A stretch of 64,000 bases of DNA, from the IMG/VR virus record IMGVR_UViG_3300007765_000005, positions 1 to 64,000 of that record. One strand, 5' to 3'. The translations under genes and the position numbers were made by a program. Source of the DNA: a virus. Each line of letters opens with the position of its first letter. Positions within the stretch are counted from its first letter, which is position 1. Under the pieces are notes generated by a model. It saw nothing but the letters and a program-made list of their open reading frames with translations. It ran no database searches and was not told where the DNA came from. Shown piece by piece: positions 1-64,000 of this stretch.

Positions 1-243
1 CGAGGACCCTACGACGCGGGACTTGAACGAGCGAGCGAAATCCCGTGTCCGAGGGATAGGAACCGGCTCGCCTCTCCCGCGGATTCCCATGGACTTGGCG
101 GTGTCACGGGCGATCTCTCGTCGGATCTCCGTGACCATCGTCTCTCCGACGAACTCCAACTGAGCTTTGGTCAGGGGGATGGAGAAACCTGCGGCTCGAG
201 CTACAGGCTTTCCGTAGACACCTCGAAGTCTATCCTTGGGCAT
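1..243 (-). CDS. Hypothetical protein, N-terminal part (probable tail or neck protein)
   Basis: Only the first 81 codons are in the window; the gene runs off the left edge. It starts at an ATG that follows the stop of the upstream gene by a few bases (AGGATGAG precedes it and can serve as ribosome binding site). The visible part is basic and rich in charged helix formers, with no recognised motif. It is the last visible gene of the leftward baseplate and tail block, which suggests a virion assembly protein such as a tail-completion or neck protein; that is inference from position only. Confidence 0.6.
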   Translation of the reverse strand, partial: MPKDRLRGVYGKPVARAAGFSIPLTKAQLEFVGETMVTEIRREIARDTAKSMGIRGRGEPVPIPRTRDFARSFKSRVVGSS

Positions 244-249
244 CTCATC

Positions 250-528
250 CTACTTGAACGCAACAGAGGACACCAGGCGGGCGAGCCACTGATCTCGGTC
301 TGGCATATTGTCGTCCTCGTCCCAATCCCAACACACTGTGCGGCCCCGCTTGGTGAGGGTGGCTTCAATGGATCTACGAGGCCCGGAGAGGCGGACCCTT
401 CGCCAGGAGGCACTCTTCTTGTGGGGAGGGGCCGCAGGATAGGTGCCCTCTTCCAGGACCTCTACAGAGAAGGAGACCTGCCTCCCAGGGGTGACTCCTT
501 CCGCCGCCAAGATGTTCTTGAGTCCCAT
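250..528 (-). CDS. Small hypothetical protein, paralogue of the 751-1014 protein
   Basis: 92 residues. The start ATG overlaps the stop of the upstream gene (TGATG). The protein begins with the pattern L-K-N-I-L-A-A-E-G and ends with a W-D-E-D-D-N-M-x-x-R-D tract and a hydrophobic tail. The same features, in the same order, occur in the 88-residue protein two genes upstream: shared VEVLE/VQVLE, R-x-S-I/T, T-L-x-K-R-G and the acidic tract. The two are paralogues separated by one unrelated gene. Function is unknown; the setting is a tail operon. Confidence 0.75.
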   Translation of the reverse strand: MGLKNILAAEGVTPGRQVSFSVEVLEEGTYPAAPPHKKSASWRRVRLSGPRRSIEATLTKRGRTVCWDWDEDDNMPDRDQWLARLVSSVAFK

Positions 529-791
529 CAGAATCCACTCTCGGAAGGGGGCTTGGGCCGGGTCAGGACACCCAACCCGTAGCCGAACTCAAGGATAGGG
601 TTGGAACCCGCCAGACTGATGACCGTTTTCGCCCTGTGGTCCACCTGGGGCGGGAGGACCACGTGCCAGAAACACTCCAAGGCGCTTCCCAGGTTGAGGG
701 CTGCGTGGTTGGCCCATGCCCGGAGGTGGTCCCGCTTGCGGAACTGTGCCTCAGAATACAGCGGATCCAACCACCTGGGAGAAGAACTCAT
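528..791 (-). CDS. Small hypothetical protein between two paralogues
   Basis: 87 residues from an ATG preceded by GGGGTATCGGG. The gene overlaps the end of the upstream gene by about 40 bases and its stop overlaps the next ATG. The central part (residues about 11 to 55) reads as a soluble alpha-helical protein; the C-terminus is proline-rich. The start is not certain: an ATG five codons further upstream is also possible. No family recognised. The continuous overlap chain from about 3.1 kb to the left edge argues that all these genes are one transcription unit. Confidence 0.6.
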   Translation of the reverse strand: MSSSPRWLDPLYSEAQFRKRDHLRAWANHAALNLGSALECFWHVVLPPQVDHRAKTVISLAGSNPILEFGYGLGVLTRPKPPSESGF

Positions 792-1014
792 CCCGATACC
801 CCATGTCATCGTCGTCTTCGTGCTCCCAGAAGTAGCTCGAACCCCTCTTGTACAGGGTGCCCGAGGTGGACCTGCCTCCGGATCGAACACGCACCTTGAT
901 CCATTCGGTGCCGCTGTCCCATGTTCCTCGCTCCAGGACTTGGACGTCCATCCGCGCGGAAGCTGATTCCTTGGAGATACCCTCCGCTGTCAGGATGCTC
1001 TTGAGATTGCTCAC
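751..1014 (-). CDS. Small hypothetical protein, paralogue of the 250-528 protein
   Basis: About 87 residues. The start is taken as the GTG whose GTGA overlaps the stop of the upstream structural gene; the TTG one codon earlier is an alternative. The N-terminal L-K-S-I-L-T-A-E-G-I-S-K-E pattern and the C-terminal W-E-H-E-D-D-D-D-M-x-x-R-D segment match the smaller paralogue downstream. A similar N-terminal motif (L-R-N-L-L-T-S-E-G) opens the unrelated protein at 54.9-55.4 kb. Function unknown. Confidence 0.75.
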   Translation of the reverse strand: MSNLKSILTAEGISKESASARMDVQVLERGTWDSGTEWIKVRVRSGGRSTSGTLYKRGSSYFWEHEDDDDMGYRDEFFSQVVGSAVF

Positions 1015-3134
1015 CAACCCCCCTCTCCACCATAGGTGGTGTTCTGATACACAGGAGTCCTACCACGGAGCTCCCTGGAATCCGGGATACCCTTCTTCTC
1101 AGTTGCCATCGGAGTCGCCTGGTAGTCCGCCCCCACCGGATACGGAGCGGCGTCCTCACAAGGAGAATCCTCAGGACGGACCTGCCGAGTCTTGGGCCAG
1201 GGCAGCCTCTCCAAAGCGGACATCGGGACCTGGTACCGGATATCCGTTGAGTCCAGGTAGGCAATGGTGAACGCCTGCTGGAGAGTAACTCCCCGGATTC
1301 CTGTTCGGCGCACAGGCCCTATGGAGAATCTCTCGCCGTTCTGCTTGACCAGGAAGTCCCTCTGGGATACCCGAGGGGAGGGGCCTATCCAGACCTCGTA
1401 GGAGTTCTCCAAGCGTCTTCCCATCAGGGTTTGGGATACCCGGCGCTCCGACTCGTCAGGACCTACCAGGATGTCGTAGGGCCCCTCGTAGCCTCCGATC
1501 CAACCCGTGCCGTAGCACATGAGGCAGTTGTTCATCGGCTGCTTGAGGAACTCCTGCAGCTGTGCGTCCCATACGCACTGGCACCGATTTCCCGAACCAC
1601 GTCGGATGAACAACTTGACGATCTCTCCTCCCTGTTGGAGGATGAACCGGTTCCGGCGAACTGCTTCCTTCCAGATCCAATCGATCTTCTCCGAATCCGT
1701 AGAAGAAATCGGAGGGGAATACTCGAGAGGGGTCTCAACAAGACCCGTCGGGGAGGTCCCTGTAGGGTCTGTAGCGACGCTCGTGATGCGGTAGAAGATC
1801 CTGTGGCCTTGATCCAGGGTGTTGAGGATCTTAGGCCCGTTCTGGTGGTAGTAGCGGACCTGAACCAGGGAGGTCTCTGTTGGGATGGTCGGGATATCCC
1901 AGGAGTCCGTCCCCGGGTTCCAGACCTGCTCCGTCGAGAGGTCGATCTCCCCAGTAGGACCGAAGACCGCCGCAACGACAGCACGAGCTCCATCGACGTA
2001 GACTTCCACGTCGAGAGGAGAGTTGGCAGGGACCGCGTTCCCTTCCTTCTTCACGACAGGACGCCGGGTGGTCTGGATCCTCCACCCCTTGTTGTTGGGA
2101 GAGTCCCCCTTGAACACCCATCCAGAGGTCCAGGACACCACTTCCGCAGGGACCTCTACGATGTCGGTCCGGTCACGGAAGAACTGAGAACCCAAGGGGA
2201 TCTTGTTGACTCGGAAGTACGGGCCTCTCTCCCCTGTGTTTGATCTGTAGACATTCACCCCGAGGATGTTCCACTGGGAGTTGTCCTCTCCCAACGGACA
2301 TGGAGTTCCCGTCCCCCCTTTGGTGCTCTCGAAGGCAGGGAAGAGGGTATCGGAGTTGGAAGAAACGGGAATCCCATTCCCGGAGAGGCCTCGGGTAGCC
2401 GCTTGGATCCGGACGCAGGTCCCACCCCAAGATGCAGTCACGAACGAGAACGGATTCTTGGGGTCATTGAGGGCCTCTGCGATGGAGGCCCCCGCGTCGT
2501 TGATGTCGAAATCAGATCCCCCGGGCGTGCGGTCCCCATCAACCGCTGATAGCTCATACTCCCCCACGGTCAAGACAGTCTGGTAGGTGCCTCCGGAGAG
2601 AGAGGATCCTGAGGGGACGACCTGCGCGGTCGAGGATTCCAGGAGGACTCCGTTCCCCTCCTCTCCGGTGTTCGCCCCTGCGGTGAGGGCGATATGTGTT
2701 CCAGAGGCCTCTGCCGTGCAGACCCCCCAATCCCCGATGCTGCCGTTGTTGATGGCAGCAGTCAGGTTCCCAGCCACTACTGCAGCATCGGGAGAACTCC
2801 CGTCGAACTCATCTACATTGGCAGGAGGACCCGCGGACGCAATGAGCACCAGCTGATCTATGCTGACCGTTTCTCCGGCGGGGATGGGCGCGGACACTAC
2901 CGTCAGGGAACCTGTCGCGGACGAAAGGACAGTAGGAGTGCCGTTGACCACTACATCCACAGCGGCGACTGTGGTCTCGTCGATGTGGACCCCTTCCGGT
3001 CCTGTGTTCAGATCTGACGGATCATCCCATCGGATGTCAATCTCCACCTTCCCCGGAGTCAGAGCGGACATCGCCGTCCCGTTCTTCGGAGGGTAGGGGA
3101 ACTTCCCTGTCAGATCTGAGCACTCAGTTGCCAA
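1011..3134 (-). CDS. Large virion structural protein (tail or baseplate) with zinc-binding motif
   Basis: 707 residues. The first half is beta-rich, low in charge and full of T, S, G, V, typical of phage tail proteins. It contains two copies (about residues 85-165 and 188-245) of a domain whose core is A-G-E/D-x-I/V-x-I, then a D-E-F or D-F segment, then A-x-x-L-x-x-A-I-N and G-N-x-I/V. The same domain occurs in the giant proteins at 31.6-36.9 and 42.4-45.7 kb. Near residues 520-545 there is a CxC...CLMCYGTGW cluster, likely a zinc site. It begins overlapping the end of the preceding gene. Structural role is inferred from composition and position; the exact part of the tail is unknown. Confidence 0.75.
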   Translation of the reverse strand: MATECSDLTGKFPYPPKNGTAMSALTPGKVEIDIRWDDPSDLNTGPEGVHIDETTVAAVDVVVNGTPTVLSSATGSLTVVSAPIPAGETVSIDQLVLIASAGPPANVDEFDGSSPDAAVVAGNLTAAINNGSIGDWGVCTAEASGTHIALTAGANTGEEGNGVLLESSTAQVVPSGSSLSGGTYQTVLTVGEYELSAVDGDRTPGGSDFDINDAGASIAEALNDPKNPFSFVTASWGGTCVRIQAATRGLSGNGIPVSSNSDTLFPAFESTKGGTGTPCPLGEDNSQWNILGVNVYRSNTGERGPYFRVNKIPLGSQFFRDRTDIVEVPAEVVSWTSGWVFKGDSPNNKGWRIQTTRRPVVKKEGNAVPANSPLDVEVYVDGARAVVAAVFGPTGEIDLSTEQVWNPGTDSWDIPTIPTETSLVQVRYYHQNGPKILNTLDQGHRIFYRITSVATDPTGTSPTGLVETPLEYSPPISSTDSEKIDWIWKEAVRRNRFILQQGGEIVKLFIRRGSGNRCQCVWDAQLQEFLKQPMNNCLMCYGTGWIGGYEGPYDILVGPDESERRVSQTLMGRRLENSYEVWIGPSPRVSQRDFLVKQNGERFSIGPVRRTGIRGVTLQQAFTIAYLDSTDIRYQVPMSALERLPWPKTRQVRPEDSPCEDAAPYPVGADYQATPMATEKKGIPDSRELRGRTPVYQNTTYGGEGGW

Positions 3135-3429
3135 CAGCGTTCCCGATGACGGTTCCGTCAGGAGTCATTTCGAAGGAGTCATTCTCAGGCAGGCCCAAGA
3201 GGGATGCCTGCTTCCGGAGGGTGGATTGGATCTGGGCGTTGCGGTGAGTGATCCGAGCGACCAAGGCTGCCTTGGAGAGCTCCAGCTGCCCCAGACGGGA
3301 AAGATCATTCTGAGACTGCGCCTGCATCTGCTGGATTTGACGCAGGATCTCAGGTGGAATCTTCCCATAGACAGCGGGTCGCGGCTTGTTGTTGATGGCA
3401 GGCGGGTCGGTCGGAGTAGGATGTGCCAC
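3124..3429 (-). CDS. Small hypothetical protein with coiled-coil centre
   Basis: 101 residues from a GTG with CAGGAG nine bases upstream. The N-terminal 25 residues are proline-rich; residues about 25-75 are a Q/L/A-rich helix likely to form a coiled coil (Q-Q-M-Q-A-Q-S-Q-N pattern). The gene ends inside the start of the next structural gene, so translation is probably coupled. No family recognised; perhaps a small tail assembly or chaperone protein, on context alone. Confidence 0.65.
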   Translation of the reverse strand: MAHPTPTDPPAINNKPRPAVYGKIPPEILRQIQQMQAQSQNDLSRLGQLELSKAALVARITHRNAQIQSTLRKQASLLGLPENDSFEMTPDGTVIGNAVGN

Positions 3430-3465
3430 GAGGGCTCCTGGGATAGAAAGGAGAAGGATAGGCTA

Positions 3466-4239
3466 TCAAGCCCAGGGGATGCGAACGCGGCCCGCCCTCC
3501 GGAACTTGACGTGCTCCAGCATGCCGGCCTTGTCGAGATCCTCGTAGAGCATCACCAGGTACTTGAGCTGAACGCTGTCCGGGGTCTCGATATGGATCTC
3601 TCCCTGGGAGGAGGCGGCCCTGTCCAGGTTCGTCACCTGAGAGGGGACCGCAGCAAACTGAGTGAGCTCGGTATGGAGGATGTATCCCTGGGATGGCTTG
3701 GGCATCGCCATGATGGGGGTATCCGTCCGCGTAATCGGAACAAGACCACGCCTCCCCAGGGTCTTGTGTAGAGACTGCATGTCAGCATTGATCTGGTCCT
3801 GGAGCTCCATCGCCGCGATGAGGAACGTGACGTGGGGATCCTCATCCGGAACTGGAGAGACATCCTTCTGGTAGCAGACCGGGAGGCCTGCGGGAGTCCA
3901 GCCTGCGCGGATCCGGTCTCGATCAGGACTCATCCGCTTGACTTCCCGAGCACCCTTCTGAAGCGGCTGTCGAAACCCCGCAGTCCTCGAGTTCTTCATG
4001 TGAATGTAGGACAGGCCCCTCTCCGTCTGGAAGAAGAAATAGGCGAGCCCATCAGGTTCCAGGACAGGAGCGTTCCCATAGAACACGTAGTGCTCTCCTC
4101 CGGGAAGCACGAGTGGACTCTGAGGAGAAAGATCGGGCGCGACCTCCTCGGACTTGAAGATAAAGGGAGCGGCTGTAGCAGTCCCGACAGCACCCAGGCC
4201 GAGGACCTTCAGGAATGCACGTCTTGAGAAGGGATTCAT
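3466..4239 (-). CDS. Phage protein with a twin-arginine (Tat) signal peptide
   Basis: 257 residues. The N-terminus carries S-R-R-A-F-L-K at residues 5-11, a textbook twin-arginine motif. A hydrophobic stretch (L-G-L-G-A-V-G-T-A-T-A-A) and an A-x-A-like cleavage point near residue 23 follow. By family knowledge, such leaders send folded proteins across the inner membrane through the Tat system. The rest is soluble, with no domain I recognise; residues 45-75 and 120-200 look like mixed alpha/beta. Ribosome binding site TGGAG lies eight bases before the ATG. It sits inside the tail gene block, in the same direction. A folded exported protein is unusual in a tail operon; superinfection exclusion or envelope modification are possible roles, but unproven. 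Confidence 0.8.
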   Translation of the reverse strand: MNPFSRRAFLKVLGLGAVGTATAAPFIFKSEEVAPDLSPQSPLVLPGGEHYVFYGNAPVLEPDGLAYFFFQTERGLSYIHMKNSRTAGFRQPLQKGAREVKRMSPDRDRIRAGWTPAGLPVCYQKDVSPVPDEDPHVTFLIAAMELQDQINADMQSLHKTLGRRGLVPITRTDTPIMAMPKPSQGYILHTELTQFAAVPSQVTNLDRAASSQGEIHIETPDSVQLKYLVMLYEDLDKAGMLEHVKFRRAGRVRIPWA

Positions 4240-4255
4240 GGTTTCTCCAGAATAC

Positions 4256-4261
4256 GGTAAC
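4256..4261 (+). promoter_or_regulatory. GGTAAC element upstream of the 4292 gene
   Basis: GGTAAC, 30 bases before the ATG of the plus-strand gene at 4292. It belongs to the GTAAC elements found before most non-structural genes here. No GTTTCC box lies 16 bases upstream. Confidence 0.35.
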
Positions 4262-4291
4262 TCAAGACCCCACTATACTTGGAAGACACCG

Positions 4292-4543
4292 ATGCCCGAT
4301 ACACGTTCCCTGTCTGACCTCTCTGCGGCTCAGAGGAAGTTCCTCAACGAATACGTGCGGACCCTGCTGGTGCAGTGGGCAGCCTACGAGGTCGAGAACG
4401 GGAGCCCACACCCGAGCCTGAACGAGCACACTCCCAGCATCTTCGTGCGCTTCGCTCTGGAGAAGGGTTGGGTTACCAAGAGGAGCCCGCGCCGGCTCTC
4501 CGCCGGGGGCTGGGGCACAGCGGCCTCGTTCCTGAAGAGGTAG
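4292..4543 (+). CDS. Small hypothetical protein, lone plus-strand gene in the tail block
   Basis: 83 residues starting M-P-D-T-R-S; GGAAG lies upstream and a GGTAAC element 30 bases before the start. The first half is helical (L-S-D-L-S-A-A-Q-R-K-F-L-N-E-Y); the second half (I-F-V-R-F-A-L-E-K-G-W-V-T, then basic residues and G-G-W-G-T-A) resembles a small winged-helix or ribbon fold, but no family is certain. It is transcribed against the surrounding structural genes and ends nose to nose with the baseplate gene, one base apart. Strong G/C third positions support real coding. Confidence 0.7.
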   Translation: MPDTRSLSDLSAAQRKFLNEYVRTLLVQWAAYEVENGSPHPSLNEHTPSIFVRFALEKGWVTKRSPRRLSAGGWGTAASFLKR

Positions 4544-4544
4544 C

Positions 4545-7500
4545 CTACCTCTCCTCGTCGTACGTGAACTCCAGCGTGCCCTGAGATACATACTGAGCGG
4601 CTCCAGGATCCACGTTCTTGGCGCCGGTTCCTGTGGTGGACACATAGGTCGCGGAGTACGCGGTGGAGACAGGCGAGGAGCCCACAGCCAGAGACACCAG
4701 GATGTGGTTCGCTGTGAGTTCCTTGCGTCTCTCTTCCTTGGCGGAGTCCGTCACATATCCGGCGGCCTCCAGAGTGACGTCATCCGATATTCCCAGGATG
4801 GATCTCCCCTCCGAACCCAGGATGTAGGCTCGGTTGGGTACTGCCCCCAGACCAGACAGGCTGGTGGAAGCATCCAGGAGCTCCATAGCCACATCGTCCT
4901 GGAACACCGCCTTGAAGGACCCGTCCGCTCCTCCTCCATCAGTGGTGTCGTACAGGAGGCCATTGTTGAGCAGATACACAGAAGCCTGGTTGGTCGAGAG
5001 GCTGGTGACCAGGGTGCTCTCCGAGGCCGTGTCGGTGGAGACTCCCTCTCGGATGAACGTCGCGCCGGAGGCAGGGACCATCCGAGTCAGAGGGACCACC
5101 ACGTAGGAGACCCCCTCGGTGTCCTCGATGACCTTGATGATGTCCGACTGACGTACTGGGTCTCCCAACCGCAGGTTCGCGAAGAAGTTCTTTAGGTTGG
5201 TTCGGATCGCTGAGCCGACCGTGCTCTGCTCCCGGCCTCGCACCAGAACAACGGTGGCGTCGATATCCATCGGGATTGGGATCGCGTCTTTGACGATGAC
5301 GTCCGCCGTCGAGTGCTTGTCGGCATCGATAGCGTCTTGCGTCAGGGATACGACCAAGTTGATCTTGTATGTGACCGTGAAGTTCTCGTCGTGATCGTAC
5401 GAGACGAGAACAGTCGCACCGCTGGGGATATCCCCAGTCTCGGTCCGAGTGATGGACACCGGAACAGTCTGGGTTCCCAGGGTAACGGTGTAGTCGGGGT
5501 CCCCGCTGGGGTCGTCTGGCCCCTTGTAGGTGATGGTTCCAGTGCTGTCCTTGACTACGATCGTCAGATAGTTGGCGCCCAGGTTGTCGAGGAACTCAGC
5601 GTACTGCCCTACGAGGACATGGGACTCATCGGTCTCCGAGATGGTCTCCCCTGAGGGGACCTGATTCCCATCGTCGTCTGTGTAGGCGGTGATCTGTAGG
5701 TAGTCCTTCGCAAGAGTACTTCGACCGGTCTCCAGAGGAGCGTCGGGATGCACCAGGAGGACCGCAGTGTCCGGAAGGGTTCCGCTTACAGAACCTACGA
5801 CGCTGGTGATCTCCGATACGGGCTGGCGCGGGAGAACGAACGTGTTTCCGACACGACGGCGATAGCTACCGAGGACCACATCAGTCAGAGAGACGGAGGG
5901 CTGGGAGACAGCGGTGCTCAGCTGGATGCGGTCGAAGGCCGTGACCGACACACCGGTCAGATCGAATGCCTCTCCCGTGGTAACGTTCTTGAACTCGTAG
6001 CCGGCGCTGGCGTCGTCCAACATCTCTACGATGGGGTTGTCCTCGCTCAGGTCGGGATCCAGGGCCTGAAACACCAAATCTGCGGGATCCCCGACCAGAA
6101 CGAACTGTATGTCTGTGCCAATCTCGAAGGAGAAGGAGAACGTATCCGTGACGGTCGCGAGCTTGGAACCTTGGACCCAGATGTCTACCTTGCCTCCTCT
6201 ATGAACCCCATCCTCGAGGTCCCTCTGCATCAGAGCCTCCCCTGCAGAGATGACATCTACTTTCTGAACACCGGCGACACGCGCCGCTGTCTTGAAGTAT
6301 CCTCTCTCTGTCCCTGAGTCCACGGAGGCGAGAGAGTTCCGAACACGCACGGTCAGGGCAAGGTTCGACTCGACGTCCTCCCCGGGGATGAGATCCGAAG
6401 CATTGACGACTGACAGACCCCCACCCAGGCTGGACACAACAGTGTTGATCTGGCCCGCAGCCAGATTCCCGGAGGTCCCCACGGTGAGGCACCTGATAGG
6501 AACCGTGACCTGATACCGACCGGTCGTCGGGTTGTGGAAGGACGCCAACCTCTCGAAGTCGATGGAGGAAGCGCGGGTGGTAGCGAACTGCACCCCGCCC
6601 CCTGAGATGACCGAGCCCAAAGGAATCGGGATGGAGCGAGTAGGCTTCTTGGTCGTAAAGAAGGTCGCCTGTCCCTGGGAGGCCGTTCCTGACAGCCTGG
6701 TCTCCCCATAGTTGCTCGCATACGCCTCGAAGGCCCCGTCAATAATGGCCTGAACATCTGCGGGGGAGGATAGGTACAGAGCGGCCTGTAGAGCCAGCTT
6801 GTACGGGGACTGGGACACGGGGACTGATGTTCCCGTACCGTTGGGGTCGTCGATCTGTAGGAGGAGCTCAGGGACCCTTGCGCGGTTGAAGAAGTCTACC
6901 AGAAACCGGACCCGTTCCGTCTCGTAGGAGAACGGGTCCATCCCGGTGTCTCGGGTGAACGAACCAGACTCCAACTTGATCTGAGGGTTGGAGCGGAACA
7001 CCGTCTTGACGTATTCCTGCACGATGGCCTGGCGAGACACCGTTGGGATCGAAGCCAATGCTGTGGTGACTGTGCTGGGGTGTCCAGAGACCTCCGCAGA
7101 GTGGGCCGATTCGTATTCCAAGTTCTGGGCGGAGTCGTAGTAGACAGCCGTGACCACGTAGAACAAGGGAGTGTTCGAGGGCAGTGTAGCGAAGGACCCC
7201 ACCCGAACCGTCGAGGGAGTAGAGCTCGGGCCCGCACTTCGGCTATGGGCGAACTCGTAGACAGTGATCTCACGGATCGTCTTCAAGACCAGAAAGACCT
7301 GCAGGTCTCGAGCCGACTCGGGAACCTCGAAGGTCTCGTTGATGTCTACCTGCAGGACGGTCTCGTCTTCGTCCTCTTGCTGGGTGGCGACCCGATAGAT
7401 CATGGGGTCCGCTACGGGATCGCCTTCGCTGTCGACCAGGACGTCCGGGGTGGCCTCCAGGGTGGCCCAGTCAGTGGTTTCCTCTCGAAGAGAGCCCTCG

Positions 7501-8006
7501 GACACCATGTCTACGTTGATCCGGGTGTATCCGTCGGCACCGCCCCCTGGATACTGGGACGCGTAGAACAACATGCCCCGGAATCCCTCGTCCTCGGAGG
7601 ACTCGGACTGGATCGTAACCGAGTTGTTCTCCTGAGCCACCTTGATGTTCGTCGGAGCAGAGGCTGTGCTTCCCAGGTCAGAGTCAGACACCAGGGAGAT
7701 GGTAGCCTTTGCAGAGAGGGTGGTGGATCCAGTGCTCCGGATTGCCCTCACCTGGATGATGTTGGCGCCCGGGAGAAGGAGAAGTCCGTTCGGCTCGCTC
7801 GCGGGATTGGGGACGGTCCAGTCTCCATCGCCCCACTCAATCAGATTCGTGTCCGAAGACCAACCCGCTCCATTGATGGATACCTGGACGTCAACGGTAT
7901 CCAAGGGGATCGTTCCCTGGACGAACTTGCTCTCCAGAGTCGTGGAGTAGGAAGCCTCCGTGCGGAGGACTCCGTCGGGACCGTAGACCTGTGGATTCGT
8001 AGACAT
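4545..8006 (-). CDS. Baseplate wedge protein, baseplate J / T4 gp6-like
   Basis: 1153 residues. Baseplate J signatures are clear from about residue 440: S-I-P-I-P-x-G-S-V-I followed by G-V-Q-F-A-T-T, then V-P-I-R-C-x-x-x-G-x-x-G-N-L-A-A-G-x-I. The L-S-V-V-N-x-x-D-L-I-P-G-E-D-V-E-S-N segment follows near residue 545. The C-terminal arm at about residues 930-985 (L-G-D-P-V-R-Q-S-D-I-I-K-V-I-E-D-T-E-G-V) also fits. In myoviruses this protein forms the baseplate wedge ring with gp25. The N-terminal 350 residues are an extra beta-rich extension with Ig- or fibronectin-like composition, so the protein is much longer than plain baseplate J. It follows the gp25-like gene directly, the usual order. 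Confidence 0.92.
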   Translation of the reverse strand: MSTNPQVYGPDGVLRTEASYSTTLESKFVQGTIPLDTVDVQVSINGAGWSSDTNLIEWGDGDWTVPNPASEPNGLLLLPGANIIQVRAIRSTGSTTLSAKATISLVSDSDLGSTASAPTNIKVAQENNSVTIQSESSEDEGFRGMLFYASQYPGGGADGYTRINVDMVSEGSLREETTDWATLEATPDVLVDSEGDPVADPMIYRVATQQEDEDETVLQVDINETFEVPESARDLQVFLVLKTIREITVYEFAHSRSAGPSSTPSTVRVGSFATLPSNTPLFYVVTAVYYDSAQNLEYESAHSAEVSGHPSTVTTALASIPTVSRQAIVQEYVKTVFRSNPQIKLESGSFTRDTGMDPFSYETERVRFLVDFFNRARVPELLLQIDDPNGTGTSVPVSQSPYKLALQAALYLSSPADVQAIIDGAFEAYASNYGETRLSGTASQGQATFFTTKKPTRSIPIPLGSVISGGGVQFATTRASSIDFERLASFHNPTTGRYQVTVPIRCLTVGTSGNLAAGQINTVVSSLGGGLSVVNASDLIPGEDVESNLALTVRVRNSLASVDSGTERGYFKTAARVAGVQKVDVISAGEALMQRDLEDGVHRGGKVDIWVQGSKLATVTDTFSFSFEIGTDIQFVLVGDPADLVFQALDPDLSEDNPIVEMLDDASAGYEFKNVTTGEAFDLTGVSVTAFDRIQLSTAVSQPSVSLTDVVLGSYRRRVGNTFVLPRQPVSEITSVVGSVSGTLPDTAVLLVHPDAPLETGRSTLAKDYLQITAYTDDDGNQVPSGETISETDESHVLVGQYAEFLDNLGANYLTIVVKDSTGTITYKGPDDPSGDPDYTVTLGTQTVPVSITRTETGDIPSGATVLVSYDHDENFTVTYKINLVVSLTQDAIDADKHSTADVIVKDAIPIPMDIDATVVLVRGREQSTVGSAIRTNLKNFFANLRLGDPVRQSDIIKVIEDTEGVSYVVVPLTRMVPASGATFIREGVSTDTASESTLVTSLSTNQASVYLLNNGLLYDTTDGGGADGSFKAVFQDDVAMELLDASTSLSGLGAVPNRAYILGSEGRSILGISDDVTLEAAGYVTDSAKEERRKELTANHILVSLAVGSSPVSTAYSATYVSTTGTGAKNVDPGAAQYVSQGTLEFTYDEER

Positions 8007-8015
8007 TACAGACCC

Positions 8016-9167
8016 CTACCCGACCCTCGGAGAGCGGGTGCTTCCGAGAGACTGCCCGTTTGTTCCCGCCAGAGCAATGGCCCCAGGAACGGTGAAGACC
8101 GTCGTCAGGTTGATGGGAGTCCTCGAAGCGTTCCGGACCGTCACATCCAGGTAGAGAATGGTGAAGTCGACCGGGTCTCTCGAGACCGAGACGTTGTCTA
8201 TGGAGTAGAGCCGCTCTCGGTTCCGAACCGTTTGGTACTTGCTCTGGCTCTGCTGGAGTGTCTGTACCTGCTGGAGAACGGACAGCACGTCTTCCCGGAC
8301 CTGCGCTGCGGCCGCCCCTCCGATCTTGGACCCGATCCGACTCATTACTCGCGAACCGTAGCGAGGATGGAAGGGATTGGACCCCCTCTCAGTCAGAATT
8401 GCCTTGAGGCATATCTGGTGCAGGAGGTCCTCGTTCTCAAGGACCACCATCTCCCCGGAGGTATCGAACCGTGCATCGTTCTCGACGTAGGTCCCCAAAC
8501 ACCGAGGACACCTCTCAGGATGCGCTGTGTACGTGACCTTGAATGTCGGATTGCCCCGAACCTTCCGAGTGAACTGTGGGAATCGGGACCCGACCTGGCG
8601 GACTCCCTGGACACGAACCGTTGGGTAGATGTCTGGGGAGGAGCCGAACCGCCAGGGCGGGTAGACGAACTGACCACGAGCGCCCGTCTGTAGGAAGCCC
8701 ATCGAGGTTGCTGCGCGACCTGAGACCCGGATGAAGCTCTGAGGGCCTGACTCCTGTCGGTCGATGAGGACCAGAGCTCCGCTGGAGGACTCAACCACTA
8801 CGAGATCATCGATCCCGGAGAGGCGGATAGATCTGAGGATCCTATCCAGGAGGACCCGCTCTCCGACAGGGAGGCGAACGCTGGCGGTTCCAGCAGAGGT
8901 CGTGACCGTAAACAGATCACCGTCTGGACCCGCCCCTCGCGTGCACTTCCGGATTGGATAGGGTGCGGCAGAACACGAGACCAGGCGGGCAGGAGCCTTC
9001 AGGCCCTGTGCCGGGACATAGTGGGTGTTGTTCACCAGGATCCGGACCGCACCCGCTCCTGCAATGGGCGCGCGGGTCCGGAGAGAAGTTCGGTCGGACC
9101 CCAATGAGACCGGTTCCTCAATCACGATATGAGGACACGGCCAGCTGATGCGAGCGTCTTGGGACAT
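8016..9167 (-). CDS. Baseplate wedge protein with C-terminal gp25-like domain
   Basis: 383 residues. The gp25/GPW fold lies at about residues 245-370: L-H-Q-I-C-L-K-A-I-L-T-E-R-G-S-N-P-F-H-P, then Y-G-S-R-V, a long Q-rich helix, and D-F-T-I-L-Y-L-D-V-T-V-R. T4 gp25 is only about 130 residues, so some 240 residues are an N-terminal extension of unknown function. It includes a CPRC motif near residue 220. AGAGGGTGG precedes the ATG. It lies directly upstream of the baseplate J gene and should assemble with it in the wedge. Confidence 0.88.
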   Translation of the reverse strand: MSQDARISWPCPHIVIEEPVSLGSDRTSLRTRAPIAGAGAVRILVNNTHYVPAQGLKAPARLVSCSAAPYPIRKCTRGAGPDGDLFTVTTSAGTASVRLPVGERVLLDRILRSIRLSGIDDLVVVESSSGALVLIDRQESGPQSFIRVSGRAATSMGFLQTGARGQFVYPPWRFGSSPDIYPTVRVQGVRQVGSRFPQFTRKVRGNPTFKVTYTAHPERCPRCLGTYVENDARFDTSGEMVVLENEDLLHQICLKAILTERGSNPFHPRYGSRVMSRIGSKIGGAAAAQVREDVLSVLQQVQTLQQSQSKYQTVRNRERLYSIDNVSVSRDPVDFTILYLDVTVRNASRTPINLTTVFTVPGAIALAGTNGQSLGSTRSPRVG

Positions 9168-9191
9168 CCACCCTCTGGTAGAATAGTCCGG

Positions 9192-9485
9192 CTACCGCTT
9201 GACCTGGAACTCCCGGAGGAGAGCCGCCTCTGCGTCCTCCGCTTGTTCCCAGAACTCGAAGGGCGGGGAGAACGTGACCCACTGGTGATGGTGATCCCCT
9301 TCCAGGTAGCCTCGAATGAGGCTTGGGTTCTGGCGGAAGAACTCAGAGAAGATCTCGTCGGCCTCCGGGGTGAATATGTGGATGCCCGTGACGTTCTTGG
9401 TCGCTGGGAGGACCACCTTGCTGGTTCGGACTTGCGCCAGCCGGGAGAGGTGCCTCAGGGTGTCTCGGTTCATGTTCCGGATCAC
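9192..9485 (-). CDS. Small hypothetical protein
   Basis: 97 residues counting from the GTG whose GTGA overlaps the stop of the upstream gene; an ATG four codons later with GAGGAG upstream is equally possible. Contents: a basic helical N-terminus, then a mixed alpha/beta part with aromatic residues (F-F-R-Q, H-H-H-Q-W, F-E-F-W). No motif recognised. It precedes the gp25-like gene in the same direction and may be read with it. Confidence 0.6.
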   Translation of the reverse strand: MIRNMNRDTLRHLSRLAQVRTSKVVLPATKNVTGIHIFTPEADEIFSEFFRQNPSLIRGYLEGDHHHQWVTFSPPFEFWEQAEDAEAALLREFQVKR

Positions 9486-10111
9486 TCCTCGTCGCAGATG
9501 AAGCAGTAGAAGTCGAAGACGCTCAGGTCGATCCGATGAGGGCCTGTGCAGTCAACACACTCCTCGTCCCCACAGCCTTCCCGTGTTGGATGAGGCTTCC
9601 GACACCAGTTACGGTCTGTGTCCAGCTCTGCGCGGCGCTCCGGACACCACTCACGAAGAGCATCCATAGCCTCCGCGGGATTCTTGGAGATCCCAGCCAA
9701 GACACCAACCACGGTTGGGTTGTCGTTGAGGAAGTTGGGGTGTTGGATGACCCAGTCCGCGATTCGGTCCTTCCAAGGGCGGATCCTCAGCAAAACACGC
9801 TGAGTCATAGCCAGGCAGAAATCCGGATGGAAAGTGGAGGACATGGACCAGAAGCATCCCGGATGCTCCCCTTCCATCAGGGTTCCGGAAGCGTACTCGA
9901 GTGGCTGGAACTTCCCGTCGTTGTCCCTCTTGAAGACCACCGCGCCGTGGGTGTGGCCTCCTTGCCCGTAGACGACCAGACAGATCCCAGGCAACCCGGG
10001 AAGATCATGGAGATCGTACTGGTTGGACCCAGAGAGGTCGAGAGCGCCGGGGTCCGCGACAGCTTCCGCCCAGGACATGGGCAAGCTCGCTTGACGTTGG
10101 GGTTCGGACAT
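9482..10111 (-). CDS. Hypothetical protein with Cys-rich C-terminus
   Basis: 209 residues, ATG with AAGGAGG seven bases upstream and a strong promoter-like signal before that. The C-terminal 60 residues hold C-x2-C, C-x4-C-x2-C and C-x2-C arrangements (W-C-P-E, G-C-G-D-E-E-C-V-D-C, Y-C-F-I-C-D-E-E), likely zinc-binding. The middle has G-L-P-G-I-C-L-V-V-Y-G-Q-G-G-H-T-H-G followed by a beta pattern. No family recognised. The end of rIIB runs 107 bases into this gene as the sequence stands. Confidence 0.75.
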   Translation of the reverse strand: MSEPQRQASLPMSWAEAVADPGALDLSGSNQYDLHDLPGLPGICLVVYGQGGHTHGAVVFKRDNDGKFQPLEYASGTLMEGEHPGCFWSMSSTFHPDFCLAMTQRVLLRIRPWKDRIADWVIQHPNFLNDNPTVVGVLAGISKNPAEAMDALREWCPERRAELDTDRNWCRKPHPTREGCGDEECVDCTGPHRIDLSVFDFYCFICDEE

Positions 10112-11291
10112 GGGTGCCTCCTTGCCCGGAGGTTACGTCGCGGCCCCTTCCTCGGAAAACCTCCCGACGCCGCCTCTGGCGCTCCCTGATCAGGACAGTG
10201 ATCAGGCCCTCTTCCCCATCGTGATCCAACTTCCGGAGCCGGCTGGCCCCGACGATCTTCAGGAAGTTGCTGGCGTACTTGCGGAGGTTCGCCATGTTCT
10301 CGTTGACGAGAGCCTCGTCGGGAACCAGGGAGAGATCCCAGGACACCCGTTGCTCCGGGGGTGTGGCCACAGTGCCCTTCTCCTTGCCCAGGAGAGCAGC
10401 GAAGCTGTGGGCGGCCGAGGAAACGGCCGAGGGCGAAGCTCCCTTCTCTGGGGCTGTGGTCGGCTCCTCTTCTCCCGGACCCATCTCGTCCAGGACACTC
10501 TCCACCTCAGGAGTTCCCCCGGCAGGGTTAGGGACCAGGCCGTCCTTGCTGATGTCGTAGACGGTGTCCGGGAGGAGGGCCCCATAGTTGCCGATGACCT
10601 CGTACGTGTTGATCCGCATCTTCTGAGCGGTGTTGCAGATGCAAACCACGTTGGCAGGGTCCACGCGACACACGATGATGCGCCGGTTGTGGGGTCCGTA
10701 GTTGCTGGCGTACTGGTGGTTGCCGACGTGGAATCCCGTGTGGCAGGGGCTGTTGTACTCGTCGGAGACCCGGTTCCGGTCCATGTAGGGCTTGGCGCCG
10801 ATGGAGTTGTCGACCGGGTTTCCGTCCTCATCCTTGTGGACGGAGGTGTAGTCGGGATTCACGGCCTTGTACGCCAGGATGTGGCCCTCCAGGTCGATGC
10901 AGATGCCCCGGGACTTCAGGAACCCCCAGAGACTCTTGACAGCGCGCCAGCTGGGGTTCTTGGACAGACGCTGCCAGAACTTCATGATGGCAGTGGGGTC
11001 GTCCCCAGCCTCGGCCATCGCCACCATGCGCTTGTTCATCTCCGGCGGGAACCGACGGCCGTTGTACATCATGTAGCCCTGGTGGAACCGGAACAGACCA
11101 CCGGTCCACTTCTCGATAGCGTGGCCCTTGGAGAACAGGACCAAGAGCCCTTCGATGTCCTCATCCTGGGCCTTGTCCCGAGCCTCCTCGAAGTTGGGAT
11201 CCCCCTTCTTGAGGGTGTAGATATCCCCGTTCAGGACGATGGTGGCGGACTCGCGGCTGATGTTGTAGTCGAACTCGACTTCGGTGGTCAT
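10005..11291 (-). CDS. rIIB: rIIB-like protein, 3' end possibly frameshifted
   Basis: 428 residues from an ATG overlapping the rIIA stop (ATGA), the T4 rII arrangement. The order of features is that of phage rIIB proteins: an N-terminal segment on the pattern D-Y-N-I-S-R-E-S-A-T-I-V-L; F-W-x-R-L-S-K-N-P-S-W-R-A-V; G-x-I-L-A-Y-K-A-V-N-P-D-Y; and H-x-G-F-H-V-G-N-x-x-Y-A-S-N-Y. T4 rIIB is 312 residues. Here the last 38 codons are basic and overlap the next gene by 107 bases. A T4 run at 10155-10159 in the complementary strand may contain one T too many. With three T the protein would end at 10133, just before the next gene's ribosome binding site. rII proteins are membrane-associated and act in exclusion and lysis control in T4. 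Confidence 0.85.
   Translation of the reverse strand: MTTEVEFDYNISRESATIVLNGDIYTLKKGDPNFEEARDKAQDEDIEGLLVLFSKGHAIEKWTGGLFRFHQGYMMYNGRRFPPEMNKRMVAMAEAGDDPTAIMKFWQRLSKNPSWRAVKSLWGFLKSRGICIDLEGHILAYKAVNPDYTSVHKDEDGNPVDNSIGAKPYMDRNRVSDEYNSPCHTGFHVGNHQYASNYGPHNRRIIVCRVDPANVVCICNTAQKMRINTYEVIGNYGALLPDTVYDISKDGLVPNPAGGTPEVESVLDEMGPGEEEPTTAPEKGASPSAVSSAAHSFAALLGKEKGTVATPPEQRVSWDLSLVPDEALVNENMANLRKYASNFLKIVGASRLRKLDHDGEEGLITVLIRERQRRRREVFRGRGRDVTSGQGGTHVRTPTSSELAHVLGGSCRGPRRSRPLWVQPVRSP
10132..10160 (-). promoter_or_regulatory. Bipartite promoter-like signal (GTTTTCC-N16-CGTAAC)
   Basis: On the minus strand GTTTTCC (10154-10160) is followed after exactly 16 bases by CGTAAC (10132-10137), 20 bases before the ATG at 10111. 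The other members have GTTTCC with three T; the extra T lies in the run that also disturbs the rIIB frame. The TAA inside CGTAAC would be the rIIB stop if the extra T were removed. Confidence 0.6.
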
Positions 11292-13624
11292 GACTTCCTC
11301 TGCGTATCCATGAGCTTGACGTACTGGACCCAATGCTCTCGTTCCCCACGGGAACGGAACATGCCCAGGTAGTTCCTATCGCGCTTTCCGCCGAGCAACG
11401 GATACCGTTTGATGATGTCGTCTCGGAGAGCGGCCGGATCCATCGCTGGGGTGTGTCCTGCGGCCTCAAGAAGCGAGAGAGCCCAGCCCACGTATCCGGT
11501 ATGGAGCGTGTGCTCTTGAGCTTTCCAGAGGTGTTCGGCGAACTTGGTGATCTCGTGGTCCGGCCCCAGTTGTTCGACGAGGAACCTGTGGGTGGGGCCC
11601 AACATCTCTCGATCCGAATACGAGGAGCAGTAGGAGTACGTGGAGACAGAACTGAAGCGAGCCCACTTGATGAAATCCTTCAGTTCCGGATGGGTCCTGA
11701 ACAGGTGAAGGAGGGCCTCGATCTTCCACTCTGCGTAGGGCTTCGCAGGGATCTTCGAGCGATCGGCCTTGGGGTTCTTGATCCCGTAGATCTTGGGGAA
11801 CGGAACCTTGAGGTTCCGGAACAGACTCCGCAACGCTTCGATCTCGACGAAGAAGCCGTTCCGAAGGCTCTCCGGAGTGTCCGGGTCGGCGACAGGCCCT
11901 GGGGACACCGCACGGAACCGGTGGGTCAACACGTACACATCGTCAGCAGAGAGGACGACCTCAGCCGCATCCCAGTAGGAGGACCTCTGGCGGGGCCTGC
12001 TATCCTCGAAGTCCTCCTTCAAGGAGAGGACCTTGGCCTTGTGCTGGGCCTGGGTATCGATGGCCGCCTTCTTGGCCGGGTCCGGAGGAGTAAACTCGAG
12101 GGAGCTCATCCTGAGGATTGGGACTCCGGACATCCCCTTCTTTTCGAGAAGATCCCTGATGTGCGCCTCGGCTGCGTCCACGTCAGCCCTCCGCTTTGGC
12201 ATTACGATCCGGTCGTACGTGGATGCAGCGTACCCACGCCAAGTGTGGTGGGTGTCCTTGATCAGGATACGGGTATTCGAGCTGACGGGGAGGGAGAATG
12301 CATCATCCAGGTGAGACCATTTCCCGTAGGTCCGAACAGGCCGGCGCAAGTTGTACAGGGCCGGGAAGACAGGAAGGGCGGTGCCGTAGGATTTCCTATT
12401 CCGGAAGATCTTGATCCTGTCCTCATTGAGGGACGCCAACTCCGGAGGGAGAGGGAGACCCTTCGGGAGAGCCAAGACGCTGATCCGCTTCTCCCAATCA
12501 GTCGTGGAGCTCTTGGTGACCTTGCTGACAAGGTCACGCATGGCCGCCTGGCACAGGAGGGTGAACCTGCGAACAACAGCCTCGACGGTGCGTTCCGTGT
12601 ACTCGAGATCCTCGCGACTGGCGGTGACCGATACCTCTCCGATGTCGCAGCGGAGAATCCCCCCACGGGTGCGGAAAGCGGACTTGTACTCATCTCCGAT
12701 GAAAGGGAGGATGCGTGACTCTCGGACACGGTACGGGATGCAGCCCATGACCAAGGTCCAATCAGGGGACTCCCGAACAAACCCGCCGTTTTCGTTCTCA
12801 AAGGCGTAGACGGCGGGCTTGAGCTTGACGTTGATGTCGGGCTGGGGCTCGAAGTAGCGGAAGAGGTCCCGTGCTGTGTTGTGGAACTTGATGGAATCCG
12901 AGGGTACCACCGGGACCTTGACCTCGAGCCCCGTCTCAAAATCAGATACCAGCCCCTTGGCGCGAAGCCACTCGATGAACTCGTCCTTGAGTCCTTCCAG
13001 GTCGGGGACTGTAGAGAGGCCCACCCACTCATTGGCAGGCAAGAAGACCGGGATCTCCTTGCTCTCAAGGAAGCTCTCGATGTGCTCTCCGAGAGCCGCC
13101 ATGTGGAAGAGAGTCATCTCTCCCTCGTCCGACTCGTCCAACATTGCGCTGTAGACGCAACGGAGACCACCATGCCAGCTGGCCACAGAGAAGCTGTCGT
13201 TGTATGCGAACGGGGACTTGGCGCCGATGCCGAAGGAGCCTACCTCTTCGTCGGTCTCGTCCTTGGTGGTGTCCCCGTACCAGATGAAGGTCCCGAACAC
13301 GCTGGGACCGAGGAGGTCACGGACTTCCTCTGGTTCGTCAGGATCTCCTGCACGGAGCCCGGGACCCCAGTCCCGGATGACCAGTGACGGCTCCAGGCTC
13401 GTGGGGAGGACCACCCGTATCGGGAGATCCGGCTTCCCAGCGGCTCGGTGGGAGTCCCATGCGTTCCCTCCGATCTCTCGCAATACTGCGAGTATCTTGT
13501 CTCCGTATAGGAAATCCCTGAGGATACGGAAGATTTTCGCGGTTCCTTGGGAACGGATCCCAAACCCTGCTGTCTGAAGCCCGCCTTTTCGGACTATTTT
13601 TCTTTGGGTCCTGTGAGTTCGCAT
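11288..13624 (-). CDS. rIIA: rIIA-like protein, GHKL ATPase fold
   Basis: 778 residues. GHKL-type ATPase motifs are visible: R-E-I-G-G-N-A-W-D-S-H (residues 49-59, the N-box), I-R-D-W-G-P-G-L near 85, and V-G-S-F-G-I-G-A-K-S-P-F-A-Y near 130-144 (glycine-rich lid). T4 rIIA (725 residues) has the same fold and partner rIIB, which follows with ATGA overlap. The first ~45 codons are richer in AAA, AGA and ATA than the rest. They match, but are clearly diverged from, a second rIIA 5' end at 14862-14975 beyond the inserted endonuclease, so this 5' end is probably a replacement that came with the element. Upstream lies CGTAAA, a variant of the GTAAC element. Confidence 0.92.
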   Translation of the reverse strand: MRTHRTQRKIVRKGGLQTAGFGIRSQGTAKIFRILRDFLYGDKILAVLREIGGNAWDSHRAAGKPDLPIRVVLPTSLEPSLVIRDWGPGLRAGDPDEPEEVRDLLGPSVFGTFIWYGDTTKDETDEEVGSFGIGAKSPFAYNDSFSVASWHGGLRCVYSAMLDESDEGEMTLFHMAALGEHIESFLESKEIPVFLPANEWVGLSTVPDLEGLKDEFIEWLRAKGLVSDFETGLEVKVPVVPSDSIKFHNTARDLFRYFEPQPDINVKLKPAVYAFENENGGFVRESPDWTLVMGCIPYRVRESRILPFIGDEYKSAFRTRGGILRCDIGEVSVTASREDLEYTERTVEAVVRRFTLLCQAAMRDLVSKVTKSSTTDWEKRISVLALPKGLPLPPELASLNEDRIKIFRNRKSYGTALPVFPALYNLRRPVRTYGKWSHLDDAFSLPVSSNTRILIKDTHHTWRGYAASTYDRIVMPKRRADVDAAEAHIRDLLEKKGMSGVPILRMSSLEFTPPDPAKKAAIDTQAQHKAKVLSLKEDFEDSRPRQRSSYWDAAEVVLSADDVYVLTHRFRAVSPGPVADPDTPESLRNGFFVEIEALRSLFRNLKVPFPKIYGIKNPKADRSKIPAKPYAEWKIEALLHLFRTHPELKDFIKWARFSSVSTYSYCSSYSDREMLGPTHRFLVEQLGPDHEITKFAEHLWKAQEHTLHTGYVGWALSLLEAAGHTPAMDPAALRDDIIKRYPLLGGKRDRNYLGMFRSRGEREHWVQYVKLMDTQRKS

Positions 13625-13642
13625 AGGCAGTCCTCAACCTTA

Positions 13643-13648
13643 TTTACG
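13643..13648 (-). promoter_or_regulatory. CGTAAA element upstream of rIIA
   Basis: CGTAAA on the minus strand, 18 bases before the rIIA ATG. Position fits the GTAAC family, but the last base differs and there is no GTTTCC box. It lies in DNA that probably arrived with the homing endonuclease. Confidence 0.3.
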
Positions 13649-13772
13649 GTTTTGAAGTAAAACTTGTATCATCTGCTCAAAACCCCACAGCCGCGGAAGA
13701 GGGACCCCTTACTGTTCCCGAAAATGCCTCCAAAAAGACCCTGCCAGGAAACCCCCTCGGAGATCCTTTTGC

Positions 13773-14861
13773 GTGGTTTGCGGGGGAGCCACCTCAAGAG
13801 CAGGAGTTCTTTATTGCTCTGGGAAGTGCCGGAAAATTGACAGGCACCCTGAACAGGTCAAGGATTGCCTTGAGTGCGGCACCCAGCATGCGAACCGGAT
13901 CGCCTTTTGCTCCCAGGAGTGCCAGAGGAACCACGGTAGAATAAAGCGTTTGAAGGCTTGCTTCAGATGTGGGAAGGATACAACCAACTCCAAATACTGT
14001 TCGAGTAGTTGCTCAGCGAAGCACCAATGGGCCTGTGGCGGGGAAGATCAAGAACGGGTCCTCCAACAGCTTCTTCGAGGGAATCAAGAACGCTGGGATC
14101 AGAGATCTCCCCAAGAAATCGAAGAGTACATGAGACCCCTACGGGAAGGGAAGAAAGCCCGGCGTGCAGCCATGACGCCAGAAGAACGGGAACGGGAGAG
14201 AGTACGTCTCCGGGAGCAAGCCAGGAGACAGTGGGAACGGTATTCTCCCGAGCAAAAAGAGCAGGTCAGGAACCGACTCCTCAAGGGGACCTTAGAATTT
14301 TGGCAGAGTGCTCGTTCAGAAACAGCTCGGACGACCGCCCGGGCTAACCTCCAGGACTGGAACGCCAAGCGCATGGGGCCCGCATTCTCAGAAAAGCGAG
14401 CCATCTCTGAGAGAAAACGTATAGCATCTTTGAGAGAATTCTATGCCTCACCGAGGAGCACCCCCATCCGGGAGTTCCACTCCAAACGCATGGTGGGAAA
14501 CAACTACAAGAACCGGTGTATTTGGTATGAGGTCCAGAACGGGGACACCATATCCCTTGTCCAAGGGACTTGGGAGAAACGGGTCGCTGAATGGCTTCAC
14601 CGTTGCGGAGTCTTATGGGAACGACATAGTCTCTGCTACGCAGGACACCGGAGATACACGCCTGACTTCTATATTCCAACATTTGGTATCTACATAGAGG
14701 TCAAGGGATATTTCCCAGAAGAAGCCAAAGCCAAAATGCACAAGGTACTGGGTGAGCATAAAGTGGATCTGAGGATATTCCAAAAAGAAGACTGGCCTTT
14801 GGTCGAAAAGCCATTCGACCCCGAAAGATTAGCTTCCTTCCAGGACAGACACCCTGTGTAG
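13773..14861 (+). CDS. Zinc-finger homing endonuclease with PD-(D/E)XK-like nuclease domain, 5' end probably frameshifted
   Basis: 362 residues from GTG. It has three C-x2-C...C-x3-C zinc fingers, but the first Cys of the first finger is the codon just before this GTG. The open frame continues upstream without a start. An ATG at 13724 in the next frame would give M-P-P-K-R-P-C and join correctly if the C5 run at 13752-13756 had four C. Residues about 85-190 are a charged helical region. The C-terminus (about 275-345) holds W-E-K-R-V-A-E-W-L, R-Y-T-P-D-F-Y-I-P and G-I-Y-I-E-V-K-G-Y, the P-D-x(n)-E-x-K pattern of PD-(D/E)XK nucleases (Vsr-like homing enzymes are of this type). Base composition is more A/T-rich than its neighbours. 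It is inserted antisense in rIIA, immediately next to a severed rIIA 5' end. Confidence 0.85.
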   Translation: MVCGGATSRAGVLYCSGKCRKIDRHPEQVKDCLECGTQHANRIAFCSQECQRNHGRIKRLKACFRCGKDTTNSKYCSSSCSAKHQWACGGEDQERVLQQLLRGNQERWDQRSPQEIEEYMRPLREGKKARRAAMTPEERERERVRLREQARRQWERYSPEQKEQVRNRLLKGTLEFWQSARSETARTTARANLQDWNAKRMGPAFSEKRAISERKRIASLREFYASPRSTPIREFHSKRMVGNNYKNRCIWYEVQNGDTISLVQGTWEKRVAEWLHRCGVLWERHSLCYAGHRRYTPDFYIPTFGIYIEVKGYFPEEAKAKMHKVLGEHKVDLRIFQKEDWPLVEKPFDPERLASFQDRHPV

Positions 14862-14975
14862 AGCACTCCGCAGAATCCGGAAGACACGGGCCTTGGTGCG
14901 GTCGGAGATCCCAAACCGGGCCTTCTGCAGACCTCCGGTGGATACGACTTGGCGCTGCACGAGTTGCGGTTTCAT
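14862..14975 (-). pseudogene. rIIA: Severed original 5' end of rIIA (codons 1-38)
   Basis: Read leftward from the ATG at 14975, the translation aligns with the intact rIIA N-terminus. Shared positions include Q-R, G-G-L-Q, F-G-I and F-R-I-L-R, and the match stops at codon 38, where the endonuclease stop codon begins on the other strand. The ATG directly follows the stop of the upstream gene (TAG-GATG), with TAAGGA ten bases before it, so this is the position where rIIA originally began in the operon. Codons here are G/C-ending (phage style), unlike the intact copy's first codons. If translated it would give a useless 48-residue peptide ending in TAA inside the endonuclease gene. Confidence 0.85.
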
Positions 14976-14976
14976 C

Positions 14977-15756
14977 CTACGTGTCCTTACCGGTCTTGGT
15001 TTCCCGAGGAGCGTGCGCTACACAGCGTTCCGGTCCGTCATGGTAGAGTCTGCAGTTGTTCCCAACCCCCCCGATGTAGAAGCCGGTCTCAGGGTCTGCA
15101 CACAGGCCAGGAAAGCCTGTATGGGAGTCCTTGGAGGCCGTCCTACGGTTCCCCAGAGGAACGGGGCTACGGTACTCCCCCTTCTGGTATTGGGGCTTCC
15201 CAGGGAGCCCTGCGGAGCACATATAGCAGTCCTCCGGGCCGTTGAACCGGCGAACGTTCCGAGGACGTACCTGGTTGCAGAGATACTCCTCGTCCTCGGT
15301 TCCCTCCTTGGGGACTCTCTGGAAGTTGGGGTGCCCGCAGTCCATGATCCGGTGGGGAGAGGGAGCCTTGGGTTTTTCCGGAATCCGGATCCCAGGGGAT
15401 TCCGTCCTCTTGGAGGGAGGCTTCTTGGCCGGTTCCTTGGTCTCTGGGGGGATGAACAGGTACTCGCCATCCTTCTTGAACAGCTTGGCCTGGATTCCCG
15501 CAGCCACGACCTTGTCGAACAGGCTCCGGCGCAGACGGCTCCGTCCCAGGGCCTTGCGGACCAGGGGGATCCAGTGAGTCTGCTTGGGATACTCCTTGCC
15601 TGCGGACTCCAGCTCCAGGAGGGCCTTGCGAAGCGCCTGGGCTGCCGCGAGCTCCGAGGTGTCCCTGGCCGGCTCTGCCGGAGGAGGAGCCTTCTTGGTG
15701 GTGGGGGTCTTGGGTCCCTTGGACCAGTTCATGATCAGGTCGTCTACCGATGCCAC
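14977..15756 (-). CDS. Hypothetical protein with wHTH-like centre and Cys-rich C-terminus
   Basis: 259 residues from GTG, chosen because CGGAGG lies five bases upstream; the start overlaps the end of the preceding gene. Residues about 35-105 are helical and basic (L-V-R-K-A-L-G-R-S-R-L-R-R-S-L-F-D-K-V-V-A-A-G), like a winged-helix arrangement. A P/K-rich linker follows. The C-terminus has D-C-G-H-P, D-C-Y-M-C, L-C-A-D and N-C-R-L-Y, possible metal ligands. No family recognised. It would originally have been followed directly by rIIA. Confidence 0.7.
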   Translation of the reverse strand: MASVDDLIMNWSKGPKTPTTKKAPPPAEPARDTSELAAAQALRKALLELESAGKEYPKQTHWIPLVRKALGRSRLRRSLFDKVVAAGIQAKLFKKDGEYLFIPPETKEPAKKPPSKRTESPGIRIPEKPKAPSPHRIMDCGHPNFQRVPKEGTEDEEYLCNQVRPRNVRRFNGPEDCYMCSAGLPGKPQYQKGEYRSPVPLGNRRTASKDSHTGFPGLCADPETGFYIGGVGNNCRLYHDGPERCVAHAPRETKTGKDT

Positions 15757-15938
15757 GGATACCTCCGACGGACGTTCGACTCGCCCTCCTGCTGCGCCTG
15801 GGTTTGGACGTTTTGGAAGAGAACGAGCCACTGACGAGCCTCCTCATCCGACATCTCAGAGATCCGCTCTCGGACCAGGTTCATGGCGTGCCCTCCCCGA
15901 GTGCGGCGGACCAGGATTTGTAGGCTTCTCTTGCTCAT
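15744..15938 (-). CDS. Small hypothetical protein
   Basis: 64 residues. The ATG overlaps the stop of the upstream gene (ATGA) and its own stop lies just inside the start of the next one. The N-terminal 20 residues are basic; residues 20-50 form an acidic/amphipathic helix (I-S-E-M-S-D-E-E-A-R-Q-W). No family recognised. Overlap with both neighbours and matching codon bias support it. Confidence 0.65.
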   Translation of the reverse strand: MSKRSLQILVRRTRGGHAMNLVRERISEMSDEEARQWLVLFQNVQTQAQQEGESNVRRRYPWHR

Positions 15939-16396
15939 CGGTTCTTCCAGCAGAGGTCCGCACAGACCTGGTTCTTTTTCTTGGAGAGGAAGAGGGCGCT
16001 CCCGCAGCTGGAGCAACGCTCGGTCTCGAGAGCCTTCAGGTAGGCGTCCCGCATCCTCTCGTGCATCCGGTGGGTGATCCGCGGGATCGTGCCCGTCCGA
16101 TTCACCCGCCTCTCCTTCCCGACACCCCGAGTACGGTTCTTGGTGTGAAGGAGAACCACGCGGATGGCGTCGGAACCAGATGTCCGGACGCAAAGCGCGC
16201 CGTTGGGATCGAAGGAGTCGACCACGACCGTCGTGTAGACGGTGATCCACAGGGAGGTGTTGGGCACCTGGCGCTGATAGACCTTCTCCTGAGTTCCGGG
16301 GATCTCCGTCGGGGAGAACCCACAGCTTTCCAGCTTGGTGATCAGCTCACGAGCCAAGCTGCAACGGTCGGAAAAGCTCCGGGGGTCGTATCGCAT
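15935..16396 (-). CDS. Hypothetical protein with C-terminal zinc ribbon
   Basis: 153 residues; ATG with GGAGGGAG upstream and a bipartite promoter-like signal. Residues 40-95 form an alternating beta pattern (V-Y-Q-R-Q-V, L-W-I-T-V-Y-T-T-V-V-V, I-R-V-V-L-L). The C-terminus has C-S-S-C-G-S-A-L and V-C-A-D-L-C-W, a probable zinc ribbon. No family recognised. First gene of a leftward group with the next two genes and perhaps once with rIIA/rIIB. Confidence 0.7.
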   Translation of the reverse strand: MRYDPRSFSDRCSLARELITKLESCGFSPTEIPGTQEKVYQRQVPNTSLWITVYTTVVVDSFDPNGALCVRTSGSDAIRVVLLHTKNRTRGVGKERRVNRTGTIPRITHRMHERMRDAYLKALETERCSSCGSALFLSKKKNQVCADLCWKNR

Positions 16397-16416
16397 ATTC
16401 TCCCTCCTGCCCCAGA

Positions 16417-16444
16417 GTTACGTCCCAGGGTGGGGAGGGGAAAC
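16417..16444 (-). promoter_or_regulatory. Bipartite promoter-like signal (GTTTCC-N16-CGTAAC)
   Basis: GTTTCC (16439-16444), 16 bases, CGTAAC (16417-16422), then 20 bases to the ATG at 16396. Lies in the 51-base gap after the SprT-like gene. Confidence 0.6.
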
Positions 16445-16445
16445 C

Positions 16446-17489
16446 TCAGTTGCGATATTCCTCGTCGAGACCCAGCGCCTCCGCCATCTTCATGAACTCG
16501 GCGTTGTGAGGCTCGCCCCCTGTAGACGCTACCGCTATGTGAATGCATTCGTGGAGCACCACTTGCTGTAGCTGGTGGGGGTCATTCAGAGTGCGGGGGG
16601 ATATCGACACCACAGTGTAGGGGCGTCGATCAGAAGGAGGCTCCGTCAATCCAATAGCGGTGGCCGGGAGGCGGACATCGGAGAACCCTACATGAACAGG
16701 ACCCAGGACCTTCCGGCGGCCCAGGACTTTCATGGACTCCGCGAGGACCCGCCGCATGGTCTTCTCAAACAGGGGCCGGAGGGTCTTCTTGGTCTGGTGC
16801 TTGTTCCGATCAAGGATCTCCAGAGCGAATCCCCAGGGCAGGGACTTCTCTCTCCACAGATAGTCCGCCGCCTCCTGAGTCAACTCAAAGGTACGAACCC
16901 AGTGGCTTTTGGCTACATCCCCTTTGGAGAAGGGTCGGGGGGAACGATCCCAGCAGACCCCCAGGGTCATCATCCAAGCGTTCCGCACGGGGGTGACAGT
17001 CACCGGAACTACGGCCATATCCCCGAAGTCGTTCGGGATGATGACTTTCAGCCCGTCTGTGATGTCCATATGGACATCCAAGGAGAGGGAGGCCATCTCG
17101 AAAAACAGGTTCTCCAACCCGTCTATCCGCGACTCCCAGTAGGTCCGGGGCTGCATCCAGTGAGCCAGGGCTTCCTGGACCTTGGCTATCTCCGAGGTCG
17201 CCGGCTGGATATCCTCAAGGACCTGTCGGTTGGTGAAGACATCCTTGAGGGTCGCGTTGTAGGTGTCTCCGTCGATCGAGATTTCGTAGCAGACGACCTC
17301 TCCGTACCGAACGACTACGCCGGTGATCTCTCCGGTCTCCCCGCGTCGCTTCTGGAGTCTCCCTTCCGCTACAGGGGAGACCCGAACAGCCTTCCCGATC
17401 AAGGAGTGATCCCTCGCCATGGAAACCAGGAGGTCCGCCTCCAGAGGGGAAGTCCTATCTCCAACTGTCAGGGAAGCGCCGGTCTTCAT
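16446..17489 (-). CDS. SprT-like zinc metallopeptidase
   Basis: 347 residues. H-E-C-I-H-I-A at about residue 311, followed by G-E-P-H-N-A-E-F-M, is the HExxH...H arrangement of SprT-family metallopeptidases. The catalytic Glu and the first two His are in the first motif and the third His lies in G-x-P-H. The upstream region has a beta-rich part near residues 30-75 (G-E-I-T-G-V-V-V-R-Y-G-E, SH3-like) and a long middle region of unknown fold. SprT/Spartan proteins act on DNA-bound proteins; in a replication neighbourhood a DNA-linked role is plausible but not shown. No good ribosome binding site is visible before this ATG, so the start is uncertain. Confidence 0.75.
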   Translation of the reverse strand: MKTGASLTVGDRTSPLEADLLVSMARDHSLIGKAVRVSPVAEGRLQKRRGETGEITGVVVRYGEVVCYEISIDGDTYNATLKDVFTNRQVLEDIQPATSEIAKVQEALAHWMQPRTYWESRIDGLENLFFEMASLSLDVHMDITDGLKVIIPNDFGDMAVVPVTVTPVRNAWMMTLGVCWDRSPRPFSKGDVAKSHWVRTFELTQEAADYLWREKSLPWGFALEILDRNKHQTKKTLRPLFEKTMRRVLAESMKVLGRRKVLGPVHVGFSDVRLPATAIGLTEPPSDRRPYTVVSISPRTLNDPHQLQQVVLHECIHIAVASTGGEPHNAEFMKMAEALGLDEEYRN

Positions 17490-17513
17490 GGAGGGAGTGC
17501 CGGGATAGGCTCT

Positions 17514-17819
17514 CTACCTCTTCCGATTCCGCGCAGGACCTACAGCCTGAGCTGAGGGCAGGGCAGATTTCCGTCTGCGCTTGTTCTGCCCATTCTTGAG
17601 AACGTGAGGGCACTCGAGGCACTTGTCATGGCTCATGCTCTTCAGACCACAGACCCTCTCCCAGACCCGGAACCGCTCATAGACAGTATCCCCCCACTCG
17701 GCTCGAACGGCCTGGGCGTTCTCATAGATGAACGCCTCGGGAGGGGGCCAGAACTGCTCGTTCTCACACGTATAGGTGTCCTCGTTCTCGTCGGTGAGCG
17801 ATTTGACTCGGTCTCTCAT
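17514..17819 (-). CDS. Small hypothetical protein with CxxC
   Basis: 101 residues. Starts at the ATG that overlaps the DNA polymerase stop. It contains V-C-G-L and K-C-L-E-C-P-H, suggesting one metal site, and ends in a very basic tail (K-R-R-R-K). Coupled to the polymerase gene and so expressed with it; a small DNA-binding accessory factor is possible but unsupported. Confidence 0.65.
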   Translation of the reverse strand: MRDRVKSLTDENEDTYTCENEQFWPPPEAFIYENAQAVRAEWGDTVYERFRVWERVCGLKSMSHDKCLECPHVLKNGQNKRRRKSALPSAQAVGPARNRKR

Positions 17820-20782
17820 TACAGACCCTCGTACTGGGCAATGATCTTGAACTCATCCAGAGCGACGCGGACGGGATGGCCCAAGAGATCAGTACCCCCA
17901 GTGCTCTGGATCCGAACAGAATCCGTGCCTCGACCCTGACACCGTTGGACCACACGGGCCAACTTCTCGGCGTTGTCGGGAGTCAGCAGATGAGATTGGA
18001 TCTTGTAGACGAACTCTCGCCCATCTCCGACCCGAGAAACCTTCCCCGGTTCCCGAGAGTGGCCTCGCGGAGAAGCCACAGAACCCAAGCCATCCTGTCC
18101 AACAGTGGAAGAAGGCGGGGGAACCGGGGAGGGAATCTCTGAACTGCCTCCCGATGATCCATCCGGAGGGTTGGAGTTACCGTCTGCGCGGAAACCCGAA
18201 CCCTCGCACTTGGAACAGGAGTCCTCGAACGGAGTGTAGCCATGCCCGCTGCAGGTGGTGCAGGCATCGGGGTGATCGGGACCCGGAGGGCCCTCACTGG
18301 GAGCACCTCCTCCGTTGTCGTCCGAGGGGGGCGGCTCCTCCTTCTCCGCTACGGGGGTCCCCCCGTGCTCCAGGTAGTTGGCATAGTAGGTCGGGAAGAC
18401 CTTGGCCAGATAGGGGGTCCAGTCACCACCACCCTTGTTGTAGGACATCTCGGTGAGGTTGTTGGGGACGGTCCAGTTGGCGCCAAACTCAACGTCGACC
18501 TTGAGGGGAATCAACCACCCCAGCTGGCCGACCGTCTTGCGACACATGATATCGCAGATGACCTGGATGGCCTCGTCTACGATGGACTCATGGATCTCGA
18601 ACCCGAGTTCGTCGTGAATGGTGAGGACCATCCGAACCAGGTCCTCAAGGCCCGGCCCCCGGTTGATCCATCCCCGGCGCTTGAACTCCCGATACAGGAG
18701 GCCCATCGCCAGCTTCATGATGTCAGCGGAGGTTCCCTGTACAGGCCCGTTGACCGCGTTCCGCTTGGCCTTGGACCGGAACTTGTTGTACTCGTGGTCG
18801 ATGTCGGGAACCGGATACTTCCGGCCGAACGCCGTGGTGACGTACTTCTGCTTCTTCGCCAGACGCTCCTGGGCGCGCCACCAAGCCTGCAGGCCCCGGT
18901 AGGTCTTGTCGAACTGGTTCTTGATGCGCCAGCCCTCCTCCTCGTTGCACCCAGTGGACCTCTGGACAGCGATTCCTGAGCCCCCATAGCAGAGGAGGAA
19001 GTTGACGATCTTGCCGGTCTGTCTCTTGAGCTTATCGCTTGACCCGTAGATCCCGATAGCGGTGAGCGTGTGTAGGTCCCCGATCTTGTTGGACCCACAT
19101 TCGGGGCAGAACGGTGGAGGTTCTGTTCCCCGATCGAACTCCAGACCACACGGAGCGCACCGGAAGAACTCCGCCACCCACTTGGGCTCGCCGGAGAGGT
19201 TGGTGACGATCCGGAGCTCTACGCCCGAGTAGTCGATCGCGAAGAAGATGTAGCTGGGCTTGGCCGCCACCACCTCGCGTTGTCGGTAGGAACAGGCAGG
19301 CAGGCTCTTGTCGTAGGTGGCCGTCGTTGATTGGACGTTCCAGTTGACCTGGCCGTGGAAGTTCTTCTTGTCCCGTGGCGTGGGGGTGGAGAACCGACCC
19401 GTATCCGTCTTCAGACCATTGAAGTTGGCCCAGACACACCCGTCAGGGGCCCGCTCCGGGGAGGAGTCCTTGTAGATGTTGAGCAGGGTGGTGCCCAGGG
19501 ACTTGGTGATCTGCCGGAAGCGGCGAACCGACTTCATCCAAGGCAGCGTCTCGCCCTGGTCCTCAATGACCTTGTCCAGCACGTCCTTCGACGTCTTGAC
19601 CTGTCCGGACTTCTCCGTGGGGACCAGGCCAGGGACGTTCATCTCACGGAGCAGGAGCCCCAGAGAGGCGGGGATCGTGATGTCGTAGGTGTGGGGGAAG
19701 TGAACCGTTTCCCGCTGCTTCTTGTTCACCAGACCAGGGACGGACTTGGTGATGGAAGGCCTGGCCGGCTCTGCTACACGGGTCAGAGCCATCGCTCGGA
19801 CCTCCCCGTAGTTGGGGGAGATCACATCCTTGTTGAAGATGCGCCCCATCTCTCCCAGCCAAGCGGGGCGGGCGTCCCGCCCAAGAGCGGCAGAAACCTC
19901 ATCGTAGACCTTGTTGACGCACTCCCACCACTCCTGCTGCCCCAGGCGGATGAGCTCTTCGAGCTTCTTCCGGTCGATGAAGATCCGGCACTGCTCCATC
20001 CACATTGTGGCCGTAGAGCAGATCTTCTCGATCGTGTAGATGACGTTCTGGGCGTTGCCGAACTGGTCCTCCTCCGAGATCGCCGGATAGAGGATCTCGA
20101 ACAGGGCCAGGGTGTTGATGGCGTCAGGAGCCGCGTACCAGAGGACCGGTTCCCACAGGGGGTCCAACTTGGAGAAGTCCTTGTCGATTTTCTTCCCCCG
20201 CTCCTTGAGGAAGAGCTCATGGAGCTCGAACATCTCTCGGTCGAGTTCGGACCCCGCCAGGAACTTCAGACCCTTCTGGCGCTGGCGAGAGTTGCGGAGG
20301 TAGGCAAGGATCCAGGTGTCGTGCCAGGTATCCGGCTCGTCCCACTCCCCAATGGCCCCACAGGGATCGTACTTGAGGAACTTCTGGTCGAACTTGGCGT
20401 TGTGGAACACCGCGACCGCCTTCCCCTCCTGGATCTTCTCGATCATCTCCTTGATGAGACGGACCGGCACGTTGGCTTCCGCTCCCTGGTCCTTGTGTCG
20501 AACCGGGAAGTAGTAGCCCTTGGAGGTCGTCGGAGCGATGCATACGCCGACGATCTTGTCGACCGTCTCGAGCTCCCCCGTATCGTTGGGAAACGCACGT
20601 TGGTCCAGGCCGGAGGTCTCCAAATCCAGCCCGTAGATGCCGGATTCGATACACTCCTGAATCACCTGGGGGATGAGATCAGGCACCCCCAAGATGAGCT
20701 CTACCGTCTCCATCCAGGGCTTCTTGGTGAGCCGGGGCTTCGCGAGATCTGCCATTTGGTCGAAGAGACTGGACTGGATCAT
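17819..20782 (-). CDS. Family A DNA polymerase with zinc insertion and C-terminal extension
   Basis: 987 residues. The 3'-5' exonuclease has D-L-E-T-S-G-L-D (about 52), F-H-N-A-K-F-D (about 127) and Y-A-A-P-D-A (about 220). The polymerase core has motif A D-Y-S-G-V-E-L-R-I (about 515), motif B R-Q-T-G-K-I-V-N-F-L-L-C-Y-G (about 588) with Phe at the nucleotide-discriminating position, and motif C I-H-D-E-L (about 720). A Cys4 zinc ribbon (C-x2-C...C-x2-C, about 540-565) lies between motifs A and B. After about residue 790 comes a P/S/G-rich linker. Then follow a C-x2-C-x-G-x-G...C-x2-C-x-G-x-G finger and a final domain of about 65 residues of unknown role. The ATG overlaps the stop of the zinc finger gene (ATGA). 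It replicates the phage genome with the helicase genes upstream. Confidence 0.95.
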   Translation of the reverse strand: MIQSSLFDQMADLAKPRLTKKPWMETVELILGVPDLIPQVIQECIESGIYGLDLETSGLDQRAFPNDTGELETVDKIVGVCIAPTTSKGYYFPVRHKDQGAEANVPVRLIKEMIEKIQEGKAVAVFHNAKFDQKFLKYDPCGAIGEWDEPDTWHDTWILAYLRNSRQRQKGLKFLAGSELDREMFELHELFLKERGKKIDKDFSKLDPLWEPVLWYAAPDAINTLALFEILYPAISEEDQFGNAQNVIYTIEKICSTATMWMEQCRIFIDRKKLEELIRLGQQEWWECVNKVYDEVSAALGRDARPAWLGEMGRIFNKDVISPNYGEVRAMALTRVAEPARPSITKSVPGLVNKKQRETVHFPHTYDITIPASLGLLLREMNVPGLVPTEKSGQVKTSKDVLDKVIEDQGETLPWMKSVRRFRQITKSLGTTLLNIYKDSSPERAPDGCVWANFNGLKTDTGRFSTPTPRDKKNFHGQVNWNVQSTTATYDKSLPACSYRQREVVAAKPSYIFFAIDYSGVELRIVTNLSGEPKWVAEFFRCAPCGLEFDRGTEPPPFCPECGSNKIGDLHTLTAIGIYGSSDKLKRQTGKIVNFLLCYGGSGIAVQRSTGCNEEEGWRIKNQFDKTYRGLQAWWRAQERLAKKQKYVTTAFGRKYPVPDIDHEYNKFRSKAKRNAVNGPVQGTSADIMKLAMGLLYREFKRRGWINRGPGLEDLVRMVLTIHDELGFEIHESIVDEAIQVICDIMCRKTVGQLGWLIPLKVDVEFGANWTVPNNLTEMSYNKGGGDWTPYLAKVFPTYYANYLEHGGTPVAEKEEPPPSDDNGGGAPSEGPPGPDHPDACTTCSGHGYTPFEDSCSKCEGSGFRADGNSNPPDGSSGGSSEIPSPVPPPSSTVGQDGLGSVASPRGHSREPGKVSRVGDGREFVYKIQSHLLTPDNAEKLARVVQRCQGRGTDSVRIQSTGGTDLLGHPVRVALDEFKIIAQYEGL

Positions 20783-21369
20783 GCTTCTCCACGGAGAGAC
20801 TTCTTGGTCTTCTCCAGTATGCTGTGTGCCATTTGAACGATCTGGGCTTCTTCCACACCCTCTTGATGGGCGGCCACTACCCGGTCATAGACTCCCCACA
20901 GACCCATGCAAGTCTTCACAGGGAGCTCTCGTTCTCGGGTGGTAGTGCGAAGGAGGCGCTCGGTTCTCCGGAGGGCATCCTCGGCCGTCTCAGAAGACTG
21001 TAGGAGCGTCGCAACCTCCTCCTCGGGGGTAGGGGGACGCTCCTGCTCGTCAGGCTCCCAGGGAAGCGCAGGGACGTCGTAGCGACGCTCCAGTATCTTG
21101 ACGGCTTCCCAGAAGGAGACACCCTCCTTCTCGCGGACCAGGGCAACGTGGTCCCGAGATATCCCGCAGGCGAAGCAGTAGAACTGACCGCTCCCCGGGT
21201 ACAGGCGAGCGGAGGGCTTGCTGTCCTGTCCGTCCCCATGTAGATCGCAGGAGAACTGCTGCTCCCGGTCATCCCCTCGGGGATCCACCATGTAGCCGTA
21301 GTCGGCCAACAGACGGGAGATAGGGACGTGCTCTCGGATGTTCTCGGCGGCACGTCCTGCTCTGTTCAT
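20779..21369 (-). CDS. CHC2-type zinc finger protein, primase N-terminal domain only
   Basis: 196 residues from an ATG overlapping the upstream stop. Residues about 20-85 fit a DnaG-type zinc finger: S-C-D-L-H-G-D, K-P-S-A-R-L-Y and Q-F-Y-C-F-A-C-G, then the E-G-V-S-F-W-E-A-V helix that follows it in primases. The TOPRIM catalytic domain is absent: the rest is an acidic linker and helices. It may recognise single-stranded template for a separate catalytic subunit, or regulate priming. It sits between helicase and polymerase genes. Confidence 0.8.
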   Translation of the reverse strand: MNRAGRAAENIREHVPISRLLADYGYMVDPRGDDREQQFSCDLHGDGQDSKPSARLYPGSGQFYCFACGISRDHVALVREKEGVSFWEAVKILERRYDVPALPWEPDEQERPPTPEEEVATLLQSSETAEDALRRTERLLRTTTRERELPVKTCMGLWGVYDRVVAAHQEGVEEAQIVQMAHSILEKTKKSLRGEA

Positions 21370-21872
21370 CTGAGGGGCACCTTGTCGATACGGTTGGCGA
21401 GGGTCGCGATCTTCTCGTCCGGGTTCTCCACCTGTCGGTGGGCACCGAGGGCCATCAGGACCCCCAAGGTATCCTGGCCATATTCCTCCCGAAGGGAGGA
21501 ATAGGAGAGAATCTGTGCGATGATGGAGACCAGTTCCTGCTCTGACGCGCGGGTGGGTGAGTACCGCGAAATCCATTTGTTCGCAGGGAAGTTGGACTCG
21601 AAGTCCTCCGGGTGGTTCAGCTGGAACAAGGACAGCCCCTTGGGGTCTCCCTGGGCGACGAACCCCCACATGATGTCCCCACCCCGTACGATCCGGACCC
21701 GGATCCGGACCGGGAAAGGCTGGAGGCGTGAGAGGACCGGTTCGGTGAGGATGAAGTCCTGGAGGACCTCGTTCAGATGGCGTTCGGCCAAGGACTCCGC
21801 AGGGGTTCCCCTGACGAAGCGCTCATTCCAACTGCGCCGGATCGCGTCTTCGATGGCAGCTACGGCAGTCAT
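21366..21872 (-). CDS. Hypothetical protein in the replication operon
   Basis: 168 residues. ATG overlaps the helicase stop by one base (TGATG); a GTG one codon earlier is possible. Residues 45-80 form a beta pattern (F-P-V-R-I-R-V-R-I-V-R-G-G-D-I-M-W-G-F-V) and the rest is helical. No motif recognised. Locked by overlaps between the helicase and the primase-like gene, so a replication role is likely by context. Confidence 0.65.
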   Translation of the reverse strand: MTAVAAIEDAIRRSWNERFVRGTPAESLAERHLNEVLQDFILTEPVLSRLQPFPVRIRVRIVRGGDIMWGFVAQGDPKGLSLFQLNHPEDFESNFPANKWISRYSPTRASEQELVSIIAQILSYSSLREEYGQDTLGVLMALGAHRQVENPDEKIATLANRIDKVPLR

Positions 21873-23356
21873 CACAACCCCAGGTCGATCTTGTCGCCCG
21901 TCTTCTTGGCCATCTCGGGGACAACATCGTTGGTCGTGAAGATGCGGCGGGCAGGCCAGAGTACCCCGGCATAGAACTCTTTGAACTTCGCGTCCTCTCG
22001 AGCCTTGAGGTGCTGGATCTTCACCAGGTTTGATTCCTCGAGCTGATCATCGACCCAAGAAGCGGTCACGATATCCGAGGAGCGCTCGGCCTCGTTCGCA
22101 TAGCTGAGGTGCGTCAGGTTGTAGCGGCCTCCGTTCTTCTCTGCGGACTTGAACCCTTCCCGGGAGATCTGGAACAACACCAACATAGCGATCCCCAAGC
22201 CCTGGTTGAAGGACATGGAGAGCTTCTTGATGTCCCGGAGAACCTCGTTGAGCCGCTCCGTGGTGGAGTTGTGCCGGTTCCGGGAGGACATCAGGCCGGC
22301 GTGGTCCACGACTACCATGCGAACCGAGGGGTCCTGGCTGAACCGGAGCTCTGCCTTCGAGCGGAGATCATTGACGTTGAAGTCTGCCTTGAGCGCGTCC
22401 GCCACCTCGATGTACATGGATCCATACAGGTTCTCGGTATCCATGAGATCCGGAACCACGTAGTCAAAGAGGAACGTCTTCTCTTCCGCGGAGAGTTCTG
22501 CGTCCCGCATCTTGGTGTAGTCGAGACTCTTCTTGATTCCCAGCTTGCGACGGGTATCCCGGAACTTGGGATGGCAGGTATGGATGGCGTAGATCATCCG
22601 CCGCACCTGCGCGTATGGCATCTCCAGAGAGATGAACACTGAGGAGTGCCTGTAGTAGATCGCTTGGTTGTAGATCCAGTTGACAGCGAGAGTGGACTTC
22701 AGGCCTCCAGTGAAGGCTGCGTGGAGCCACATCTGCTGTCGCTTGGCCCCCTTGAGGACAACATCCATCTGCTCGATGCCTGAGAACTGCCCCAAGCCCG
22801 CGATAGGGTCTTCTTCCACCCGCTCGTACTCCTCCTTGAAGGAGTCCCCATCCGTCGTAGCGTTCCCCGAGAGAGGGACCCCCGATAGGGGGGTAGTGAC
22901 ATCCCCAGCGCGGTCCACGACATACTGTAGGGCCTGTACAGGCCCTCTGAGGTGTACTTCCTTGCGCTGGCCTGGTTCCTTGATGGATAGACCGCGAACC
23001 GCAATCTGGCTGGCGTCCTTGAGGATCTCCGATGTCAACCGGAGACGTCGATCTTCCGCGACGCGTTCCAGAAGCTGGAGAAAGTCTCCCTGGATCTTTG
23101 GGTCGGCTGCGGCCACCGTCTCGAACCGGTCGACGACGGTGAGCTGGCCTGCGATGGTGAAGTGCTGACGCACTGTAGAGGCGTCAGGGACATGCCGGTA
23201 CTGGGAGACGAAATCCTGAATCCAGGACCAAACCGCCTCGTCCTCCTCCACAGGAAACTCGACCCCAGAGGCCCGCAATGCTTGGGCGTTTCGGAGGAAG
23301 GAGTCCTTGTCGTCGGAGGGGCTGTTTCTGAACGTAGAGCGCAGAAGAACCTTCAC
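21872..23356 (-). CDS. DnaB-like replicative helicase
   Basis: 494 residues from a GTG overlapping the upstream stop (GTGA). The C-terminal half is a RecA-like motor. It has a Walker A-type loop F-T-G-G-L-K-S-T near 217, then S-S-V-F-I-S-L-E-M-P (motif H1a region). It also has Walker B V-R-M-V-V-V-D-H near 345, the L-V-L-F-Q-I-S-R-E-G strand, and L-S-Y-A-N-E-A-E-R-S-S-D. The N-terminal 180 residues are helical like DnaB N-terminal and linker domains. It should unwind DNA at the fork as a hexamer, served by the polymerase downstream. Confidence 0.9.
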   Translation of the reverse strand: MKVLLRSTFRNSPSDDKDSFLRNAQALRASGVEFPVEEDEAVWSWIQDFVSQYRHVPDASTVRQHFTIAGQLTVVDRFETVAAADPKIQGDFLQLLERVAEDRRLRLTSEILKDASQIAVRGLSIKEPGQRKEVHLRGPVQALQYVVDRAGDVTTPLSGVPLSGNATTDGDSFKEEYERVEEDPIAGLGQFSGIEQMDVVLKGAKRQQMWLHAAFTGGLKSTLAVNWIYNQAIYYRHSSVFISLEMPYAQVRRMIYAIHTCHPKFRDTRRKLGIKKSLDYTKMRDAELSAEEKTFLFDYVVPDLMDTENLYGSMYIEVADALKADFNVNDLRSKAELRFSQDPSVRMVVVDHAGLMSSRNRHNSTTERLNEVLRDIKKLSMSFNQGLGIAMLVLFQISREGFKSAEKNGGRYNLTHLSYANEAERSSDIVTASWVDDQLEESNLVKIQHLKAREDAKFKEFYAGVLWPARRIFTTNDVVPEMAKKTGDKIDLGL

Positions 23357-24078
23357 TCAGGTCCCCCCCTTCGAAGGGTGGTGCGGGAGGGTGCGCGACG
23401 GCCCGTTTTGCGACCAGGGGTACGCGCCCTCTTCTTGGCAGCGGGATTGGATAGGTCTTTGACCCGGCGATAGCTGGACAGGGACTGCCCGACCGCCGAG
23501 GACCAGCATAGATGGCCTGTGTCAAGGGGGTGGGTTGGTTGGTCCCACACCCAAGTTGGCTTCCCGATGTGGAGTCGGTGGTTCAGGACCTCTGCCAGGA
23601 CTTCGGGGGCAGCAGCGTTCCGAGCTACCTTGACTCCCATCCGCAGGACCAGCAGGTCTGGGGGCTCCGCGAGATCCACGACGGTGAGGAATCGGGTTGA
23701 TGTCTTGATCGCATCCGCGTCATGGATCTCCCCGCCCTGGAGAGAAATAGTGGCCAACCACGCGGTGATGAGATCAGCGTCTGTGGAGACCTGTAGGAAC
23801 CAATGAGGGGGCCTCCGGATGGCTACGTGCCTCAGATGAGGCAGGAACTCAGATCCCGCAGTAATCCAGAGGTTCTCCTGATGTGCGCCTGCCAGGGGGG
23901 ACTGCTTCACAACAGGCTGCATGGAGAGACCCTTCAGGGCCTTCTCTACGTTCTGCAGGATGTCCGCCTGCTGGACACACTCGCATCTCTCGAACTTCGG
24001 GGGGTGGGGAGGGTTGTATTCTCCCTCTACGTTTCCCGTGCCAAAGCACTCTGGGCAGTCAGGATTCGCAGATGCCAA
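23353..24078 (-). CDS. Probable helicase loader (DnaC-like, degenerate)
   Basis: 241 residues from a TTG with CAGGAGGGG upstream. It opens with a zinc motif (C-P-E-C-F-G-T-G-N-V...R-C-E-C) of the sort seen at the N-terminus of phage DnaC/DnaI-like loaders. A part resembling a worn AAA+ core follows: L-T-V-V-D-L-A-E-P-P-D-L-L-V-L at a Walker B position, and V-L-N-H-R-L-H-I-G-K-P-T-W-V-W-D-Q at a sensor-1 position. No convincing Walker A is present. The C-terminus is very basic. Its position directly before the helicase, with overlap, supports the loader call. Confidence 0.55.
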   Translation of the reverse strand: MASANPDCPECFGTGNVEGEYNPPHPPKFERCECVQQADILQNVEKALKGLSMQPVVKQSPLAGAHQENLWITAGSEFLPHLRHVAIRRPPHWFLQVSTDADLITAWLATISLQGGEIHDADAIKTSTRFLTVVDLAEPPDLLVLRMGVKVARNAAAPEVLAEVLNHRLHIGKPTWVWDQPTHPLDTGHLCWSSAVGQSLSSYRRVKDLSNPAAKKRARTPGRKTGRRAPSRTTLRRGGPE

Positions 24079-24097
24079 GTTCCCCTCCTGTGAGTGT

Positions 24098-24103
24098 GTT
24101 ACG
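24098..24103 (-). promoter_or_regulatory. CGTAAC element before the replication genes
   Basis: CGTAAC on the minus strand, 19 bases before the TTG start at 24078. It includes the TAA stop of the phosphoesterase gene. The -35-like position has only GAGGTC, so the second box is weak. May drive loader, helicase, primase-like and polymerase genes. Confidence 0.45.
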
Positions 24104-24860
24104 GTTTGGAGGGGGCAGGGACCTCTATCGTCAGACTGGACGAGAACCGGCCTCGAGCTTCATGCTCCCTCTCCCCAGGATATCCGAGAGGATTCCCTAC
24201 CAAGAGGGTCTTCCCCACCACGTGGGTTGCTCGGTCATGGGTGTGTCCGTAGGCCCACAGAGCGGGGCCTCGCTCCTCTATCAAAGGAGTCAGGTCATGG
24301 ACGAAGAAGTGATTGAGGGGGGAGCCCTTGTACCACGGGGACACACATACCTCGGAAGGCATGTAATGGGTCACCACCACATCGGTGGGCAGAACCTGCT
24401 GTAGGAGCTCAACACAGGCCTGGTTCTGCTCGTGAGCCCAAGGTTCCAACCCCTTGATCATCCGGTGGTCGTTCATCCGAAGGACCCACTCGGAGCGGAG
24501 GGCGTTCTTGGGTTTGGTGAACCACAGGGTGCCTCCTATGAACCGGACCCCAGCTACCTTCACGATGGAGTTGTCCAGCCAGTGGAGGTTGGGAAGCTGC
24601 TGGGTGATCCAAGCCATCTCCTGAAGGACTCCCCCCACCGAGGACCCGTAGAACTCGTGGTTCCCCAGGACATAGACCACATGAGGATACAGTCTGCAGA
24701 AGTGGCCAAGAGCCCATGCCAGCCTATCCAGAGTGCACAGGTCTCCCGCGATGACGAGGACGTCCACGCCAGGCTCGTGTATCTCCTCGATCAGGCGCTT
24801 CTGACTGGCGGGCCTGTGGAACTCAAGATGGAGGTCTGAGACTACCTGGACGATGGCCAT
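24099..24860 (-). CDS. Calcineurin-like metallophosphoesterase
   Basis: 253 residues from an ATG overlapping the upstream stop. All five metal-binding blocks are present: D-L-H-L-E (about 9), A-G-D-L (about 40), G-N-H-E-F-Y (about 66), T-H-Y-M-P (about 165) and G-H-T-H-D (about 206). Such enzymes hydrolyse phosphoesters, from nucleotides to DNA (Mre11/SbcD-like) or proteins. No capping domain of a nuclease is visible, so the substrate is unknown. It ends the group begun by the Snf2-like helicase and lies just before the replication block. Confidence 0.9.
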   Translation of the reverse strand: MAIVQVVSDLHLEFHRPASQKRLIEEIHEPGVDVLVIAGDLCTLDRLAWALGHFCRLYPHVVYVLGNHEFYGSSVGGVLQEMAWITQQLPNLHWLDNSIVKVAGVRFIGGTLWFTKPKNALRSEWVLRMNDHRMIKGLEPWAHEQNQACVELLQQVLPTDVVVTHYMPSEVCVSPWYKGSPLNHFFVHDLTPLIEERGPALWAYGHTHDRATHVVGKTLLVGNPLGYPGEREHEARGRFSSSLTIEVPAPSKP

Positions 24861-25273
24861 CACTCACCCTGGGTGACAGCCTTTAGAACATGCATTGCCC
24901 TGGCGTCTCTGGGGGCCTTGTATCGGACATAGGCCAAGAGAGCGTCGTAGCGAATCCGAAGCTCGTCCAGATCCGTGAGAGCCCGAGCCAGGGCCTCCGG
25001 CGCTTCTTGCATCAGGCGAGCAGACTCCTTGGTGATCTTCTCCAGGGCCAGAACACCTGTCTGGGGCTCAGGCACGGAGACCGAGTCGTGAGCTTCCGCG
25101 ATCAGAGTCCACAGATGAAGGATGTCCAGATCCGTGAGGGGCTCCACGGAGGGAAGTGCGTCCTTCAGGGGCTGTGTCTGGGGTGTCTTCCAGGAATCCT
25201 CTGCCGGAGGAAGCGTGCCCGCCCCCCGTTGCTTCCGGTACTCTTCCAGGTCTTCTATTTTGCGTAGGGTCAT
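24860..25273 (-). CDS. Hypothetical helical protein
   Basis: 137 residues, starting just downstream of the Snf2-like gene and ending in a one-base overlap with the phosphoesterase gene. The N-terminus is charged (K-I-E-D-L-E-E-Y-R-K-Q-R) and residues 55-125 are a run of helices with acidic and basic faces. No motif recognised. It is part of the operon with the helicase and the phosphoesterase. Confidence 0.65.
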   Translation of the reverse strand: MTLRKIEDLEEYRKQRGAGTLPPAEDSWKTPQTQPLKDALPSVEPLTDLDILHLWTLIAEAHDSVSVPEPQTGVLALEKITKESARLMQEAPEALARALTDLDELRIRYDALLAYVRYKAPRDARAMHVLKAVTQGE

Positions 25274-25280
25274 GGGTGCC

Positions 25281-27062
25281 TCATATCTTGAAGCCTACCG
25301 TGCGGGGCTTGAAATCTTCGGACATATCCGAATCGGGTCCAGGGACACGGATATCCTTGGGGGAAGGGCGTCGCGCCTTCTTGGGAGGAGATTTCTTCTT
25401 GGGGACTGCGGGAGCCGTGGTTCCCTTCTTGGGGTACTTCGGTCTCCGGGTGGTCTTCTGAGGAGTGAATCTGGATGTCCCTGTCTTGCTCTGGGCGTCG
25501 GCAACCATCGCGTCGAACAGGTTCTTGGTCTCGGAACCCGCAGCATACATGACGTCTCCGCCCTTCTCTCCCCGCAGACGCTCGCCAAGGACCTTCTCGA
25601 TGAGCTCCTTCTTCTTGTGCATCACCTTCTGGACATGCTCGTCAATGGTGTTCCGCGCGATGAGGTGGATCGCGAAGACCCGGTCGTGCAGACTTCCGAT
25701 GCGGATCATCCGACCAAGGATCTGGATGTAGTCCCCTGCAGACCAAGGGGTGTCGTAGAAGATCAGGGCCTTGGCGGTCTGGAGGTTGATCGCATCCCCA
25801 CCCGCCATCGTGATGAAGATGACCTTGGTCGGGTCCTTGGGATTCTGGAACGCGTCCATCGCGTCCTTGCGCTGCTTCTCTCCCTCAGCGCCTGTCACCT
25901 GGGTGCACTTGATGCCCTTCTTCTCCAGAGCGGCGCGGGCGATCCCCACCATGGTAGAGAACCGGGTGAACACGATGACCTTCTCGCCCTCAAGCTCCGA
26001 TCCTCCAGACAGGAGATCTACCAGGGCATCCAGCTTCTCGGAAGGGTAGTCTGGGAAGCTGATGAGGCCCGGATGGTTTACGATCTCCTGGCAGTAGATG
26101 AGGGCGGTGAGATGGCTGACCTCCCGCTCACCTCCGTCTCCGTACTCAAGGAGCCCACCCAAGGATTCCTGGTACTTGGTGTGCTGGAACTTGGTGAGGC
26201 CTACCGTGACGTCTCGGGACTCCAACACAGGGAGGTCATCAGCGACAGCGTGCTTCGGTCGGCCCAGATAGAACGGATCGATGGAGTCTCGGAAGTCCTC
26301 AAGCTGTTCGGGTCTGTACCCTACAATCTGGGGAACTCTGCGGTTCCTCGCGACTCGGTTCATCTGTACGATGCAAAACCGATTCATGAATGTGTTAGCG
26401 GTCATCTTGAACAGGGTAGGGACCACCACCCGATAGATGCCGTACCCTTCCATCAGGTTGTTCTTGATGAGGGTTGCGGTGAGACCCCAGCAACGGAGAG
26501 CCTGAGCACTTAGGTGTTTGCAGACTCGGTGGACCCGCGTGGTTGGGGTCTTGAACACCGTTGCCTCGTCACAAATGAGAGTGTAGTCCTCCCATTTGTG
26601 CATCCTCGCGAAGTCGTTACACGCCGAGGAGTAGCCCTGAATGAGGACGGTAGGTCCGGTGCTGTTCTCCCACTCCTCTTGGAGCTTGGCCCGCTTCTTG
26701 GGACCTCCCACACAGAGGATGACCTTGACCCCCTTGGTGAACCTCTCGAACTCGGAGTACCACTGAGGGACCGAGCTCTTTTTGGTTAGGATGACCGCTT
26801 TGGTATCCGGATTGTTGATCCAGACGTAACACAGGGCAGCGATGGTCTCAATCGTCTTCCCGAGACCAGTATCATCCCCCACCACGAAGCGGTTCATACA
26901 GAGGAGGTGCACCACCATCTGCTTCTGATAGTTGCGCAGCTTGAACTGGATCGGGTCTCGACCCGGCCTCTTGATCTCTTTACGCAGAAACGGGTTCGGT
27001 GGGAGGTTGAGATCCTCCTTGTCCCGAACCTTCTTCAGCTTCGCATAGACCTCTTGGAGCAA
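25281..27062 (-). CDS. Snf2-family DNA-dependent ATPase / helicase-like protein
   Basis: 593 residues from a TTG. Superfamily 2 motifs in order: R-N-Y-Q-K-Q-M (Q-like), G-D-D-T-G-L-G-K-T (Walker A, about 62-70), I-C-D-E-A-T (motif II, about 160), G-L-T-A-T (motif III, about 192). Then come V-I-V-F-T-R-F-S-T (motif IV) and G-D-A-I-N-L-Q-T-A-K through L-G-R-M-I-R-I-G-S (motifs V and VI, about 422-455). That is the Snf2 pattern of DNA translocases found in many large phages, usually linked to replication or recombination. The C-terminal 65 residues are very basic. First gene of its unit, preceded by a GGTAAC element. Confidence 0.92.
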   Translation of the reverse strand: MLQEVYAKLKKVRDKEDLNLPPNPFLRKEIKRPGRDPIQFKLRNYQKQMVVHLLCMNRFVVGDDTGLGKTIETIAALCYVWINNPDTKAVILTKKSSVPQWYSEFERFTKGVKVILCVGGPKKRAKLQEEWENSTGPTVLIQGYSSACNDFARMHKWEDYTLICDEATVFKTPTTRVHRVCKHLSAQALRCWGLTATLIKNNLMEGYGIYRVVVPTLFKMTANTFMNRFCIVQMNRVARNRRVPQIVGYRPEQLEDFRDSIDPFYLGRPKHAVADDLPVLESRDVTVGLTKFQHTKYQESLGGLLEYGDGGEREVSHLTALIYCQEIVNHPGLISFPDYPSEKLDALVDLLSGGSELEGEKVIVFTRFSTMVGIARAALEKKGIKCTQVTGAEGEKQRKDAMDAFQNPKDPTKVIFITMAGGDAINLQTAKALIFYDTPWSAGDYIQILGRMIRIGSLHDRVFAIHLIARNTIDEHVQKVMHKKKELIEKVLGERLRGEKGGDVMYAAGSETKNLFDAMVADAQSKTGTSRFTPQKTTRRPKYPKKGTTAPAVPKKKSPPKKARRPSPKDIRVPGPDSDMSEDFKPRTVGFKI

Positions 27063-27084
27063 CCGAACCAGACCTCTCTCTGGA

Positions 27085-27090
27085 GTTACC
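27085..27090 (-). promoter_or_regulatory. GGTAAC element before the Snf2-like gene
   Basis: GGTAAC on the minus strand, 22 bases before the TTG at 27062, followed by TCC as at the 31549 gene. No GTTTCC box. Confidence 0.4.
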
Positions 27091-27104
27091 GGGTCCGCAG
27101 AGGT

Positions 27105-27716
27105 TCAGCTGAGCCAATCCCAAAACAGGGGGAGAACCTTCTGGGTCTCAGGACGAACCCGCAAGGTGGAAGCCCTCCACCCCCTCTGCATATCCCCTTG
27201 GAAGATACCCTTGGCGTCCTCGACAGTACAGGACTCGTCGTAGAGATCAGGACATAGAGGGGCGATCCGAGCACCGGCTCTCTGGACACCCTTGTCGTAC
27301 TCTCGGTACATAGGGACAGCGATGTTCTTGCGGAACAGGGCGGCCAGCTTCTTCATTGCCAGGAGGGTGTTCTCATCTGAGCCGGGAGTAGCCTGGGCGC
27401 CACGGGCTCCGAACGACACGTACTGGGCAACCGCCGTTGCAATCTTGAGGATCTCGATCTCGTCTTCGGTGAGGCCCATGGGCCAGGTCCGGGGAGGAGA
27501 GAAGAGAACCTCCAGGAGCCACTCGACATCCACGAGGGGGGTCCCAAGCCCGAACAAACGAGACACGGATCCTGTAGCTACCGACGGCCATCGACGGGCG
27601 AGGGTCCGCCATTTCTGCTCGATCTCCTGAGCGCCCTTGTCCACCTCGTCGAAGATGCAGTCTCCCCCGATAGTACACGCAGATGGAGGGCCGAGGTTTT
27701 GGCGCCATGGCTTCAC
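27105..27716 (-). CDS. Hypothetical protein
   Basis: 203 residues from a GTG, two bases after the stop of the upstream gene, with GGGAG nine bases before. Helical, with A-R-R-W-P, G-L-T-E-D-E-I-E-I-L-K-I-A and an M-K-K-L-A-A-L-F-R-K segment. No family recognised. It is read with the peptidoglycan-binding protein gene just upstream, the only clue to its role. Confidence 0.65.
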   Translation of the reverse strand: MKPWRQNLGPPSACTIGGDCIFDEVDKGAQEIEQKWRTLARRWPSVATGSVSRLFGLGTPLVDVEWLLEVLFSPPRTWPMGLTEDEIEILKIATAVAQYVSFGARGAQATPGSDENTLLAMKKLAALFRKNIAVPMYREYDKGVQRAGARIAPLCPDLYDESCTVEDAKGIFQGDMQRGWRASTLRVRPETQKVLPLFWDWLS

Positions 27717-27718
27717 AG

Positions 27719-28522
27719 TCAGGACTCCCGGAAGAGAATGGTCAGCTTCCCTTTCCCTCCTACCGTGATAGCCATCCCAGTGTGGGATCGAGCTACCTCG
27801 AGGTCTCCTGAGGGATACGCCTCTAACGAGAGGCCTCGAGGGACGGTCAGGTTGGCTGTCCTGGTAGAGGTTTGGGATGTCCCAGGGGGTTGGAGACGCG
27901 GTAGAGCCCCGACTACTTCATGGAGAGGAGTCCCTCCGAGACCCAAGGCCCTCAGAGCGCGAAGGGTCCTCTCCCCGACCAGGCCATCGACGGGGCCACA
28001 GTTGACACCCAGCCGATGTAGGTGGGACTGGACTGTTCTCTCGAGGAGATTCCTTCCGGACCATGTGCCGACTTCTATCTGAGCAGCAGAGCAGATAGAA
28101 GGCCACACGAGCTCCCCCTTCCCCTCACCTTGCAGGGAGTCCCCTACCAGGGACCAAGGGCCGAGATAGTGGAACACTCGGTCCGTAGGGCTCGGGACAG
28201 GATAGCGATCCCATGGCATGAACCCCAGAGGAACCGCCAACCCCCAGAGGACGGCGAGTTCTCCAAACCTGTCTCCGGAGCCTTCCAGGAAGGACACCGA
28301 GAGGTAGACTTCGCGTCCGGATGGGCGCATGGACAGATGAGGCGGAAGTCCTGTTGGTCCAGGACCCTTCGAGACCCCCTCCCAAGAGGCATCCCCTCGA
28401 GGGACTCCCTGGTATTGAATCCGGATACCACCCCGCTCTGCGCCGGCAAGCTCCAGCTTGCGGAGGGCCTCGGCTACGTCAGGGGTGACAACGGACTTCC
28501 GGTACGCGACAAGATCAGTCAT
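27719..28522 (-). CDS. Protein with peptidoglycan-binding domain
   Basis: 267 residues. Residues about 160-195 fit the PG_binding_1 fold: V-Q-S-H-L-H-R-L-G-V...G-P-V-D-G-L-V-G-E-R-T-L-R-A-L-R-A-L-G-L, with the usual D-G-x-x-G-x-x-T-x-x-A core. The N-terminal 150 residues have an alternating beta pattern (V-Y-L-S-V-S-F-L, L-A-V-L-W-G-L-A-V-P-L-G-F) and may be an enzymatic or virion-binding part; no catalytic motif is recognised. No signal peptide. It could be a virion-associated wall-binding protein or an atypical endolysin. Confidence 0.65.
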   Translation of the reverse strand: MTDLVAYRKSVVTPDVAEALRKLELAGAERGGIRIQYQGVPRGDASWEGVSKGPGPTGLPPHLSMRPSGREVYLSVSFLEGSGDRFGELAVLWGLAVPLGFMPWDRYPVPSPTDRVFHYLGPWSLVGDSLQGEGKGELVWPSICSAAQIEVGTWSGRNLLERTVQSHLHRLGVNCGPVDGLVGERTLRALRALGLGGTPLHEVVGALPRLQPPGTSQTSTRTANLTVPRGLSLEAYPSGDLEVARSHTGMAITVGGKGKLTILFRES

Positions 28523-28536
28523 AGAACTCTCTACCG

Positions 28537-28564
28537 GTTTCCCTGTATGAGGATGTGACGTAAC
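28537..28564 (+). promoter_or_regulatory. Bipartite promoter-like signal (GTTTCC-N16-CGTAAC)
   Basis: GTTTCC (28537-28542), 16 bases, CGTAAC (28559-28564), then 16 bases containing AGGAGG to the ATG at 28581. Confidence 0.65.
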
Positions 28565-28580
28565 CTTAGCAGGAGGTCAA

Positions 28581-28871
28581 ATGAATATCCTGGAATTGGA
28601 AATCGCAGCGGCCGAAGGCAGTCTGGAGCGGGAAGGTTGGTTCTGGACGGGGGAGAACTGGCAGTTCGTCTCCCTTGATGGACAGACCACCGCTGAGGTG
28701 ATCCACGGCAAGTACGGCATCGACGGCGAGTGGGAGAGTCCGCATGGACAGATCACCCAGCTCCACGGAGAGTACGACGGGACGCCCACCGACATGATCC
28801 CCGGGGAGCGCGTTCTCCCGGCGATGCTCGCTACCGAGGCTGCCCTACGGGACTTGGACGTCCTCTTCTGA
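28581..28871 (+). CDS. Small hypothetical protein
   Basis: 96 residues with a strong AGGAGGT seven bases before the ATG. Acidic, soluble: W-F-W-T-G-E-N-W-Q-F, then H-G-K-Y-G-I-D-G-E-W and H-G-E-Y-D-G-T, and a helical end. No family recognised. It is a single-gene unit with its own promoter-like signal, convergent with the small exported protein gene, whose end it overlaps by 27 bases. Confidence 0.7.
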   Translation: MNILELEIAAAEGSLEREGWFWTGENWQFVSLDGQTTAEVIHGKYGIDGEWESPHGQITQLHGEYDGTPTDMIPGERVLPAMLATEAALRDLDVLF

Positions 28872-29120
28872 GAGAGGCGGTAGAGGGAGGGGAACCCAAG
28901 TGGGTTCCCCCACCACGCTGTCCGGATGGGCGCAGAAGCAGGTGAGGACTCCCCCAACCCGCTTCGGCATATCCGCGAAGGGATAGCACGCGTTCTCACA
29001 CCGGAACGCCACCAGGGCCGTATCCGGCTTTGGGGCGTTGATCTCGGTAGGGATGACCACCGCGAATCCTCCCAGCAGAACGATGAGAGAAGTGCTGACT
29101 GCTCTGGCCCAACGAGTCAC
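28845..29120 (-). CDS. Small exported or membrane-anchored protein
   Basis: 91 residues from GTG (T-G-A-G-G-T upstream). Residues 1-22 are a signal peptide or anchor: R-W-A-R then S-L-I-V-L-L-G-G-F-A-V-V-I. The rest is extracytoplasmic with R-C-E-N-A-C and L-T-C-F-C, so disulphides are possible, and a proline-rich end. Size, topology and the neighbouring membrane protein suggest an envelope role such as a spanin component, but no spanin signature is certain. The 3' part contains the 28889-28910 hairpin. Confidence 0.6.
   Translation of the reverse strand: MTRWARAVSTSLIVLLGGFAVVIPTEINAPKPDTALVAFRCENACYPFADMPKRVGGVLTCFCAHPDSVVGEPTWVPLPLPPLSEEDVQVP
28889..28910. terminator. Strong GC hairpin between convergent genes
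   Basis: A 9-bp perfect stem (GGGGAACCC / GGGTTCCCC) with a 4-base AAGT loop, 17 bases after the stop of the plus-strand gene at 28871 and inside the last codons of the convergent gene. There is no T-run on either side, so factor-independent termination is uncertain; it may stabilise 3' ends or merely reflect G-E-P-T-W-V-P coding. Confidence 0.35.
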
Positions 29121-29127
29121 AGGAACC

Positions 29128-29412
29128 TCAGATGAATAGGAGGAGACGGCAGGTGAGCTTGGAGATCAAGTAGCCGGAGATAGCCCCTATTACCGCGCCT
29201 GGGGTCCCCCATACCAGGCCGCAGAACGAGCCGAGAAGAGAGATCTGGACCAGATCGGATATGAAGCCGATCGTTTGGTTTATATCCTCCAGGAACCACT
29301 CATCGAAGGCGTTGTCGATTTGCGGAACAACGCCAGGGTCAGGGCTCTGGCAGTCTCCCGAGGGGTGTTCCAGGAGAGCCTGACTGGGGGAGTCATGATC
29401 GTTCAGATACAC
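29128..29412 (-). CDS. Small membrane protein, possible holin
   Basis: 94 residues. N-terminal 45 residues are acidic and soluble. Residues about 47-94 form two closely spaced hydrophobic segments (I-S-D-L-V-Q-I-S-L-L-G-S-F-C-G-L-V-W and A-V-I-G-A-I-S-G-Y-L-I-S) separated by G-T-P-G, ending K-L-T-C-R-L-L-L-F-I. This hairpin fits a holin or other small phage membrane protein. It lies next to the exported 91-residue protein; the peptidoglycan-binding gene is close by. Confidence 0.55.
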   Translation of the reverse strand: MYLNDHDSPSQALLEHPSGDCQSPDPGVVPQIDNAFDEWFLEDINQTIGFISDLVQISLLGSFCGLVWGTPGAVIGAISGYLISKLTCRLLLFI

Positions 29413-30230
29413 GGGATGAAATCCTCTCGATCCATTGGGATACGGTTCCCGTTCTTCCAGACCCCTTTTTCCAGGAAGGGGTCCAGCGGAAGCATGGTGG
29501 AGTATCCCAAGGCTCCTCGGGCTCTGGGCCTCTCGGTAACGATAACCAGAGCTGTCTCTGGAGTCTCACACAGAGAGACCAACCAAACCGACACCTCCTC
29601 CGCGGTCTTGATGCTGGAAGGGATGTCTATCCAAACGTAATAGTAGCTGGATCCATAGCCCTTCTTCTGGAAACGGCCCGCATAGATGCTGTTGCCCAAG
29701 AAGCCTACTCGGTACCAGGATCCCTTCTGGAGCTCACAGGCCGGAAGTTGCAACTCAAGAGGATCTACAGAACTCATGTCCCTCGGATTGTACCTCTGGT
29801 GCTCCTCGGAGCCAACGATCTCAAGACGGAGAGCCGAACTGCTCTGGCACCATTGGAGAGGAACAGGAACTCTCCCTCTCATCCCGATCCCATGATTGAG
29901 AACCAGTTGGGCGAAAACATCCTCCTGTAGAGGGACCAGGAACCCTTCAGGCGTGACCACCTTCCAGTTCCGCCCTCTCTTCAGGGAGGACATCCCTACA
30001 ACCGAGTAGCCAGTCTTCGGAGGGTTCTCTACGACTACGGTTTCTGGGCTGGGGGTGCCCCAGCGATCTTCCCATGCCCAAGAACGTGCTCGGTTCCACA
30101 TTCCCCCTTGGATCTCAACCGTATGGTACGCCAAGGCGAACGCAGGACGATAAGGCACCCCGTTCGGGACGGGTCTCCGATCTCTGATGAAGAACACCAC
30201 ACGGGAGGGGATGAATCCCTTGGCGCGCAT
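29403..30230 (-). CDS. Hypothetical protein, first of two tandem paralogues
   Basis: 275 residues. Aligns along its first 170 residues with the upstream gene product. Shared blocks include A-K-G-x-I-P-S-x-V-V-F-F, Y-x-P-A-F, N-A/R-x-S-W-A, W-K-V-V-T-P-x-G, D-V-F, L-Q-W-C-Q-x-x-S-x-L-R-L-E-x-V-G and R-Y-x-P. The C-terminal half is diverged but keeps G-x-W-Y-x-x-x-x-x-G-x-x-x-Y-x-G-R. It begins one base after the paralogue's stop. No family recognised. Confidence 0.7.
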   Translation of the reverse strand: MRAKGFIPSRVVFFIRDRRPVPNGVPYRPAFALAYHTVEIQGGMWNRARSWAWEDRWGTPSPETVVVENPPKTGYSVVGMSSLKRGRNWKVVTPEGFLVPLQEDVFAQLVLNHGIGMRGRVPVPLQWCQSSSALRLEIVGSEEHQRYNPRDMSSVDPLELQLPACELQKGSWYRVGFLGNSIYAGRFQKKGYGSSYYYVWIDIPSSIKTAEEVSVWLVSLCETPETALVIVTERPRARGALGYSTMLPLDPFLEKGVWKNGNRIPMDREDFIPCI

Positions 30231-31109
30231 CTACGGCCAGATGTAACGGGTGCGATCGAGTTGGTAGCCCTGTCCGTCCTCCCAGTGAACCCAAGGCTCC
30301 AGATTCAGATGGGTGAATCCGGTGTTGATGTTTTTGCTCGACACAGCGATAACCGAGGAAGTCACTCGGAGGACCGCGACCGGATTGGTAACTCTCGCTC
30401 CGCAGGAGGACCACCAATCCCGAAACTCAGCGAAGTTCCCGACATGGGTGGGGAGCATTAGCCAAGCGAATCTCTTCTTGGGGGATGCCTCGAAAGTGGA
30501 GGCCATCTTCTTGACCCGGCCCACATAGATGTGAGGGACACAGCATCCGCTGATCTTGGCCTCGTACCAACCCCCGACAACCAGGTCCTTGGGCCGGAAC
30601 TTCTGAATCGGCGCTTCAGGCTCTCCGACGGGGCGGTAGCGGGAGTGGGCCTCCGTACCCACCTCTTCCAGACGCAGCTGGCTCCCGTTCTGGCACCACT
30701 GAAGTGTGGCGTCAAGGAACCCATCTGCAGGAACCCCCCGAGACATGAGGATCGGAAGGAACACATCACTCCGGAGATCCACCAGATGACCCTGGGGAGT
30801 GACCACCTTCCAGGCCGTTCCGCCTTCGGAACGAGTCTCGAATCCAGCCAGCCGATAACCACTTCGAGGGATGTTCTGGAGACGGACAGAAGCCGGCTCA
30901 GTCCAGGATCGAGGGACCAAAGGATCTTGGAAACGAGGGCCTCGCGCCCAACTAACAGCGTTGTGGTAGGTCCCGCTCTGACGAGCAACCAGGTGAGGAG
31001 GCACTGGGAAGGCGGGATAGACCGCAGTCCCTCGCTTCAGAACAGGACGCTTCCGGAGGAAGAACACCACCTCAGAGGGGATTGTCCCCTTGGCACGAGG
31101 ATGTCCCAT
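30231..31109 (-). CDS. Hypothetical protein, second of two tandem paralogues
   Basis: 292 residues, ATG overlapping the upstream stop (TGATG). See the neighbouring paralogue for shared blocks; this copy has an extra C-C-V-P near residue 200 and a longer C-terminus with I-N-T-G-F-T-H-L-N-L. The pair arose by duplication and has diverged strongly, so the copies may have separate roles. Their position downstream of the 31109-31549 gene gives no functional clue. Confidence 0.7.
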   Translation of the reverse strand: MGHPRAKGTIPSEVVFFLRKRPVLKRGTAVYPAFPVPPHLVARQSGTYHNAVSWARGPRFQDPLVPRSWTEPASVRLQNIPRSGYRLAGFETRSEGGTAWKVVTPQGHLVDLRSDVFLPILMSRGVPADGFLDATLQWCQNGSQLRLEEVGTEAHSRYRPVGEPEAPIQKFRPKDLVVGGWYEAKISGCCVPHIYVGRVKKMASTFEASPKKRFAWLMLPTHVGNFAEFRDWWSSCGARVTNPVAVLRVTSSVIAVSSKNINTGFTHLNLEPWVHWEDGQGYQLDRTRYIWP

Positions 31110-31549
31110 CAGCTCCTCTCCCGGAAGTCATCAATGAGGTCTGCCAGGACCTCGAATGGGACTCCGTAGTCGTTCAGGGTCGCCAGAAGGAAGGTAGGTC
31201 CTCGGCCCACCTTCAGCAGCTGAGGATACCTGTCGATAGTGACCCGGAACCCCTGGGCGTGGGTGAACCCGTAGTGGTCCTGAACAGACAGGGGAGGGAC
31301 AGAGACCCGAGCCTCCCCGCCCTTCTCCCGAAGGTTGAGTGTATCCCCCTCTCCATCTTCCCAGGAGAGGGTCTCGATATCTGCGATCTCGCAGGCGACG
31401 CCGAGGACACAGTGAGCGTAGGTTCCGTCCAGAAGCTTCCTCTTCAGGGCCTGAGAAGTCTGCGTGAACTCTCCCGACCGAAGGGCCGCCGAGAGCTCTC
31501 CCAAACGCGTGTTCTGGACAGAGGCCACAGGGATCGGATTGGGATTCAA
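31109..31549 (-). CDS. Conserved uncharacterised phage protein (RSGxxxQ...C-x-L-G-V type)
   Basis: 146 residues from a TTG. The pattern A-A-L-R-S-G-E-F-T-Q-T, then H-C-V-L-G-V-A-C-E, then a C-terminal F-x-x-L-A-D-L-I-D-D is one I know from many phage and bacterial proteins of unknown function. It contains two Cys four residues apart. Preceded by a GGTAAC element 24 bases upstream and starts a three-gene unit with the tandem paralogues. Confidence 0.75.
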   Translation of the reverse strand: MNPNPIPVASVQNTRLGELSAALRSGEFTQTSQALKRKLLDGTYAHCVLGVACEIADIETLSWEDGEGDTLNLREKGGEARVSVPPLSVQDHYGFTHAQGFRVTIDRYPQLLKVGRGPTFLLATLNDYGVPFEVLADLIDDFRERS

Positions 31550-31573
31550 GACGTCTCCGGTTCTCAGAGAGGA

Positions 31574-31579
31574 GTTACC
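31574..31579 (-). promoter_or_regulatory. GGTAAC element before the 31549 gene
   Basis: GGTAAC on the minus strand, 24 bases before the TTG start at 31549. Shares the downstream TCC and an upstream GCTGAA with the element at 27085; no GTTTCC box. Confidence 0.4.
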
Positions 31580-31592
31580 GGGGACGCCTCAT

Positions 31593-34500
31593 TCAGCAGC
31601 CATCATCAGCAGCCGCGTCCATCCCCGGGAAGGGAGCCAACTCTCCTGTCGTCGAGGCACTCACGCGAGGTCCTCGGGACATGGGCCGGCCTTCGAGGAG
31701 ATACCGATCAGCGGCAGCCAAGCCCTCTCCGTAGCCGGTGGGAGAGATCTGACCCTTGAGGTCATAGCCCTTGTTGCAGAGAGGGCCGAGACCCAAGATC
31801 CCGTTGGTGCAGATGACCATCTGGATTTCGGAGCCGTGCGAGCGAGTGTCTGAGCCCGTGTAGGCCGTCTCGGGGAAGTTCCGGACCAAGTAGGCCCGGC
31901 CAGCCAAGAGCGCGCCCTTCAGCACGGGCTGAGAGCCCTCGTCGAAGCCTCCCGCAGACCAGTCTGCAGGGCCTCCCACGGGGCTTGGGTCGATGACCCA
32001 AGCCGAGCCCCCTCCGCGGAACAGGCGGAAGCTCTTGGTTCCCGTAGGCTGGGCAAGGGTCCATGCCGTGTACTCGAGGATGGCGCCGTCTGCCATGGCG
32101 ATCTGCCCCGAACCCTCGACACGCCCGTACTCGGAGTCTCCAGAGAGAGGAGTCAGGGAGGTTGCCGAGACCGCCCCTCCACTCAGATTGACCCAAAGGG
32201 AACTCGATCCGTTCTGGAGAGGATCCTCACCGACGAAGTCCGAGTCCTGCAGGAGAATCCCCAAGGGGAGGCGCTCGATGAGGCCAGCCATCCGGACTGG
32301 AGTCGTCGCCAGAGAACCATCCCGACCATTCATCGGAGAATCCACTCCTCCGATGAGGTTCGACCCGGTGATCGTAGAGAGAGCCTGCTGGGACAAGGAG
32401 CCCCGGGCATGGATTCGGAACCCTGTAACGGCCCGTGTGGAAGCGGGGACCATTCTCACGTGGGTCTCGTTCCCTTCGGCTCCTGGGATCATCGACACCA
32501 GAGAGCAGACCCGACCACCGTTCCAGTACGCGCGGACCTGGGCAGTACTTGCAGCGAAGTCCGAGGAGTTGATGGCCCCAACGAGGGACTGGGCGACCAG
32601 TTCCGGGGTGGCTCCTGAGAAGGCCGTATTCGATACCAGAGTGTTCGTCTTGGTTCCTCTCTCCAAGACGATCGCCTCGCCTACGGAAGCTGCGCTATCC
32701 GTGAGAACCTCGATCTCCAGGACTGCCCGGGCGGCGCTCAGAGCCTGGCCTTCGGTGAGGGCTCGGGCCTGGGGCTGCCACAAGGGGTCGCTGGCGCTCG
32801 CCGCGATTCGTGTTGATGAGGACACGACACCGATATCCAAGAACGTTCCCGAGTAGATCCGACCCCCGACCTTGCCCGTCCCGAGAGTCGTGTAGAAGTC
32901 GGCGGAGGCCAGGACTTCGAACCCACGGGCGTTCAGAGTCTCAGGGACCTGGGCGTAGTCGTTGGAGCTATCGAACTGCTGGATGGCTGTCCCGAGCTCT
33001 GCGGAGCTGGAGGAAGGGATCATCCCGTAGCGGTTCTCGTAGTCGGAAGTTGTCTTGGTCGCCCCATCCCGAGTCATGTAGGGGTCGCCCTGGTAGACCG
33101 TGCGATCATAGGCGATGTATGCCTGCTCATTGTAGGGCAGGGGCAAAGGGAGAATACAGGAAACCTGCCCCGCAACAGCAGAAGAGGTTGCGATGGGATC
33201 CACTCCCGTGGGAAGATTCCGACGGGCCAAGACATAGTTGTTCTTGGTGATGAAGCCCCGAGCGAACCCGAAGACAACACACTCAACTACGAACTCGAGG
33301 TCATCGAAGGTCTCCCCCGCCACATACTGTCCAGAGCGCCGGACGTCGATGAGGGTGTTGGGGATCACGTAGGTGTGGTCGTCCTCGTCCCCAGTGACAT
33401 CGGAGCCCCCGCCAGGGACGATGAACAGGGTCTGCTTGTCCTGGTCGTCACGGAGAAGGTTGGCAGGCCGCCCTCCCGAAGTGTTCAGGGTCACGCGATC
33501 GGCATCCCAGGCTCCCTGTCCCGAGAACTCCCGAAGGTCATAGACTCCATAGATCCGAGCGATGCCCAGGAACGGGGGCAGCTGGATGCCCTTCAGACCC
33601 CTGGGGACATCCGAGGAGTGGACATTCACGTCCTCGTAGATCCGAGCCTGGTAGCCGGCGGCTGAGCCTCCCATGGCGAAGTACTCGCCATACACACGCC
33701 CCGAGGTGGTTCCCGTCTGGAAGAAGAGGGACTCCACTGCGGAGTTGGAGTCCTGGCCTCCGAGGACGCGGAACACATCATCCGAGCTCGTCTGGGAGTC
33801 TCCGAAGAGGTGATTCACCCCGTAGAAGACTGGACCTGTGGTTCCTGTGGTCTGGTGGAAGGGGATATCCTGACGCCCGAGACGAGGCATCCATTCGTGG
33901 GGGAATGCGTAGGCGTAGTCGGCATCCGAGGGGAACAGCTGACCTCCGTCCACTGAGGTTCCTGCGCTGGCTCCGGCCGTGTAGGTGTCGGGGAAGAATC
34001 GATCCGTGGCGCCCGCCGTGGCCCGGTAGCGAACCAGGGTGAGATCAGTCCTCTGGAAAGGGCGGAGAACAAGAGTCTTGGATCCTGCGTCGACGAAGGC
34101 CTCAGCTTCCCGTCGATACTCTCCGAAGTAGGAACTGTTGCCATAGGCGGGAGCTCTCGGAGCAGAGAGACCCAGGCTGGGGAGACGGTTCCAAGTCTGG
34201 ACGTGGGAGAAGGGGAAGTAGATCTCCCCTTCAGGAATGCCAGCCTGGGAATCGAAGCTGGTGTCGATTCCTGTCGGCGCCTCGCGAACGAGTTCCGCTG
34301 AGTCCACACCCACCATGGCAACTCGACGGACCTTGTTGGCCACTCGAGCTGTTCCGCCTCGGCTGGGATTGTACTGAATCGTGGTGTCCAGCACAGCCTG
34401 GCTGACGGAAGGAAGGGATGTGAGGCTGTCCCAAGGGTAGGTCAGCCCGCCAACCGCCCCACCCAGGTCTGTGAGAACGACGACTGCAGCGGACTCTCCA

Positions 34501-36932
34501 GCTACGGTTCCGTCCTCGGTGTGAGTGTACTGGGAACGGACCGAGGCCGTGAGGCTTGTCCCTGCGACCAAGACGTTCGCGCCGACCCCTACACGCTCGA
34601 CCACGAGATCCTCGGCCGTAGCTCCGTCCACCGTTGTGTAGCCTGCGGTGCCCGCTCCGATGACCCGCCAGACTCCGTTGTTGGCTGGAGTGGTGAGGTC
34701 CCCTTCCAGAACCAGATAGAGCTCGGAGCTCGCTCCGGAGCGATCCCGACCTCCATTGGTCACCATATCGAAAAGGTTCCGCTGTCCATGGAGGAGCGTG
34801 TTGGTGACGCCCTCGGGGGACAAGCTGGATACGTCGCCTGTGGGGAACCAGTCCCCGGGAGTGTCGAAGTCCAGGCCCGAAAAGCGAACCAAGGAGAACC
34901 CGGCAGGACTGGATCCCGTAGCGACGGCCTCTGCGGTGCTGGATGCCAGGAGGGAGTTGACTGACCCTCCGAGGACGATGAACGGACGCTCGAAGTTGTA
35001 CTCGGGAAGGGGGAACATGGGGCCCGGGTGCTGCACAGCAGGCTCGTCAGCCCCGGCAGGGTCCCCCCAACCTTCCTCAAGGAGACGGAACAGGAACGGG
35101 TACTGGTTTCCGGAAACGCCGATGCCGGCATCGGTTTCGATCTCATCGCGGGTAAGCCAATGCTCCCGTGGGGAGATGAAGCGGACGATCTTGTTCTCGC
35201 TCCCACGAACGGTGGCGCGAGCGCCTCCAGACCCGGTCGCTCCTCCGATGTAGAGATGGATGATCGTCTGGTTGTCCCAACCCCCGCCATCCGGCTGGAA
35301 TCCGTCAGGGACGAACTCAGCTGCAGGACCCCAGGAGGTTGCGTCCGACGTGAAGTCGGAGATGACCACCGCAGAACCCCCGGATCCAATCTCGGGATTC
35401 AGGATGATAGAAACGTTCGACTGTAGGACCGAGGCATCGGAGAAAACCTCCCGGATACCGTCAGGGCCGTCCAGGGCCTCGGTCTGGTTGGGAGTCGAGG
35501 TCGCCGAGTTGGCGTGGAGGGTGTCCACCTCGAAGACCACAGGTCCCTGGGTATCCGAGGGACCGGCCTGCTTGAACGCCGACTTGAGGGTGTTCTCGAA
35601 CAGTTTGCCCAGATTGTGAGCGAGCAGGGCCTTGTAGTCCCAGTCCCCTGCCTGGACTCCTCGCCGTAGGTCGAGGATGTCGTCGGGAAGGATCTGGTCG
35701 GAGAACTTCCCATCAGGGCGGAAGTTGTAGAACTGTACGGAGACCCCAGCATCGTGCGGGGCTGCCTGTGTTCCGTTCCGACCCCGGCCTTCAGTGGCCC
35801 TGATGGTGATCGTCCCGGGAGTGGTGGCGGTCGAGACGCTCTCGATGTAGATGATCTCGCCATCGATGACGAGGAACGTGCTATCCCAGTCAATGTCGCT
35901 GTTGTCCAGACCCGAGGAGGCCAGCCCGTCAACTTGTACAGCGCCGGTTGCAGTCTCGTCGATCGCTGAGGTCAACGTGACTTCGGTGAATGTCCTGGTC
36001 GCCTCAACGGGAGTGGTCGGGGTGGTAGAGCTTGGGTTGCGATCCAGAGCTCCGTTCTGGTTGGCATTCCCACTGGTGGTCCTCGCGACGAACGAGCTCG
36101 TGTTTCGCCGGAAGATCCCACACACGGGGATTGCGTAGGAGTAGCCGTCCACCGTCGCAAGAGCGTTGGTGGAGTCTCCATCCCCCGCCCGCCAGAGACC
36201 GGGATCTCCCAGGGTCTCTCCCATGTTGACGTAGGAGAGACCTGCTTGGGGGGCCGTCGCATTGCCCTGGGCCAGGACGTTGGGGTCTCCCAGCCCGTCA
36301 GGGTATGTGGTCAGATCCACGCTGGAGCCCAGTCCTGCCCCCTGCCCCACGACTCGGAGTCGGTACTGGATCTGCACCCGCTCCGAAGTCTCGATCCCGA
36401 TGTTCGGGTCCATGAGATCATCGGCGATGTTGGTACCGCCAAACTCCGTGTTCCCGTACTTGTAGATCGTGCTCGCAGAAGGCTTGTTGACCGTGGAGGG
36501 GTTGGGAGCCACCAGGGAGAGCCAGACCTCGAGGAAGATGAAGTCCGTGCGGGCATCCGTAGTCGGCGGGTTCCAGAGGTTGATCCGGTTGGACAGATCA
36601 GTGGCGTTGGAGCCCGCTACGGGGATGAGCCACCCGTTGACATTGGCCCAAAGGACCGGGGTCTGATCCCCTGCTGCGGGACGTCCCAACTGTAGCCAGT
36701 TCGACCAGTTCTCGTCCGTGACGTAGTCGGCATCCGACTGGAACGGGTCCAGGAGAAACCCTGAGGGCATCTGCGCCCGGACCGCATTGGCCTCACGCTC
36801 CCAAGCAGCCTGGGCAGCCAGGTTGAACTCAGAATCCAGAGGCGGTTTGTCAACCTGCCATACGACGACCGCATAACCCCTGTCCGCAGCGGACAGGGTG
36901 CGAGAGACGCCATTACCGAAATTCATAGCCAT
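31593..36932 (-). CDS. Giant tail/baseplate protein
   Basis: 1779 residues. N-terminal part is homologous to the 1090-residue protein at 42.4-45.7 kb: G-V/S-V-S-R near the start, K-P-P-L-D-S-E versus K-P-V-L-D-A-E, R-T-D-F-I-F-L-E-V. Further shared blocks are E-R/K-R-V-Q-I-Q-Y-R, V-L-A-Q-G, G-L-W-x-A-G-D-G, A-T/G-x-D-G-Y-x-Y-A-I/V-P and F-R-R-N. One copy of a repeated beta-domain lies near 1408-1498. Otherwise beta-rich and repetitive, as in tail fibres or baseplate hub decorations. The ATG overlaps the stop of the GIY-YIG gene (TAATG), with CGGAGG upstream supplied by that gene. Its first 17 codons are a diverged copy of those opening the GIY-YIG gene. Confidence 0.8.
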   Translation of the reverse strand: MAMNFGNGVSRTLSAADRGYAVVVWQVDKPPLDSEFNLAAQAAWEREANAVRAQMPSGFLLDPFQSDADYVTDENWSNWLQLGRPAAGDQTPVLWANVNGWLIPVAGSNATDLSNRINLWNPPTTDARTDFIFLEVWLSLVAPNPSTVNKPSASTIYKYGNTEFGGTNIADDLMDPNIGIETSERVQIQYRLRVVGQGAGLGSSVDLTTYPDGLGDPNVLAQGNATAPQAGLSYVNMGETLGDPGLWRAGDGDSTNALATVDGYSYAIPVCGIFRRNTSSFVARTTSGNANQNGALDRNPSSTTPTTPVEATRTFTEVTLTSAIDETATGAVQVDGLASSGLDNSDIDWDSTFLVIDGEIIYIESVSTATTPGTITIRATEGRGRNGTQAAPHDAGVSVQFYNFRPDGKFSDQILPDDILDLRRGVQAGDWDYKALLAHNLGKLFENTLKSAFKQAGPSDTQGPVVFEVDTLHANSATSTPNQTEALDGPDGIREVFSDASVLQSNVSIILNPEIGSGGSAVVISDFTSDATSWGPAAEFVPDGFQPDGGGWDNQTIIHLYIGGATGSGGARATVRGSENKIVRFISPREHWLTRDEIETDAGIGVSGNQYPFLFRLLEEGWGDPAGADEPAVQHPGPMFPLPEYNFERPFIVLGGSVNSLLASSTAEAVATGSSPAGFSLVRFSGLDFDTPGDWFPTGDVSSLSPEGVTNTLLHGQRNLFDMVTNGGRDRSGASSELYLVLEGDLTTPANNGVWRVIGAGTAGYTTVDGATAEDLVVERVGVGANVLVAGTSLTASVRSQYTHTEDGTVAGESAAVVVLTDLGGAVGGLTYPWDSLTSLPSVSQAVLDTTIQYNPSRGGTARVANKVRRVAMVGVDSAELVREAPTGIDTSFDSQAGIPEGEIYFPFSHVQTWNRLPSLGLSAPRAPAYGNSSYFGEYRREAEAFVDAGSKTLVLRPFQRTDLTLVRYRATAGATDRFFPDTYTAGASAGTSVDGGQLFPSDADYAYAFPHEWMPRLGRQDIPFHQTTGTTGPVFYGVNHLFGDSQTSSDDVFRVLGGQDSNSAVESLFFQTGTTSGRVYGEYFAMGGSAAGYQARIYEDVNVHSSDVPRGLKGIQLPPFLGIARIYGVYDLREFSGQGAWDADRVTLNTSGGRPANLLRDDQDKQTLFIVPGGGSDVTGDEDDHTYVIPNTLIDVRRSGQYVAGETFDDLEFVVECVVFGFARGFITKNNYVLARRNLPTGVDPIATSSAVAGQVSCILPLPLPYNEQAYIAYDRTVYQGDPYMTRDGATKTTSDYENRYGMIPSSSSAELGTAIQQFDSSNDYAQVPETLNARGFEVLASADFYTTLGTGKVGGRIYSGTFLDIGVVSSSTRIAASASDPLWQPQARALTEGQALSAARAVLEIEVLTDSAASVGEAIVLERGTKTNTLVSNTAFSGATPELVAQSLVGAINSSDFAASTAQVRAYWNGGRVCSLVSMIPGAEGNETHVRMVPASTRAVTGFRIHARGSLSQQALSTITGSNLIGGVDSPMNGRDGSLATTPVRMAGLIERLPLGILLQDSDFVGEDPLQNGSSSLWVNLSGGAVSATSLTPLSGDSEYGRVEGSGQIAMADGAILEYTAWTLAQPTGTKSFRLFRGGGSAWVIDPSPVGGPADWSAGGFDEGSQPVLKGALLAGRAYLVRNFPETAYTGSDTRSHGSEIQMVICTNGILGLGPLCNKGYDLKGQISPTGYGEGLAAADRYLLEGRPMSRGPRVSASTTGELAPFPGMDAAADDGC

Positions 36933-37798
36933 TAGGCCTCCGGGCGGGCTTGGGCTCGTTTCCGTTCGAAGTAAGCTCTTCGAGCGGATGCAATTTTCGC
37001 TTTTGTTTCCTCAGAGTGAGTACGACCTCTCTGGGAAACAGACATCTTCCGCCGGGCCTCTTCGGAATGTTTCCGACCCCGGAGGGATTCGGATATTTTC
37101 TGGCGATGTTCCGGCGTGAGAACTTTCCCCTTCTGCCCTTCACTTAGACGTCTCTTCTGCTCGGGAGTGCGTTTCTTCCCAAGGTTCGCTTTTCGAATCT
37201 TCTCTACAGTTTCCGGAGAAGGCTTCCTGCCTTTCAGAGACTCAGAGATCTTCCGTTTGGTCTCCGGGGACAACTTCTTCCCCTTTTGAGCCTCTGCATT
37301 GTTCCGGACGTGTGCGGCCGTTTTGGGGCGTCCCCTCGCAGCAGCACTCATCCGAGCACGAGCTTCGGGAGTGGCTTGATACGGGTTCTTCTGTTTGGTT
37401 TCCGAGATTTTCTTTTTAGTCTTCTCGGACAGAGGACCTTTCCGACACCCCCCTACAGCCCGATCACTTTTGTTCAAGCATCCAGAAGTCCTGTAGAGGT
37501 CATCCAACACACTTCTCTCGATTTGGACCTGCTCTGCTCTGTCCTCAGAAAGAGCAATGATTTCCCACCGAAAACCACCGTACTTGTTGAAAGTGTTCTG
37601 CATGTGTTGGTTAGAATGGGCGTTCCGACACAAGGAGTTCCTGTGGTGTCGAATACGGGAGAGAAGATCTCTGGATCTCCCTACGTAGAAATGGTGGGGG
37701 GAGACCCAGAGACGATAAACCCCCCCCAATCCACGATACTGCACAGGATCCGCAGCAGAGAGCGTACGAGAGACGCCGGTGCCGAAATCTTGAGCCAT
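36932..37798 (-). CDS. GIY-YIG homing endonuclease fused to a tail-gene 5' end
   Basis: 288 residues. Residues 1-17 (M-A-Q-D-F-G-T-G-V-S-R-T-L-S-A-A-D) are the N-terminus of the tail protein encoded next (M-A-M-N-F-G-N-G-V-S-R-T-L-S-A-A-D), not of an endonuclease. From about residue 23 comes the nuclease: G-G-V-Y-R-L-W (GIY), H-F-Y-V-G-R-S (YIG), R-D-L-L-S-R-I-R-H-H, and a likely catalytic Glu near 93. Residues about 120-285 hold six or more NUMOD3-type repeats (S-x-E-T-K-x-K-I-S-E-S-x-K-G-R/K), a DNA-recognition array typical of phage homing endonucleases. It is more A/T-rich than its neighbours. It uses GAAGGGAT upstream as ribosome binding site, apparently the tail gene's original one. Confidence 0.92.
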   Translation of the reverse strand: MAQDFGTGVSRTLSAADPVQYRGLGGVYRLWVSPHHFYVGRSRDLLSRIRHHRNSLCRNAHSNQHMQNTFNKYGGFRWEIIALSEDRAEQVQIERSVLDDLYRTSGCLNKSDRAVGGCRKGPLSEKTKKKISETKQKNPYQATPEARARMSAAARGRPKTAAHVRNNAEAQKGKKLSPETKRKISESLKGRKPSPETVEKIRKANLGKKRTPEQKRRLSEGQKGKVLTPEHRQKISESLRGRKHSEEARRKMSVSQRGRTHSEETKAKIASARRAYFERKRAQARPEA

Positions 37799-37855
37799 AC
37801 TGGATCCCTTCTCTACCGGTGCGCTACCCGCCGATCTGTATAGGCGGGGAACCGC

Positions 37856-38671
37856 TTAGGGCAGATCGGGGAACATCACAACGTACCCGAGGAGATGGAT
37901 CTTGGCGGCAGAGTCGTTGACGAAAGCCAGTCGGAGATCCATTCCGGGAGTAACCAAGTCGGTGGGCTGAAGATGCTGGACCTGACGCCAGGTCACACCA
38001 TCGTCCACACTTGCATAGACGAGGAGACCTGGAGGGGTCTGGGAAGTCTCATCGAGGGTCTTCCGCGCCGGAGTGTTGAGACTTCCGGTGATGTTGTACC
38101 CGGTGACGATATCCTCGGTTGTAGACATCTGGGCAACCTTCCACCAAACCATCACCTCATCCGTCCCTGGGTTCCCCGGGTTGAAGGAGGTGATGTCGAG
38201 AGTATCCGTTATGATACAACCGTAGGTGGTGGAAGCTGCGTTGGGGTTGATCGGAAGCATGGCCACGGAGTTGGGAGCGATCCCCACCGGAGCCGGCCCG
38301 GCTCCACGACCTACCTGACAACGCGCAACAGACGCAGGGACTCCCACAGGAACGGCTCCTGTAGAAATGTTCCCTGCGGCGGGGAACGGGGCGGCTCCCA
38401 AGTCCAGGAGGGCGATGTCCGCAGAAGCAGCGAAGAAGTTGCTCGTCTGGTGTTGGTACCCAGGGTTCCGGGCCAAGAGATCATTGGCGATGAGGGTCTG
38501 GAGGGATCCCGAGTCCTTGGGGAGAACATAGGAGCTCGCAGTCACCGGAACGGAGACACCCTCCGGAACCGGGAGCGTGTACTTGCCGTTCACCAGGGTG
38601 GAACCTCCGGAGATCGGATCGCTGGCCGTGCCCAGAACGGAGTCAGAGGCGAGGTTGGCGTGGATCTGCAT
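37856..38671 (-). CDS. Virion structural protein
   Basis: 271 residues, starting two bases after the stop of the tail spike gene. Beta-rich, low charge, with G-S-L/T-L-V-N-G-K-Y-T, P-V-T-A-S-S-Y-V-L and D-D-G-V-T-W-R-Q-V-Q, which resembles a lectin-like or sialidase-type Asp-box turn (S/D-x-D-x-G-x-T-W). No family certain. Its place between spike and giant tail gene suggests a tail fibre or adaptor protein. Confidence 0.65.
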   Translation of the reverse strand: MQIHANLASDSVLGTASDPISGGSTLVNGKYTLPVPEGVSVPVTASSYVLPKDSGSLQTLIANDLLARNPGYQHQTSNFFAASADIALLDLGAAPFPAAGNISTGAVPVGVPASVARCQVGRGAGPAPVGIAPNSVAMLPINPNAASTTYGCIITDTLDITSFNPGNPGTDEVMVWWKVAQMSTTEDIVTGYNITGSLNTPARKTLDETSQTPPGLLVYASVDDGVTWRQVQHLQPTDLVTPGMDLRLAFVNDSAAKIHLLGYVVMFPDLP

Positions 38672-38672
38672 G

Positions 38673-41600
38673 TCAGTCCTGGTTGTTCACAGTAGTGGAG
38701 TTGGCCCAGGGAGGGGATCCTCCTGTCTGGTCAGTGAAAGTTCCCGCCCCGCCGTTGCCCCAGCCCCCAGAACCAGCATCCGGGATCTCGAGGTTGTTCG
38801 AGCACTGCCCCCCATCCACCGTCATGAAGGTCCGTGTGACCTTGGTGGTCGCCCCGTAGAATGCGTTCCCGCAGATCGATACACCCTTCGCACTCGTACC
38901 CGCCCCCGAGTAGTCCACGGTCATGCTGGTACTGGAGCCGCTGTCCTGTCGGATGGTGTTGTTGGAGATGGTGAGTCCAAGCAAGCCGTTGTTCGGGAGA
39001 TCGATGTCCATCCCAACTGAGTTGGTGGTAAGGAGATCCTCCCGGAGGTTGTTCCCGGTGATGCTGATCCCAGAAGAGGAACTCCCGATATCCACTTTGA
39101 GGGCAGTCCCGGTGAAGCCCTGCGCAATGTTGTCGGAGACCGTGAGGCCTGCCAGTCCGTGGCTCGAGGTGAAGCTCACCACACCGGGCCCTCCTCGATC
39201 AGTGTTCCCACGGATGGAGAGAGCTTCCGAAATGGTATCCTGGGTGGCGGCAGCCAAGACAACGGTGACAGTGTGGGCGCCGTTGTCCTTGCCCAGGTTG
39301 TTCGAGATGTCCAGCCCGACGATATGAGAGTCCGCCTGGACCCAGATTCCACCTCCGGTACAGTCCTCGACGTAGTTCCCCTGGACCACGACCCCGTCGA
39401 TCTCATCGGAACCTACTCCGGCCCCGTCTGCGTTCGCCAAGATGCCAGTGAAGTCTGTGTTCCGGACGGTGTTGTTTGAGATGAGCCAGCGATCCAGGTT
39501 GGAGGGTCCTCCTGTGATGGTAGAATCCACCCGGAGGAAGATCCCGTAGTCCTTCGCATCGGTGACCTTGTTCCCAACTACCGAGATGTCCCGGAGATTG
39601 GCCTCTCGGAAGAGAGCGAAGAGGATACCAGTTCCGTCGGTCGCCGCGAGGGATCCGATGTTCTCCAGGATGTTCCCCTGGACGAGGAAGTCGACGATCT
39701 CCATTGGGTCGCCAGTCCCTGTTCCGAGGGCTTCGATGACGATACCACCCTGGCTTTCCCCTACGAGGGCTGCTTGGCCGCAGGCGTTCCAGACCATGTT
39801 GTCGTTGATCTGGGCATGAAGGATCCCGGAGCTTCCTCCCGCGACGCTTCCGGAGACGATGTATCGGATGCCGCTGCGCCGGGTTCGGCGGATCATGTTC
39901 CCAGAGGTCTTCACGAACCGGAGGAGGTTGGTGTCCGAATCGCTCCCAGCCGTGACCTCAAGGGAGATCCCCCGCTCCCCGCCCCCAGCGACCCCCGGAA
40001 GGATGGCCGCCCAGGTGATCTGGTTGTCGCAAATCGAGTAGTCGTTCGCCTCAAAGTCGGCTCCGGTTGCGACCGAGTTGACCTCGATGAAGATCCCGTG
40101 AGCGAGAGGGAATCCCGTGGTGTTGAAGTCCAGAGCGACACTATCCCGGACGTCGTTCCCGTCTACAGAGAGCCGATCACAGTTCCGCGCGTAGATGCTG
40201 ATGGACTGTACATCTCGGATGGCGCCGCCCCCGTTCGGGAAGGCTTCCACCTCGGAGTTGTCAATGCCCGTGCCGATCTTGTGGATGTTGTTTTGGATAA
40301 CCTGGGCCTTTGAGCACCATTCCAGCCCGATACCCTTGGAGCCCCTCCCGTCATAGGTGTTGGTGACGCCCGAAATGTTCTCCGGGAAGGCGCAGTGGTG
40401 GACCATGTTCCCCTGGATGCTGATCTCAGCCACCTGCAGGGTCGCGTTGGTTCCTCTGGCTTCGATCCCCGAAGTGCAGCGCCAGACGAGGTTGTTGACC
40501 ACCTGGATTCGGGAAGGGAGGTTCGCGTTGGCTGCCGAAACAAGGATGCCATTGGACGTGGGATCGGTCTCTGAGCCCGGGATGGCCCCATCTACGATGT
40601 TCCCCTCTACGCTGGTGTCCAGGATCTCCCCTACGAGGAGAATGCCCGTCTCTCCGGACTCGGTGACGAGGTTTCCGACGATGGAGATATTCGAAGACCT
40701 CTGAGTATCGATGTCGTTCCCCTCGACTCGGATACCCACGTTGCAGTCGGAGATCGTATTCGTGTTGATCGCACAGTTCAGGACACCGGGAAGGCAGTGG
40801 ATCCCGTCCGTGCAGTTCGTGATTGTGTTCCCGGAGAGGATGCTCTGGATGGAGGAAGCCGAGAACTGGATTCCGGACCCAGAGGTGGCGTTCTCGAAAC
40901 CGTAGATGTTGTTCCCAGTGATCCGAGCCTTCGAGGCCGTTGCGAGGACAGTGATGCCCTGGGGGTTCTCTGCGGCCCAGACAGTACGAGGGCAGTTGAT
41001 CGAACATCCGGTGATGGAAGGAATACCGTCAGCGAGAATCCCGTCCACTCCAGTGGTAGAGCTCAGGAGGATCTGGAGATCCGTTGCCGAGGTCTCCCCT
41101 CCATCCAGACGCAGACCGATGTTCGAGCCTTCCAGGGTTGTGCTGGAGATTGTAGAGCCATCTCCGGTAAGAGAAGCCCCGGTCGTGAAGCCCGAGACCC
41201 GACAGGCACGGATATGGTTGTTCCCCTCTCCGGCAAAGGGGCCGGAGAGGTTGAGCTCGATTCCGGAGACCCCGGCAGCACCCTTTTCAATGATCCGGGT
41301 GTGCTCTACGAGAGTATCGTGCGCTCGATCGATCAGGATTCCCCGAGTATCCGCTTCGAACAAGCAGTCGCGGATAGTCGCGGTGTTTACGGCCGTCGCG
41401 TCCGGGAAGTTCACCCCGATGTCCCAGTCCTGAGCTCCGGAGATGACCCGACAGCGCTCCATGCGGAAGCTCAGAACGGGGGATCCCGTACTGGCAACAG
41501 CGATGGATCCGGTGTGGTCTGCTCGGAAGGTCAGGTCGAGGAACTGGGTATTGGTGACCCCGTCTACATCGAACATGGGGTTGAGGGTCGCCCCTGTGAC

Positions 41601-42374
41601 AAAAGCGGCATCCTCTCCATCCCCGACGAATCGGATCCCAGGAACCGGAATCGTCACCGTAGTGGGCAGAGTGATTGGCCCTCGAACCACGATCGTCTGG
41701 GTCTCCGCCTCAGAGGCTCCAGTTGCCGCATAGGTCTGCAGGTACAGGAGCGCCGCCTCAAGAGTGACGAAGCATCCTTCTGCCGTGGCATTGGTGCCTC
41801 CTGTCTCTCGGAGAGTGAGAGCAGGCTTCCGGTCCAGTTGGGAGACGAAGAACCGCGCGTCCGTGCTTGTCAGGACATTGATGACCCCGCCGGTAGTCAC
41901 AACCAGACCTACCAGGATGGGTTCGTTGACGAGGTTGGGAGCGACGGTATCCGAGGTCAGGTTCCCGGTGGTCGCGTCGATGTAAACCCAGCGGGTCCCA
42001 TCAGGCAGGGCGATGCTGGACCCGGAGAACGAGACCTCAGAGGATCCGATCAGAGCCAGGGAAGGGGTGTCCAGAGTGAGGGTGTTCCCAACCGCCGTCC
42101 AAGTCCCGCCTTGGAGCCACCCGTTGGTCCGGCCTCCAGACTGGCCTGCTCCGATCTCCTGCAGGGCTCCTTCTACCTCATCCGATGTGTACATCCCCCC
42201 ACTATCAGTGATCCGAACCGTGACCGCCATATGGGATTCGGAAGGATCATTGACGTGGGCTTCGAGAGGCCGGGTATCCCGTAGATGATTCCGAAGAGAG
42301 GAGTCCTCTACGGAGTTCGGGGCAACAGTCCCACCTCCGGTTGAGATGCCCGCTGGGTTTACGTTGCGAGGCAT
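38673..42374 (-). CDS. Beta-helix tail spike protein
   Basis: 1233 residues. After an N-terminal attachment part (about 1-190) the protein is a long series of parallel beta-helix rungs. Repeated short patterns such as I-x-G-N-x-I/V, G-I-x-V/L and I-S-N-N-T-I recur from about residue 220 to 1200, like pectate-lyase or right-handed beta-helix spikes. Near residues 175-190 A-L-T-L-R-E-T-G-G-T leads into the fold. No catalytic site can be assigned. Spikes of this type bind or cut host surface polysaccharide. It lies between the large 1090-residue protein and the small 271-residue structural protein in one leftward unit. Confidence 0.85.
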   Translation of the reverse strand: MPRNVNPAGISTGGGTVAPNSVEDSSLRNHLRDTRPLEAHVNDPSESHMAVTVRITDSGGMYTSDEVEGALQEIGAGQSGGRTNGWLQGGTWTAVGNTLTLDTPSLALIGSSEVSFSGSSIALPDGTRWVYIDATTGNLTSDTVAPNLVNEPILVGLVVTTGGVINVLTSTDARFFVSQLDRKPALTLRETGGTNATAEGCFVTLEAALLYLQTYAATGASEAETQTIVVRGPITLPTTVTIPVPGIRFVGDGEDAAFVTGATLNPMFDVDGVTNTQFLDLTFRADHTGSIAVASTGSPVLSFRMERCRVISGAQDWDIGVNFPDATAVNTATIRDCLFEADTRGILIDRAHDTLVEHTRIIEKGAAGVSGIELNLSGPFAGEGNNHIRACRVSGFTTGASLTGDGSTISSTTLEGSNIGLRLDGGETSATDLQILLSSTTGVDGILADGIPSITGCSINCPRTVWAAENPQGITVLATASKARITGNNIYGFENATSGSGIQFSASSIQSILSGNTITNCTDGIHCLPGVLNCAINTNTISDCNVGIRVEGNDIDTQRSSNISIVGNLVTESGETGILLVGEILDTSVEGNIVDGAIPGSETDPTSNGILVSAANANLPSRIQVVNNLVWRCTSGIEARGTNATLQVAEISIQGNMVHHCAFPENISGVTNTYDGRGSKGIGLEWCSKAQVIQNNIHKIGTGIDNSEVEAFPNGGGAIRDVQSISIYARNCDRLSVDGNDVRDSVALDFNTTGFPLAHGIFIEVNSVATGADFEANDYSICDNQITWAAILPGVAGGGERGISLEVTAGSDSDTNLLRFVKTSGNMIRRTRRSGIRYIVSGSVAGGSSGILHAQINDNMVWNACGQAALVGESQGGIVIEALGTGTGDPMEIVDFLVQGNILENIGSLAATDGTGILFALFREANLRDISVVGNKVTDAKDYGIFLRVDSTITGGPSNLDRWLISNNTVRNTDFTGILANADGAGVGSDEIDGVVVQGNYVEDCTGGGIWVQADSHIVGLDISNNLGKDNGAHTVTVVLAAATQDTISEALSIRGNTDRGGPGVVSFTSSHGLAGLTVSDNIAQGFTGTALKVDIGSSSSGISITGNNLREDLLTTNSVGMDIDLPNNGLLGLTISNNTIRQDSGSSTSMTVDYSGAGTSAKGVSICGNAFYGATTKVTRTFMTVDGGQCSNNLEIPDAGSGGWGNGGAGTFTDQTGGSPPWANSTTVNNQD

Positions 42375-42380
42375 TTCAGA

Positions 42381-45300
42381 TCACTCCGACGCCAAGAGGA
42401 AGATGCCCCTCGTCCGATAGACGGCGGCACATGTATCGTTGTTGGAGTCCACGAACCGCACCACGTTGGTGTTGTCCAGGATAGCCAAGCGGCTCACCAC
42501 AACCAGGAGAACCTCATCCTTCCGGAAGAAGGTGCCGTCAGCAGAGGCACGAGCCAAGAAGGGGAACCAGACCTTGTGGGTTGCGATTCCGGAGAGGGGC
42601 TGGGCCATGGCTACCGGGCGGTAGGCACTCGTGTCCGAGACCTTGTATGCGACTCGGAACTCCGAGTCTACATCCAGGGAACTGAACTGGAAATCCTGGT
42701 TCCCATCCACAGGAACCAGCTGCTGGAGATTCAGCAGGCCCGTCTCTGCACTGAAGTCAGCAATCGAGATGGAGGCGTTCGCCGAGAGGATCCATTCCCC
42801 AGGGAAGGGAGACGGGCTCTGGTCCCCGTTGACCGCGATCTGGTCGAGAGGCTTGGCATAGGGATACGGGAGATCAGCACTACCCGCTCCCGCTGTGCCT
42901 GTCCAGAGCGTTCGGGACATAACCAGGGGACGCAGAAGGAGCGTCGTCGGCATCTGCACCGTTCCGGGAGCTCCCGCCTGAACGCCCAGAGTCTGAGGAG
43001 CATCGGACCTGAAGTAGCAGGACAGCTGGTAGCCTACGGCCCCCCAGTTCGGAAGAGGGTCCTGGGCGAAGTACTCCACCGAGACCAGGGTCTGACCCGC
43101 TCCTGAGAGAGGGTCCTGAAGATCGATGCGACGGGCGCTGGACCCATAAGGGGTGGTCGCGGTGTCCACCGCCCGAGGCAGAGTGGACACCTGGTCAGTC
43201 ACGGTGGTCGTCGTGACCCCCGAACCATAGACACGGCGCGGCATCGTCACTGTAGTCGTAGAGTCGCTGACGACCAGGTCCGTGATCGGAGTTCCCGAGC
43301 CGGCGCCAGAGCCGTCGTTGGTGATGTACTCCAGACCTACCTCACGAGCCCCATCCCTGTACTTGGGCTGGATGACCCCTTCCCAGTCATCAGGCCGCTG
43401 GGAGGTCTGGTTCTCGAAAACCGGTCCTGAGGGATACACAGTAGCGTCGGGAGTGATCTCTACAGGGGTGTCGGTTGTCCCGTTTGCCGTTGGATACGTG
43501 ATCTCGAGCTCGACCCAGATGCGCCGTGGTGAGTTGTTGTCTCCTCCGCCTCCGGCACCTACCAGGTCGTATCCTGCGACGTTGATCCCCCCGGTAGCCT
43601 GAAGGGTGTTCCGTCCGAGTGTGAGCTCGATATGGGGTGTCCCCACACCAACGACCTGGTCCAGAGCTACGTTCTTGTCGATGGCTGCGTTGTAGTTGCC
43701 GTCGTCATGCAAGACTCGGAGGACGTTGGTCACCTTGGTCCCAAGAGGCCACAGGTTGGTGACAGCACCTCCTCCTGTGGGAACTCCAGAGGGAGCGTGG
43801 GCCCAGCCACCAAGGCCGGTGGCGTCCAGGGTGTCCAGGTCGATGTGAAGCACATCCCCTGCTTCCCACGTCGTGTATCCCCCGGTGACCTTGGCGACGT
43901 ACTTGCCAGGCTGCGCGCCCACCAGATCGGTGGGGAGGATTGGGAGAACCCGACGCTCCACAACAGGCCAGTCAGCGAACCGACGGCGGATGTGGTCGAA
44001 GTCCCCGATACCGTTGCCCCGAGTGGTGCTTCCGCTGTCCGGAGCCACTCCGCCCTTCGCTGCGGAGCGACCCACCTCATTGCAGACCAGGAACTGAGTT
44101 CCTACATCTCCGGAACCTGCACCCAGAGTGTTCTTGTCCGCCGCATCGATGGCCCAGGTTCCGAAGTTCCCGTCCATCAGGGACGTCATCTGCCGCTCGA
44201 GCTCCGCTTTCAGATCGATTCCTCCAGGGGAGACCTGCTTCCGGAGATCCATCACATCGGCGGGAAGAATCTCGTCATGGAACCGGCCATCTGGGCGGTC
44301 TGAAGAGTTCGCAGGGATAACGCCGACGACAGGGTTGGCAAAGCCTCCATGGACACGGGGGAGTGCACCATTGGTATTCGTCAGAGGATTCCAGCCCCCG
44401 CCGGCCCCTCCGTTGTATGCATCGTTCCGCCGGAAGACCATTGCCATCGGAACCGCGTAGACATAGCCATCGATTGTCCCCAGGGCGGTGGCAGCGGCCT
44501 CTGAGCCGTCCCCAGCAACCCAAAGGCCCGCGTCTACCCGTTGGTAGGCAGAAGCGTCTGAAGAGCCGCTGGAGGACGTCCCATCTGCGGGGACAAAGGG
44601 ATAGCCTGCGACGGGGGCGGACTGGGTTCCCTGAGCCAGAACGGAGGATTCGAAGCCGTTCCCTGTCTTGAAGTTGACGGCTTCGGACTGCCCTGTGGTG
44701 CGAATGCGGTACTGGATCTGAACCCGCTTGGTGGACTCGGTTCCAATGGTGGGGTCCGCGATATCATCAGGGAAGTTCACTCCCGAAGGAACGTCTACGT
44801 TCCCGTGGCGATACAGGGTCGCCTGGGTCGGTTTGTTCGAGGTATCCGAACCCCCAGAGAACGTGGTGGGCCCTGCACCACCATTGACTTGGATGGCGCC
44901 GCCTGTCGTCAGGGAGAGAGTCAGGGTGATAGCGTTCCCGGCGGCGCCAGCCAAAGCATCCGCAGCACGGAGATTGACCAGAGCAGGGTTCGCGACATCC
45001 GTCGTTGCGGTGCAGATGCTGGTGAAGCTGTTGCCTGGGAGATTGATGGCTGCTGCGATGTTCGAAGCGGTAGCGTTCTCGTTCAGACCAATCTGGAACT
45101 CGTCGGCGGCGGGAGCACCCGCCACAGCAGTGAGAGGAGTCCCGTTGATGGTGATCGTATCTCCTGCCGTCACGTCAGCGTTGGTGATGACCTCCGTGGT
45201 CGCAGAAGCCCGAGGGCTGTGAGACACGAGGGCCCGGAACACCTCGAGGAAGATGAAGTCCGTTCTCTTGACATCCGGCGGAGCTCCCCCGAAAATCGGC

Positions 45301-45653
45301 GCGGCATCGAGGACGATCTCGTTCAGGGAAGGAGTGGTCGTTCCTGTGTATTCGACGACCACCGGAAGGCCCGCCACCAAAGCTGTACGCTTGACCATGC
45401 GGAGGGAGTTCGCCGTGGGAGACCCCGCGAAGTCATTCCCATCGAGGGGAACAGGTCCTCGGAGCCAACCAGAGGGAGTCTCTCGGTCCCACAGGAGGCC
45501 CTGCATCTCGCGGACGATTTCCTGGGAGAGGATGAGCTCGGCATCCAGAACGGGCTTCCCGCTCTGGTACACAGCTTCTCCCCAGCTTCTCTCGCCCGGG
45601 ATGAGGTAGCGGGAGACGCTGCTTCCGGGGAAGAACTTGTCTTGGGTCGCCAT
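42381..45653 (-). CDS. Large tail/baseplate protein, paralogue of the 31593 gene product
   Basis: 1090 residues. N-terminus S-S-V-S-R-Y-L-I-P-G-E-R-S-W-G and the blocks R-T-D-F-I-F-L-E-V, K-R-V-Q-I-Q-Y-R, G-L-W-V-A-G-D-G, T-I-D-G-Y-V-Y-A-V-P and V-F-R-R-N are shared with the 1779-residue protein. One repeated beta-domain is inserted near residues 155-242 (A-G-D-T-I-T-I-N-G-T-P-L, A-A-A-I-N, G-N-A-I-T-L). GGAGAG precedes the ATG. First large gene of the leftward structural unit; probably a baseplate or fibre component. Confidence 0.78.
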   Translation of the reverse strand: MATQDKFFPGSSVSRYLIPGERSWGEAVYQSGKPVLDAELILSQEIVREMQGLLWDRETPSGWLRGPVPLDGNDFAGSPTANSLRMVKRTALVAGLPVVVEYTGTTTPSLNEIVLDAAPIFGGAPPDVKRTDFIFLEVFRALVSHSPRASATTEVITNADVTAGDTITINGTPLTAVAGAPAADEFQIGLNENATASNIAAAINLPGNSFTSICTATTDVANPALVNLRAADALAGAAGNAITLTLSLTTGGAIQVNGGAGPTTFSGGSDTSNKPTQATLYRHGNVDVPSGVNFPDDIADPTIGTESTKRVQIQYRIRTTGQSEAVNFKTGNGFESSVLAQGTQSAPVAGYPFVPADGTSSSGSSDASAYQRVDAGLWVAGDGSEAAATALGTIDGYVYAVPMAMVFRRNDAYNGGAGGGWNPLTNTNGALPRVHGGFANPVVGVIPANSSDRPDGRFHDEILPADVMDLRKQVSPGGIDLKAELERQMTSLMDGNFGTWAIDAADKNTLGAGSGDVGTQFLVCNEVGRSAAKGGVAPDSGSTTRGNGIGDFDHIRRRFADWPVVERRVLPILPTDLVGAQPGKYVAKVTGGYTTWEAGDVLHIDLDTLDATGLGGWAHAPSGVPTGGGAVTNLWPLGTKVTNVLRVLHDDGNYNAAIDKNVALDQVVGVGTPHIELTLGRNTLQATGGINVAGYDLVGAGGGGDNNSPRRIWVELEITYPTANGTTDTPVEITPDATVYPSGPVFENQTSQRPDDWEGVIQPKYRDGAREVGLEYITNDGSGAGSGTPITDLVVSDSTTTVTMPRRVYGSGVTTTTVTDQVSTLPRAVDTATTPYGSSARRIDLQDPLSGAGQTLVSVEYFAQDPLPNWGAVGYQLSCYFRSDAPQTLGVQAGAPGTVQMPTTLLLRPLVMSRTLWTGTAGAGSADLPYPYAKPLDQIAVNGDQSPSPFPGEWILSANASISIADFSAETGLLNLQQLVPVDGNQDFQFSSLDVDSEFRVAYKVSDTSAYRPVAMAQPLSGIATHKVWFPFLARASADGTFFRKDEVLLVVVSRLAILDNTNVVRFVDSNNDTCAAVYRTRGIFLLASE

Positions 45654-45770
45654 CTATGGTCTCTCCGTATTCCGGGATGCGACGATACCCGACCTGGTCG
45701 GAGTTCGATCTGCTCTCGCACTGACTTCCGACACAGACACCCCGGATGACCCTGCCGCCGCAGTGCCCAT
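45654..45770 (-). CDS. Possible 38-codon leader gene
   Basis: An open frame of 38 codons from ATG (TAGGAAC upstream) whose TAG is followed directly by the ATG of the 1090-residue protein (TAGATG). Composition is S/T/R/A-rich with no motif. It may be a small coupled gene or simply the untranslated leader of the structural unit; the evidence is only the junction and the ribosome-binding-like sequence. Confidence 0.2.
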   Translation of the reverse strand: MGTAAAGSSGVSVSEVSARADRTPTRSGIVASRNTERP

Positions 45771-45788
45771 AGTGTTCCTACCGGCGAG

Positions 45789-45816
45789 GTTTCCCCAGTG
45801 CTCCCAGGGACGTAAC
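45789..45816 (+). promoter_or_regulatory. Bipartite promoter-like signal (GTTTCC-N16-CGTAAC)
   Basis: GTTTCC (45789-45794), 16 bases, CGTAAC (45811-45816), then 16 bases with CCAGGAG before the ATG at 45833. Confidence 0.65.
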
Positions 45817-45832
45817 GGTTCCAGGAGAGAAT

Positions 45833-46768
45833 ATGGCAATCATCTGGGAAAAGCTGGTTGACGGTGCGTGGGTTCCCCACGGGAGCCCGACTCACGAGGG
45901 GCGGGTGCTCCACGTCAGCACCCGTGAGACCGAGCTAATCCCCGGAGAGTGGGTACAGGCCACCTTCGCCACTGTCTGGGATCTCACCGGAGGGAACTCC
46001 GAGGAATGCATCATCCGCTGCGAGGGCATGGCTCAGAGAGGCTTCGCAACGGAAGACGCCACCCTGAACATTCGCCTCCTCCACTTGGCGGAGAAGTCAG
46101 AGAAGAAGCAGGCCCTGGACCCGGCCAAGGAAGAGGAAGCAGAGGAAGCTCTCCGAGAGGTCAAGATCGGATCCTGGGTCGAGGTCTACAAGGGACGCAA
46201 GGTTCCCAAGGGGACACGTGGGGTTGTGTCTCGGATTGTGAACGGAGGATTCGGAAGGCGGGCTCTCATAGAGACCCAAAGCGGAAACACCCACTGGACC
46301 GCCATCACCAACCTCCGCGCGTTCATCACTGGGGTGTATAGGGACGAGACTCCCATACACGGTTGGGAAGCCCACCAAATCAAGGTGGAGAAGCTGCAAG
46401 ACAGCTGGAAGGAGTCCTTCCCCAAGGTGGGAGACAGAGGGATGCTCCCCAGTGGAAAGGTTGGGGTCATCGAATGGACGGGCCAGACCCGGATTCGGGT
46501 CAAGACCGAGTCCTCTCAGGACTGGGCCAACGTATGGGACTTCTCGGTCCTCTCCGACGGGCTCTACCAGCCTGCGGTATCGAAGCAGAACCCGGCCTGT
46601 CTTCCAAATCCTCTCGAAGAGGACCCCGCTCCCTACTGCGACATCCGATACGTGTCCAAGACCAACGATGAGTTCCTGGCTCTCGATGCTCAAGGACGCC
46701 CCCTCATGAGACTCACAGAGGAGCGAGCCAAACTCCTCTGTGAAATGATCCCCCTGGCCTCCCTGTAG
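45833..46768 (+). CDS. Hypothetical protein with SH3/KOW-like segments
   Basis: 311 residues; AGGAGAG six bases before the ATG. Residues about 110-150 (I-G-S-W-V-E-V-Y-K-G-R-K-V-P-K-G-T-R-G-V-V) and 200-225 (K-V-G-D-R-G-M-L-P-S-G-K-V-G-V-I) look like SH3 or KOW-type beta barrels. Between them is a charged helix (K-K-Q-A-L-D-P-A-K-E-E-E-A-E-E). No known family. It starts a two-gene plus-strand unit under a promoter-like signal, away from the structural genes to the left. Confidence 0.7.
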   Translation: MAIIWEKLVDGAWVPHGSPTHEGRVLHVSTRETELIPGEWVQATFATVWDLTGGNSEECIIRCEGMAQRGFATEDATLNIRLLHLAEKSEKKQALDPAKEEEAEEALREVKIGSWVEVYKGRKVPKGTRGVVSRIVNGGFGRRALIETQSGNTHWTAITNLRAFITGVYRDETPIHGWEAHQIKVEKLQDSWKESFPKVGDRGMLPSGKVGVIEWTGQTRIRVKTESSQDWANVWDFSVLSDGLYQPAVSKQNPACLPNPLEEDPAPYCDIRYVSKTNDEFLALDAQGRPLMRLTEERAKLLCEMIPLASL

Positions 46769-46777
46769 GAGAACCCC

Positions 46778-47797
46778 ATGCTCAAGCCACCCCCCTGCCC
46801 TTTCTGCCATGGAACCAAGCTCAGCGGAGGAGGGGGCTCCTTCGGGGGTTCCTCGTGTCAGAGACACTACACGTGCTCTCGGTGCAAGGCCGCCGTTGAG
46901 GTCCTCTCCAATCGGGCAGGGGCTGTTGTGGTCTTCGTCCGGAACACCAGCCTGTGTCGGGATGAGCGCGACCGGCTCATGCTCCCCAAGCGTCTGTCCT
47001 GGTGGATGAACGAGATTCTCCTCCCCACCTGGCGCCATCGGCTCGCTGCACTGAAGGCCCACGAGACCCTGGAGTGGGCGACCTGGCTCAAGGAGGTCTT
47101 CTACGTGAAGTTCCCGGATCTCCACGGAAGCACTCCGCTCTTCACCGACCACCAGATCAGCTACCACGACTGCCCCGAGGACGCGCAGAAGCTGCACGAC
47201 GAGACCTGGGGGTCCCGAGACAAGCCCCTGAAGAAGGGTGTGTACCTGACCTATCCGGATGATCTCCTTCGACCTCTGTATCCGCCGGCCTTCCCGGAGA
47301 TCACCGGTGTCGTTGGCTACTTCGCGATACGGAAGACGGACAAGAACGGAGACTCCTACACGCACTGGTCCAAGATCGACCCCGCCTACTCGGAGTACCT
47401 GCCGATCCCCGAGGACCCCATCATCACCAAGAACCGGGAGTACTTCGACGCCGTCTGGACAGAGATGGCAGAGCGAGGCATCGACCTCGGAGAACGCATT
47501 CCCGTCGAGAACGGCTACGGAGGCAAGGAGCCCTGGTTCCGGGCCGTGTTCGGAGACACCACCATCGTGATGGGCTGGCGGAAGCGTGTGGTCAGCCTCC
47601 GTGTCGAGTACCAGGTCGCCCGGAACAACTCAGCGATCCGGAAGCTCGCTGAGGAAGACCGAGTCACCTTCGGTGTGTCGGAGGATGGGACCCGGGTGTA
47701 CATCCACGCCTGGACCAAGGACAAGGTCATGGAATACCTGACCGTGCTACTCCTGGTCGGAGGAGCCCCCAGCCAGGTACTCACGGCTGCGTCGTAG
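46778..47797 (+). CDS. Hypothetical protein with N-terminal zinc ribbon
   Basis: 339 residues, nine bases after the previous gene. N-terminus has C-P-F-C-H-G-T-K...Y-T-C-S-R-C-K-A, a Cys4 zinc ribbon within the first 40 residues. The rest is mixed alpha/beta with many aromatics (W-W-M-N-E-I-L-L-P-T-W-R-H-R; G-V-V-G-Y-F-A-I-R). No family recognised. Its end overlaps the convergent gene by 51 bases, an unusually long convergent overlap; both frames keep phage-like codon use there. Confidence 0.7.
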   Translation: MLKPPPCPFCHGTKLSGGGGSFGGSSCQRHYTCSRCKAAVEVLSNRAGAVVVFVRNTSLCRDERDRLMLPKRLSWWMNEILLPTWRHRLAALKAHETLEWATWLKEVFYVKFPDLHGSTPLFTDHQISYHDCPEDAQKLHDETWGSRDKPLKKGVYLTYPDDLLRPLYPPAFPEITGVVGYFAIRKTDKNGDSYTHWSKIDPAYSEYLPIPEDPIITKNREYFDAVWTEMAERGIDLGERIPVENGYGGKEPWFRAVFGDTTIVMGWRKRVVSLRVEYQVARNNSAIRKLAEEDRVTFGVSEDGTRVYIHAWTKDKVMEYLTVLLLVGGAPSQVLTAAS

Positions 47798-49018
47798 GGC
47801 TTGGTGTAGGCCCTCGGAGGTGCGGGGGAACTGGGGCTTCTCTACATCCCCCTTCCCCCGCAACCACAAGGACAGCTTCAGCGGCCCTTCATTGACTCCC
47901 CACTGGAGGGATGCTGCGAGGTTCTCCTCCCCCTTGGGGTCTCCGAGAGTGACACGGAAGAAGGCTGGGTTCGGCTCTCCCTTCCACTTGTCGTTCAAGG
48001 AAGGGGATCCGATTCCCACACGGCCCTTCAAGGGGATGGTGTTGGAGAGCTCTTGGAAGATTGGGTCCTGCTTCCACTCGGCTTCCTGAGCCCGACGCTT
48101 CTCCTTCCACTGAAGATAGAGCTCTTCCCGCTTCAGAACCACGGGATGCTTGGTCTCGGAGAGGAGCCGGGCATAGACTCCGTGAGCGTCCCGGACGAAC
48201 TCGAACTTCCGATCGATGAGAAGCTCCGTGTCCCAGAGGTGTGGATCATCCTCTGGGTCGGAGTACTTCTCATCATGAGCATTCTCCGCTGCCTTGGCTG
48301 CCTCGATCTCCTCTGCAGAGCCTCCCTGGATCTTCAGCTTGGAGACCTCGCAGTGTAGGTCGAAGCTGGTGTCCTCCACATCCCGATGCCACTCCCCGGT
48401 CCCGATGAACACACCCTCGTACATATGCCAGGAGAAGTTGTTCTCACCGGTCTCCATGATCCGAGTCTTACCCAGGCAATCCAAAGAGAGGTGCTCCTCC
48501 GGCATGGAGACCTGAGGCCATCCTTTCCCGATGGGGTCCGAGATATCGAAGAACCGATACTCGTAGGGGCACGCCCAGTGACAGCCGCTGACCTGGAGGA
48601 TATCCGGGGTCTGCTTGAGCTGAACCCGGTGGATCCAACAGAACCCGAAGCCCTTCTCCGCTCCTGGGGAGAGTTCGTCGCGGCGCTCGCCAGTGCTGAG
48701 ATCCACGAACGTCTGGCCCTGGTAGTCGAACCCGCAGACCAGGAACGGCTTCCTATGGGGGCCAACGTAGACCCAGGCGAATCCGAACCCTCCGTAGTTC
48801 CTCTTGATGTCCGCGATGGGAATGGGCTCGTCCTCTCCAGTCCGGAACACACGGCCCCGGGTGTAGTTCCACGAGCCCTTCTTGGTCTTGTAGACATCGA
48901 CCACGAGGTAGAACTTCCCACAGTCGGAACCGTGTCGGGTCTGATTCTCCAGAATACGGTTCTCCTCCGTGAAGAAGACTTCCCGCGCCTCGTAGTTGTA
49001 GCTCTTCAACCGACCCAT
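47747..49018 (-). CDS. Hypothetical protein
   Basis: 423 residues; GAGGAGG before the ATG and a GGTAAC element 22 bases upstream, inside the end of the preceding gene. Features: an N-terminal beta-rich part with W-N-Y-T-R-G-R-V-F-R, several Cys (C-G-K-F, V-C-G-F, F-C-W-I-H, G-C-H-W-A-C-P-Y), and an acidic D-P-E-D-D-P segment near 255. A charged helix (L-Q-W-K-E-K-R-R-A-Q-E-A-E-W) near 310 follows. No family recognised. Confidence 0.7.
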   Translation of the reverse strand: MGRLKSYNYEAREVFFTEENRILENQTRHGSDCGKFYLVVDVYKTKKGSWNYTRGRVFRTGEDEPIPIADIKRNYGGFGFAWVYVGPHRKPFLVCGFDYQGQTFVDLSTGERRDELSPGAEKGFGFCWIHRVQLKQTPDILQVSGCHWACPYEYRFFDISDPIGKGWPQVSMPEEHLSLDCLGKTRIMETGENNFSWHMYEGVFIGTGEWHRDVEDTSFDLHCEVSKLKIQGGSAEEIEAAKAAENAHDEKYSDPEDDPHLWDTELLIDRKFEFVRDAHGVYARLLSETKHPVVLKREELYLQWKEKRRAQEAEWKQDPIFQELSNTIPLKGRVGIGSPSLNDKWKGEPNPAFFRVTLGDPKGEENLAASLQWGVNEGPLKLSLWLRGKGDVEKPQFPRTSEGLHQALRRSREYLAGGSSDQE

Positions 49019-49027
49019 CAGGCCTCC

Positions 49028-49456
49028 TCAGTCCCTCTCCGTTACCGGCCACGGAGGGGCCGGCTTCGGGTTCTTCTTGTACCAGTCTTCCATGTATCCC
49101 TTCATCCGGAGTCCGAACTTCTTCCGGCCCCACTTCTCCAACTTGTGGATGATGGAGTTCTTCTGGGCGTCTCGAGCTTCGCGGAGTCTGCGATGCCAGG
49201 AGATATCCGCGTCCCGCCAGGTGAACGCGGCTGCGGAGTGCTTTGAGCAAAACGCCCTGTAGAACCGCTGGCCTTCCTTGGGGAAGCTCCAGAAGAACCA
49301 TCCTCCGTACTCTTCGGGCTTGTTCCAACCGCTGATGAGACCGGGCACGATGGGATACTCGGTGTCCCCCTTCATCGGACCCCAGACCTCCAGGTGCTCC
49401 GAACAGCTCTCGTGAGCACAGCTGACCTTCCAGCCCCATTGGATATTGGACTTCAT
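49028..49456 (-). CDS. Small hypothetical Cys-containing protein
   Basis: 142 residues from an ATG with GAGGAGG five bases upstream; the ATG overlaps the upstream stop (ATGA). C-A-H-E-S-C-S-E-H near residue 12, then W-F-F-W-S-F-P-K-E-G-Q-R-F-Y and C-S-K-H suggest one zinc site. Helical and basic at the C-terminus (K-W-G-R-K-K-F-G-L-R-M-K-G). No family recognised. Confidence 0.7.
   Translation of the reverse strand: MKSNIQWGWKVSCAHESCSEHLEVWGPMKGDTEYPIVPGLISGWNKPEEYGGWFFWSFPKEGQRFYRAFCSKHSAAAFTWRDADISWHRRLREARDAQKNSIIHKLEKWGRKKFGLRMKGYMEDWYKKNPKPAPPWPVTERD
49041..49046 (-). promoter_or_regulatory. GGTAAC element inside the end of the 49028-49456 gene
   Basis: GGTAAC on the minus strand, 22 bases before the ATG at 49018. 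Overlaps the last codons of the upstream gene; no GTTTCC box. Confidence 0.35.
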
Positions 49457-49818
49457 GCTGCCCTCCTCAGGGCCAGAGTTTCCGGAGCGAGCCAAAACTC
49501 ATGAATGGATCGAGCGCCCGGCTCACGGAAGAAGTCCGCTGCCTCCTTCGAGTAGCACACCCGGAGCACGCGGCCCTTGGAACCGCGCTCAGCCACGATT
49601 GCGTAGAGGCCCGAACGAGAGGTTCCTCCGGGGGGAATGGGGAGGCCCCGGAGGAACCGGAACCGCTGGATGCGGCCCCTGCCCTCGAGGGCCTGGTTGT
49701 TGACCCACGTCAAGACGGAGTGGCTGAACGAGAAGCGCGCCAGCCGGCCGTCGGGACGGAGGAGTCCCCAGATGTGCTCCGGGGAACAGCCTCCTGTGTT
49801 GCAGCTACTTCGCCGCAC
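49453..49818 (-). CDS. Small hypothetical protein
   Basis: 121 residues from a GTG with GGAGG six bases upstream, inside the end of the preceding gene. Basic; contains L-Y-A-I-V-A-E-R-G and L-R-V-C-Y-S-K-E-A-A-D-F-F, a small alpha/beta pattern, and two Cys near the start. No family recognised. Confidence 0.6.
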   Translation of the reverse strand: MRRSSCNTGGCSPEHIWGLLRPDGRLARFSFSHSVLTWVNNQALEGRGRIQRFRFLRGLPIPPGGTSRSGLYAIVAERGSKGRVLRVCYSKEAADFFREPGARSIHEFWLAPETLALRRAA

Positions 49819-50335
49819 AGGACACCTCCGTCTCCCCCTTCAGCCAGGGGCGGAACCCAGAGGGATCTCCGCCGAACCGCTTGATGATCTTCTCGGCCTC
49901 CCGCCAGTTCGGATAGTTGTCCTCCCGGTGATTCTGCTCGATCTTCGCGTACGGAACGCCCCGGAGGTAGCCGTAGGCGAGCAGGCAAGAGCGGGACATC
50001 GTCCGCACGACCCCCTTGCGATGGTCTCGGAGGTCGAGACGCTCCCGCCGGGCAGCGTGGGCCTTCCTCTCGTCGCCGAAGTTCTGAGCGCGGGCGCGGA
50101 GCTTCTCCGCCTCGGCCAGAGCGGAGCTGATCTCCGCACGGGTGGCGCTGGAGTTCTCCGAGTTGTCCGCCCAGCGAGCGAAGCGCTCGAGGGAGTCCGC
50201 CTTCCGGATCATCTTGTCCGGAGACGCGTAGAACTCCCTCTGACGAGCCTTCCGCTCCTCACGGCGGATATGGCGGGCCTCGTCAGCGAGGGTGTGGATC
50301 TTGATCTTGAGATGGGTGGTACGGGCACGGGACAT
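49805..50335 (-). CDS. Hypothetical basic helical protein
   Basis: 176 residues; TTCCT-rich leader and AGGAGAAT six bases before the ATG. Very rich in R, K, E and A, helical throughout (A-R-H-I-R-R-E-E-R-K-A-R-Q-R-E-F; A-L-A-E-A-E-K-L-R-A-R-A), with a more globular end (G-V-P-Y-A-K-I-E-Q-N-H, N-W-R-E-A-E-K-I-I-K). Possible nucleic-acid binding; no family recognised. The 163 bases upstream hold no gene I can support. Confidence 0.65.
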   Translation of the reverse strand: MSRARTTHLKIKIHTLADEARHIRREERKARQREFYASPDKMIRKADSLERFARWADNSENSSATRAEISSALAEAEKLRARAQNFGDERKAHAARRERLDLRDHRKGVVRTMSRSCLLAYGYLRGVPYAKIEQNHREDNYPNWREAEKIIKRFGGDPSGFRPWLKGETEVSCAAK

Positions 50336-50498
50336 GGTATTCTCCTGGGTTGGTGATGTGCCGCTTTGGTCGTATCAGCGAACACCAGCCCAGGAGGGCC
50401 TCGTGCAGTCGGCAGGCCCCTGAGAGGGGAGACTCTACCTTAACCAGCCTCGGATGTAGTCGATCATTGGATTCTCCGTCTACTGAACTATACCGCGT

Positions 50499-50933
50499 TC
50501 AGATCATCCAAACAGTGTGGTAGGAGGGGACCATGACAGCCTTGATGCGCCCCAGAGTCCCAGCCACCGCCTCGTCATTGCCGAAGTCTCCCAGGATAGG
50601 ACCCAGAGTCCGGCCCTTCTTCCAGGCGGCGCGGAGGAGCTCAAGGTTGGCGCCCTCCCCTCCGATCACCTGGATGTCCTCCGAGCGACGCTTCCCCAGG
50701 TAGGACAGGACGTTCCGCTGGGTGTCCTCCAGGCCGTCACCAGCGTCCTCCTCGGGATTTCCGTAGGAGAGACCCAGTTCCTCAAAGGTCTGGCCTGACT
50801 CGGCAGGGAACGGGACAGGGATGACCACCGTGTTGGCCTGCTTGAGACCAGCGAGGATCTCCCGTCGTTCCACGGAACCCTTGGGAAAAGAGGCAGCCCT
50901 CTGGATCAGGGAAGAACGTTCGTCAGGAGACAT
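50499..50933 (-). CDS. Hypothetical protein with LIxxAxxxPKGSxERRxIL motif
   Basis: 144 residues from an ATG with GAGGT upstream, overlapping the end of the preceding gene by 11 bases. The opening S-S-L-I-Q-R-A-A-S-F-P-K-G-S-V-E-R-R-E-I-L is a motif I have seen at protein starts in various myoviruses and may mark a targeting or processing element. The remainder is acidic with a Rossmann-like alternation near the end (V-A-G-T-L-G-R-I-K-A-V-M-V). Function unknown. Confidence 0.65.
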   Translation of the reverse strand: MSPDERSSLIQRAASFPKGSVERREILAGLKQANTVVIPVPFPAESGQTFEELGLSYGNPEEDAGDGLEDTQRNVLSYLGKRRSEDIQVIGGEGANLELLRAAWKKGRTLGPILGDFGNDEAVAGTLGRIKAVMVPSYHTVWMI

Positions 50934-51693
50934 CTGGACCTCGGGGTTTGCTCTCCCCCTCCCCCTTATAGCCCAACAACCGGAAGAACGGACGCCGGTT
51001 CGTGTACCAGACCTTCCATTCCCGAAGCCAGGAGTCTGGGGTTTCGTGCCCTCGTTGGAGGGACTGAAGGAGGCCATCCATCAGCTCCAGCCCGACCCGT
51101 TCCGAGTCAATTCCAGAGAAGTCCGGTTCTCCGGGGGCCGTGTCCAGTAGAGCGTCAAGAAACGAGACCAGCTTGTGGAGGCCCTCGGGATTCGACTCTC
51201 CTGACTCCGTGAGCTTCCGGAGAGCGGGATACTGGTCTATGGCGTCACCGAATCGGGATACGGCCTCCTTGGCCTTGCGCTCCTGCTGAAGGTCGTGGTA
51301 GTCAGGGCCGTGTTCAAGTCGGTCCTGGACTCGCTCAACGATGGAAACCCAGAGACCACGGGAAGCTTCCCTCATCTCAGGAGTCAGGGGAGGTCGGGTC
51401 ACACTATCCCTGTAGGCATAGCACTCCCCGCACTCCCGCCAGCTACCAGAGCTCCCACCCCTGCGGGGACACTCATCCGGGATGGGGAACGCCTCATTCC
51501 CGCCGAAGAAGCTCAGGCGAACATCGAAGCACGAGACGCACTCGTGGACCATAGAGATCTCTTCCGCCTTGGTGGGGACGGAATCCGGCTTGGCCGTCGC
51601 GTTCCAGGCAGCTGAGTGGCACCGACTACGGGTGGGACAGCCCTCACACACTCCCAGGTCTATCGGTGATGAAAGGACTCCAGTCTCCGTCAT
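50923..51693 (-). CDS. Hypothetical protein with Cys-rich N-terminus
   Basis: 256 residues if the ATG at 51693 is used; this overlaps the upstream gene by 50 bases. A GTG at 51651 would reduce the overlap, and neither has a good ribosome binding site. Four Cys pairs lie in the first 85 residues (C-E-G-C-P-T-R-S-R-C, C-V-S-C, C-G-E-C), suggesting a zinc or iron-sulphur site. The second half is helical with W-V-S-I-V-E-R-V-Q-D-R-L and L-V-S-F-L-D-A-L-L. No family recognised. Confidence 0.6.
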   Translation of the reverse strand: MTETGVLSSPIDLGVCEGCPTRSRCHSAAWNATAKPDSVPTKAEEISMVHECVSCFDVRLSFFGGNEAFPIPDECPRRGGSSGSWRECGECYAYRDSVTRPPLTPEMREASRGLWVSIVERVQDRLEHGPDYHDLQQERKAKEAVSRFGDAIDQYPALRKLTESGESNPEGLHKLVSFLDALLDTAPGEPDFSGIDSERVGLELMDGLLQSLQRGHETPDSWLREWKVWYTNRRPFFRLLGYKGEGESKPRGPDVS

Positions 51694-52069
51694 GCGGTTG
51701 GATGACATTGACGGCCTTCTTTCCATGGGAGAGGTCCTCGATCCACAGGTGGCAGTCCTTGAGAGAACCAGTGAACCCAAGGAAGGGAAGCAGTTCCCGA
51801 ATGAGGAGCGGAGCCGGCATAGACTCAGCCTCCCCAGTTACCGTGGAGAAGGATGCGTGACGGACCAAACCGTACTGCTGGTGCTCGAACGTGAGAGTGA
51901 CCTGCAGCCCACCTGCCAGCCGCACGGTGAGCTCGTTGTTGGTCGGCGGGAGGACGCCCTTCTCTTTGGCGATCTTCAGGACCTCCCACGAGATAGGTCG
52001 GAGGAGAGCCCTCTTCTCGAGATCCTTGAGAACCCTCTCCGCCTCCGTGATATCCACTACACGTAACAC
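51644..52069 (-). CDS. Hypothetical protein
   Basis: 141 residues from a GTG. N-terminal helix (T-E-A-E-R-V-L-K-D-L-E-K-R-A-L), then a beta-rich part (L-T-V-R-L-A-G-G-L-Q-V-T-L-T-F, Y-G-L-V-R-H-A-S-F-S) and a final beta strand region. No family recognised. It follows the tRNA-like gene and could share its transcript. Confidence 0.65.
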   Translation of the reverse strand: MLRVVDITEAERVLKDLEKRALLRPISWEVLKIAKEKGVLPPTNNELTVRLAGGLQVTLTFEHQQYGLVRHASFSTVTGEAESMPAPLLIRELLPFLGFTGSLKDCHLWIEDLSHGKKAVNVIQPHDGDWSPFITDRPGSV

Positions 52070-52082
52070 ACACCCCCCAAGA

Positions 52083-52161
52083 TGGAACTCCCGACCAGAA
52101 TCGAACTGGTGACGACCCAGGACTTAAACCCCAGCGCTCTAACCAACTGAGCTACGGGAGC
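52083..52161 (-). tRNA. tRNA-like gene, anticodon UUA or UAA
   Basis: 79 bases on the minus strand. Acceptor GCTCCCG pairs with CGGGAGT (one G-T) and the 3' CCA is encoded. D-arm GCTC-AGTTGGTTA-GAGC and T-arm ACCAG-TTCGATT-CTGGT are perfect. The anticodon arm is poor. The best pairing is CTGGG / TCCTG around GTTTAAG, with one T-T mismatch, a 7-base variable region and anticodon UUA, which would read the ochre stop. Shifting the loop by one gives TTTAAGT and anticodon UAA (Leu), but the long variable arm of leucine tRNAs is missing. Two bases more than a standard tRNA lie in this section. Confidence 0.8.
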
Positions 52162-52171
52162 ATATTACTGA

Positions 52172-52861
52172 TTACCGCATGACCGGGAACTCGGAGACCA
52201 TGTTGGTGCTGGGTTGGCCTACTCCCGAATACCCGAGGGCTTCCATCAGATCCCCATCGGCTTCCTGGACCCAGCGCTCCTGTTCTGGAGTGAACATGTC
52301 CCCGACAAGAGGGTGGTCCCACTCGTTGGTCCGCCCACACTCTATCAGGGCATCGCGGTGTTCAGGATACAGAGAAGCCCAGCCCTCGTTCTGCCTTGCT
52401 GTATCGATGAAGACCGAGGCCCCTTCGTGATACCAGCGGACGGAGGCGCTCCACAGGCCCTCGGTCCCGGACGTCTGGGATCCCCAGGGGTTCGCCCAAG
52501 CATGCCTTTCCATAGGAGACTCGATCTCCCCGGGGTGGGTCCACCCGTAGAGGACACGATCCCATCGGTGCGTTCCCCCGCCCCACTTCTTGAGGAAGTC
52601 ACGGGTCTTCCCCGGAGGGAACGCGACCAATCGGAAGTAGACGGACACCATCCAGCTGAAGGGGTCCCGGACAGTAGCCACCCCGACCCGGCCTTCGAGA
52701 AGTTCAGGAGGAAGAACACGGAGAGGCATGTGTCCATGGAACTCCTTCCCATCTTTGGTGAACATGGTCCGGGCACCGAGGACCCTCGAGAACCGGTGTC
52801 TTCGAGCAGTGGATCCTGTTCGAGGCTGGCAGGCAGCGATGTGCTTATCTGTGTACAGCAT
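52172..52861 (-). CDS. Sulfotransferase-fold protein (paralogue of the 54225 gene product)
   Basis: 229 residues; ATG overlaps the stop of the tail gene (TGATG), so it is coupled to it. Q-P-R-T-G-S-T-A at about residues 12-19 matches the 5'-phosphosulfate loop (PKxGSTx type). V-R-D-P-F-S-W-M-V-S-V-Y near 64 matches the 3'-phosphate loop (R-x-P...S) of PAPS-dependent sulfotransferases. W-T-H-P and R-Q-N-E-G-W blocks are shared with the second copy at 54225-54920. Acceptor unknown: host surface glycans or phage components are candidates. The acceptor base expected in many sulfotransferases (His) cannot be assigned with confidence. Confidence 0.75.
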   Translation of the reverse strand: MLYTDKHIAACQPRTGSTARRHRFSRVLGARTMFTKDGKEFHGHMPLRVLPPELLEGRVGVATVRDPFSWMVSVYFRLVAFPPGKTRDFLKKWGGGTHRWDRVLYGWTHPGEIESPMERHAWANPWGSQTSGTEGLWSASVRWYHEGASVFIDTARQNEGWASLYPEHRDALIECGRTNEWDHPLVGDMFTPEQERWVQEADGDLMEALGYSGVGQPSTNMVSEFPVMR

Positions 52862-54180
52862 CAGAGGTAGAACTGCGCCGATACATCCTCAGCGGAGACC
52901 GTCTTGGGCGACTTGTGGCCGAGCCTATCCACCTCTACCTCATAGCTCTGGCCGACCGCGGTGGAAGGCATCCGTCTCTCCACCTGTAGGATCGAAGGGG
53001 AGAGACGGACCTGGTCCCCAGACACCCCTGGCTTCCCGACCAGACCCCCAGTAGAGCCCAGGACAGCGTGGAGACGATAGGTGCCTGCGTTGACACCGTC
53101 GAGGATCGTGATCGTAGTGTCGACAGCGAGAGCCCCCCAATCCCGGGAAGTATCCTCTACCACATCGTCCTCGAGAGCTACCAGAGTCCCTGAGCCCCCG
53201 CTGGAGACCGTGTAGGAGGCTGGGGTAGCCGTAGCCCCGCTCAGGAGAGCACGCGTCCCCACGACCCTGTACGCCCCGGCGTTGGGGCCTGACAAGACCC
53301 GCAACACCGCGTTCTTGGTGATAGAAACAAAGGAGAGGGAAGGATCTGAGAAGAGGGTCCTGTTGGAGAGGGTCTCCCCCGTTCCTGTGATGCCCTTGAA
53401 TCCATGACACCACTTCCGCATGTCGTCATAGCGGTAGTCCTCGATCTCCCAGGACTCAGGACCTCCTGCATCATCCGCGATCTGATCGAAGGCGTCGCGG
53501 AACAGGTGGCTATATGTGTAGATGACATGGGCAGGCTTCAGGGCGGAGAGGACCAGGCGCGCGTTTCTCTCCGTGACCGTAGGGTCTCCAGGAAAGCCCC
53601 CGGATTCGGTCTCGATGAAGATATCGACTGTGAACTGGTCCTTGATCGTGTATGCACCGTTCGGGTCCCGAGGGGGGGACGCCAGGTATCTCTCGAGGAC
53701 AGTAGAGATGAAATCATCTCCCAGAGCGTCCACGCCTCCTTCCATGGACTCGGTGGTCGCCCCCTTGAGGAGCTGAACCACCATCTGATGGAGGAAATCT
53801 CGATACGCCAGATCCGAGCTGATGTCCGGGATCCCAGACCTGTCGGTAGCTCCGGGGAACACCATCTGCCCCAATACAGACCACAGGAAGTCCGTTCGGG
53901 TGAAGTCCCAGTCGGAGTCCTTGTAGATCTCGGAAACCTCCAGCTGGATATCCGCCAGCTGCTCCGCCATTGCCTGGAACTGCAGAGAGTACCACGGACC
54001 GTTGGTTTCCGCCACATAGTTGGAGGGCAAGAGCTTCCGGAAAGTAGCCATGATCTGGTTGACCAAGGCCTGTTTTTTGTCCTGGTAGTCCTGGCCCTCG
54101 AGGGAGGGTCCGGGAGCAGGATTCTGGTCCAGAGAAAACGGAACCAGACCGGCGCGAGATTCGTCGTTGTCGTGGGACAT
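52861..54180 (-). CDS. Tail or baseplate-associated structural protein
   Basis: 439 residues from an ATG with GAGGG upstream. Residues about 30-200 are helical, with L-L-P-S-N-Y-V, W-Y-S-L-Q-F-Q-A-M-A-E-Q-L-A-D-I-Q-L-E-V-S and F-L-W-S-V-L-G. This resembles the N-terminal part of baseplate or tail-fibre attachment proteins in SPO1-type and other myoviruses. From about 270 it is beta-rich with two repeats of the pattern L-S/D-G-x-N-A-G-A/T-Y-R-V/L. No exact homologue named. It is flanked on both sides by sulfotransferase-fold genes and is coupled to one of them. Confidence 0.65.
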   Translation of the reverse strand: MSHDNDESRAGLVPFSLDQNPAPGPSLEGQDYQDKKQALVNQIMATFRKLLPSNYVAETNGPWYSLQFQAMAEQLADIQLEVSEIYKDSDWDFTRTDFLWSVLGQMVFPGATDRSGIPDISSDLAYRDFLHQMVVQLLKGATTESMEGGVDALGDDFISTVLERYLASPPRDPNGAYTIKDQFTVDIFIETESGGFPGDPTVTERNARLVLSALKPAHVIYTYSHLFRDAFDQIADDAGGPESWEIEDYRYDDMRKWCHGFKGITGTGETLSNRTLFSDPSLSFVSITKNAVLRVLSGPNAGAYRVVGTRALLSGATATPASYTVSSGGSGTLVALEDDVVEDTSRDWGALAVDTTITILDGVNAGTYRLHAVLGSTGGLVGKPGVSGDQVRLSPSILQVERRMPSTAVGQSYEVEVDRLGHKSPKTVSAEDVSAQFYL

Positions 54181-54224
54181 CGTAGCCCTCTTTGTAGATA
54201 GCCCAGCCACGGTACTATTCCCTC

Positions 54225-54920
54225 ATGGCTGTACACACCGCATCAGGCCTGGCCTTCTGGCACATGCCCAAGACCGGGGGCTTCTCCGTCTACCAGGCGT
54301 TGAGAGAACTCGGAGAGAACCCCCAGGTGTTTCCTGGGGTGGGAAGGCACCGATCCATATCGGAAGCCCGGAGCATCCTATCCGAGGCTGGGGAGAAGCG
54401 TACCTGGTTCGGCGTGGTTCGGAACCCCTGGGACTGGTACTGCTCCCTGTTCGAACACACTCTCCGTTCGGACCCAGAGGTCATTGATTTCTGGACGGAA
54501 GGGACCCGAGAGTTCGCGGACGCTGTGTACTACTGGACGCATCCGTGGATGGTGGTTGCACCGATCCCCAATGTATGGTGTCCTCAGATCTCCAGCGCTC
54601 CCAAGATGTCCTTCTTCGATCTGCAGGACTCGAGCCAGGGATTGGCCACCTGGATGTTCCGACACGTCTACGGACAGGATGCAGAGACTCCACGTATATG
54701 GCTAAACACCCAGCGCCTCAACGAGGGCCTCTCGGAACTCCTGGGCGCGCCTCTGGGGGCAGTGGGTGCTCTCCCCGCCCAGAACGTATGGCGAGGCCCG
54801 GATACTACTTTCGGGCTGGAGGTGAAGCACATGATTGACGACGGGGATGGAGACCTCATCCGTCGCTTCGGCTTTCAGTTCGGGAAGAAACCCGAATGGG
54901 TTCTCAGTCGAGACGGATAG
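54225..54920 (+). CDS. Sulfotransferase-fold protein (paralogue of the 52172 gene product)
   Basis: 231 residues. F-W-H-M-P-K-T-G-G-F-S at about 11-21 is the PAPS 5'-phosphosulfate loop; V-V-R-N-P-W-D-W-Y-C-S-L near 65 is the 3'-phosphate motif. Y-Y-W-T-H-P, I-W-L-N-T-Q-R-L-N-E-G-L and the acidic D-D-G-D-G-D-L-I segment parallel the other copy (Y-G-W-T-H-P, R-Q-N-E-G-W, E-A-D-G-D-L-M). Read from the opposite strand to its paralogue, with the tail gene between. A GGTACT, resembling GGTAAC, lies nine bases before the ATG. The P-K-T-G-G loop resembles those of Golgi-type glycan sulfotransferases. Confidence 0.78.
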   Translation: MAVHTASGLAFWHMPKTGGFSVYQALRELGENPQVFPGVGRHRSISEARSILSEAGEKRTWFGVVRNPWDWYCSLFEHTLRSDPEVIDFWTEGTREFADAVYYWTHPWMVVAPIPNVWCPQISSAPKMSFFDLQDSSQGLATWMFRHVYGQDAETPRIWLNTQRLNEGLSELLGAPLGAVGALPAQNVWRGPDTTFGLEVKHMIDDGDGDLIRRFGFQFGKKPEWVLSRDG

Positions 54921-55407
54921 AGATCATCCGAGGGAACCTTCTCTTGGCATCCTTCAGACCGTTCGGGTAGAACCCGCCGGGGGCAGTGTGCTGAGCGAGC
55001 ACACGTCCGTCGAACTTGACAACGACATACTCTGCGGACATCATCGCCGTCTTGCCCCGAGCCCGAAGCTGGCGAACACGAGCGTATCGATGGTCCTCTT
55101 CGTACTCGTCTTCCCAGTTGTCGTCGGGCCAGACGTCGAACCCCACGATGAACACGTCCTTGACGGGATCGTAGCCCATGAAGACTTCCTGGAAGTCCTT
55201 CTCGGTGATCGCCCCTTCAGCACGAGCATAGAAGGGGTACATTCTCCCGCTGGGGAGAAGAGGCTTGCCCTTGTAGGTGACGTCAGGCCACGCGTCCTGG
55301 ACCGCGTGCTCGTTGTCCAGATTGTCCAAGAGCTCGAGAGACTTGCGAGCCTCTTTGGAGAGAAGCCCCTCGCTGGTGAGGAGGTTGCGTAGAGAGGTGC
55401 GATCCAT
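54904..55407 (-). CDS. Hypothetical acidic protein
   Basis: 167 residues, convergent with the sulfotransferase gene (17-base overlap). Opens with S-L-R-N-L-L-T-S-E-G-L-L-S-K-E-A-R-K-S, close to the L-K-x-I-L-x-A-E-G start of the two small tail-block paralogues. Then come D-V-T-Y-K-G-K-P-L-L-P-S-G-R-M-Y-P-F-Y, a very acidic W-P-D-D-N-W-E-D-E-Y-E-E-D-H, and a final beta part. No family recognised. Confidence 0.65.
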   Translation of the reverse strand: MDRTSLRNLLTSEGLLSKEARKSLELLDNLDNEHAVQDAWPDVTYKGKPLLPSGRMYPFYARAEGAITEKDFQEVFMGYDPVKDVFIVGFDVWPDDNWEDEYEEDHRYARVRQLRARGKTAMMSAEYVVVKFDGRVLAQHTAPGGFYPNGLKDAKRRFPRMISIRLD

Positions 55408-55459
55408 CTGATTCCCGGAACTCGGTTCAGAGAGGAGCCCAACATAGCCTCTCTAACGA

Positions 55460-55487
55460 GTTTCCCTCTGGAATCCGGAGGCGTAAC
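55460..55487 (+). promoter_or_regulatory. Bipartite promoter-like signal (GTTTCC-N16-CGTAAC)
   Basis: GTTTCC (55460-55465), 16 bases, CGTAAC (55482-55487). The ATG at 55527 is 39 bases downstream, further than at other sites, leaving a longer leader. Confidence 0.6.
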
Positions 55488-55526
55488 CCCAGTGCTGAAC
55501 CTGACATACCGCTGCTGGAGTTGCTG

Positions 55527-56039
55527 ATGCGTACCGTGTTGTTTGCCCTAAGCTTCCTGACCACCATGAACACTGTCGTCTGGGCAGTCCAGGAGAACCC
55601 CCTTCCGAACACTCCTGTGGCGCCTCCGGTCGGGAAGTGGACCCAGCTGTGCGAATCCCAGAGCTCTACGCACTTGGACGTGTTGATTGAGCAGGTGTCC
55701 GAGGAGTTCCAGATTCCGCCTGCCCTTCTTGGGGCAGTGGTGACCAAGGAATCCTTCTGCGATCCCGACGCTATCGGCGGAGTCGGGGAGATCGGGCTGG
55801 CCCAGATCCATCCGGGCGTCTGGACGGAGACCCTCCAGAATCTCCATCTGATCCAGGATCCCTCGGACCTGCTGGACCCCCTGACCAACCTCCGATGCTC
55901 CGCCTACATCCTGAGCGGACATCTGGGCAGGACGGACGGAGATGTGTGGCGCGCTCTCCGCCGCTACAACGGCTCGGGATATGGGGCTGCCGTCTATGCG
56001 GACGACGCAACTGCGCTCTTCATGGAGCTTAGCCAGTAG
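55527..56039 (+). CDS. Secreted lytic transglycosylase (SLT family)
   Basis: 170 residues from ATG with TGGAG upstream (a TTG two codons earlier is less likely). Residues 1-20 are a Sec-type signal peptide (R-T-V-L-F-A-L-S-F-L-T-T-M...V-W-A). The catalytic domain has V-V-T-K-E-S-F-C-D-P (Glu of the E-S motif, about 76), G-E-I-G-L-A-Q-I-H-P (about 92) and Y-N-G-S-G-Y-G near 148, the SLT motif set. It cleaves peptidoglycan glycan strands in the periplasm. Export by signal peptide means it could act in lysis with no holin pore, or locally for virion release. It is convergent with the other wall-active gene. Confidence 0.88.
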   Translation: MRTVLFALSFLTTMNTVVWAVQENPLPNTPVAPPVGKWTQLCESQSSTHLDVLIEQVSEEFQIPPALLGAVVTKESFCDPDAIGGVGEIGLAQIHPGVWTETLQNLHLIQDPSDLLDPLTNLRCSAYILSGHLGRTDGDVWRALRRYNGSGYGAAVYADDATALFMELSQ

Positions 56040-56041
56040 AC

Positions 56042-56842
56042 CTACGAGACGTGGTTCTCCAAGAGAGTCCAGGTGAAGGTCTCCCCATGGAGCTTCTTCT
56101 CGGAGTGGCAGGTCGTCATGAACCGAGCGAAGTCGTCAGGGTCCGCCATCACCTGACAGCCCGCAGACCACTTCTCCACGTTCGTGGACATGCGGCTCGA
56201 GGAAGCGCGGTGGATGTTGATCCCATACCACCCGTCCTCGCCCTCGGAGCCCTGCTGGTACTCGGCAACGGCGTCGCGGTCCTTGTCCCGCCACACCTTG
56301 ACCTTGCCGTTCCTCTGGCAAAGCGCCTCGTACTTCCCACCGTGCTTGTCGATCTTGTAGACGTCGACGTACTGGCCAGGGCACAGGATGGCCGTTCCTC
56401 GAGAGTTCCCCGGGTTCTCCAGCCAGTAGGTGCCTGGGTCGGTAGTGGCCTCGAAGAACGTGACTTTCCAGACACCCCCCTCCTGCCAGAGCATGAAGAC
56501 GAAGTCATCGAACCTGTTGGGCGTTCCGGGGATGGTCCGGAGAGAGCCGAAGTTGACCCGACCCCCCGTGTGGAGGATGTAGCCCTTGGCCTGGTACTGG
56601 GCGACCAGCCAGTCAGCCGTCCGAGGCTCGGGGTCTGGATTGATCGGTTCCCCCGAGTCCTTCTCGAGCGCGCCCCACGTTCCCTTGCCGACGATGCCAT
56701 CAGCAGAGAGGCCCTTCGACTTCTGGAACGCGATGACGGACCTCTTGGTCCCGGCGCCAAAGATGCCATCGGCGCCGATGTTGAGGAGCTGCTGTAGACG
56801 ACGAACTTCGGAGCCTCGAGAGCCCTGACGGAGAACCTTCAT
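56042..56842 (-). CDS. Peptidoglycan-binding and L,D-transpeptidase-like protein, endolysin candidate
   Basis: 266 residues; CTGAGG upstream of ATG. Residues 5-60 form a PG_binding_1 domain (S-R-G-S-E-V-R-R-L-Q-Q-L-L, D-G-I-F-G-A-G-T, Q-K-S-K-G-L-S-A-D-G-I-V-G-K-G-T-W). Residues about 85-260 end in Y-G-I-N-I-H-R-A-S-S and W-S-A-G-C-Q-V, the H...S-x-G-C catalytic pattern of YkuD-type L,D-transpeptidases and related phage cell-wall enzymes. No signal peptide, so export would need a holin. With the transglycosylase 3 bases away it forms a lysis-related pair, though transcribed from the other strand. Confidence 0.8.
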   Translation of the reverse strand: MKVLRQGSRGSEVRRLQQLLNIGADGIFGAGTKRSVIAFQKSKGLSADGIVGKGTWGALEKDSGEPINPDPEPRTADWLVAQYQAKGYILHTGGRVNFGSLRTIPGTPNRFDDFVFMLWQEGGVWKVTFFEATTDPGTYWLENPGNSRGTAILCPGQYVDVYKIDKHGGKYEALCQRNGKVKVWRDKDRDAVAEYQQGSEGEDGWYGINIHRASSSRMSTNVEKWSAGCQVMADPDDFARFMTTCHSEKKLHGETFTWTLLENHVS

Positions 56843-56877
56843 GATGACCTCAGGAGTTGGGCTCCCCCAGGATATAG

Positions 56878-56883
56878 GGTAAC
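56878..56883 (+). promoter_or_regulatory. GGTAAC element before the HTH gene
   Basis: GGTAAC only six bases before the ATG at 56890, much closer than at other genes (16-24). The transcript may be near leaderless, with GAGGG as the only ribosome binding sequence. Confidence 0.3.
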
Positions 56884-56889
56884 GAGGGC

Positions 56890-57283
56890 ATGGCCTACGA
56901 CTGGGAGAAATGGGACCCGCTGCTGGGGACAGAGGTGGATAGAGTGCTCGCGGGACGCATCGGATGTACTGCCTCCACCGTCGCGAGACGCCGGAAAGAG
57001 AAGGGCATCAAACCACGTCGGAAACACCCTTCCAGACGGTCGAAGAAGCCACCCCGCCACCCTTCCCCCGACAGAAGCGGAGAACGCGCCCAGGAGTCGC
57101 TCTGGACCTTCCTCGACCGCTACCTGGGCCTGGTATCGGACGAGGCCCTCTCTCGAGTCGCGAGATGTCCTGTGGAATGTGTAAAAAGCCGCAGAGAAGG
57201 CCGCCCACGAGGCGCTCGTTGCCAAGTGTGTCGATGGCAAGCCCCTCACGGCCACCTTCGCTGAGCTCCTCCGCGCGGCCTGA
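56890..57283 (+). CDS. HTH DNA-binding protein, probably frameshifted at an A5 run
   Basis: As sequenced the frame ends at 57264 (124 residues). Residues 8-40 (L-G-T-E-V-D-R-V-L-A-G-R-I-G-C-T-A-S-T-V-A-R-R-R) are a classic helix-turn-helix. A basic linker and a second HTH-like stretch (V-S-D-E-A-L-S-R-V-A-R-C-P) follow. After codon 98, at the A5 run (57183-57187), the original frame loses its G/C third positions. The frame one base later has them perfectly and reads A-A-E-K-A-A-H-E-A-L-V-A-K-C-V-D-G, ending at 57283. With four A the product would be one protein of about 130 residues. Likely a regulator, perhaps of the ART gene whose start overlaps a palindrome 20 bases further on. Confidence 0.65.
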
Positions 57284-57304
57284 GTCCGGTACCTTGGCTA
57301 TTCC

Positions 57305-57328
57305 GGGGGGGTGTCATGACACCCCCCC
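57305..57328. promoter_or_regulatory. 24-bp perfect palindrome over the ART start codon
   Basis: Seven G, then TGTCATGACA, then seven C: exactly self-complementary, with the ATG of the ADP-ribosyltransferase gene at its centre (57316). It can be a protein operator or an RNA hairpin that hides the start codon. There is no T-run, so termination is unlikely. It stands 20 bases after the HTH gene. Confidence 0.6.
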
Positions 57329-58488
57329 TACAAGTATGCTCCCAGCGGGTGGCCGGGCTCCACCAGGCTGCTCTCCAGGGAAACTTCTACCTGTTCCTCC
57401 CCCACCTCGTCGACCAGATGCCCGACCTACAGCGTCGGGCGATGTACTTCGAGTGGGGAGGGCGTCAAGCGAACAACAGCCTCCTCCCGGTGAGACCCGC
57501 GAAGTCCTATGTGCGATGGCGTCGGAATGTCGGAGTGCGCTCTTTGGCAGGGATGGACAACTACATCTACATGTATCGAGGGCTCAAACTGTTCGACGGC
57601 AGTGAAAGAGACTGCTACCGGGCGATCAAAGCGGGAGCCATCACGAAGGAGGCCCTCGATCGCTACTGGGGGATGACCTTCCCCGAAGACCACATTCAAA
57701 TGGCCAAGGTTCTGGCAGGCAAGCTGGATGGCTACACGATGGGCCGTGATGCCAACACGCTCGGTACCACAGCCAAGAAGTTCCGGGTTCTGTTTGATGG
57801 GATCGTAGACAGACACGTCAACTACGTCTGGACCGACATCGTCCTGAACCAAGGGACGATAGTGGATGGCGCAGCCCAGAGGATCGACGCCGGGCCGGGA
57901 GCCGAAGGGTTCACGATGCCAGACTGGGTGATCGACGAGCTCCTTCGGTACACGAAGAATCCTGGGAAGCGGATGAAGAAACCGGTCAAGGAGTGGCTCC
58001 TTGAGAACTCGCCGAAGGACTACACCCAGGTGACCGTGTACCGGGGATTTGGGACTCAGGTCGATGACTGGGGGGACTACTCCGGCGTCACTATGGCCGA
58101 TGTCAAGAAGAGACTGTTCCGCCGCACAGGAGTCCGAGACTTGACCAAGCTCCACGTTGGAGACAAGATCAAGGTGAAGCGGGGGAAGGAGAGCAGCTGG
58201 TCCGTATCCGCTCAGGTCGCGACCAACTTTGCGGCGGGCCAAGCCAAGAAGTCGATCAACTGGTTGGTCAAAGCGGTGGTGCCTGCAAGCAAAGTCGTGA
58301 TCGACTTCAACGAGCTCCCCCGAGAGCTACGACAGAAGTTCCCCTTCCATGGTCAAGGAGAGGTCATCGTAGACAAAGGTGTCCACCAGGGGATGGTGTC
58401 GATGACCTGGGTCGATCAGGGATTCGAAACGTGGTTGGCTGAGCACGGGCTGGTGTTCAAGCGCCAGGTGGGCGTCGTCCCCGCGTAG
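57316..58488 (+). CDS. Mono-ADP-ribosyltransferase-like protein
   Basis: 390 residues. The C-terminal third has the R-S-E arrangement of ADP-ribosyltransferase toxins and phage ARTs. T-V-Y-R-G carries Arg 243 in the first strand, S-S-W-S-V-S (293-298) stands at the S-T-S position, and F-H-G-Q-G-E-V (Q347-x-E349) at the Q/E-x-E loop. The Q-x-E form occurs in C3-like enzymes. ART folds here transfer ADP-ribose from NAD to a protein; T4 uses such enzymes (Alt, ModA) on host RNA polymerase. The N-terminal 230 residues are unassigned: helical, many Tyr/Trp. G-run ribosome binding is atypical, and the start lies in the palindrome. Cytoplasmic; no signal peptide. Confidence 0.65.
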   Translation: MTPPLQVCSQRVAGLHQAALQGNFYLFLPHLVDQMPDLQRRAMYFEWGGRQANNSLLPVRPAKSYVRWRRNVGVRSLAGMDNYIYMYRGLKLFDGSERDCYRAIKAGAITKEALDRYWGMTFPEDHIQMAKVLAGKLDGYTMGRDANTLGTTAKKFRVLFDGIVDRHVNYVWTDIVLNQGTIVDGAAQRIDAGPGAEGFTMPDWVIDELLRYTKNPGKRMKKPVKEWLLENSPKDYTQVTVYRGFGTQVDDWGDYSGVTMADVKKRLFRRTGVRDLTKLHVGDKIKVKRGKESSWSVSAQVATNFAAGQAKKSINWLVKAVVPASKVVIDFNELPRELRQKFPFHGQGEVIVDKGVHQGMVSMTWVDQGFETWLAEHGLVFKRQVGVVPA

Positions 58489-58490
58489 CC

Positions 58491-58877
58491 TCAGGCCATG
58501 CCGCGTTCTACAGCCTTCTCGGAGATCTGCTGTACGATCTCAGCGATCTCTTGGCCGTGGCACTTGTAGGGCTTGTCCTCCGTGGTCAACCCTGCCCCGG
58601 TGGGAGCACACCAGCAGAGGAGGGTCAGAGACTTCCCTGAGAGGTGGATACGGGCCAATCGGAGCACCTCTTCAGTCACCGCTGCATCCTTCTCATGTAG
58701 CTTGTCCACGAGCCAGGTCCTGAACTTGGGGATGGAGCTTCCGGGGAGTCCTCCGGGGCGAAACGGATTCCCGAGGGGACTTCCCTCGTAGCCGTTGCAC
58801 TTCCGCCCTACATAGACACGGGTCTCCTCCCCGGTCCGATGGTGTTTCCGGACGTTGGCGACTTTGACGAAGCTCAC
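58491..58877 (-). CDS. DUF4326 family protein
   Basis: 128 residues from a GTG overlapping the pyrE stop (GTGA). V-Y-V-G-R-K, S-P-L-G-N-P-F near 32, F-R-T-W-L and L-T-L-L-C-W-C-A-P with the K-C-H-G at the end are the DUF4326 signature; conserved Cys and His suggest a metal or nucleotide site. The family is common in phages; its function is unknown. Coupling to pyrE points to nucleotide metabolism by context only. Confidence 0.85.
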   Translation of the reverse strand: MSFVKVANVRKHHRTGEETRVYVGRKCNGYEGSPLGNPFRPGGLPGSSIPKFRTWLVDKLHEKDAAVTEEVLRLARIHLSGKSLTLLCWCAPTGAGLTTEDKPYKCHGQEIAEIVQQISEKAVERGMA

Positions 58878-59416
58878 AGGCCCAGGTCCTTGATGTCCGT
58901 GAGGGCATGGAACCGGATGCTGTGATCGTGTAGGAACTCCCGCGCTCCCATCAGTCGGTCCACGACAGTGAACACGCCCGCGACATCTCCCCCGGCCTTC
59001 CGAATCTCCTGAACAGCCTCCAGAGCAGAGCCTCCAGAAGTGGTGACGTCCTCGAGGACAGCGACCCGAAGCCCATTGATATCGACGCCCTCGATCTTCT
59101 TCCCGGTGCCGTGGCTCCGGTCCCCCTTGCGGACGACAAATCCGTCGATGATTGTTCCCCGGACTCGAGCGCAGGCCAGAGTGGCGGAGACAACAGGGAC
59201 AGCCCCAAGCTCCAAGCCGCCGATGGCGCTGTAGCGGAGGTCCAGGTCTGCGAACTTGGACAGCATGGACATCCCAATCAGGTACGCACCCTCGGAGGTC
59301 AGCGCCGCCTTCTTGATGTCCAGGTAGACCTTGGATTTGGCGCCGCTGGTCAGGGTGAAGTCCCCGTGGAGGACTGCGGTTTGGGTCAGGAACTCAGCAA
59401 GATTCTGTTTGTGCAT
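58874..59416 (-). CDS. pyrE: Orotate phosphoribosyltransferase
   Basis: 180 residues from ATG with AGGAGAT seven bases upstream. H-G-D-F-T-L-T-S-G-A-K-S-K-V-Y-L-D (about 16-33) is the OPRT N-terminal substrate segment. G-G-L-E-L-G-A-V-P and F-V-V-R-K-G-D-R-S-H-G are the typical central blocks, and L-E-D-V-T-T-S-G-G-S (about 127) is the PRPP-binding loop. It converts orotate and PRPP to OMP in pyrimidine synthesis; full length (E. coli PyrE about 213). A phage enzyme probably tops up pyrimidines during replication. A hairpin covers the ribosome binding site. Confidence 0.92.
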   Translation of the reverse strand: MHKQNLAEFLTQTAVLHGDFTLTSGAKSKVYLDIKKAALTSEGAYLIGMSMLSKFADLDLRYSAIGGLELGAVPVVSATLACARVRGTIIDGFVVRKGDRSHGTGKKIEGVDINGLRVAVLEDVTTSGGSALEAVQEIRKAGGDVAGVFTVVDRLMGAREFLHDHSIRFHALTDIKDLGL

Positions 59417-59441
59417 GGTATCTCCTGGGGAGGGAGATACC
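59417..59441 (-). promoter_or_regulatory. Hairpin over the pyrE ribosome binding site
   Basis: GGTATCTCC and GGAGATACC form a 9-bp stem with a 7-base loop directly before the pyrE ATG; the Shine-Dalgarno AGGAGAT is in the arm next to the start. It could limit pyrE translation or bind a regulator. Confidence 0.45.
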
Positions 59442-59458
59442 CCAGATAGGCTGAACAC

Positions 59459-60076
59459 CTATTTCCATTCCGAGGACCGGAGGAAGTTCCTATGGAACGC
59501 CTTCCAAGACTCCTCCCCCAGGAGGCCCTTCAGGGCATCGTCCACATCAGCAAGCCAGAAGGCGTCCAGGCCCTTGTGGTCGTGGAGGAGGGAGATGAGA
59601 TCCCGGAAGCGGTTGGCCTTCTCCCGGTCCAGAGCCATGCCCTCCAGCTTCCGGTACGTCTCTGAACCCAGGCTCACCATGGCAACGTGCTGTTCGAGGA
59701 GACCGGCGAACCTGCGTCGGTGCACATCCCCGAGCTTCAGGAGGACCGGGACCGAGGCATAGGTCAGGAGGATGATCCTGGTGTTCAAGTCCTTCGGAGC
59801 CCAGGTCTTGGTGAGCTCGATGATCTTGTTGGTATCAGGCCTCAGACCCCGATGAGCGTTCGCGAACCGAGACCAGAGGTCCTCCTGGACCGGGAAGTGG
59901 TAGGTGAAGCCTGGAGGAGAGACGCAGAAGCAGTCCTGGTTCTCGATCTTGAGGCTCCGCGCTATGGAGATCAGGGCATCCGCCGCTCGGTTCTCCCACC
60001 CTTCCTCGGAGGTCCGGAGAATGGAGATGAGGGAGCGAAGGTCTCTGAGATACATGAGGGGGTCGCGTTCAATCAT
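59459..60076 (-). CDS. Hypothetical helical protein
   Basis: 205 residues from an ATG one base inside the upstream stop (a GTG one codon earlier is possible). Helical throughout: D-L-R-S-L-I-S-I-L-R-T, R-A-A-D-A-L-I-S-I-A-R, L-D-A-F-W-L-A-D-V-D-D-A-L-K-G-L-L. A single D-C-F-C lies near residue 52. No family recognised. It ends 42 bases before the pyrE start, so the pyrE hairpin lies in this gap. Confidence 0.65.
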   Translation of the reverse strand: MIERDPLMYLRDLRSLISILRTSEEGWENRAADALISIARSLKIENQDCFCVSPPGFTYHFPVQEDLWSRFANAHRGLRPDTNKIIELTKTWAPKDLNTRIILLTYASVPVLLKLGDVHRRRFAGLLEQHVAMVSLGSETYRKLEGMALDREKANRFRDLISLLHDHKGLDAFWLADVDDALKGLLGEESWKAFHRNFLRSSEWK

Positions 60077-60225
60077 CACTTCTTCCTCTCGAGCAGACGA
60101 ATGGCTTGGGAGGTGGGGATCACCCCTACCTCCCCGGTGTGCTTGTTGATCACGACTACCTTCTGTGGAGTCAAGATCCAGAGGTGTCCGTTGAGTTCAA
60201 CCTGGATGTAGGAGAAGCCCCTCAC
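60076..60225 (-). CDS. Very small hypothetical protein
   Basis: 49 codons from a GTG (GTGA overlap with the upstream membrane gene) to a TGA overlapping the next ATG by one base. Reads V-R-G-F-S-Y-I-Q-V-E-L-N-G-H-L-W-I, then K-V-V-V-I-N-K-H-T-G-E-V-G-V-I and a basic end: a small all-beta protein. G/C third positions and overlaps at both ends support it. Confidence 0.55.
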   Translation of the reverse strand: MRGFSYIQVELNGHLWILTPQKVVVINKHTGEVGVIPTSQAIRLLERKK

Positions 60226-60428
60226 TTCGGAGCTTTCTCAACTGCGTGCGCCAGGGAAAAGAACCCTGTGGCGCCGGAGACCAACATCAGGATGATTATC
60301 AGACCTGTGTGCTGGTGAGGCTCTATGTTCCTCAAACCGGAGAGCCCAACCAAGTCGAAGGGGAAGCACAGGAAGATCGCGGAGAGGAGGAACCCCAGGC
60401 CCGTTTTGTACAGGGTCTTGCCGTCCAT
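60222..60428 (-). CDS. Small two-span membrane protein, holin candidate
   Basis: 68 residues from an ATG overlapping the upstream stop. Two hydrophobic segments: about 10-32 (L-G-F-L-L-S-A-I-F-L-C-F-P-F-D-L-V) and 41-62 (T-G-L-I-I-I-L-M-L-V-S-G-A-T-G-F-F), with a charged short start and end. Size and hairpin topology fit a class II holin or a small inner membrane protein. Its operon (pyrE group) does not tell. Confidence 0.65.
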   Translation of the reverse strand: MDGKTLYKTGLGFLLSAIFLCFPFDLVGLSGLRNIEPHQHTGLIIILMLVSGATGFFSLAHAVEKAPK

Positions 60429-60952
60429 CACGCCACATCCCAGGGGATCTTGGCGTGAGACATGACAGCCTCGCGATGCCTGTTGATCTCGCGACCTCGC
60501 AGGCGGATGTGATCCAGAGCGGACCTCGACTCCCGGGACTCCCAGATCTCCTGCATGGTCGCGCGGTGTAGAAGAACCTCGGCCCCGACTTCCTCCGGGA
60601 TCTGCATAAGATAGAAGATGAAATCGGAGTGTAGACGAACCCGGTGGGCCTGGACGTAGTGGGCGAGCCCCTCTGGCCAAACCCACGTCCCATCGAACGT
60701 GAGGCACTTGGCCTCGTTCCGAACACCGCAGATACGGCACGAGGAGGGGCCTCTCCACTGGACGAACGTGGCGCCCATTTCCAGGACCCGCGCCGTCTTG
60801 TCTGCGAAATCCTGCTCCATATCTGGATCGATAAAGCTCGAGGGGTCGGGCAGGTTCTTGAGGTTTGGTCCCCGAGGAGGCTTCCAATAGCCGATGAACT
60901 TCCGACCCGGAACTGTGAACTTCGGGTCGTCCGGATGCCTTGTAAAGATCAT
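60428..60952 (-). CDS. Hypothetical protein with CxxC and conserved WP-EGLAHY segment
   Basis: 174 residues from an ATG overlapping the upstream stop (ATGA). S-S-C-R-I-C-G at about 72 and K-C-L-T-F-D-G-T near 83 suggest a Cys3-His zinc site with H in A-H-Y-V-Q-A-H-R-V. The W-V-W-P-E-G-L-A-H-Y-V-x-x-H-x-V-R-L block recalls a family of uncharacterised proteins from phages and delta-proteobacteria, cited from memory only. Confidence 0.65.
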   Translation of the reverse strand: MIFTRHPDDPKFTVPGRKFIGYWKPPRGPNLKNLPDPSSFIDPDMEQDFADKTARVLEMGATFVQWRGPSSCRICGVRNEAKCLTFDGTWVWPEGLAHYVQAHRVRLHSDFIFYLMQIPEEVGAEVLLHRATMQEIWESRESRSALDHIRLRGREINRHREAVMSHAKIPWDVA

Positions 60953-61386
60953 CCGTGGCCTCCGCAGGGCATCCGGAAGTACATCCGGACACCCATCGTC
61001 CCAGCCATCCGAACGCGGTGGACTCCGAAGGGCTCCCAGCCGTCCTGTAGGAGATCCTTGACCTCGGGATCGTTCTCGGGGTTCATCTCCTCCGCACAGT
61101 TTACTACCTTCATGTGGTAATGGTCGCTCGAGGGTCCATGCCACTTGGTCGGGGTGGTGCGTGGGATCTGCGGAGAGGGATTTCGGGAACCGAAGTGGCG
61201 AGCGATCGCCTCCTGAGGGCTCATACCCTCAGGCACCGGGATGATTCCGCTGGGACCTGCCAGGAACGCTCCCGACCTCTCCGGAGGGTCTTCCTGCTCT
61301 GTGGGGTCCGGGGTAGGCGGCTCCGGCGGCTCGTCCTCCTCGAAGGTCGCGGCCAGCATCCTGATGATAGTTCTACGGATTCCCAA
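60949..61386 (-). CDS. Hypothetical protein
   Basis: 145 residues from a TTG with GGAGGTG upstream. N-terminal third is acidic and proline-rich (P-E-P-P-T-P-D-P-T-E-Q-E-D-P-P); the end holds H-Y-H-M-K-V-V-N and beta strands. No family recognised. First gene of the leftward pyrE unit, divergent from the plus-strand gene at 61451. Confidence 0.6.
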   Translation of the reverse strand: MGIRRTIIRMLAATFEEDEPPEPPTPDPTEQEDPPERSGAFLAGPSGIIPVPEGMSPQEAIARHFGSRNPSPQIPRTTPTKWHGPSSDHYHMKVVNCAEEMNPENDPEVKDLLQDGWEPFGVHRVRMAGTMGVRMYFRMPCGGHG

Positions 61387-61409
61387 GACACCTCCAGAAT
61401 CTACACCTG

Positions 61410-61415
61410 ATTACC
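61410..61415 (-). promoter_or_regulatory. GGTAAT element before the 61386 gene
   Basis: GGTAAT on the minus strand, 23 bases before the TTG start at 61386; a variant of the GTAAC element, facing away from the one at 61421. Confidence 0.3.
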
Positions 61416-61420
61416 GCGCC

Positions 61421-61426
61421 GGTAAC
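61421..61426 (+). promoter_or_regulatory. GGTAAC element before the 61451 gene
   Basis: GGTAAC, 24 bases before the ATG at 61451 with AAGGAGG between. No GTTTCC box 16 bases upstream. Confidence 0.4.
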
Positions 61427-61450
61427 CGGGCAGCACTACAAGGAGGGCTG

Positions 61451-61900
61451 ATGCCCGGAACAAGGAAATGGGTAGAGGAACTCGCAGTAGCAAAGATCAT
61501 CGGATGGGTCTACGAGTACCGGAACCGACGCGAGTTCCAGGAGCAGGTCGCAGGCCAGGCTCAGATCGCGATCACCATTCAGATGCTCATGGCCAAGTGT
61601 CCCTGGATCTACGAGGCGGCGCAGCAGCGGGAAATCTCCATGAATCGGGGAGACATCCTTGAGGCCCTTCGGACGGACGTCGCGACGTACCGGGACCCGG
61701 GGATCAAGCCTCTGGTCCAAGAGTTCGGGGCGGTAGTGATGATCTGTCTGAGCACTCCGGGGCAAGCCGACCTTCGGGTGGTGTGTTTCCTCATCAAACA
61801 CCACCGTTGGCGTCCGTTCACCTTGAACGGGATCCCACATCCCGGACGGCCGGACATGGTTCAGGAACTGGATCCTGCTCTGGAGGCCATCTTCCGGTAG
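61451..61900 (+). CDS. Hypothetical protein
   Basis: 149 residues; AAGGAGGGC six bases upstream. Residues 8-60 are helical (V-E-E-L-A-V-A-K-I-I-G-W-V-Y-E-Y-R-N-R-R-E-F), the end has V-C-F-L-I-K-H-H-R-W-R-P-F-T-L-N-G-I-P. No family recognised. First of three plus-strand genes. Confidence 0.7.
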   Translation: MPGTRKWVEELAVAKIIGWVYEYRNRREFQEQVAGQAQIAITIQMLMAKCPWIYEAAQQREISMNRGDILEALRTDVATYRDPGIKPLVQEFGAVVMICLSTPGQADLRVVCFLIKHHRWRPFTLNGIPHPGRPDMVQELDPALEAIFR

Positions 61901-61909
61901 GGTAGGGGC

Positions 61910-62350
61910 ATGGGCTCCCCTACCAACAGCATCAAGATCCAGTGGTTCTGCCTTCCCTGTCGAGAGGGGGCGAGAAGGCAGAAGCAGACCGGATACGGAG
62001 AAGCACCCTCTGTTCCTCTCTGCCCCAAGTGCGGTGAGAGTATGCACCGGTGGCCGTGGCCCGGCAGGTTCCCGAAGAAGAACGCACGGATCTGGCGCCG
62101 CCTATCTCTCCGCCACGTCGTATTGGTAGGTCCGCACAGCGGGGAGGACCTCAGCTACTGGAAGGTCCTCAAGGACGGGGAAGACATACCTCCGTGGGGC
62201 CCTCAGGGCTGGAACTGCCACGGGAACTTCCGCCAACGGAAGACGGAGAGACGTCGGAAGGAAGCTCTGAAGAGACGGTATGCTCTTCGGAGGCGCTGGG
62301 AGCGTTCCGCTGCGCTCAAGGTCATGAAGAGGCTCCTGGAGAAGGAATGA
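61910..62350 (+). CDS. Hypothetical protein with N-terminal zinc ribbon and basic tail
   Basis: 146 residues, nine bases after the previous gene. F-C-L-P-C-R-E-G...L-C-P-K-C-G-E-S in the first 45 residues is a Cys4 ribbon. The last 45 residues are strongly basic (K-T-E-R-R-R-K-E-A-L-K-R-R-Y-A-L-R-R-R-W). Probably nucleic-acid binding. Ends in an ATGA overlap with the next gene. Confidence 0.7.
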   Translation: MGSPTNSIKIQWFCLPCREGARRQKQTGYGEAPSVPLCPKCGESMHRWPWPGRFPKKNARIWRRLSLRHVVLVGPHSGEDLSYWKVLKDGEDIPPWGPQGWNCHGNFRQRKTERRRKEALKRRYALRRRWERSAALKVMKRLLEKE

Positions 62351-62757
62351 GATGCCCCTGCTGTTCCAGAACCCTCGAGCGTGTTGAGAGGGACTTCTAC
62401 GCCCTGGAGGCGGACGCCCTCAACGCATGGGAGGACTCGAACTTCGAGGGCCCCCAGCCGGGGGCAGACAAGAGCACCCACTGGTACTGCTCGAACATGG
62501 AGTGCCCGACGGAAGGGAACAACCTCCGGGAGCACCACCCTCTCGCGGGGATCCTCTCGAGCCCGGGGGATTCCTTTGCGCTGTCCGCAGTAGAAGGGTC
62601 GGGCTATCCTCAGTTCTGCTTCCGCTGCGGATCGGAGCTTCTGTCTGGGAGGGATGGGGAGAAATCCTGCACAGGAGAGAACTGCACGTTCCAGGGTCTC
62701 GCCTTCGAAGGCAAGTCTGCGGAAGGAGCCATCTGGACCCTGGCTTGGATCAAGTAG
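62347..62757 (+). CDS. Hypothetical protein with multiple zinc-binding pairs
   Basis: 136 residues from the ATG in ATGA. Opens M-R-C-P-C-C; further Cys pairs are Y-C-S-N-M-E-C, F-C-F-R-C-G and S-C-T-G-E-N-C, about two zinc sites. Acidic overall (A-W-E-D-S-N-F-E-G). No family recognised. Translationally coupled to the zinc-ribbon gene before it; the end overlaps the convergent gene by eight bases. Confidence 0.65.
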   Translation: MRCPCCSRTLERVERDFYALEADALNAWEDSNFEGPQPGADKSTHWYCSNMECPTEGNNLREHHPLAGILSSPGDSFALSAVEGSGYPQFCFRCGSELLSGRDGEKSCTGENCTFQGLAFEGKSAEGAIWTLAWIK

Positions 62758-63250
62758 GGAGCTGTCCTCCGTAGCACGGCGGGGGCTGGTGTTCGGAGAA
62801 CGGACCCATCTTGTTGTTCCGATACGGAGGAAGGGTATCGACGCACTCCTCCGGGGTGAACTCCGGGTTCCTGAGGAGGTCTCCGACCGCCCAGACCGCC
62901 CGGTAGGGGTCGCCTCGGAGGCTCTCCGGATACGGGATCTCCATGATCTCTTCGAAGACCTCGCGGACCGACCCGCTCCGGAAAGTGGAGAGGACCCGTC
63001 GGACCTCACGGATCAGGGAAGGGTGTCCCTTCAGGTAGAGGACATCCACTGCTCCCATGATGGATGGAGTCTCGATGACGATGGTGTCGTCGGAGCAATG
63101 GGTGTCACGGATGATGCCCCGGTAGGCGATGTACACAGCGACCGCCAGGGCAGCAGCTTCGCTCGCGTCCCGGTAGTCGGAGAGGAGAGTCCACATGCCG
63201 TTGTTGCGGTAGTTGAGACACCAGAGGAAGACGGAGGGGTCGGGATCCAT
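62750..63250 (-). CDS. Hypothetical protein
   Basis: 166 residues; AAAGGAGC before the ATG and a bipartite promoter-like signal. N-terminal W-C-L-N-Y-R-N-N-G-M-W-T-L-L-S-D-Y, an alanine-rich helix (S-E-A-A-A-L-A-V-A-V-Y-I-A), then a helical body (L-I-R-E-V-R-R-V-L-S-T-F). No family recognised. Single-gene unit divergent from the next plus-strand gene. Confidence 0.7.
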   Translation of the reverse strand: MDPDPSVFLWCLNYRNNGMWTLLSDYRDASEAAALAVAVYIAYRGIIRDTHCSDDTIVIETPSIMGAVDVLYLKGHPSLIREVRRVLSTFRSGSVREVFEEIMEIPYPESLRGDPYRAVWAVGDLLRNPEFTPEECVDTLPPYRNNKMGPFSEHQPPPCYGGQLPT

Positions 63251-63270
63251 AGAGGCTCCTTTGCGAAGCA

Positions 63271-63298
63271 GTTACGTCTGGTGCCCCCTTATGGAAAC
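63271..63298 (-). promoter_or_regulatory. Bipartite promoter-like signal (GTTTCC-N16-CGTAAC), minus strand
   Basis: GTTTCC (63293-63298), 16 bases, CGTAAC (63271-63276), then 20 bases to the ATG at 63250. Its -35-like box overlaps that of the divergent plus-strand signal. Confidence 0.65.
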
Positions 63299-63324
63299 TT
63301 CCTCATTCTGGATGTCTACGTAAC
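63297..63324 (+). promoter_or_regulatory. Bipartite promoter-like signal (ACTTCC-N16-CGTAAC), plus strand
   Basis: ACTTCC (63297-63302), 16 bases, CGTAAC (63319-63324), then 20 bases with TGGAGG to the ATG at 63345. The first box differs from GTTTCC in two bases but has the same position; it forms the other half of the GGAAACTTCC sequence. Confidence 0.55.
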
Positions 63325-63344
63325 TCTTCCATGGAGGTGTCATC

Positions 63345-63638
63345 ATGGGACGTCTGCAGAGAACGCCGGGCTCAAACCAGCTTGAGTTCAACGCTGAGGG
63401 TGGGGTCGTATCTCTCACAGGAACGGTGCGGAACTCCCTGAAGAAGCACACCTGCCGAGACTGTGGTGGGGACTGCGGCAAGAGGTACTGGGACGCCCGC
63501 GCCCGCTACTTCTACGATGGTCGGTGGAGATACCTCACCTTCCGGTTCTGCTTGGTCTGCTACAACAGGGCTCGTTCCCAGGCATGGGACTTCGAGGACA
63601 GACTTGCCGAGGAGGACAGCTTCCTCTACGACGAGTGA
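63345..63638 (+). CDS. Small hypothetical zinc-finger-like protein
   Basis: 97 residues; ATGGAGG upstream. T-C-R-D-C-G-G-D-C-G near 36 and F-C-L-V-C-Y-N near 68 give a four- to five-Cys metal site, with R-Y-F-Y-D-G-R-W-R-Y beta strands between. Acidic tail. No family recognised. Own promoter-like signal. Confidence 0.65.
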   Translation: MGRLQRTPGSNQLEFNAEGGVVSLTGTVRNSLKKHTCRDCGGDCGKRYWDARARYFYDGRWRYLTFRFCLVCYNRARSQAWDFEDRLAEEDSFLYDE

Positions 63639-63642
63639 TCCC

Positions 63643-63648
63643 GGTAAC
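63643..63648 (+). promoter_or_regulatory. GGTAAC element before the 63665 gene
   Basis: GGTAAC, 16 bases before the ATG at 63665, with ATGGAGG between. A CTTCC occurs 18 bases upstream rather than 16, so a bipartite signal is doubtful. Confidence 0.4.
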
Positions 63649-63664
63649 CCTCCATGGAGGTGCT

Positions 63665-63976
63665 ATGAGCAGGTACGACAGGTTGGTCCAAGCGGCTTCG
63701 GGCCTGCATCAGGATATGCTGGCCCACGCAGAGGAGGTGGCGGCTCCAGTTGAAGCCGCTGCTCTCAGACACGCCATCAGCTTGGCTGGCCAAGTAGGTA
63801 GCATCCTCACAGGGCTCCGCCGCCAACAGTTCCAGAACGGCCAGCTGGCAAAGTGGGAGTCCGGAGAGCTCATCAACTCCACCCACGCGATGAAACAGCG
63901 AGAGCTCGAAGCGCGCGTCAAGGAACTGGAGAACCTCCTGCAAGAGGCTCTGGATCGAGAAGCGCTCCGTCAATGA
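63665..63976 (+). CDS. Small hypothetical coiled-coil protein
   Basis: 103 residues; TGGAGG eight bases before the ATG. Almost wholly helical. The first half is alanine-rich, and the C-terminal 30 residues (M-K-Q-R-E-L-E-A-R-V-K-E-L-E-N-L-L-Q-E) have the heptad spacing of a coiled coil. No family recognised. Confidence 0.7.
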   Translation: MSRYDRLVQAASGLHQDMLAHAEEVAAPVEAAALRHAISLAGQVGSILTGLRRQQFQNGQLAKWESGELINSTHAMKQRELEARVKELENLLQEALDREALRQ

Positions 63977-63994
63977 TCCGATAGGAGGGGCGTC

Positions 63995-64000
63995 GTGAAA
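63995..64000 (+). CDS. Start of a further gene cut by the window edge
   Basis: GTG AAA with AGGAGGGG eight bases upstream, 18 bases after the previous stop. Only two codons are visible, so this rests on the ribosome binding site alone. Confidence 0.3.

Follow-up and report, generated by a model that had tools for sequence, protein, structure and literature searches.

The second rIIA 5' end and the antisense endonuclease gene

The window, the whole 64,000-nucleotide stretch of viral DNA analysed, contains a complete rIIA gene, an endonuclease frame on the opposite strand that opens only 31 nt from the rIIA ATG and, beyond this frame, a second rIIA 5' end, referred to here as the fragment (Table 1). 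The second start, recognized in an earlier note on this DNA, is real: the local alignment of codons 1-45 of the intact gene with those of the fragment scores 94, a value reached by 0 of 20,000 shuffles (maximum 49), so the fragment is closer to rIIA than chance would allow, and the rIIA N-terminus matches the fragment in tblastn (45% over 51 aa, E 1e-9). An rIIA query against the window's own record likewise recovered the second 5' end, at 14838-14972 (E 6.1e-6). The fragment keeps the operon position and spacing ascribed to it, and its reading frame continues three codons past codon 45 into the antisense of the endonuclease gene before stopping at 14829, for 48 aa in total. None of 107 other rIIA loci had a convincing second 5' end.

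Table 1. Features of the rIIA locus, from the upstream gene to the end of rIIA
Feature	Position	Strand	Details or basis
Upstream gene, 284 aa	14977..15831	-	stop 1 nt from fragment ATG
Putative severed original rIIA 5' end, codons 1-45, ATG 14975	14841..14975	-	tblastn to L015 and intact rIIA
Zone common to rIIA codons 39-45 (minus) and last endonuclease codons QDRHPV* (plus)	14841..14861	.	join here
Endonuclease reading frame	13656..14861	+	stop TAG 14859-14861; PHROG endonuclease / Holliday junction resolvase families E 5e-11
Predicted PD-(D/E)XK nuclease domain	14496..14858	+	motif YTPDFY..IYIEVKGY, catalytic-type residues 14664-14705
Four zinc-finger-like modules, C-x2-C-x(8-14)-[YF]C-x3-C	13665..14012	+	pattern search
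Zinc-finger-like modules singly	13665-13727, 13770-13829, 13866-13922, 13959-14012	+	
Leader of intact rIIA	13625..13655	-	GAGGA Shine-Dalgarno-like sequence; sequence
rIIA codons 1-45, presumed replacement (donor) 5' end	13490..13624	-	L015 rank, pairwise residual, GC3, codon likelihood
rIIA, complete, probably chimeric	11288..13624	-	778 aa, open throughout; PHROG 612 RIIA E 6.4e-81

The same arrangement is present in a second IMG/VR record of 101,418 bases; over 22,961 bases the two differ at a single position, 22967, which is not in the locus, and they may share reads. The upstream gene has a homologue (39% over 225 aa, E 4e-34) in L137, of the same phage group, where it adjoins homologues of other window genes. 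L015, the closest relative found by the rest of rIIA, is syntenic with the window for polymerase, a small gene, a SprT-like gene, rIIA, rIIB and g383; its rIIA has a single 5' end, and nothing in L015 matches the endonuclease.

The endonuclease gene had been placed at 13773-14861, but its frame opens 117 bases earlier, GTG 13773 being the first ordinary start within it. The start is uncertain because no in-frame ATG, GTG or TTG occurs between 13656 and 13772; the first zinc-finger-like module lies upstream of every such codon, and the gene may be 5'-truncated. Even one such module occurred in only 1 of 1000 shuffled frames, and the modules presumably form the DNA-binding part of the endonuclease. 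The endonuclease also has a confidently predicted PD-(D/E)XK nuclease domain. The AlphaFold2 model of this domain (mean pLDDT 91.9) resembles TnsA (Z 7.8), I-Bth0305I (Z 7.1) and Vsr (Z 7.0), scores below 8 that do not by themselves prove kinship; D298, E309 and K311 are invariant in the window protein and four relatives, and T7 endonuclease I was matched by sequence (E 0.003). Relatives of the endonuclease are scattered across other phage contigs, and none of six other fetched loci of this nuclease family (five distinct proteins) had a convincing repeated gene end; two weak tblastx matches, one in L098 (E 4e-4), where each copy contains a stop codon, and one in L099 (E 0.002), were dismissed by eye. 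A search for catalytic intron RNA in 11000-16500 gave no Rfam match up to E 1 on either strand, and a self-splicing intron is not needed here because rIIA is complete.

The fragment had been described as ending precisely where the endonuclease has its stop codon, which is probably incorrect. The tblastn match of the fragment to L015 rIIA reaches residue 45 (46.7% over 45 aa, E 2e-9), and the similarity of residues 40-45, past the endonuclease stop, to L015 rIIA is equalled by 12 of 921 6-mers without stop codons read from the antisense strand of the endonuclease. Because rIIA similarity extends to about codon 45, it appears that the stop codon of the endonuclease, which lies opposite rIIA codon 39, is itself part of rIIA DNA. 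As counter-evidence, relatives of the endonuclease still align with its residues FQD (as FKE, FKD and FLE), of which QD is the antisense of codons 44-45, and it is for this reason that we place the join of fragment and endonuclease somewhere within codons 39-45; the tblastx match of the fragment to the intact copy stops at codon 40. The junction between the replacement 5' end and the resident gene presumably falls somewhere in codons ~42-52 (13469-13501).

Similarity and codon use of the two 5' ends

Among 107 rIIA relatives, L015 ranks first for the fragment (score 101) and for intact codons 46-100 and 46-400, and 52nd for intact codons 1-45 (score 64), a comparison whose weight falls on this one close relative. 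Of all 107, L015 most strongly prefers the fragment to the intact end, whereas 94 of them prefer the intact end. Over codons 1-45 the intact gene is identical to L015 at 16/45 positions, a residual of -2.4 SD from the value that the following 46 codons predict, and the fragment at 21/45 (-1.1 SD); the pairwise signal is modest, with 13 of 198 comparable pairs as low. Within the intact end, G14-L16 and R33 are L015-like, unlike most other relatives.

The alignment to a relative without the element, which the earlier note had proposed, gave a single 5' end nearest the fragment, but tree tests on so few residues did not settle the grouping. Maximum likelihood on the 45 columns joined the fragment to L015 with a support of 57, and AU tests rejected no grouping (p-AU 0.479 for intact with fragment, 0.276 for intact with L015). 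Nucleotide sites at which the fragment agrees with L015 outnumber those at which the intact end does by 31 to 17 (p 0.06), and those at which fragment and intact end agree by 31 to 24 (p 0.42); amino acid sites favor the fragment with L015 by 8 to 3 (p 0.23). Codons 46-778 of intact rIIA group with L015 rIIA, and the tree on codons 46-100 joins the two with support 96/96. None of the 107 relatives matches the intact 5' end as well (best 90) as the fragment does (94), so a donor of this end would have been a related and not a distant phage.

Codon use was atypical in the same stretch. The intact rIIA start next to the endonuclease is A/T-richer, as had been noted, with a GC3 of 0.53 in codons 1-45 versus 0.77 in the rest of rIIA; the values for the fragment and the endonuclease are 0.71 and 0.58. 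Among native 45-codon blocks, 9 of 244 have a GC3 as low, and at native gene starts GC3 ranges from 0.44 to 0.80. In native sequence, 3 of 227 blocks and 1 of 18 gene starts have a codon likelihood as low as that of intact codons 1-45, compared with 17 of 227 and 5 of 18 for the fragment. By the same measure the endonuclease, at -1.247 per codon, departs no more from native usage than does the fragment (-1.255). Similarity ranks and codon use support a chimeric rIIA but do not prove it.

Proposed origin of the arrangement

We consider it probable that the resident rIIA acquired a donor 5' end through a homing-type event, so that the endonuclease gene entered without destroying rIIA. The L015 ranks and codon use agree with the earlier proposal that a foreign 5' end was joined in frame and that rIIA survived, but the 45-column tests reject no grouping and IMG/VR yielded no donor of the replacement 5' end. 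A PD-(D/E)XK homing-type endonuclease gene would have entered rIIA ~45 codons from its start, coming from a related phage in which it probably lay immediately 5' of rIIA on the opposite strand. The resident gene would have been cut during a mixed infection, presumably by this enzyme, in the conserved stretch at codons ~45-52, which we take to be the start of the GHKL ATPase N-box. On the downstream side, repair by recombination with the donor rIIA would have placed the donor leader and first ~45-50 codons in frame with the resident gene; on the upstream side, where there was no homology, the resident's first 45 codons would have been joined illegitimately to the endonuclease 3' end, the endonuclease thereby taking its stop codon from antisense rIIA. 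The outcome would be a complete chimeric rIIA, presumably functional, and a dead 5' stub at the old operon position. It is possible, if doubtful, that a single evolved cassette combines the endonuclease with a replacement 5' end, made up of leader, ribosome-binding site and ~45 codons, and homes into the conserved GHKL N-box of phage rIIA genes, its cargo repairing the gene and, being diverged, blocking recutting; this would be a phage mobile element carrying its own gene-start repair part.

The polarity might instead be the reverse, with the intact rIIA wholly resident and the endonuclease gene and a foreign stub having entered the intergenic space separating the upstream gene from rIIA without interrupting coding sequence. 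The AU tests are compatible with this, as is the closeness of 94 of 107 relatives to the intact end; a donor of the L015 lineage would likewise yield an L015-close fragment, and a nuclease-type gene in L056 is indeed intergenic, just 5' of rIIA. Such an origin is nevertheless unlikely, since it predicts that intact codons 1-45 are as L015-like as the rest of the gene, contrary to the observed rank and residual, and since the native-like GC3 and tight operon spacing belong to the stub and not to the intact start. Slightly less likely is ordinary phage mosaicism, in which illegitimate recombination of two related phages left the nuclease, perhaps of the resolvase or repair type, as a passenger. 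The best family names, T7-type endonuclease and Holliday junction resolvase, would suit such a passenger, and cutting by the endonuclease is only predicted and its start codon unclear; but a site between the broken ends, the multi-finger part and the scattered relatives fit a mobile endonuclease better, and nuclease genes at exchange boundaries are a pattern already described in phages, as an excerpt of PMC10448857 relates. A duplication in place, which flanked the inserted gene with two copies of the rIIA 5' end that later diverged, would explain why intact codons 1-45 are nearer to the fragment than to any of the 107 relatives and is compatible with the tree (p 0.479), yet nucleotide identity over codons 1-45 is lower between fragment and intact end (50.4%) than between fragment and L015 (55.6%; difference not significant), and the large divergence required within one genome while the remaining rIIA stayed L015-like makes it very improbable. 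An assembly artefact joining two strains, conceivable in metagenomic records, has a next to negligible probability given the agreement of the two records.

Comparison with known elements

Mobile endonuclease ORFs form gene-hybrid elements in fungal mitochondria (Allomyces atp6, Glomus atp6, atp9, cox2, nad3), as described in an excerpt of PMC3630166. As in these elements, the rIIA endonuclease gene lies in coding sequence and is flanked by two copies of one gene end, one, putatively foreign, joined in frame to the 778-aa gene and the other, putatively native, severed beyond the endonuclease. In the fungal cases the native end groups with close relatives and the inserted end does not (PMC3630166); at rIIA, ranks and codon use agree with such a pattern for the severed and joined copies, while 45-residue trees reject no grouping. 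The fungal likeness drawn previously is thus apt, except that the elements described in that excerpt replace C-terminal (3') ends and have the endonuclease downstream, whereas in rIIA a 5' end with its own leader would be replaced and the endonuclease is antisense and of predicted PD-(D/E)XK type. Because of the replaced 5' end and the antisense endonuclease, the rIIA arrangement appears to work like a fungal atp6-type element rather than to be a member of the class. Hybrid transcripts were shown for the fungal elements (PMC3630166), and the rIIA case is known from sequence alone.

No phage report of an endonuclease element replacing a gene end was found in the literature searched. Free-standing homing endonuclease genes also split conserved, important coding sequence in other phages, as mobE does in Aeh1 nrdA and mobA in T4 gene 60, but according to the excerpted text of PMC2988022 the split genes persist as two pieces encoding separate polypeptides, whereas rIIA is complete and accompanied by a short stub. 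A split gene of the Aeh1 nrdA type is ruled out, rIIA being complete from ATG 13624. If our preferred reading, a homing-type replacement of the rIIA 5' end, is true, phage homing endonuclease genes can occupy coding sequence without an intron, intein or split protein if they supply the interrupted gene with a new end, which would extend the fungal mitochondrial trick to phages and to 5' ends. It suggests one route to chimeric phage genes and points to a target that can be tested, the conserved beginning of the ATPase domain in rIIA.

PD-(D/E)XK or Vsr-like homing endonucleases include F-CphI and I-Ssp6803I. With this group (I-Bth0305I by structure) the rIIA endonuclease shares the predicted nuclease core fold and catalytic-type residues, and it differs in its N-terminal array of four zinc-finger-like modules; its homing activity is putative. 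In L056, an antisense NUMOD3 gene (Pfam) whose 5' end adjoins the rIIA start lies between the upstream gene and an uninterrupted rIIA, a donor-like arrangement, but it belongs to an unrelated family, is placed between genes and has no rIIA stub that we could find. An HNH-like motif was seen by eye in this NUMOD3 gene. Finally, Vibrio phage KVP40 has a GIY-YIG endonuclease gene in the rII neighborhood too, situated beyond rIIB rather than within rIIA according to an excerpt of PMC3468402.

Two rIIA starts around an antisense endonuclease gene

The earlier note's second rIIA start beyond an antisense endonuclease gene is borne out. The start was recovered when the rIIA N-terminus was used in a tblastn search (45% over 51 aa, E 1e-9) and again when rIIA was queried against the window's own record (E 6.1e-6). 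Alignment of codons 1-45 of this start (the fragment) with codons 1-45 of the complete rIIA (the intact end) scored 94, a value reached by none of 20000 shuffles (maximum 49), and the fragment peptide is thus closer to rIIA than chance would give. The window belongs to a virus record of 66,961 bases, and a second record (101,418 bases) carries the same locus; comparison over 22,961 bases gave one mismatch, which falls outside it. The two-start structure is real. No Rfam match to a self-splicing intron was found in 11000-16500.

Features of the rIIA locus and of loci from other phages used for comparison
Feature	Source	Position	Strand	Remark
rIIA	window	11288-13624	minus	PHROG RIIA families, best E 6.4e-81; rIIB next
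14-residue insertion, rIIA codons 95-108	window	13301-13342	minus	common to window and L015
Endonuclease frame	window	opens 13656	plus	reading frame in sequence; opens 31 nt from rIIA ATG
5' part of endonuclease frame	window	13656-13829	plus	opens 117 nt ahead of GTG 13773; one added zinc-finger-like module and the start of another
Second rIIA start	window	ATG 14975	minus	1 base past stop of 284-aa gene
284-aa and 153-aa genes	window	14977-16396	minus	homologues in L137
Short frame MSDEEARQWLVLFQNVQ...	window	15744-15854	minus	between 153-aa and 284-aa genes; resembles L015 short frame
Short frame MSEEEARQWVVLLRNLQ...	L015	3805-3870	plus	immediately ahead of rIIA
Homologues of 284-aa and 153-aa genes	L137	10868-14501		same phage group
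NUMOD3 gene	L056	3150-4013	minus	291,658-base phage contig

The claim that the fragment breaks exactly at the endonuclease stop codon is probably wrong, as its match to L015, the nearest rIIA relative retrieved, extends past the stop to residue 45 (46.7%, E 2e-9). Codons 45 to 39 of rIIA are the antisense of the final endonuclease codons QDRHPV plus the stop, and only 12 of 921 stop-free six-residue stretches of the endonuclease antisense strand score as well as fragment residues 40-45. Since FQD of the endonuclease C-terminal end can still be aligned in endonuclease relatives, and since the tblastx match between the fragment and the intact copy stops at codon 40, the join can be placed only within codons 39-45.

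rIIA relatives and the resident 5' end

One profile identified at least 558 rIIA loci in IMG/VR, the best 80 of which were kept, and a closer profile identified 36; 121 fetched loci were compared, and dropping duplicates as well as any locus lacking a plus-strand hit left 107 distinct N-termini. The nearest relative among the loci retrieved (the 80 kept from the first profile and the 36 from the closer one) was L015, with 37-40% identity over the whole protein and a syntenic order of polymerase, small gene, SprT-like gene, rIIA, rIIB and g383, a neighbour gene in the window's phage group. No rIIA relatives were confirmed in genome contigs, and megablast against the annotated phage collection gave no DNA matches. 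L015 has a single rIIA 5' end and no endonuclease match, providing the element-free relative that the earlier note had sought. Relatives of this kind carrying both 5' ends, which the note had set against its own reading, did not appear: no second rIIA 5' end was convincing among the 107 loci, where the window as control gave E 1e-9. One weak candidate, in L086 (28% over 32 aa, E 0.021), was taken as chance.

Among the 107 N-termini, 94 scored higher with intact codons 1-45 and 12 with the fragment, with one tie. The strongest exception to the preference for the intact end was L015, which scored 101 with the fragment versus 64 with the intact end and ranked first of the 107 for the fragment and for intact codons 46-100 and 46-400, and 52nd for intact codons 1-45. 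Along the intact protein, L015-like residues build up steadily only from about codon 52, the earlier exceptions being G14-L16 and R33. Identity to L015 over codons 1-45 was 16/45 for the intact end and 21/45 for the fragment, 2.4 and 1.1 SD, respectively, below the expectation from the next 46 codons; among 198 similarly close pairs, 13 fell as low as the intact end and 49 as low as the fragment (the pairwise regression used 18 loci and 153 pairs). In addition, the proposed comparison of codon use revealed a difference between rIIA codons 1-45 (GC3 0.53) and the rest of the gene (0.77), the fragment and the endonuclease having values of 0.71 and 0.58. Only 9 of 244 native blocks had a GC3 as low as intact codons 1-45, and codon likelihood under native usage was as low in 3/227 blocks and 1/18 gene starts, versus 17/227 and 5/18 for the fragment; by this measure the endonuclease did not depart more from native usage than the fragment did. 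Because L015 ranks, pairwise identity, GC3 and codon likelihood all agree, the fragment appears to be the resident start, with intact codons 1-45 likely to have come from elsewhere.

Maximum likelihood trees were built from 21 of the 107 N-termini plus the intact end and the fragment. Proximity of L015 to the fragment held by score, but the trees did not separate the groupings: over 45 columns fragment and L015 joined with 57% support, and AU tests rejected neither intact with fragment (p-AU 0.479) nor intact with L015 (p-AU 0.276). Codons 46-100 joined the intact copy and L015 at 96/96. Fragment-L015 agreement exceeded intact-L015 agreement by 31 to 17 nucleotide sites (p 0.06) and 8 to 3 amino acid sites (p 0.23).

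The 14-residue rIIA insertion was absent from the 20 other relatives aligned and is a possible clade marker. The 284-aa and 153-aa genes upstream of the fragment belong to the phage group, since L137 has homologues of both; there, the stretch from the 284-aa gene to g383 gave no match to rIIA. L015 has rIIA and rIIB, but neither of the two genes was matched in its fetched stretch. The short frames of the window and L015 are listed in the table.

The endonuclease and its relatives

The frame of the endonuclease stood as earlier described but its opening did not; GTG 13773, the proposed start, is the first ordinary one, with no in-frame ATG, GTG or TTG before it. The frame encodes four zinc-finger-like modules, the first upstream of this GTG and the second cut by it. 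The lack of an ordinary start in the 117 nt ahead of GTG 13773 could mean that the gene is truncated and its start lost, that it uses an unusual start, or that it is decaying.

Among PHROGs the enzyme matched families of endonucleases and Holliday junction resolvases (E 5e-11), the PDB match by sequence was T7 endonuclease I (E 0.003), and the Pfam match to Phage_endo_I was weak (E 8e-5, below the family cut-off). Since the full-length model was poor (mean pLDDT 63, with a poor N-terminal part), the nuclease domain was predicted alone (mean pLDDT 91.9). Structural alignment of the modelled domain gave Z 7.8 with TnsA, 7.1 with the homing endonuclease I-Bth0305I and 7.0 with Vsr, values that alone are no proof of kinship, and neither model had a Foldseek match at E 0.001 or better.

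A single-protein search for relatives matched only the phage's own record, which has no second copy. A profile search found four other loci, and partial matches (E 0.01 or better) occurred in 48 annotated phage records, indicating relatives scattered across other phage records; none was confirmed in bacterial or archaeal genomes. Repeated gene ends flanking other members of the nuclease family were convincing in none of six fetched loci, two of which, L007 and L096, carry an identical protein. Two repeat matches were dismissed by eye, one (L098) lying opposite two plus-strand frames with a stop codon in both copies and the other (L099) in mechanical frames.

Proposed gene-end replacement at rIIA

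Replacement of the rIIA 5' end around the endonuclease gene is moderately supported, with cutting, a donor and function of the chimera being what we infer. A cut within a conserved rIIA stretch at about codons 45-52 would account for both boundaries, with the severed start running to codon 39-45 and the foreign start of the intact gene to about codon 42-52. The donor rIIA would have mended the gene in frame through homology downstream of the cut; upstream, where donor and recipient would have had no common sequence, the stub would have been joined to the endonuclease gene.

Fungal mitochondrial hybrids (PMC3630166) follow the same logic of a gene end replaced around an endonuclease gene, although there C-terminal ends and LAGLIDADG or GIY-YIG genes are involved. 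The phage precedents in PMC2988022, Aeh1 nrdA and T4 gene 60, differ in that the host genes are left split. In the literature searched, with partial coverage and few subscription papers, we found no description of a phage endonuclease gene replacing a gene end, or of an endonuclease upstream of rIIA; available portions of PMC3468402 and PMC7344957 describe none inside rIIA, and the term rIIA is absent from PMC2988022 and PMC10448857.

The intact end scores higher with the fragment (94) than with its best match among the 107 relatives (90), which suggests that the donor was a related phage. The search for the replacement 5' end in other phages, as proposed in the earlier note, yielded no donor: exact 8-residue patterns from 57 aa, which reach close relatives only, returned from IMG/VR the phage's own second record alone. 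The donor arrangement is plausible, because L056 has an antisense NUMOD3 gene (HNH-like motif by eye, unrelated to the window's enzyme) just 5' of rIIA, in the intergenic region between the upstream gene and an uninterrupted rIIA; no rIIA stub was found near it. Finally, in a survey of the 104 loci whose upstream sequence spanned 800 nt or more, leaving out ORFs mostly under a longer plus-strand ORF, 47 antisense ORFs of at least 100 aa lay just 5' of rIIA, and one, the NUMOD3 gene of L056, had an endonuclease-type motif at E 1e-4.
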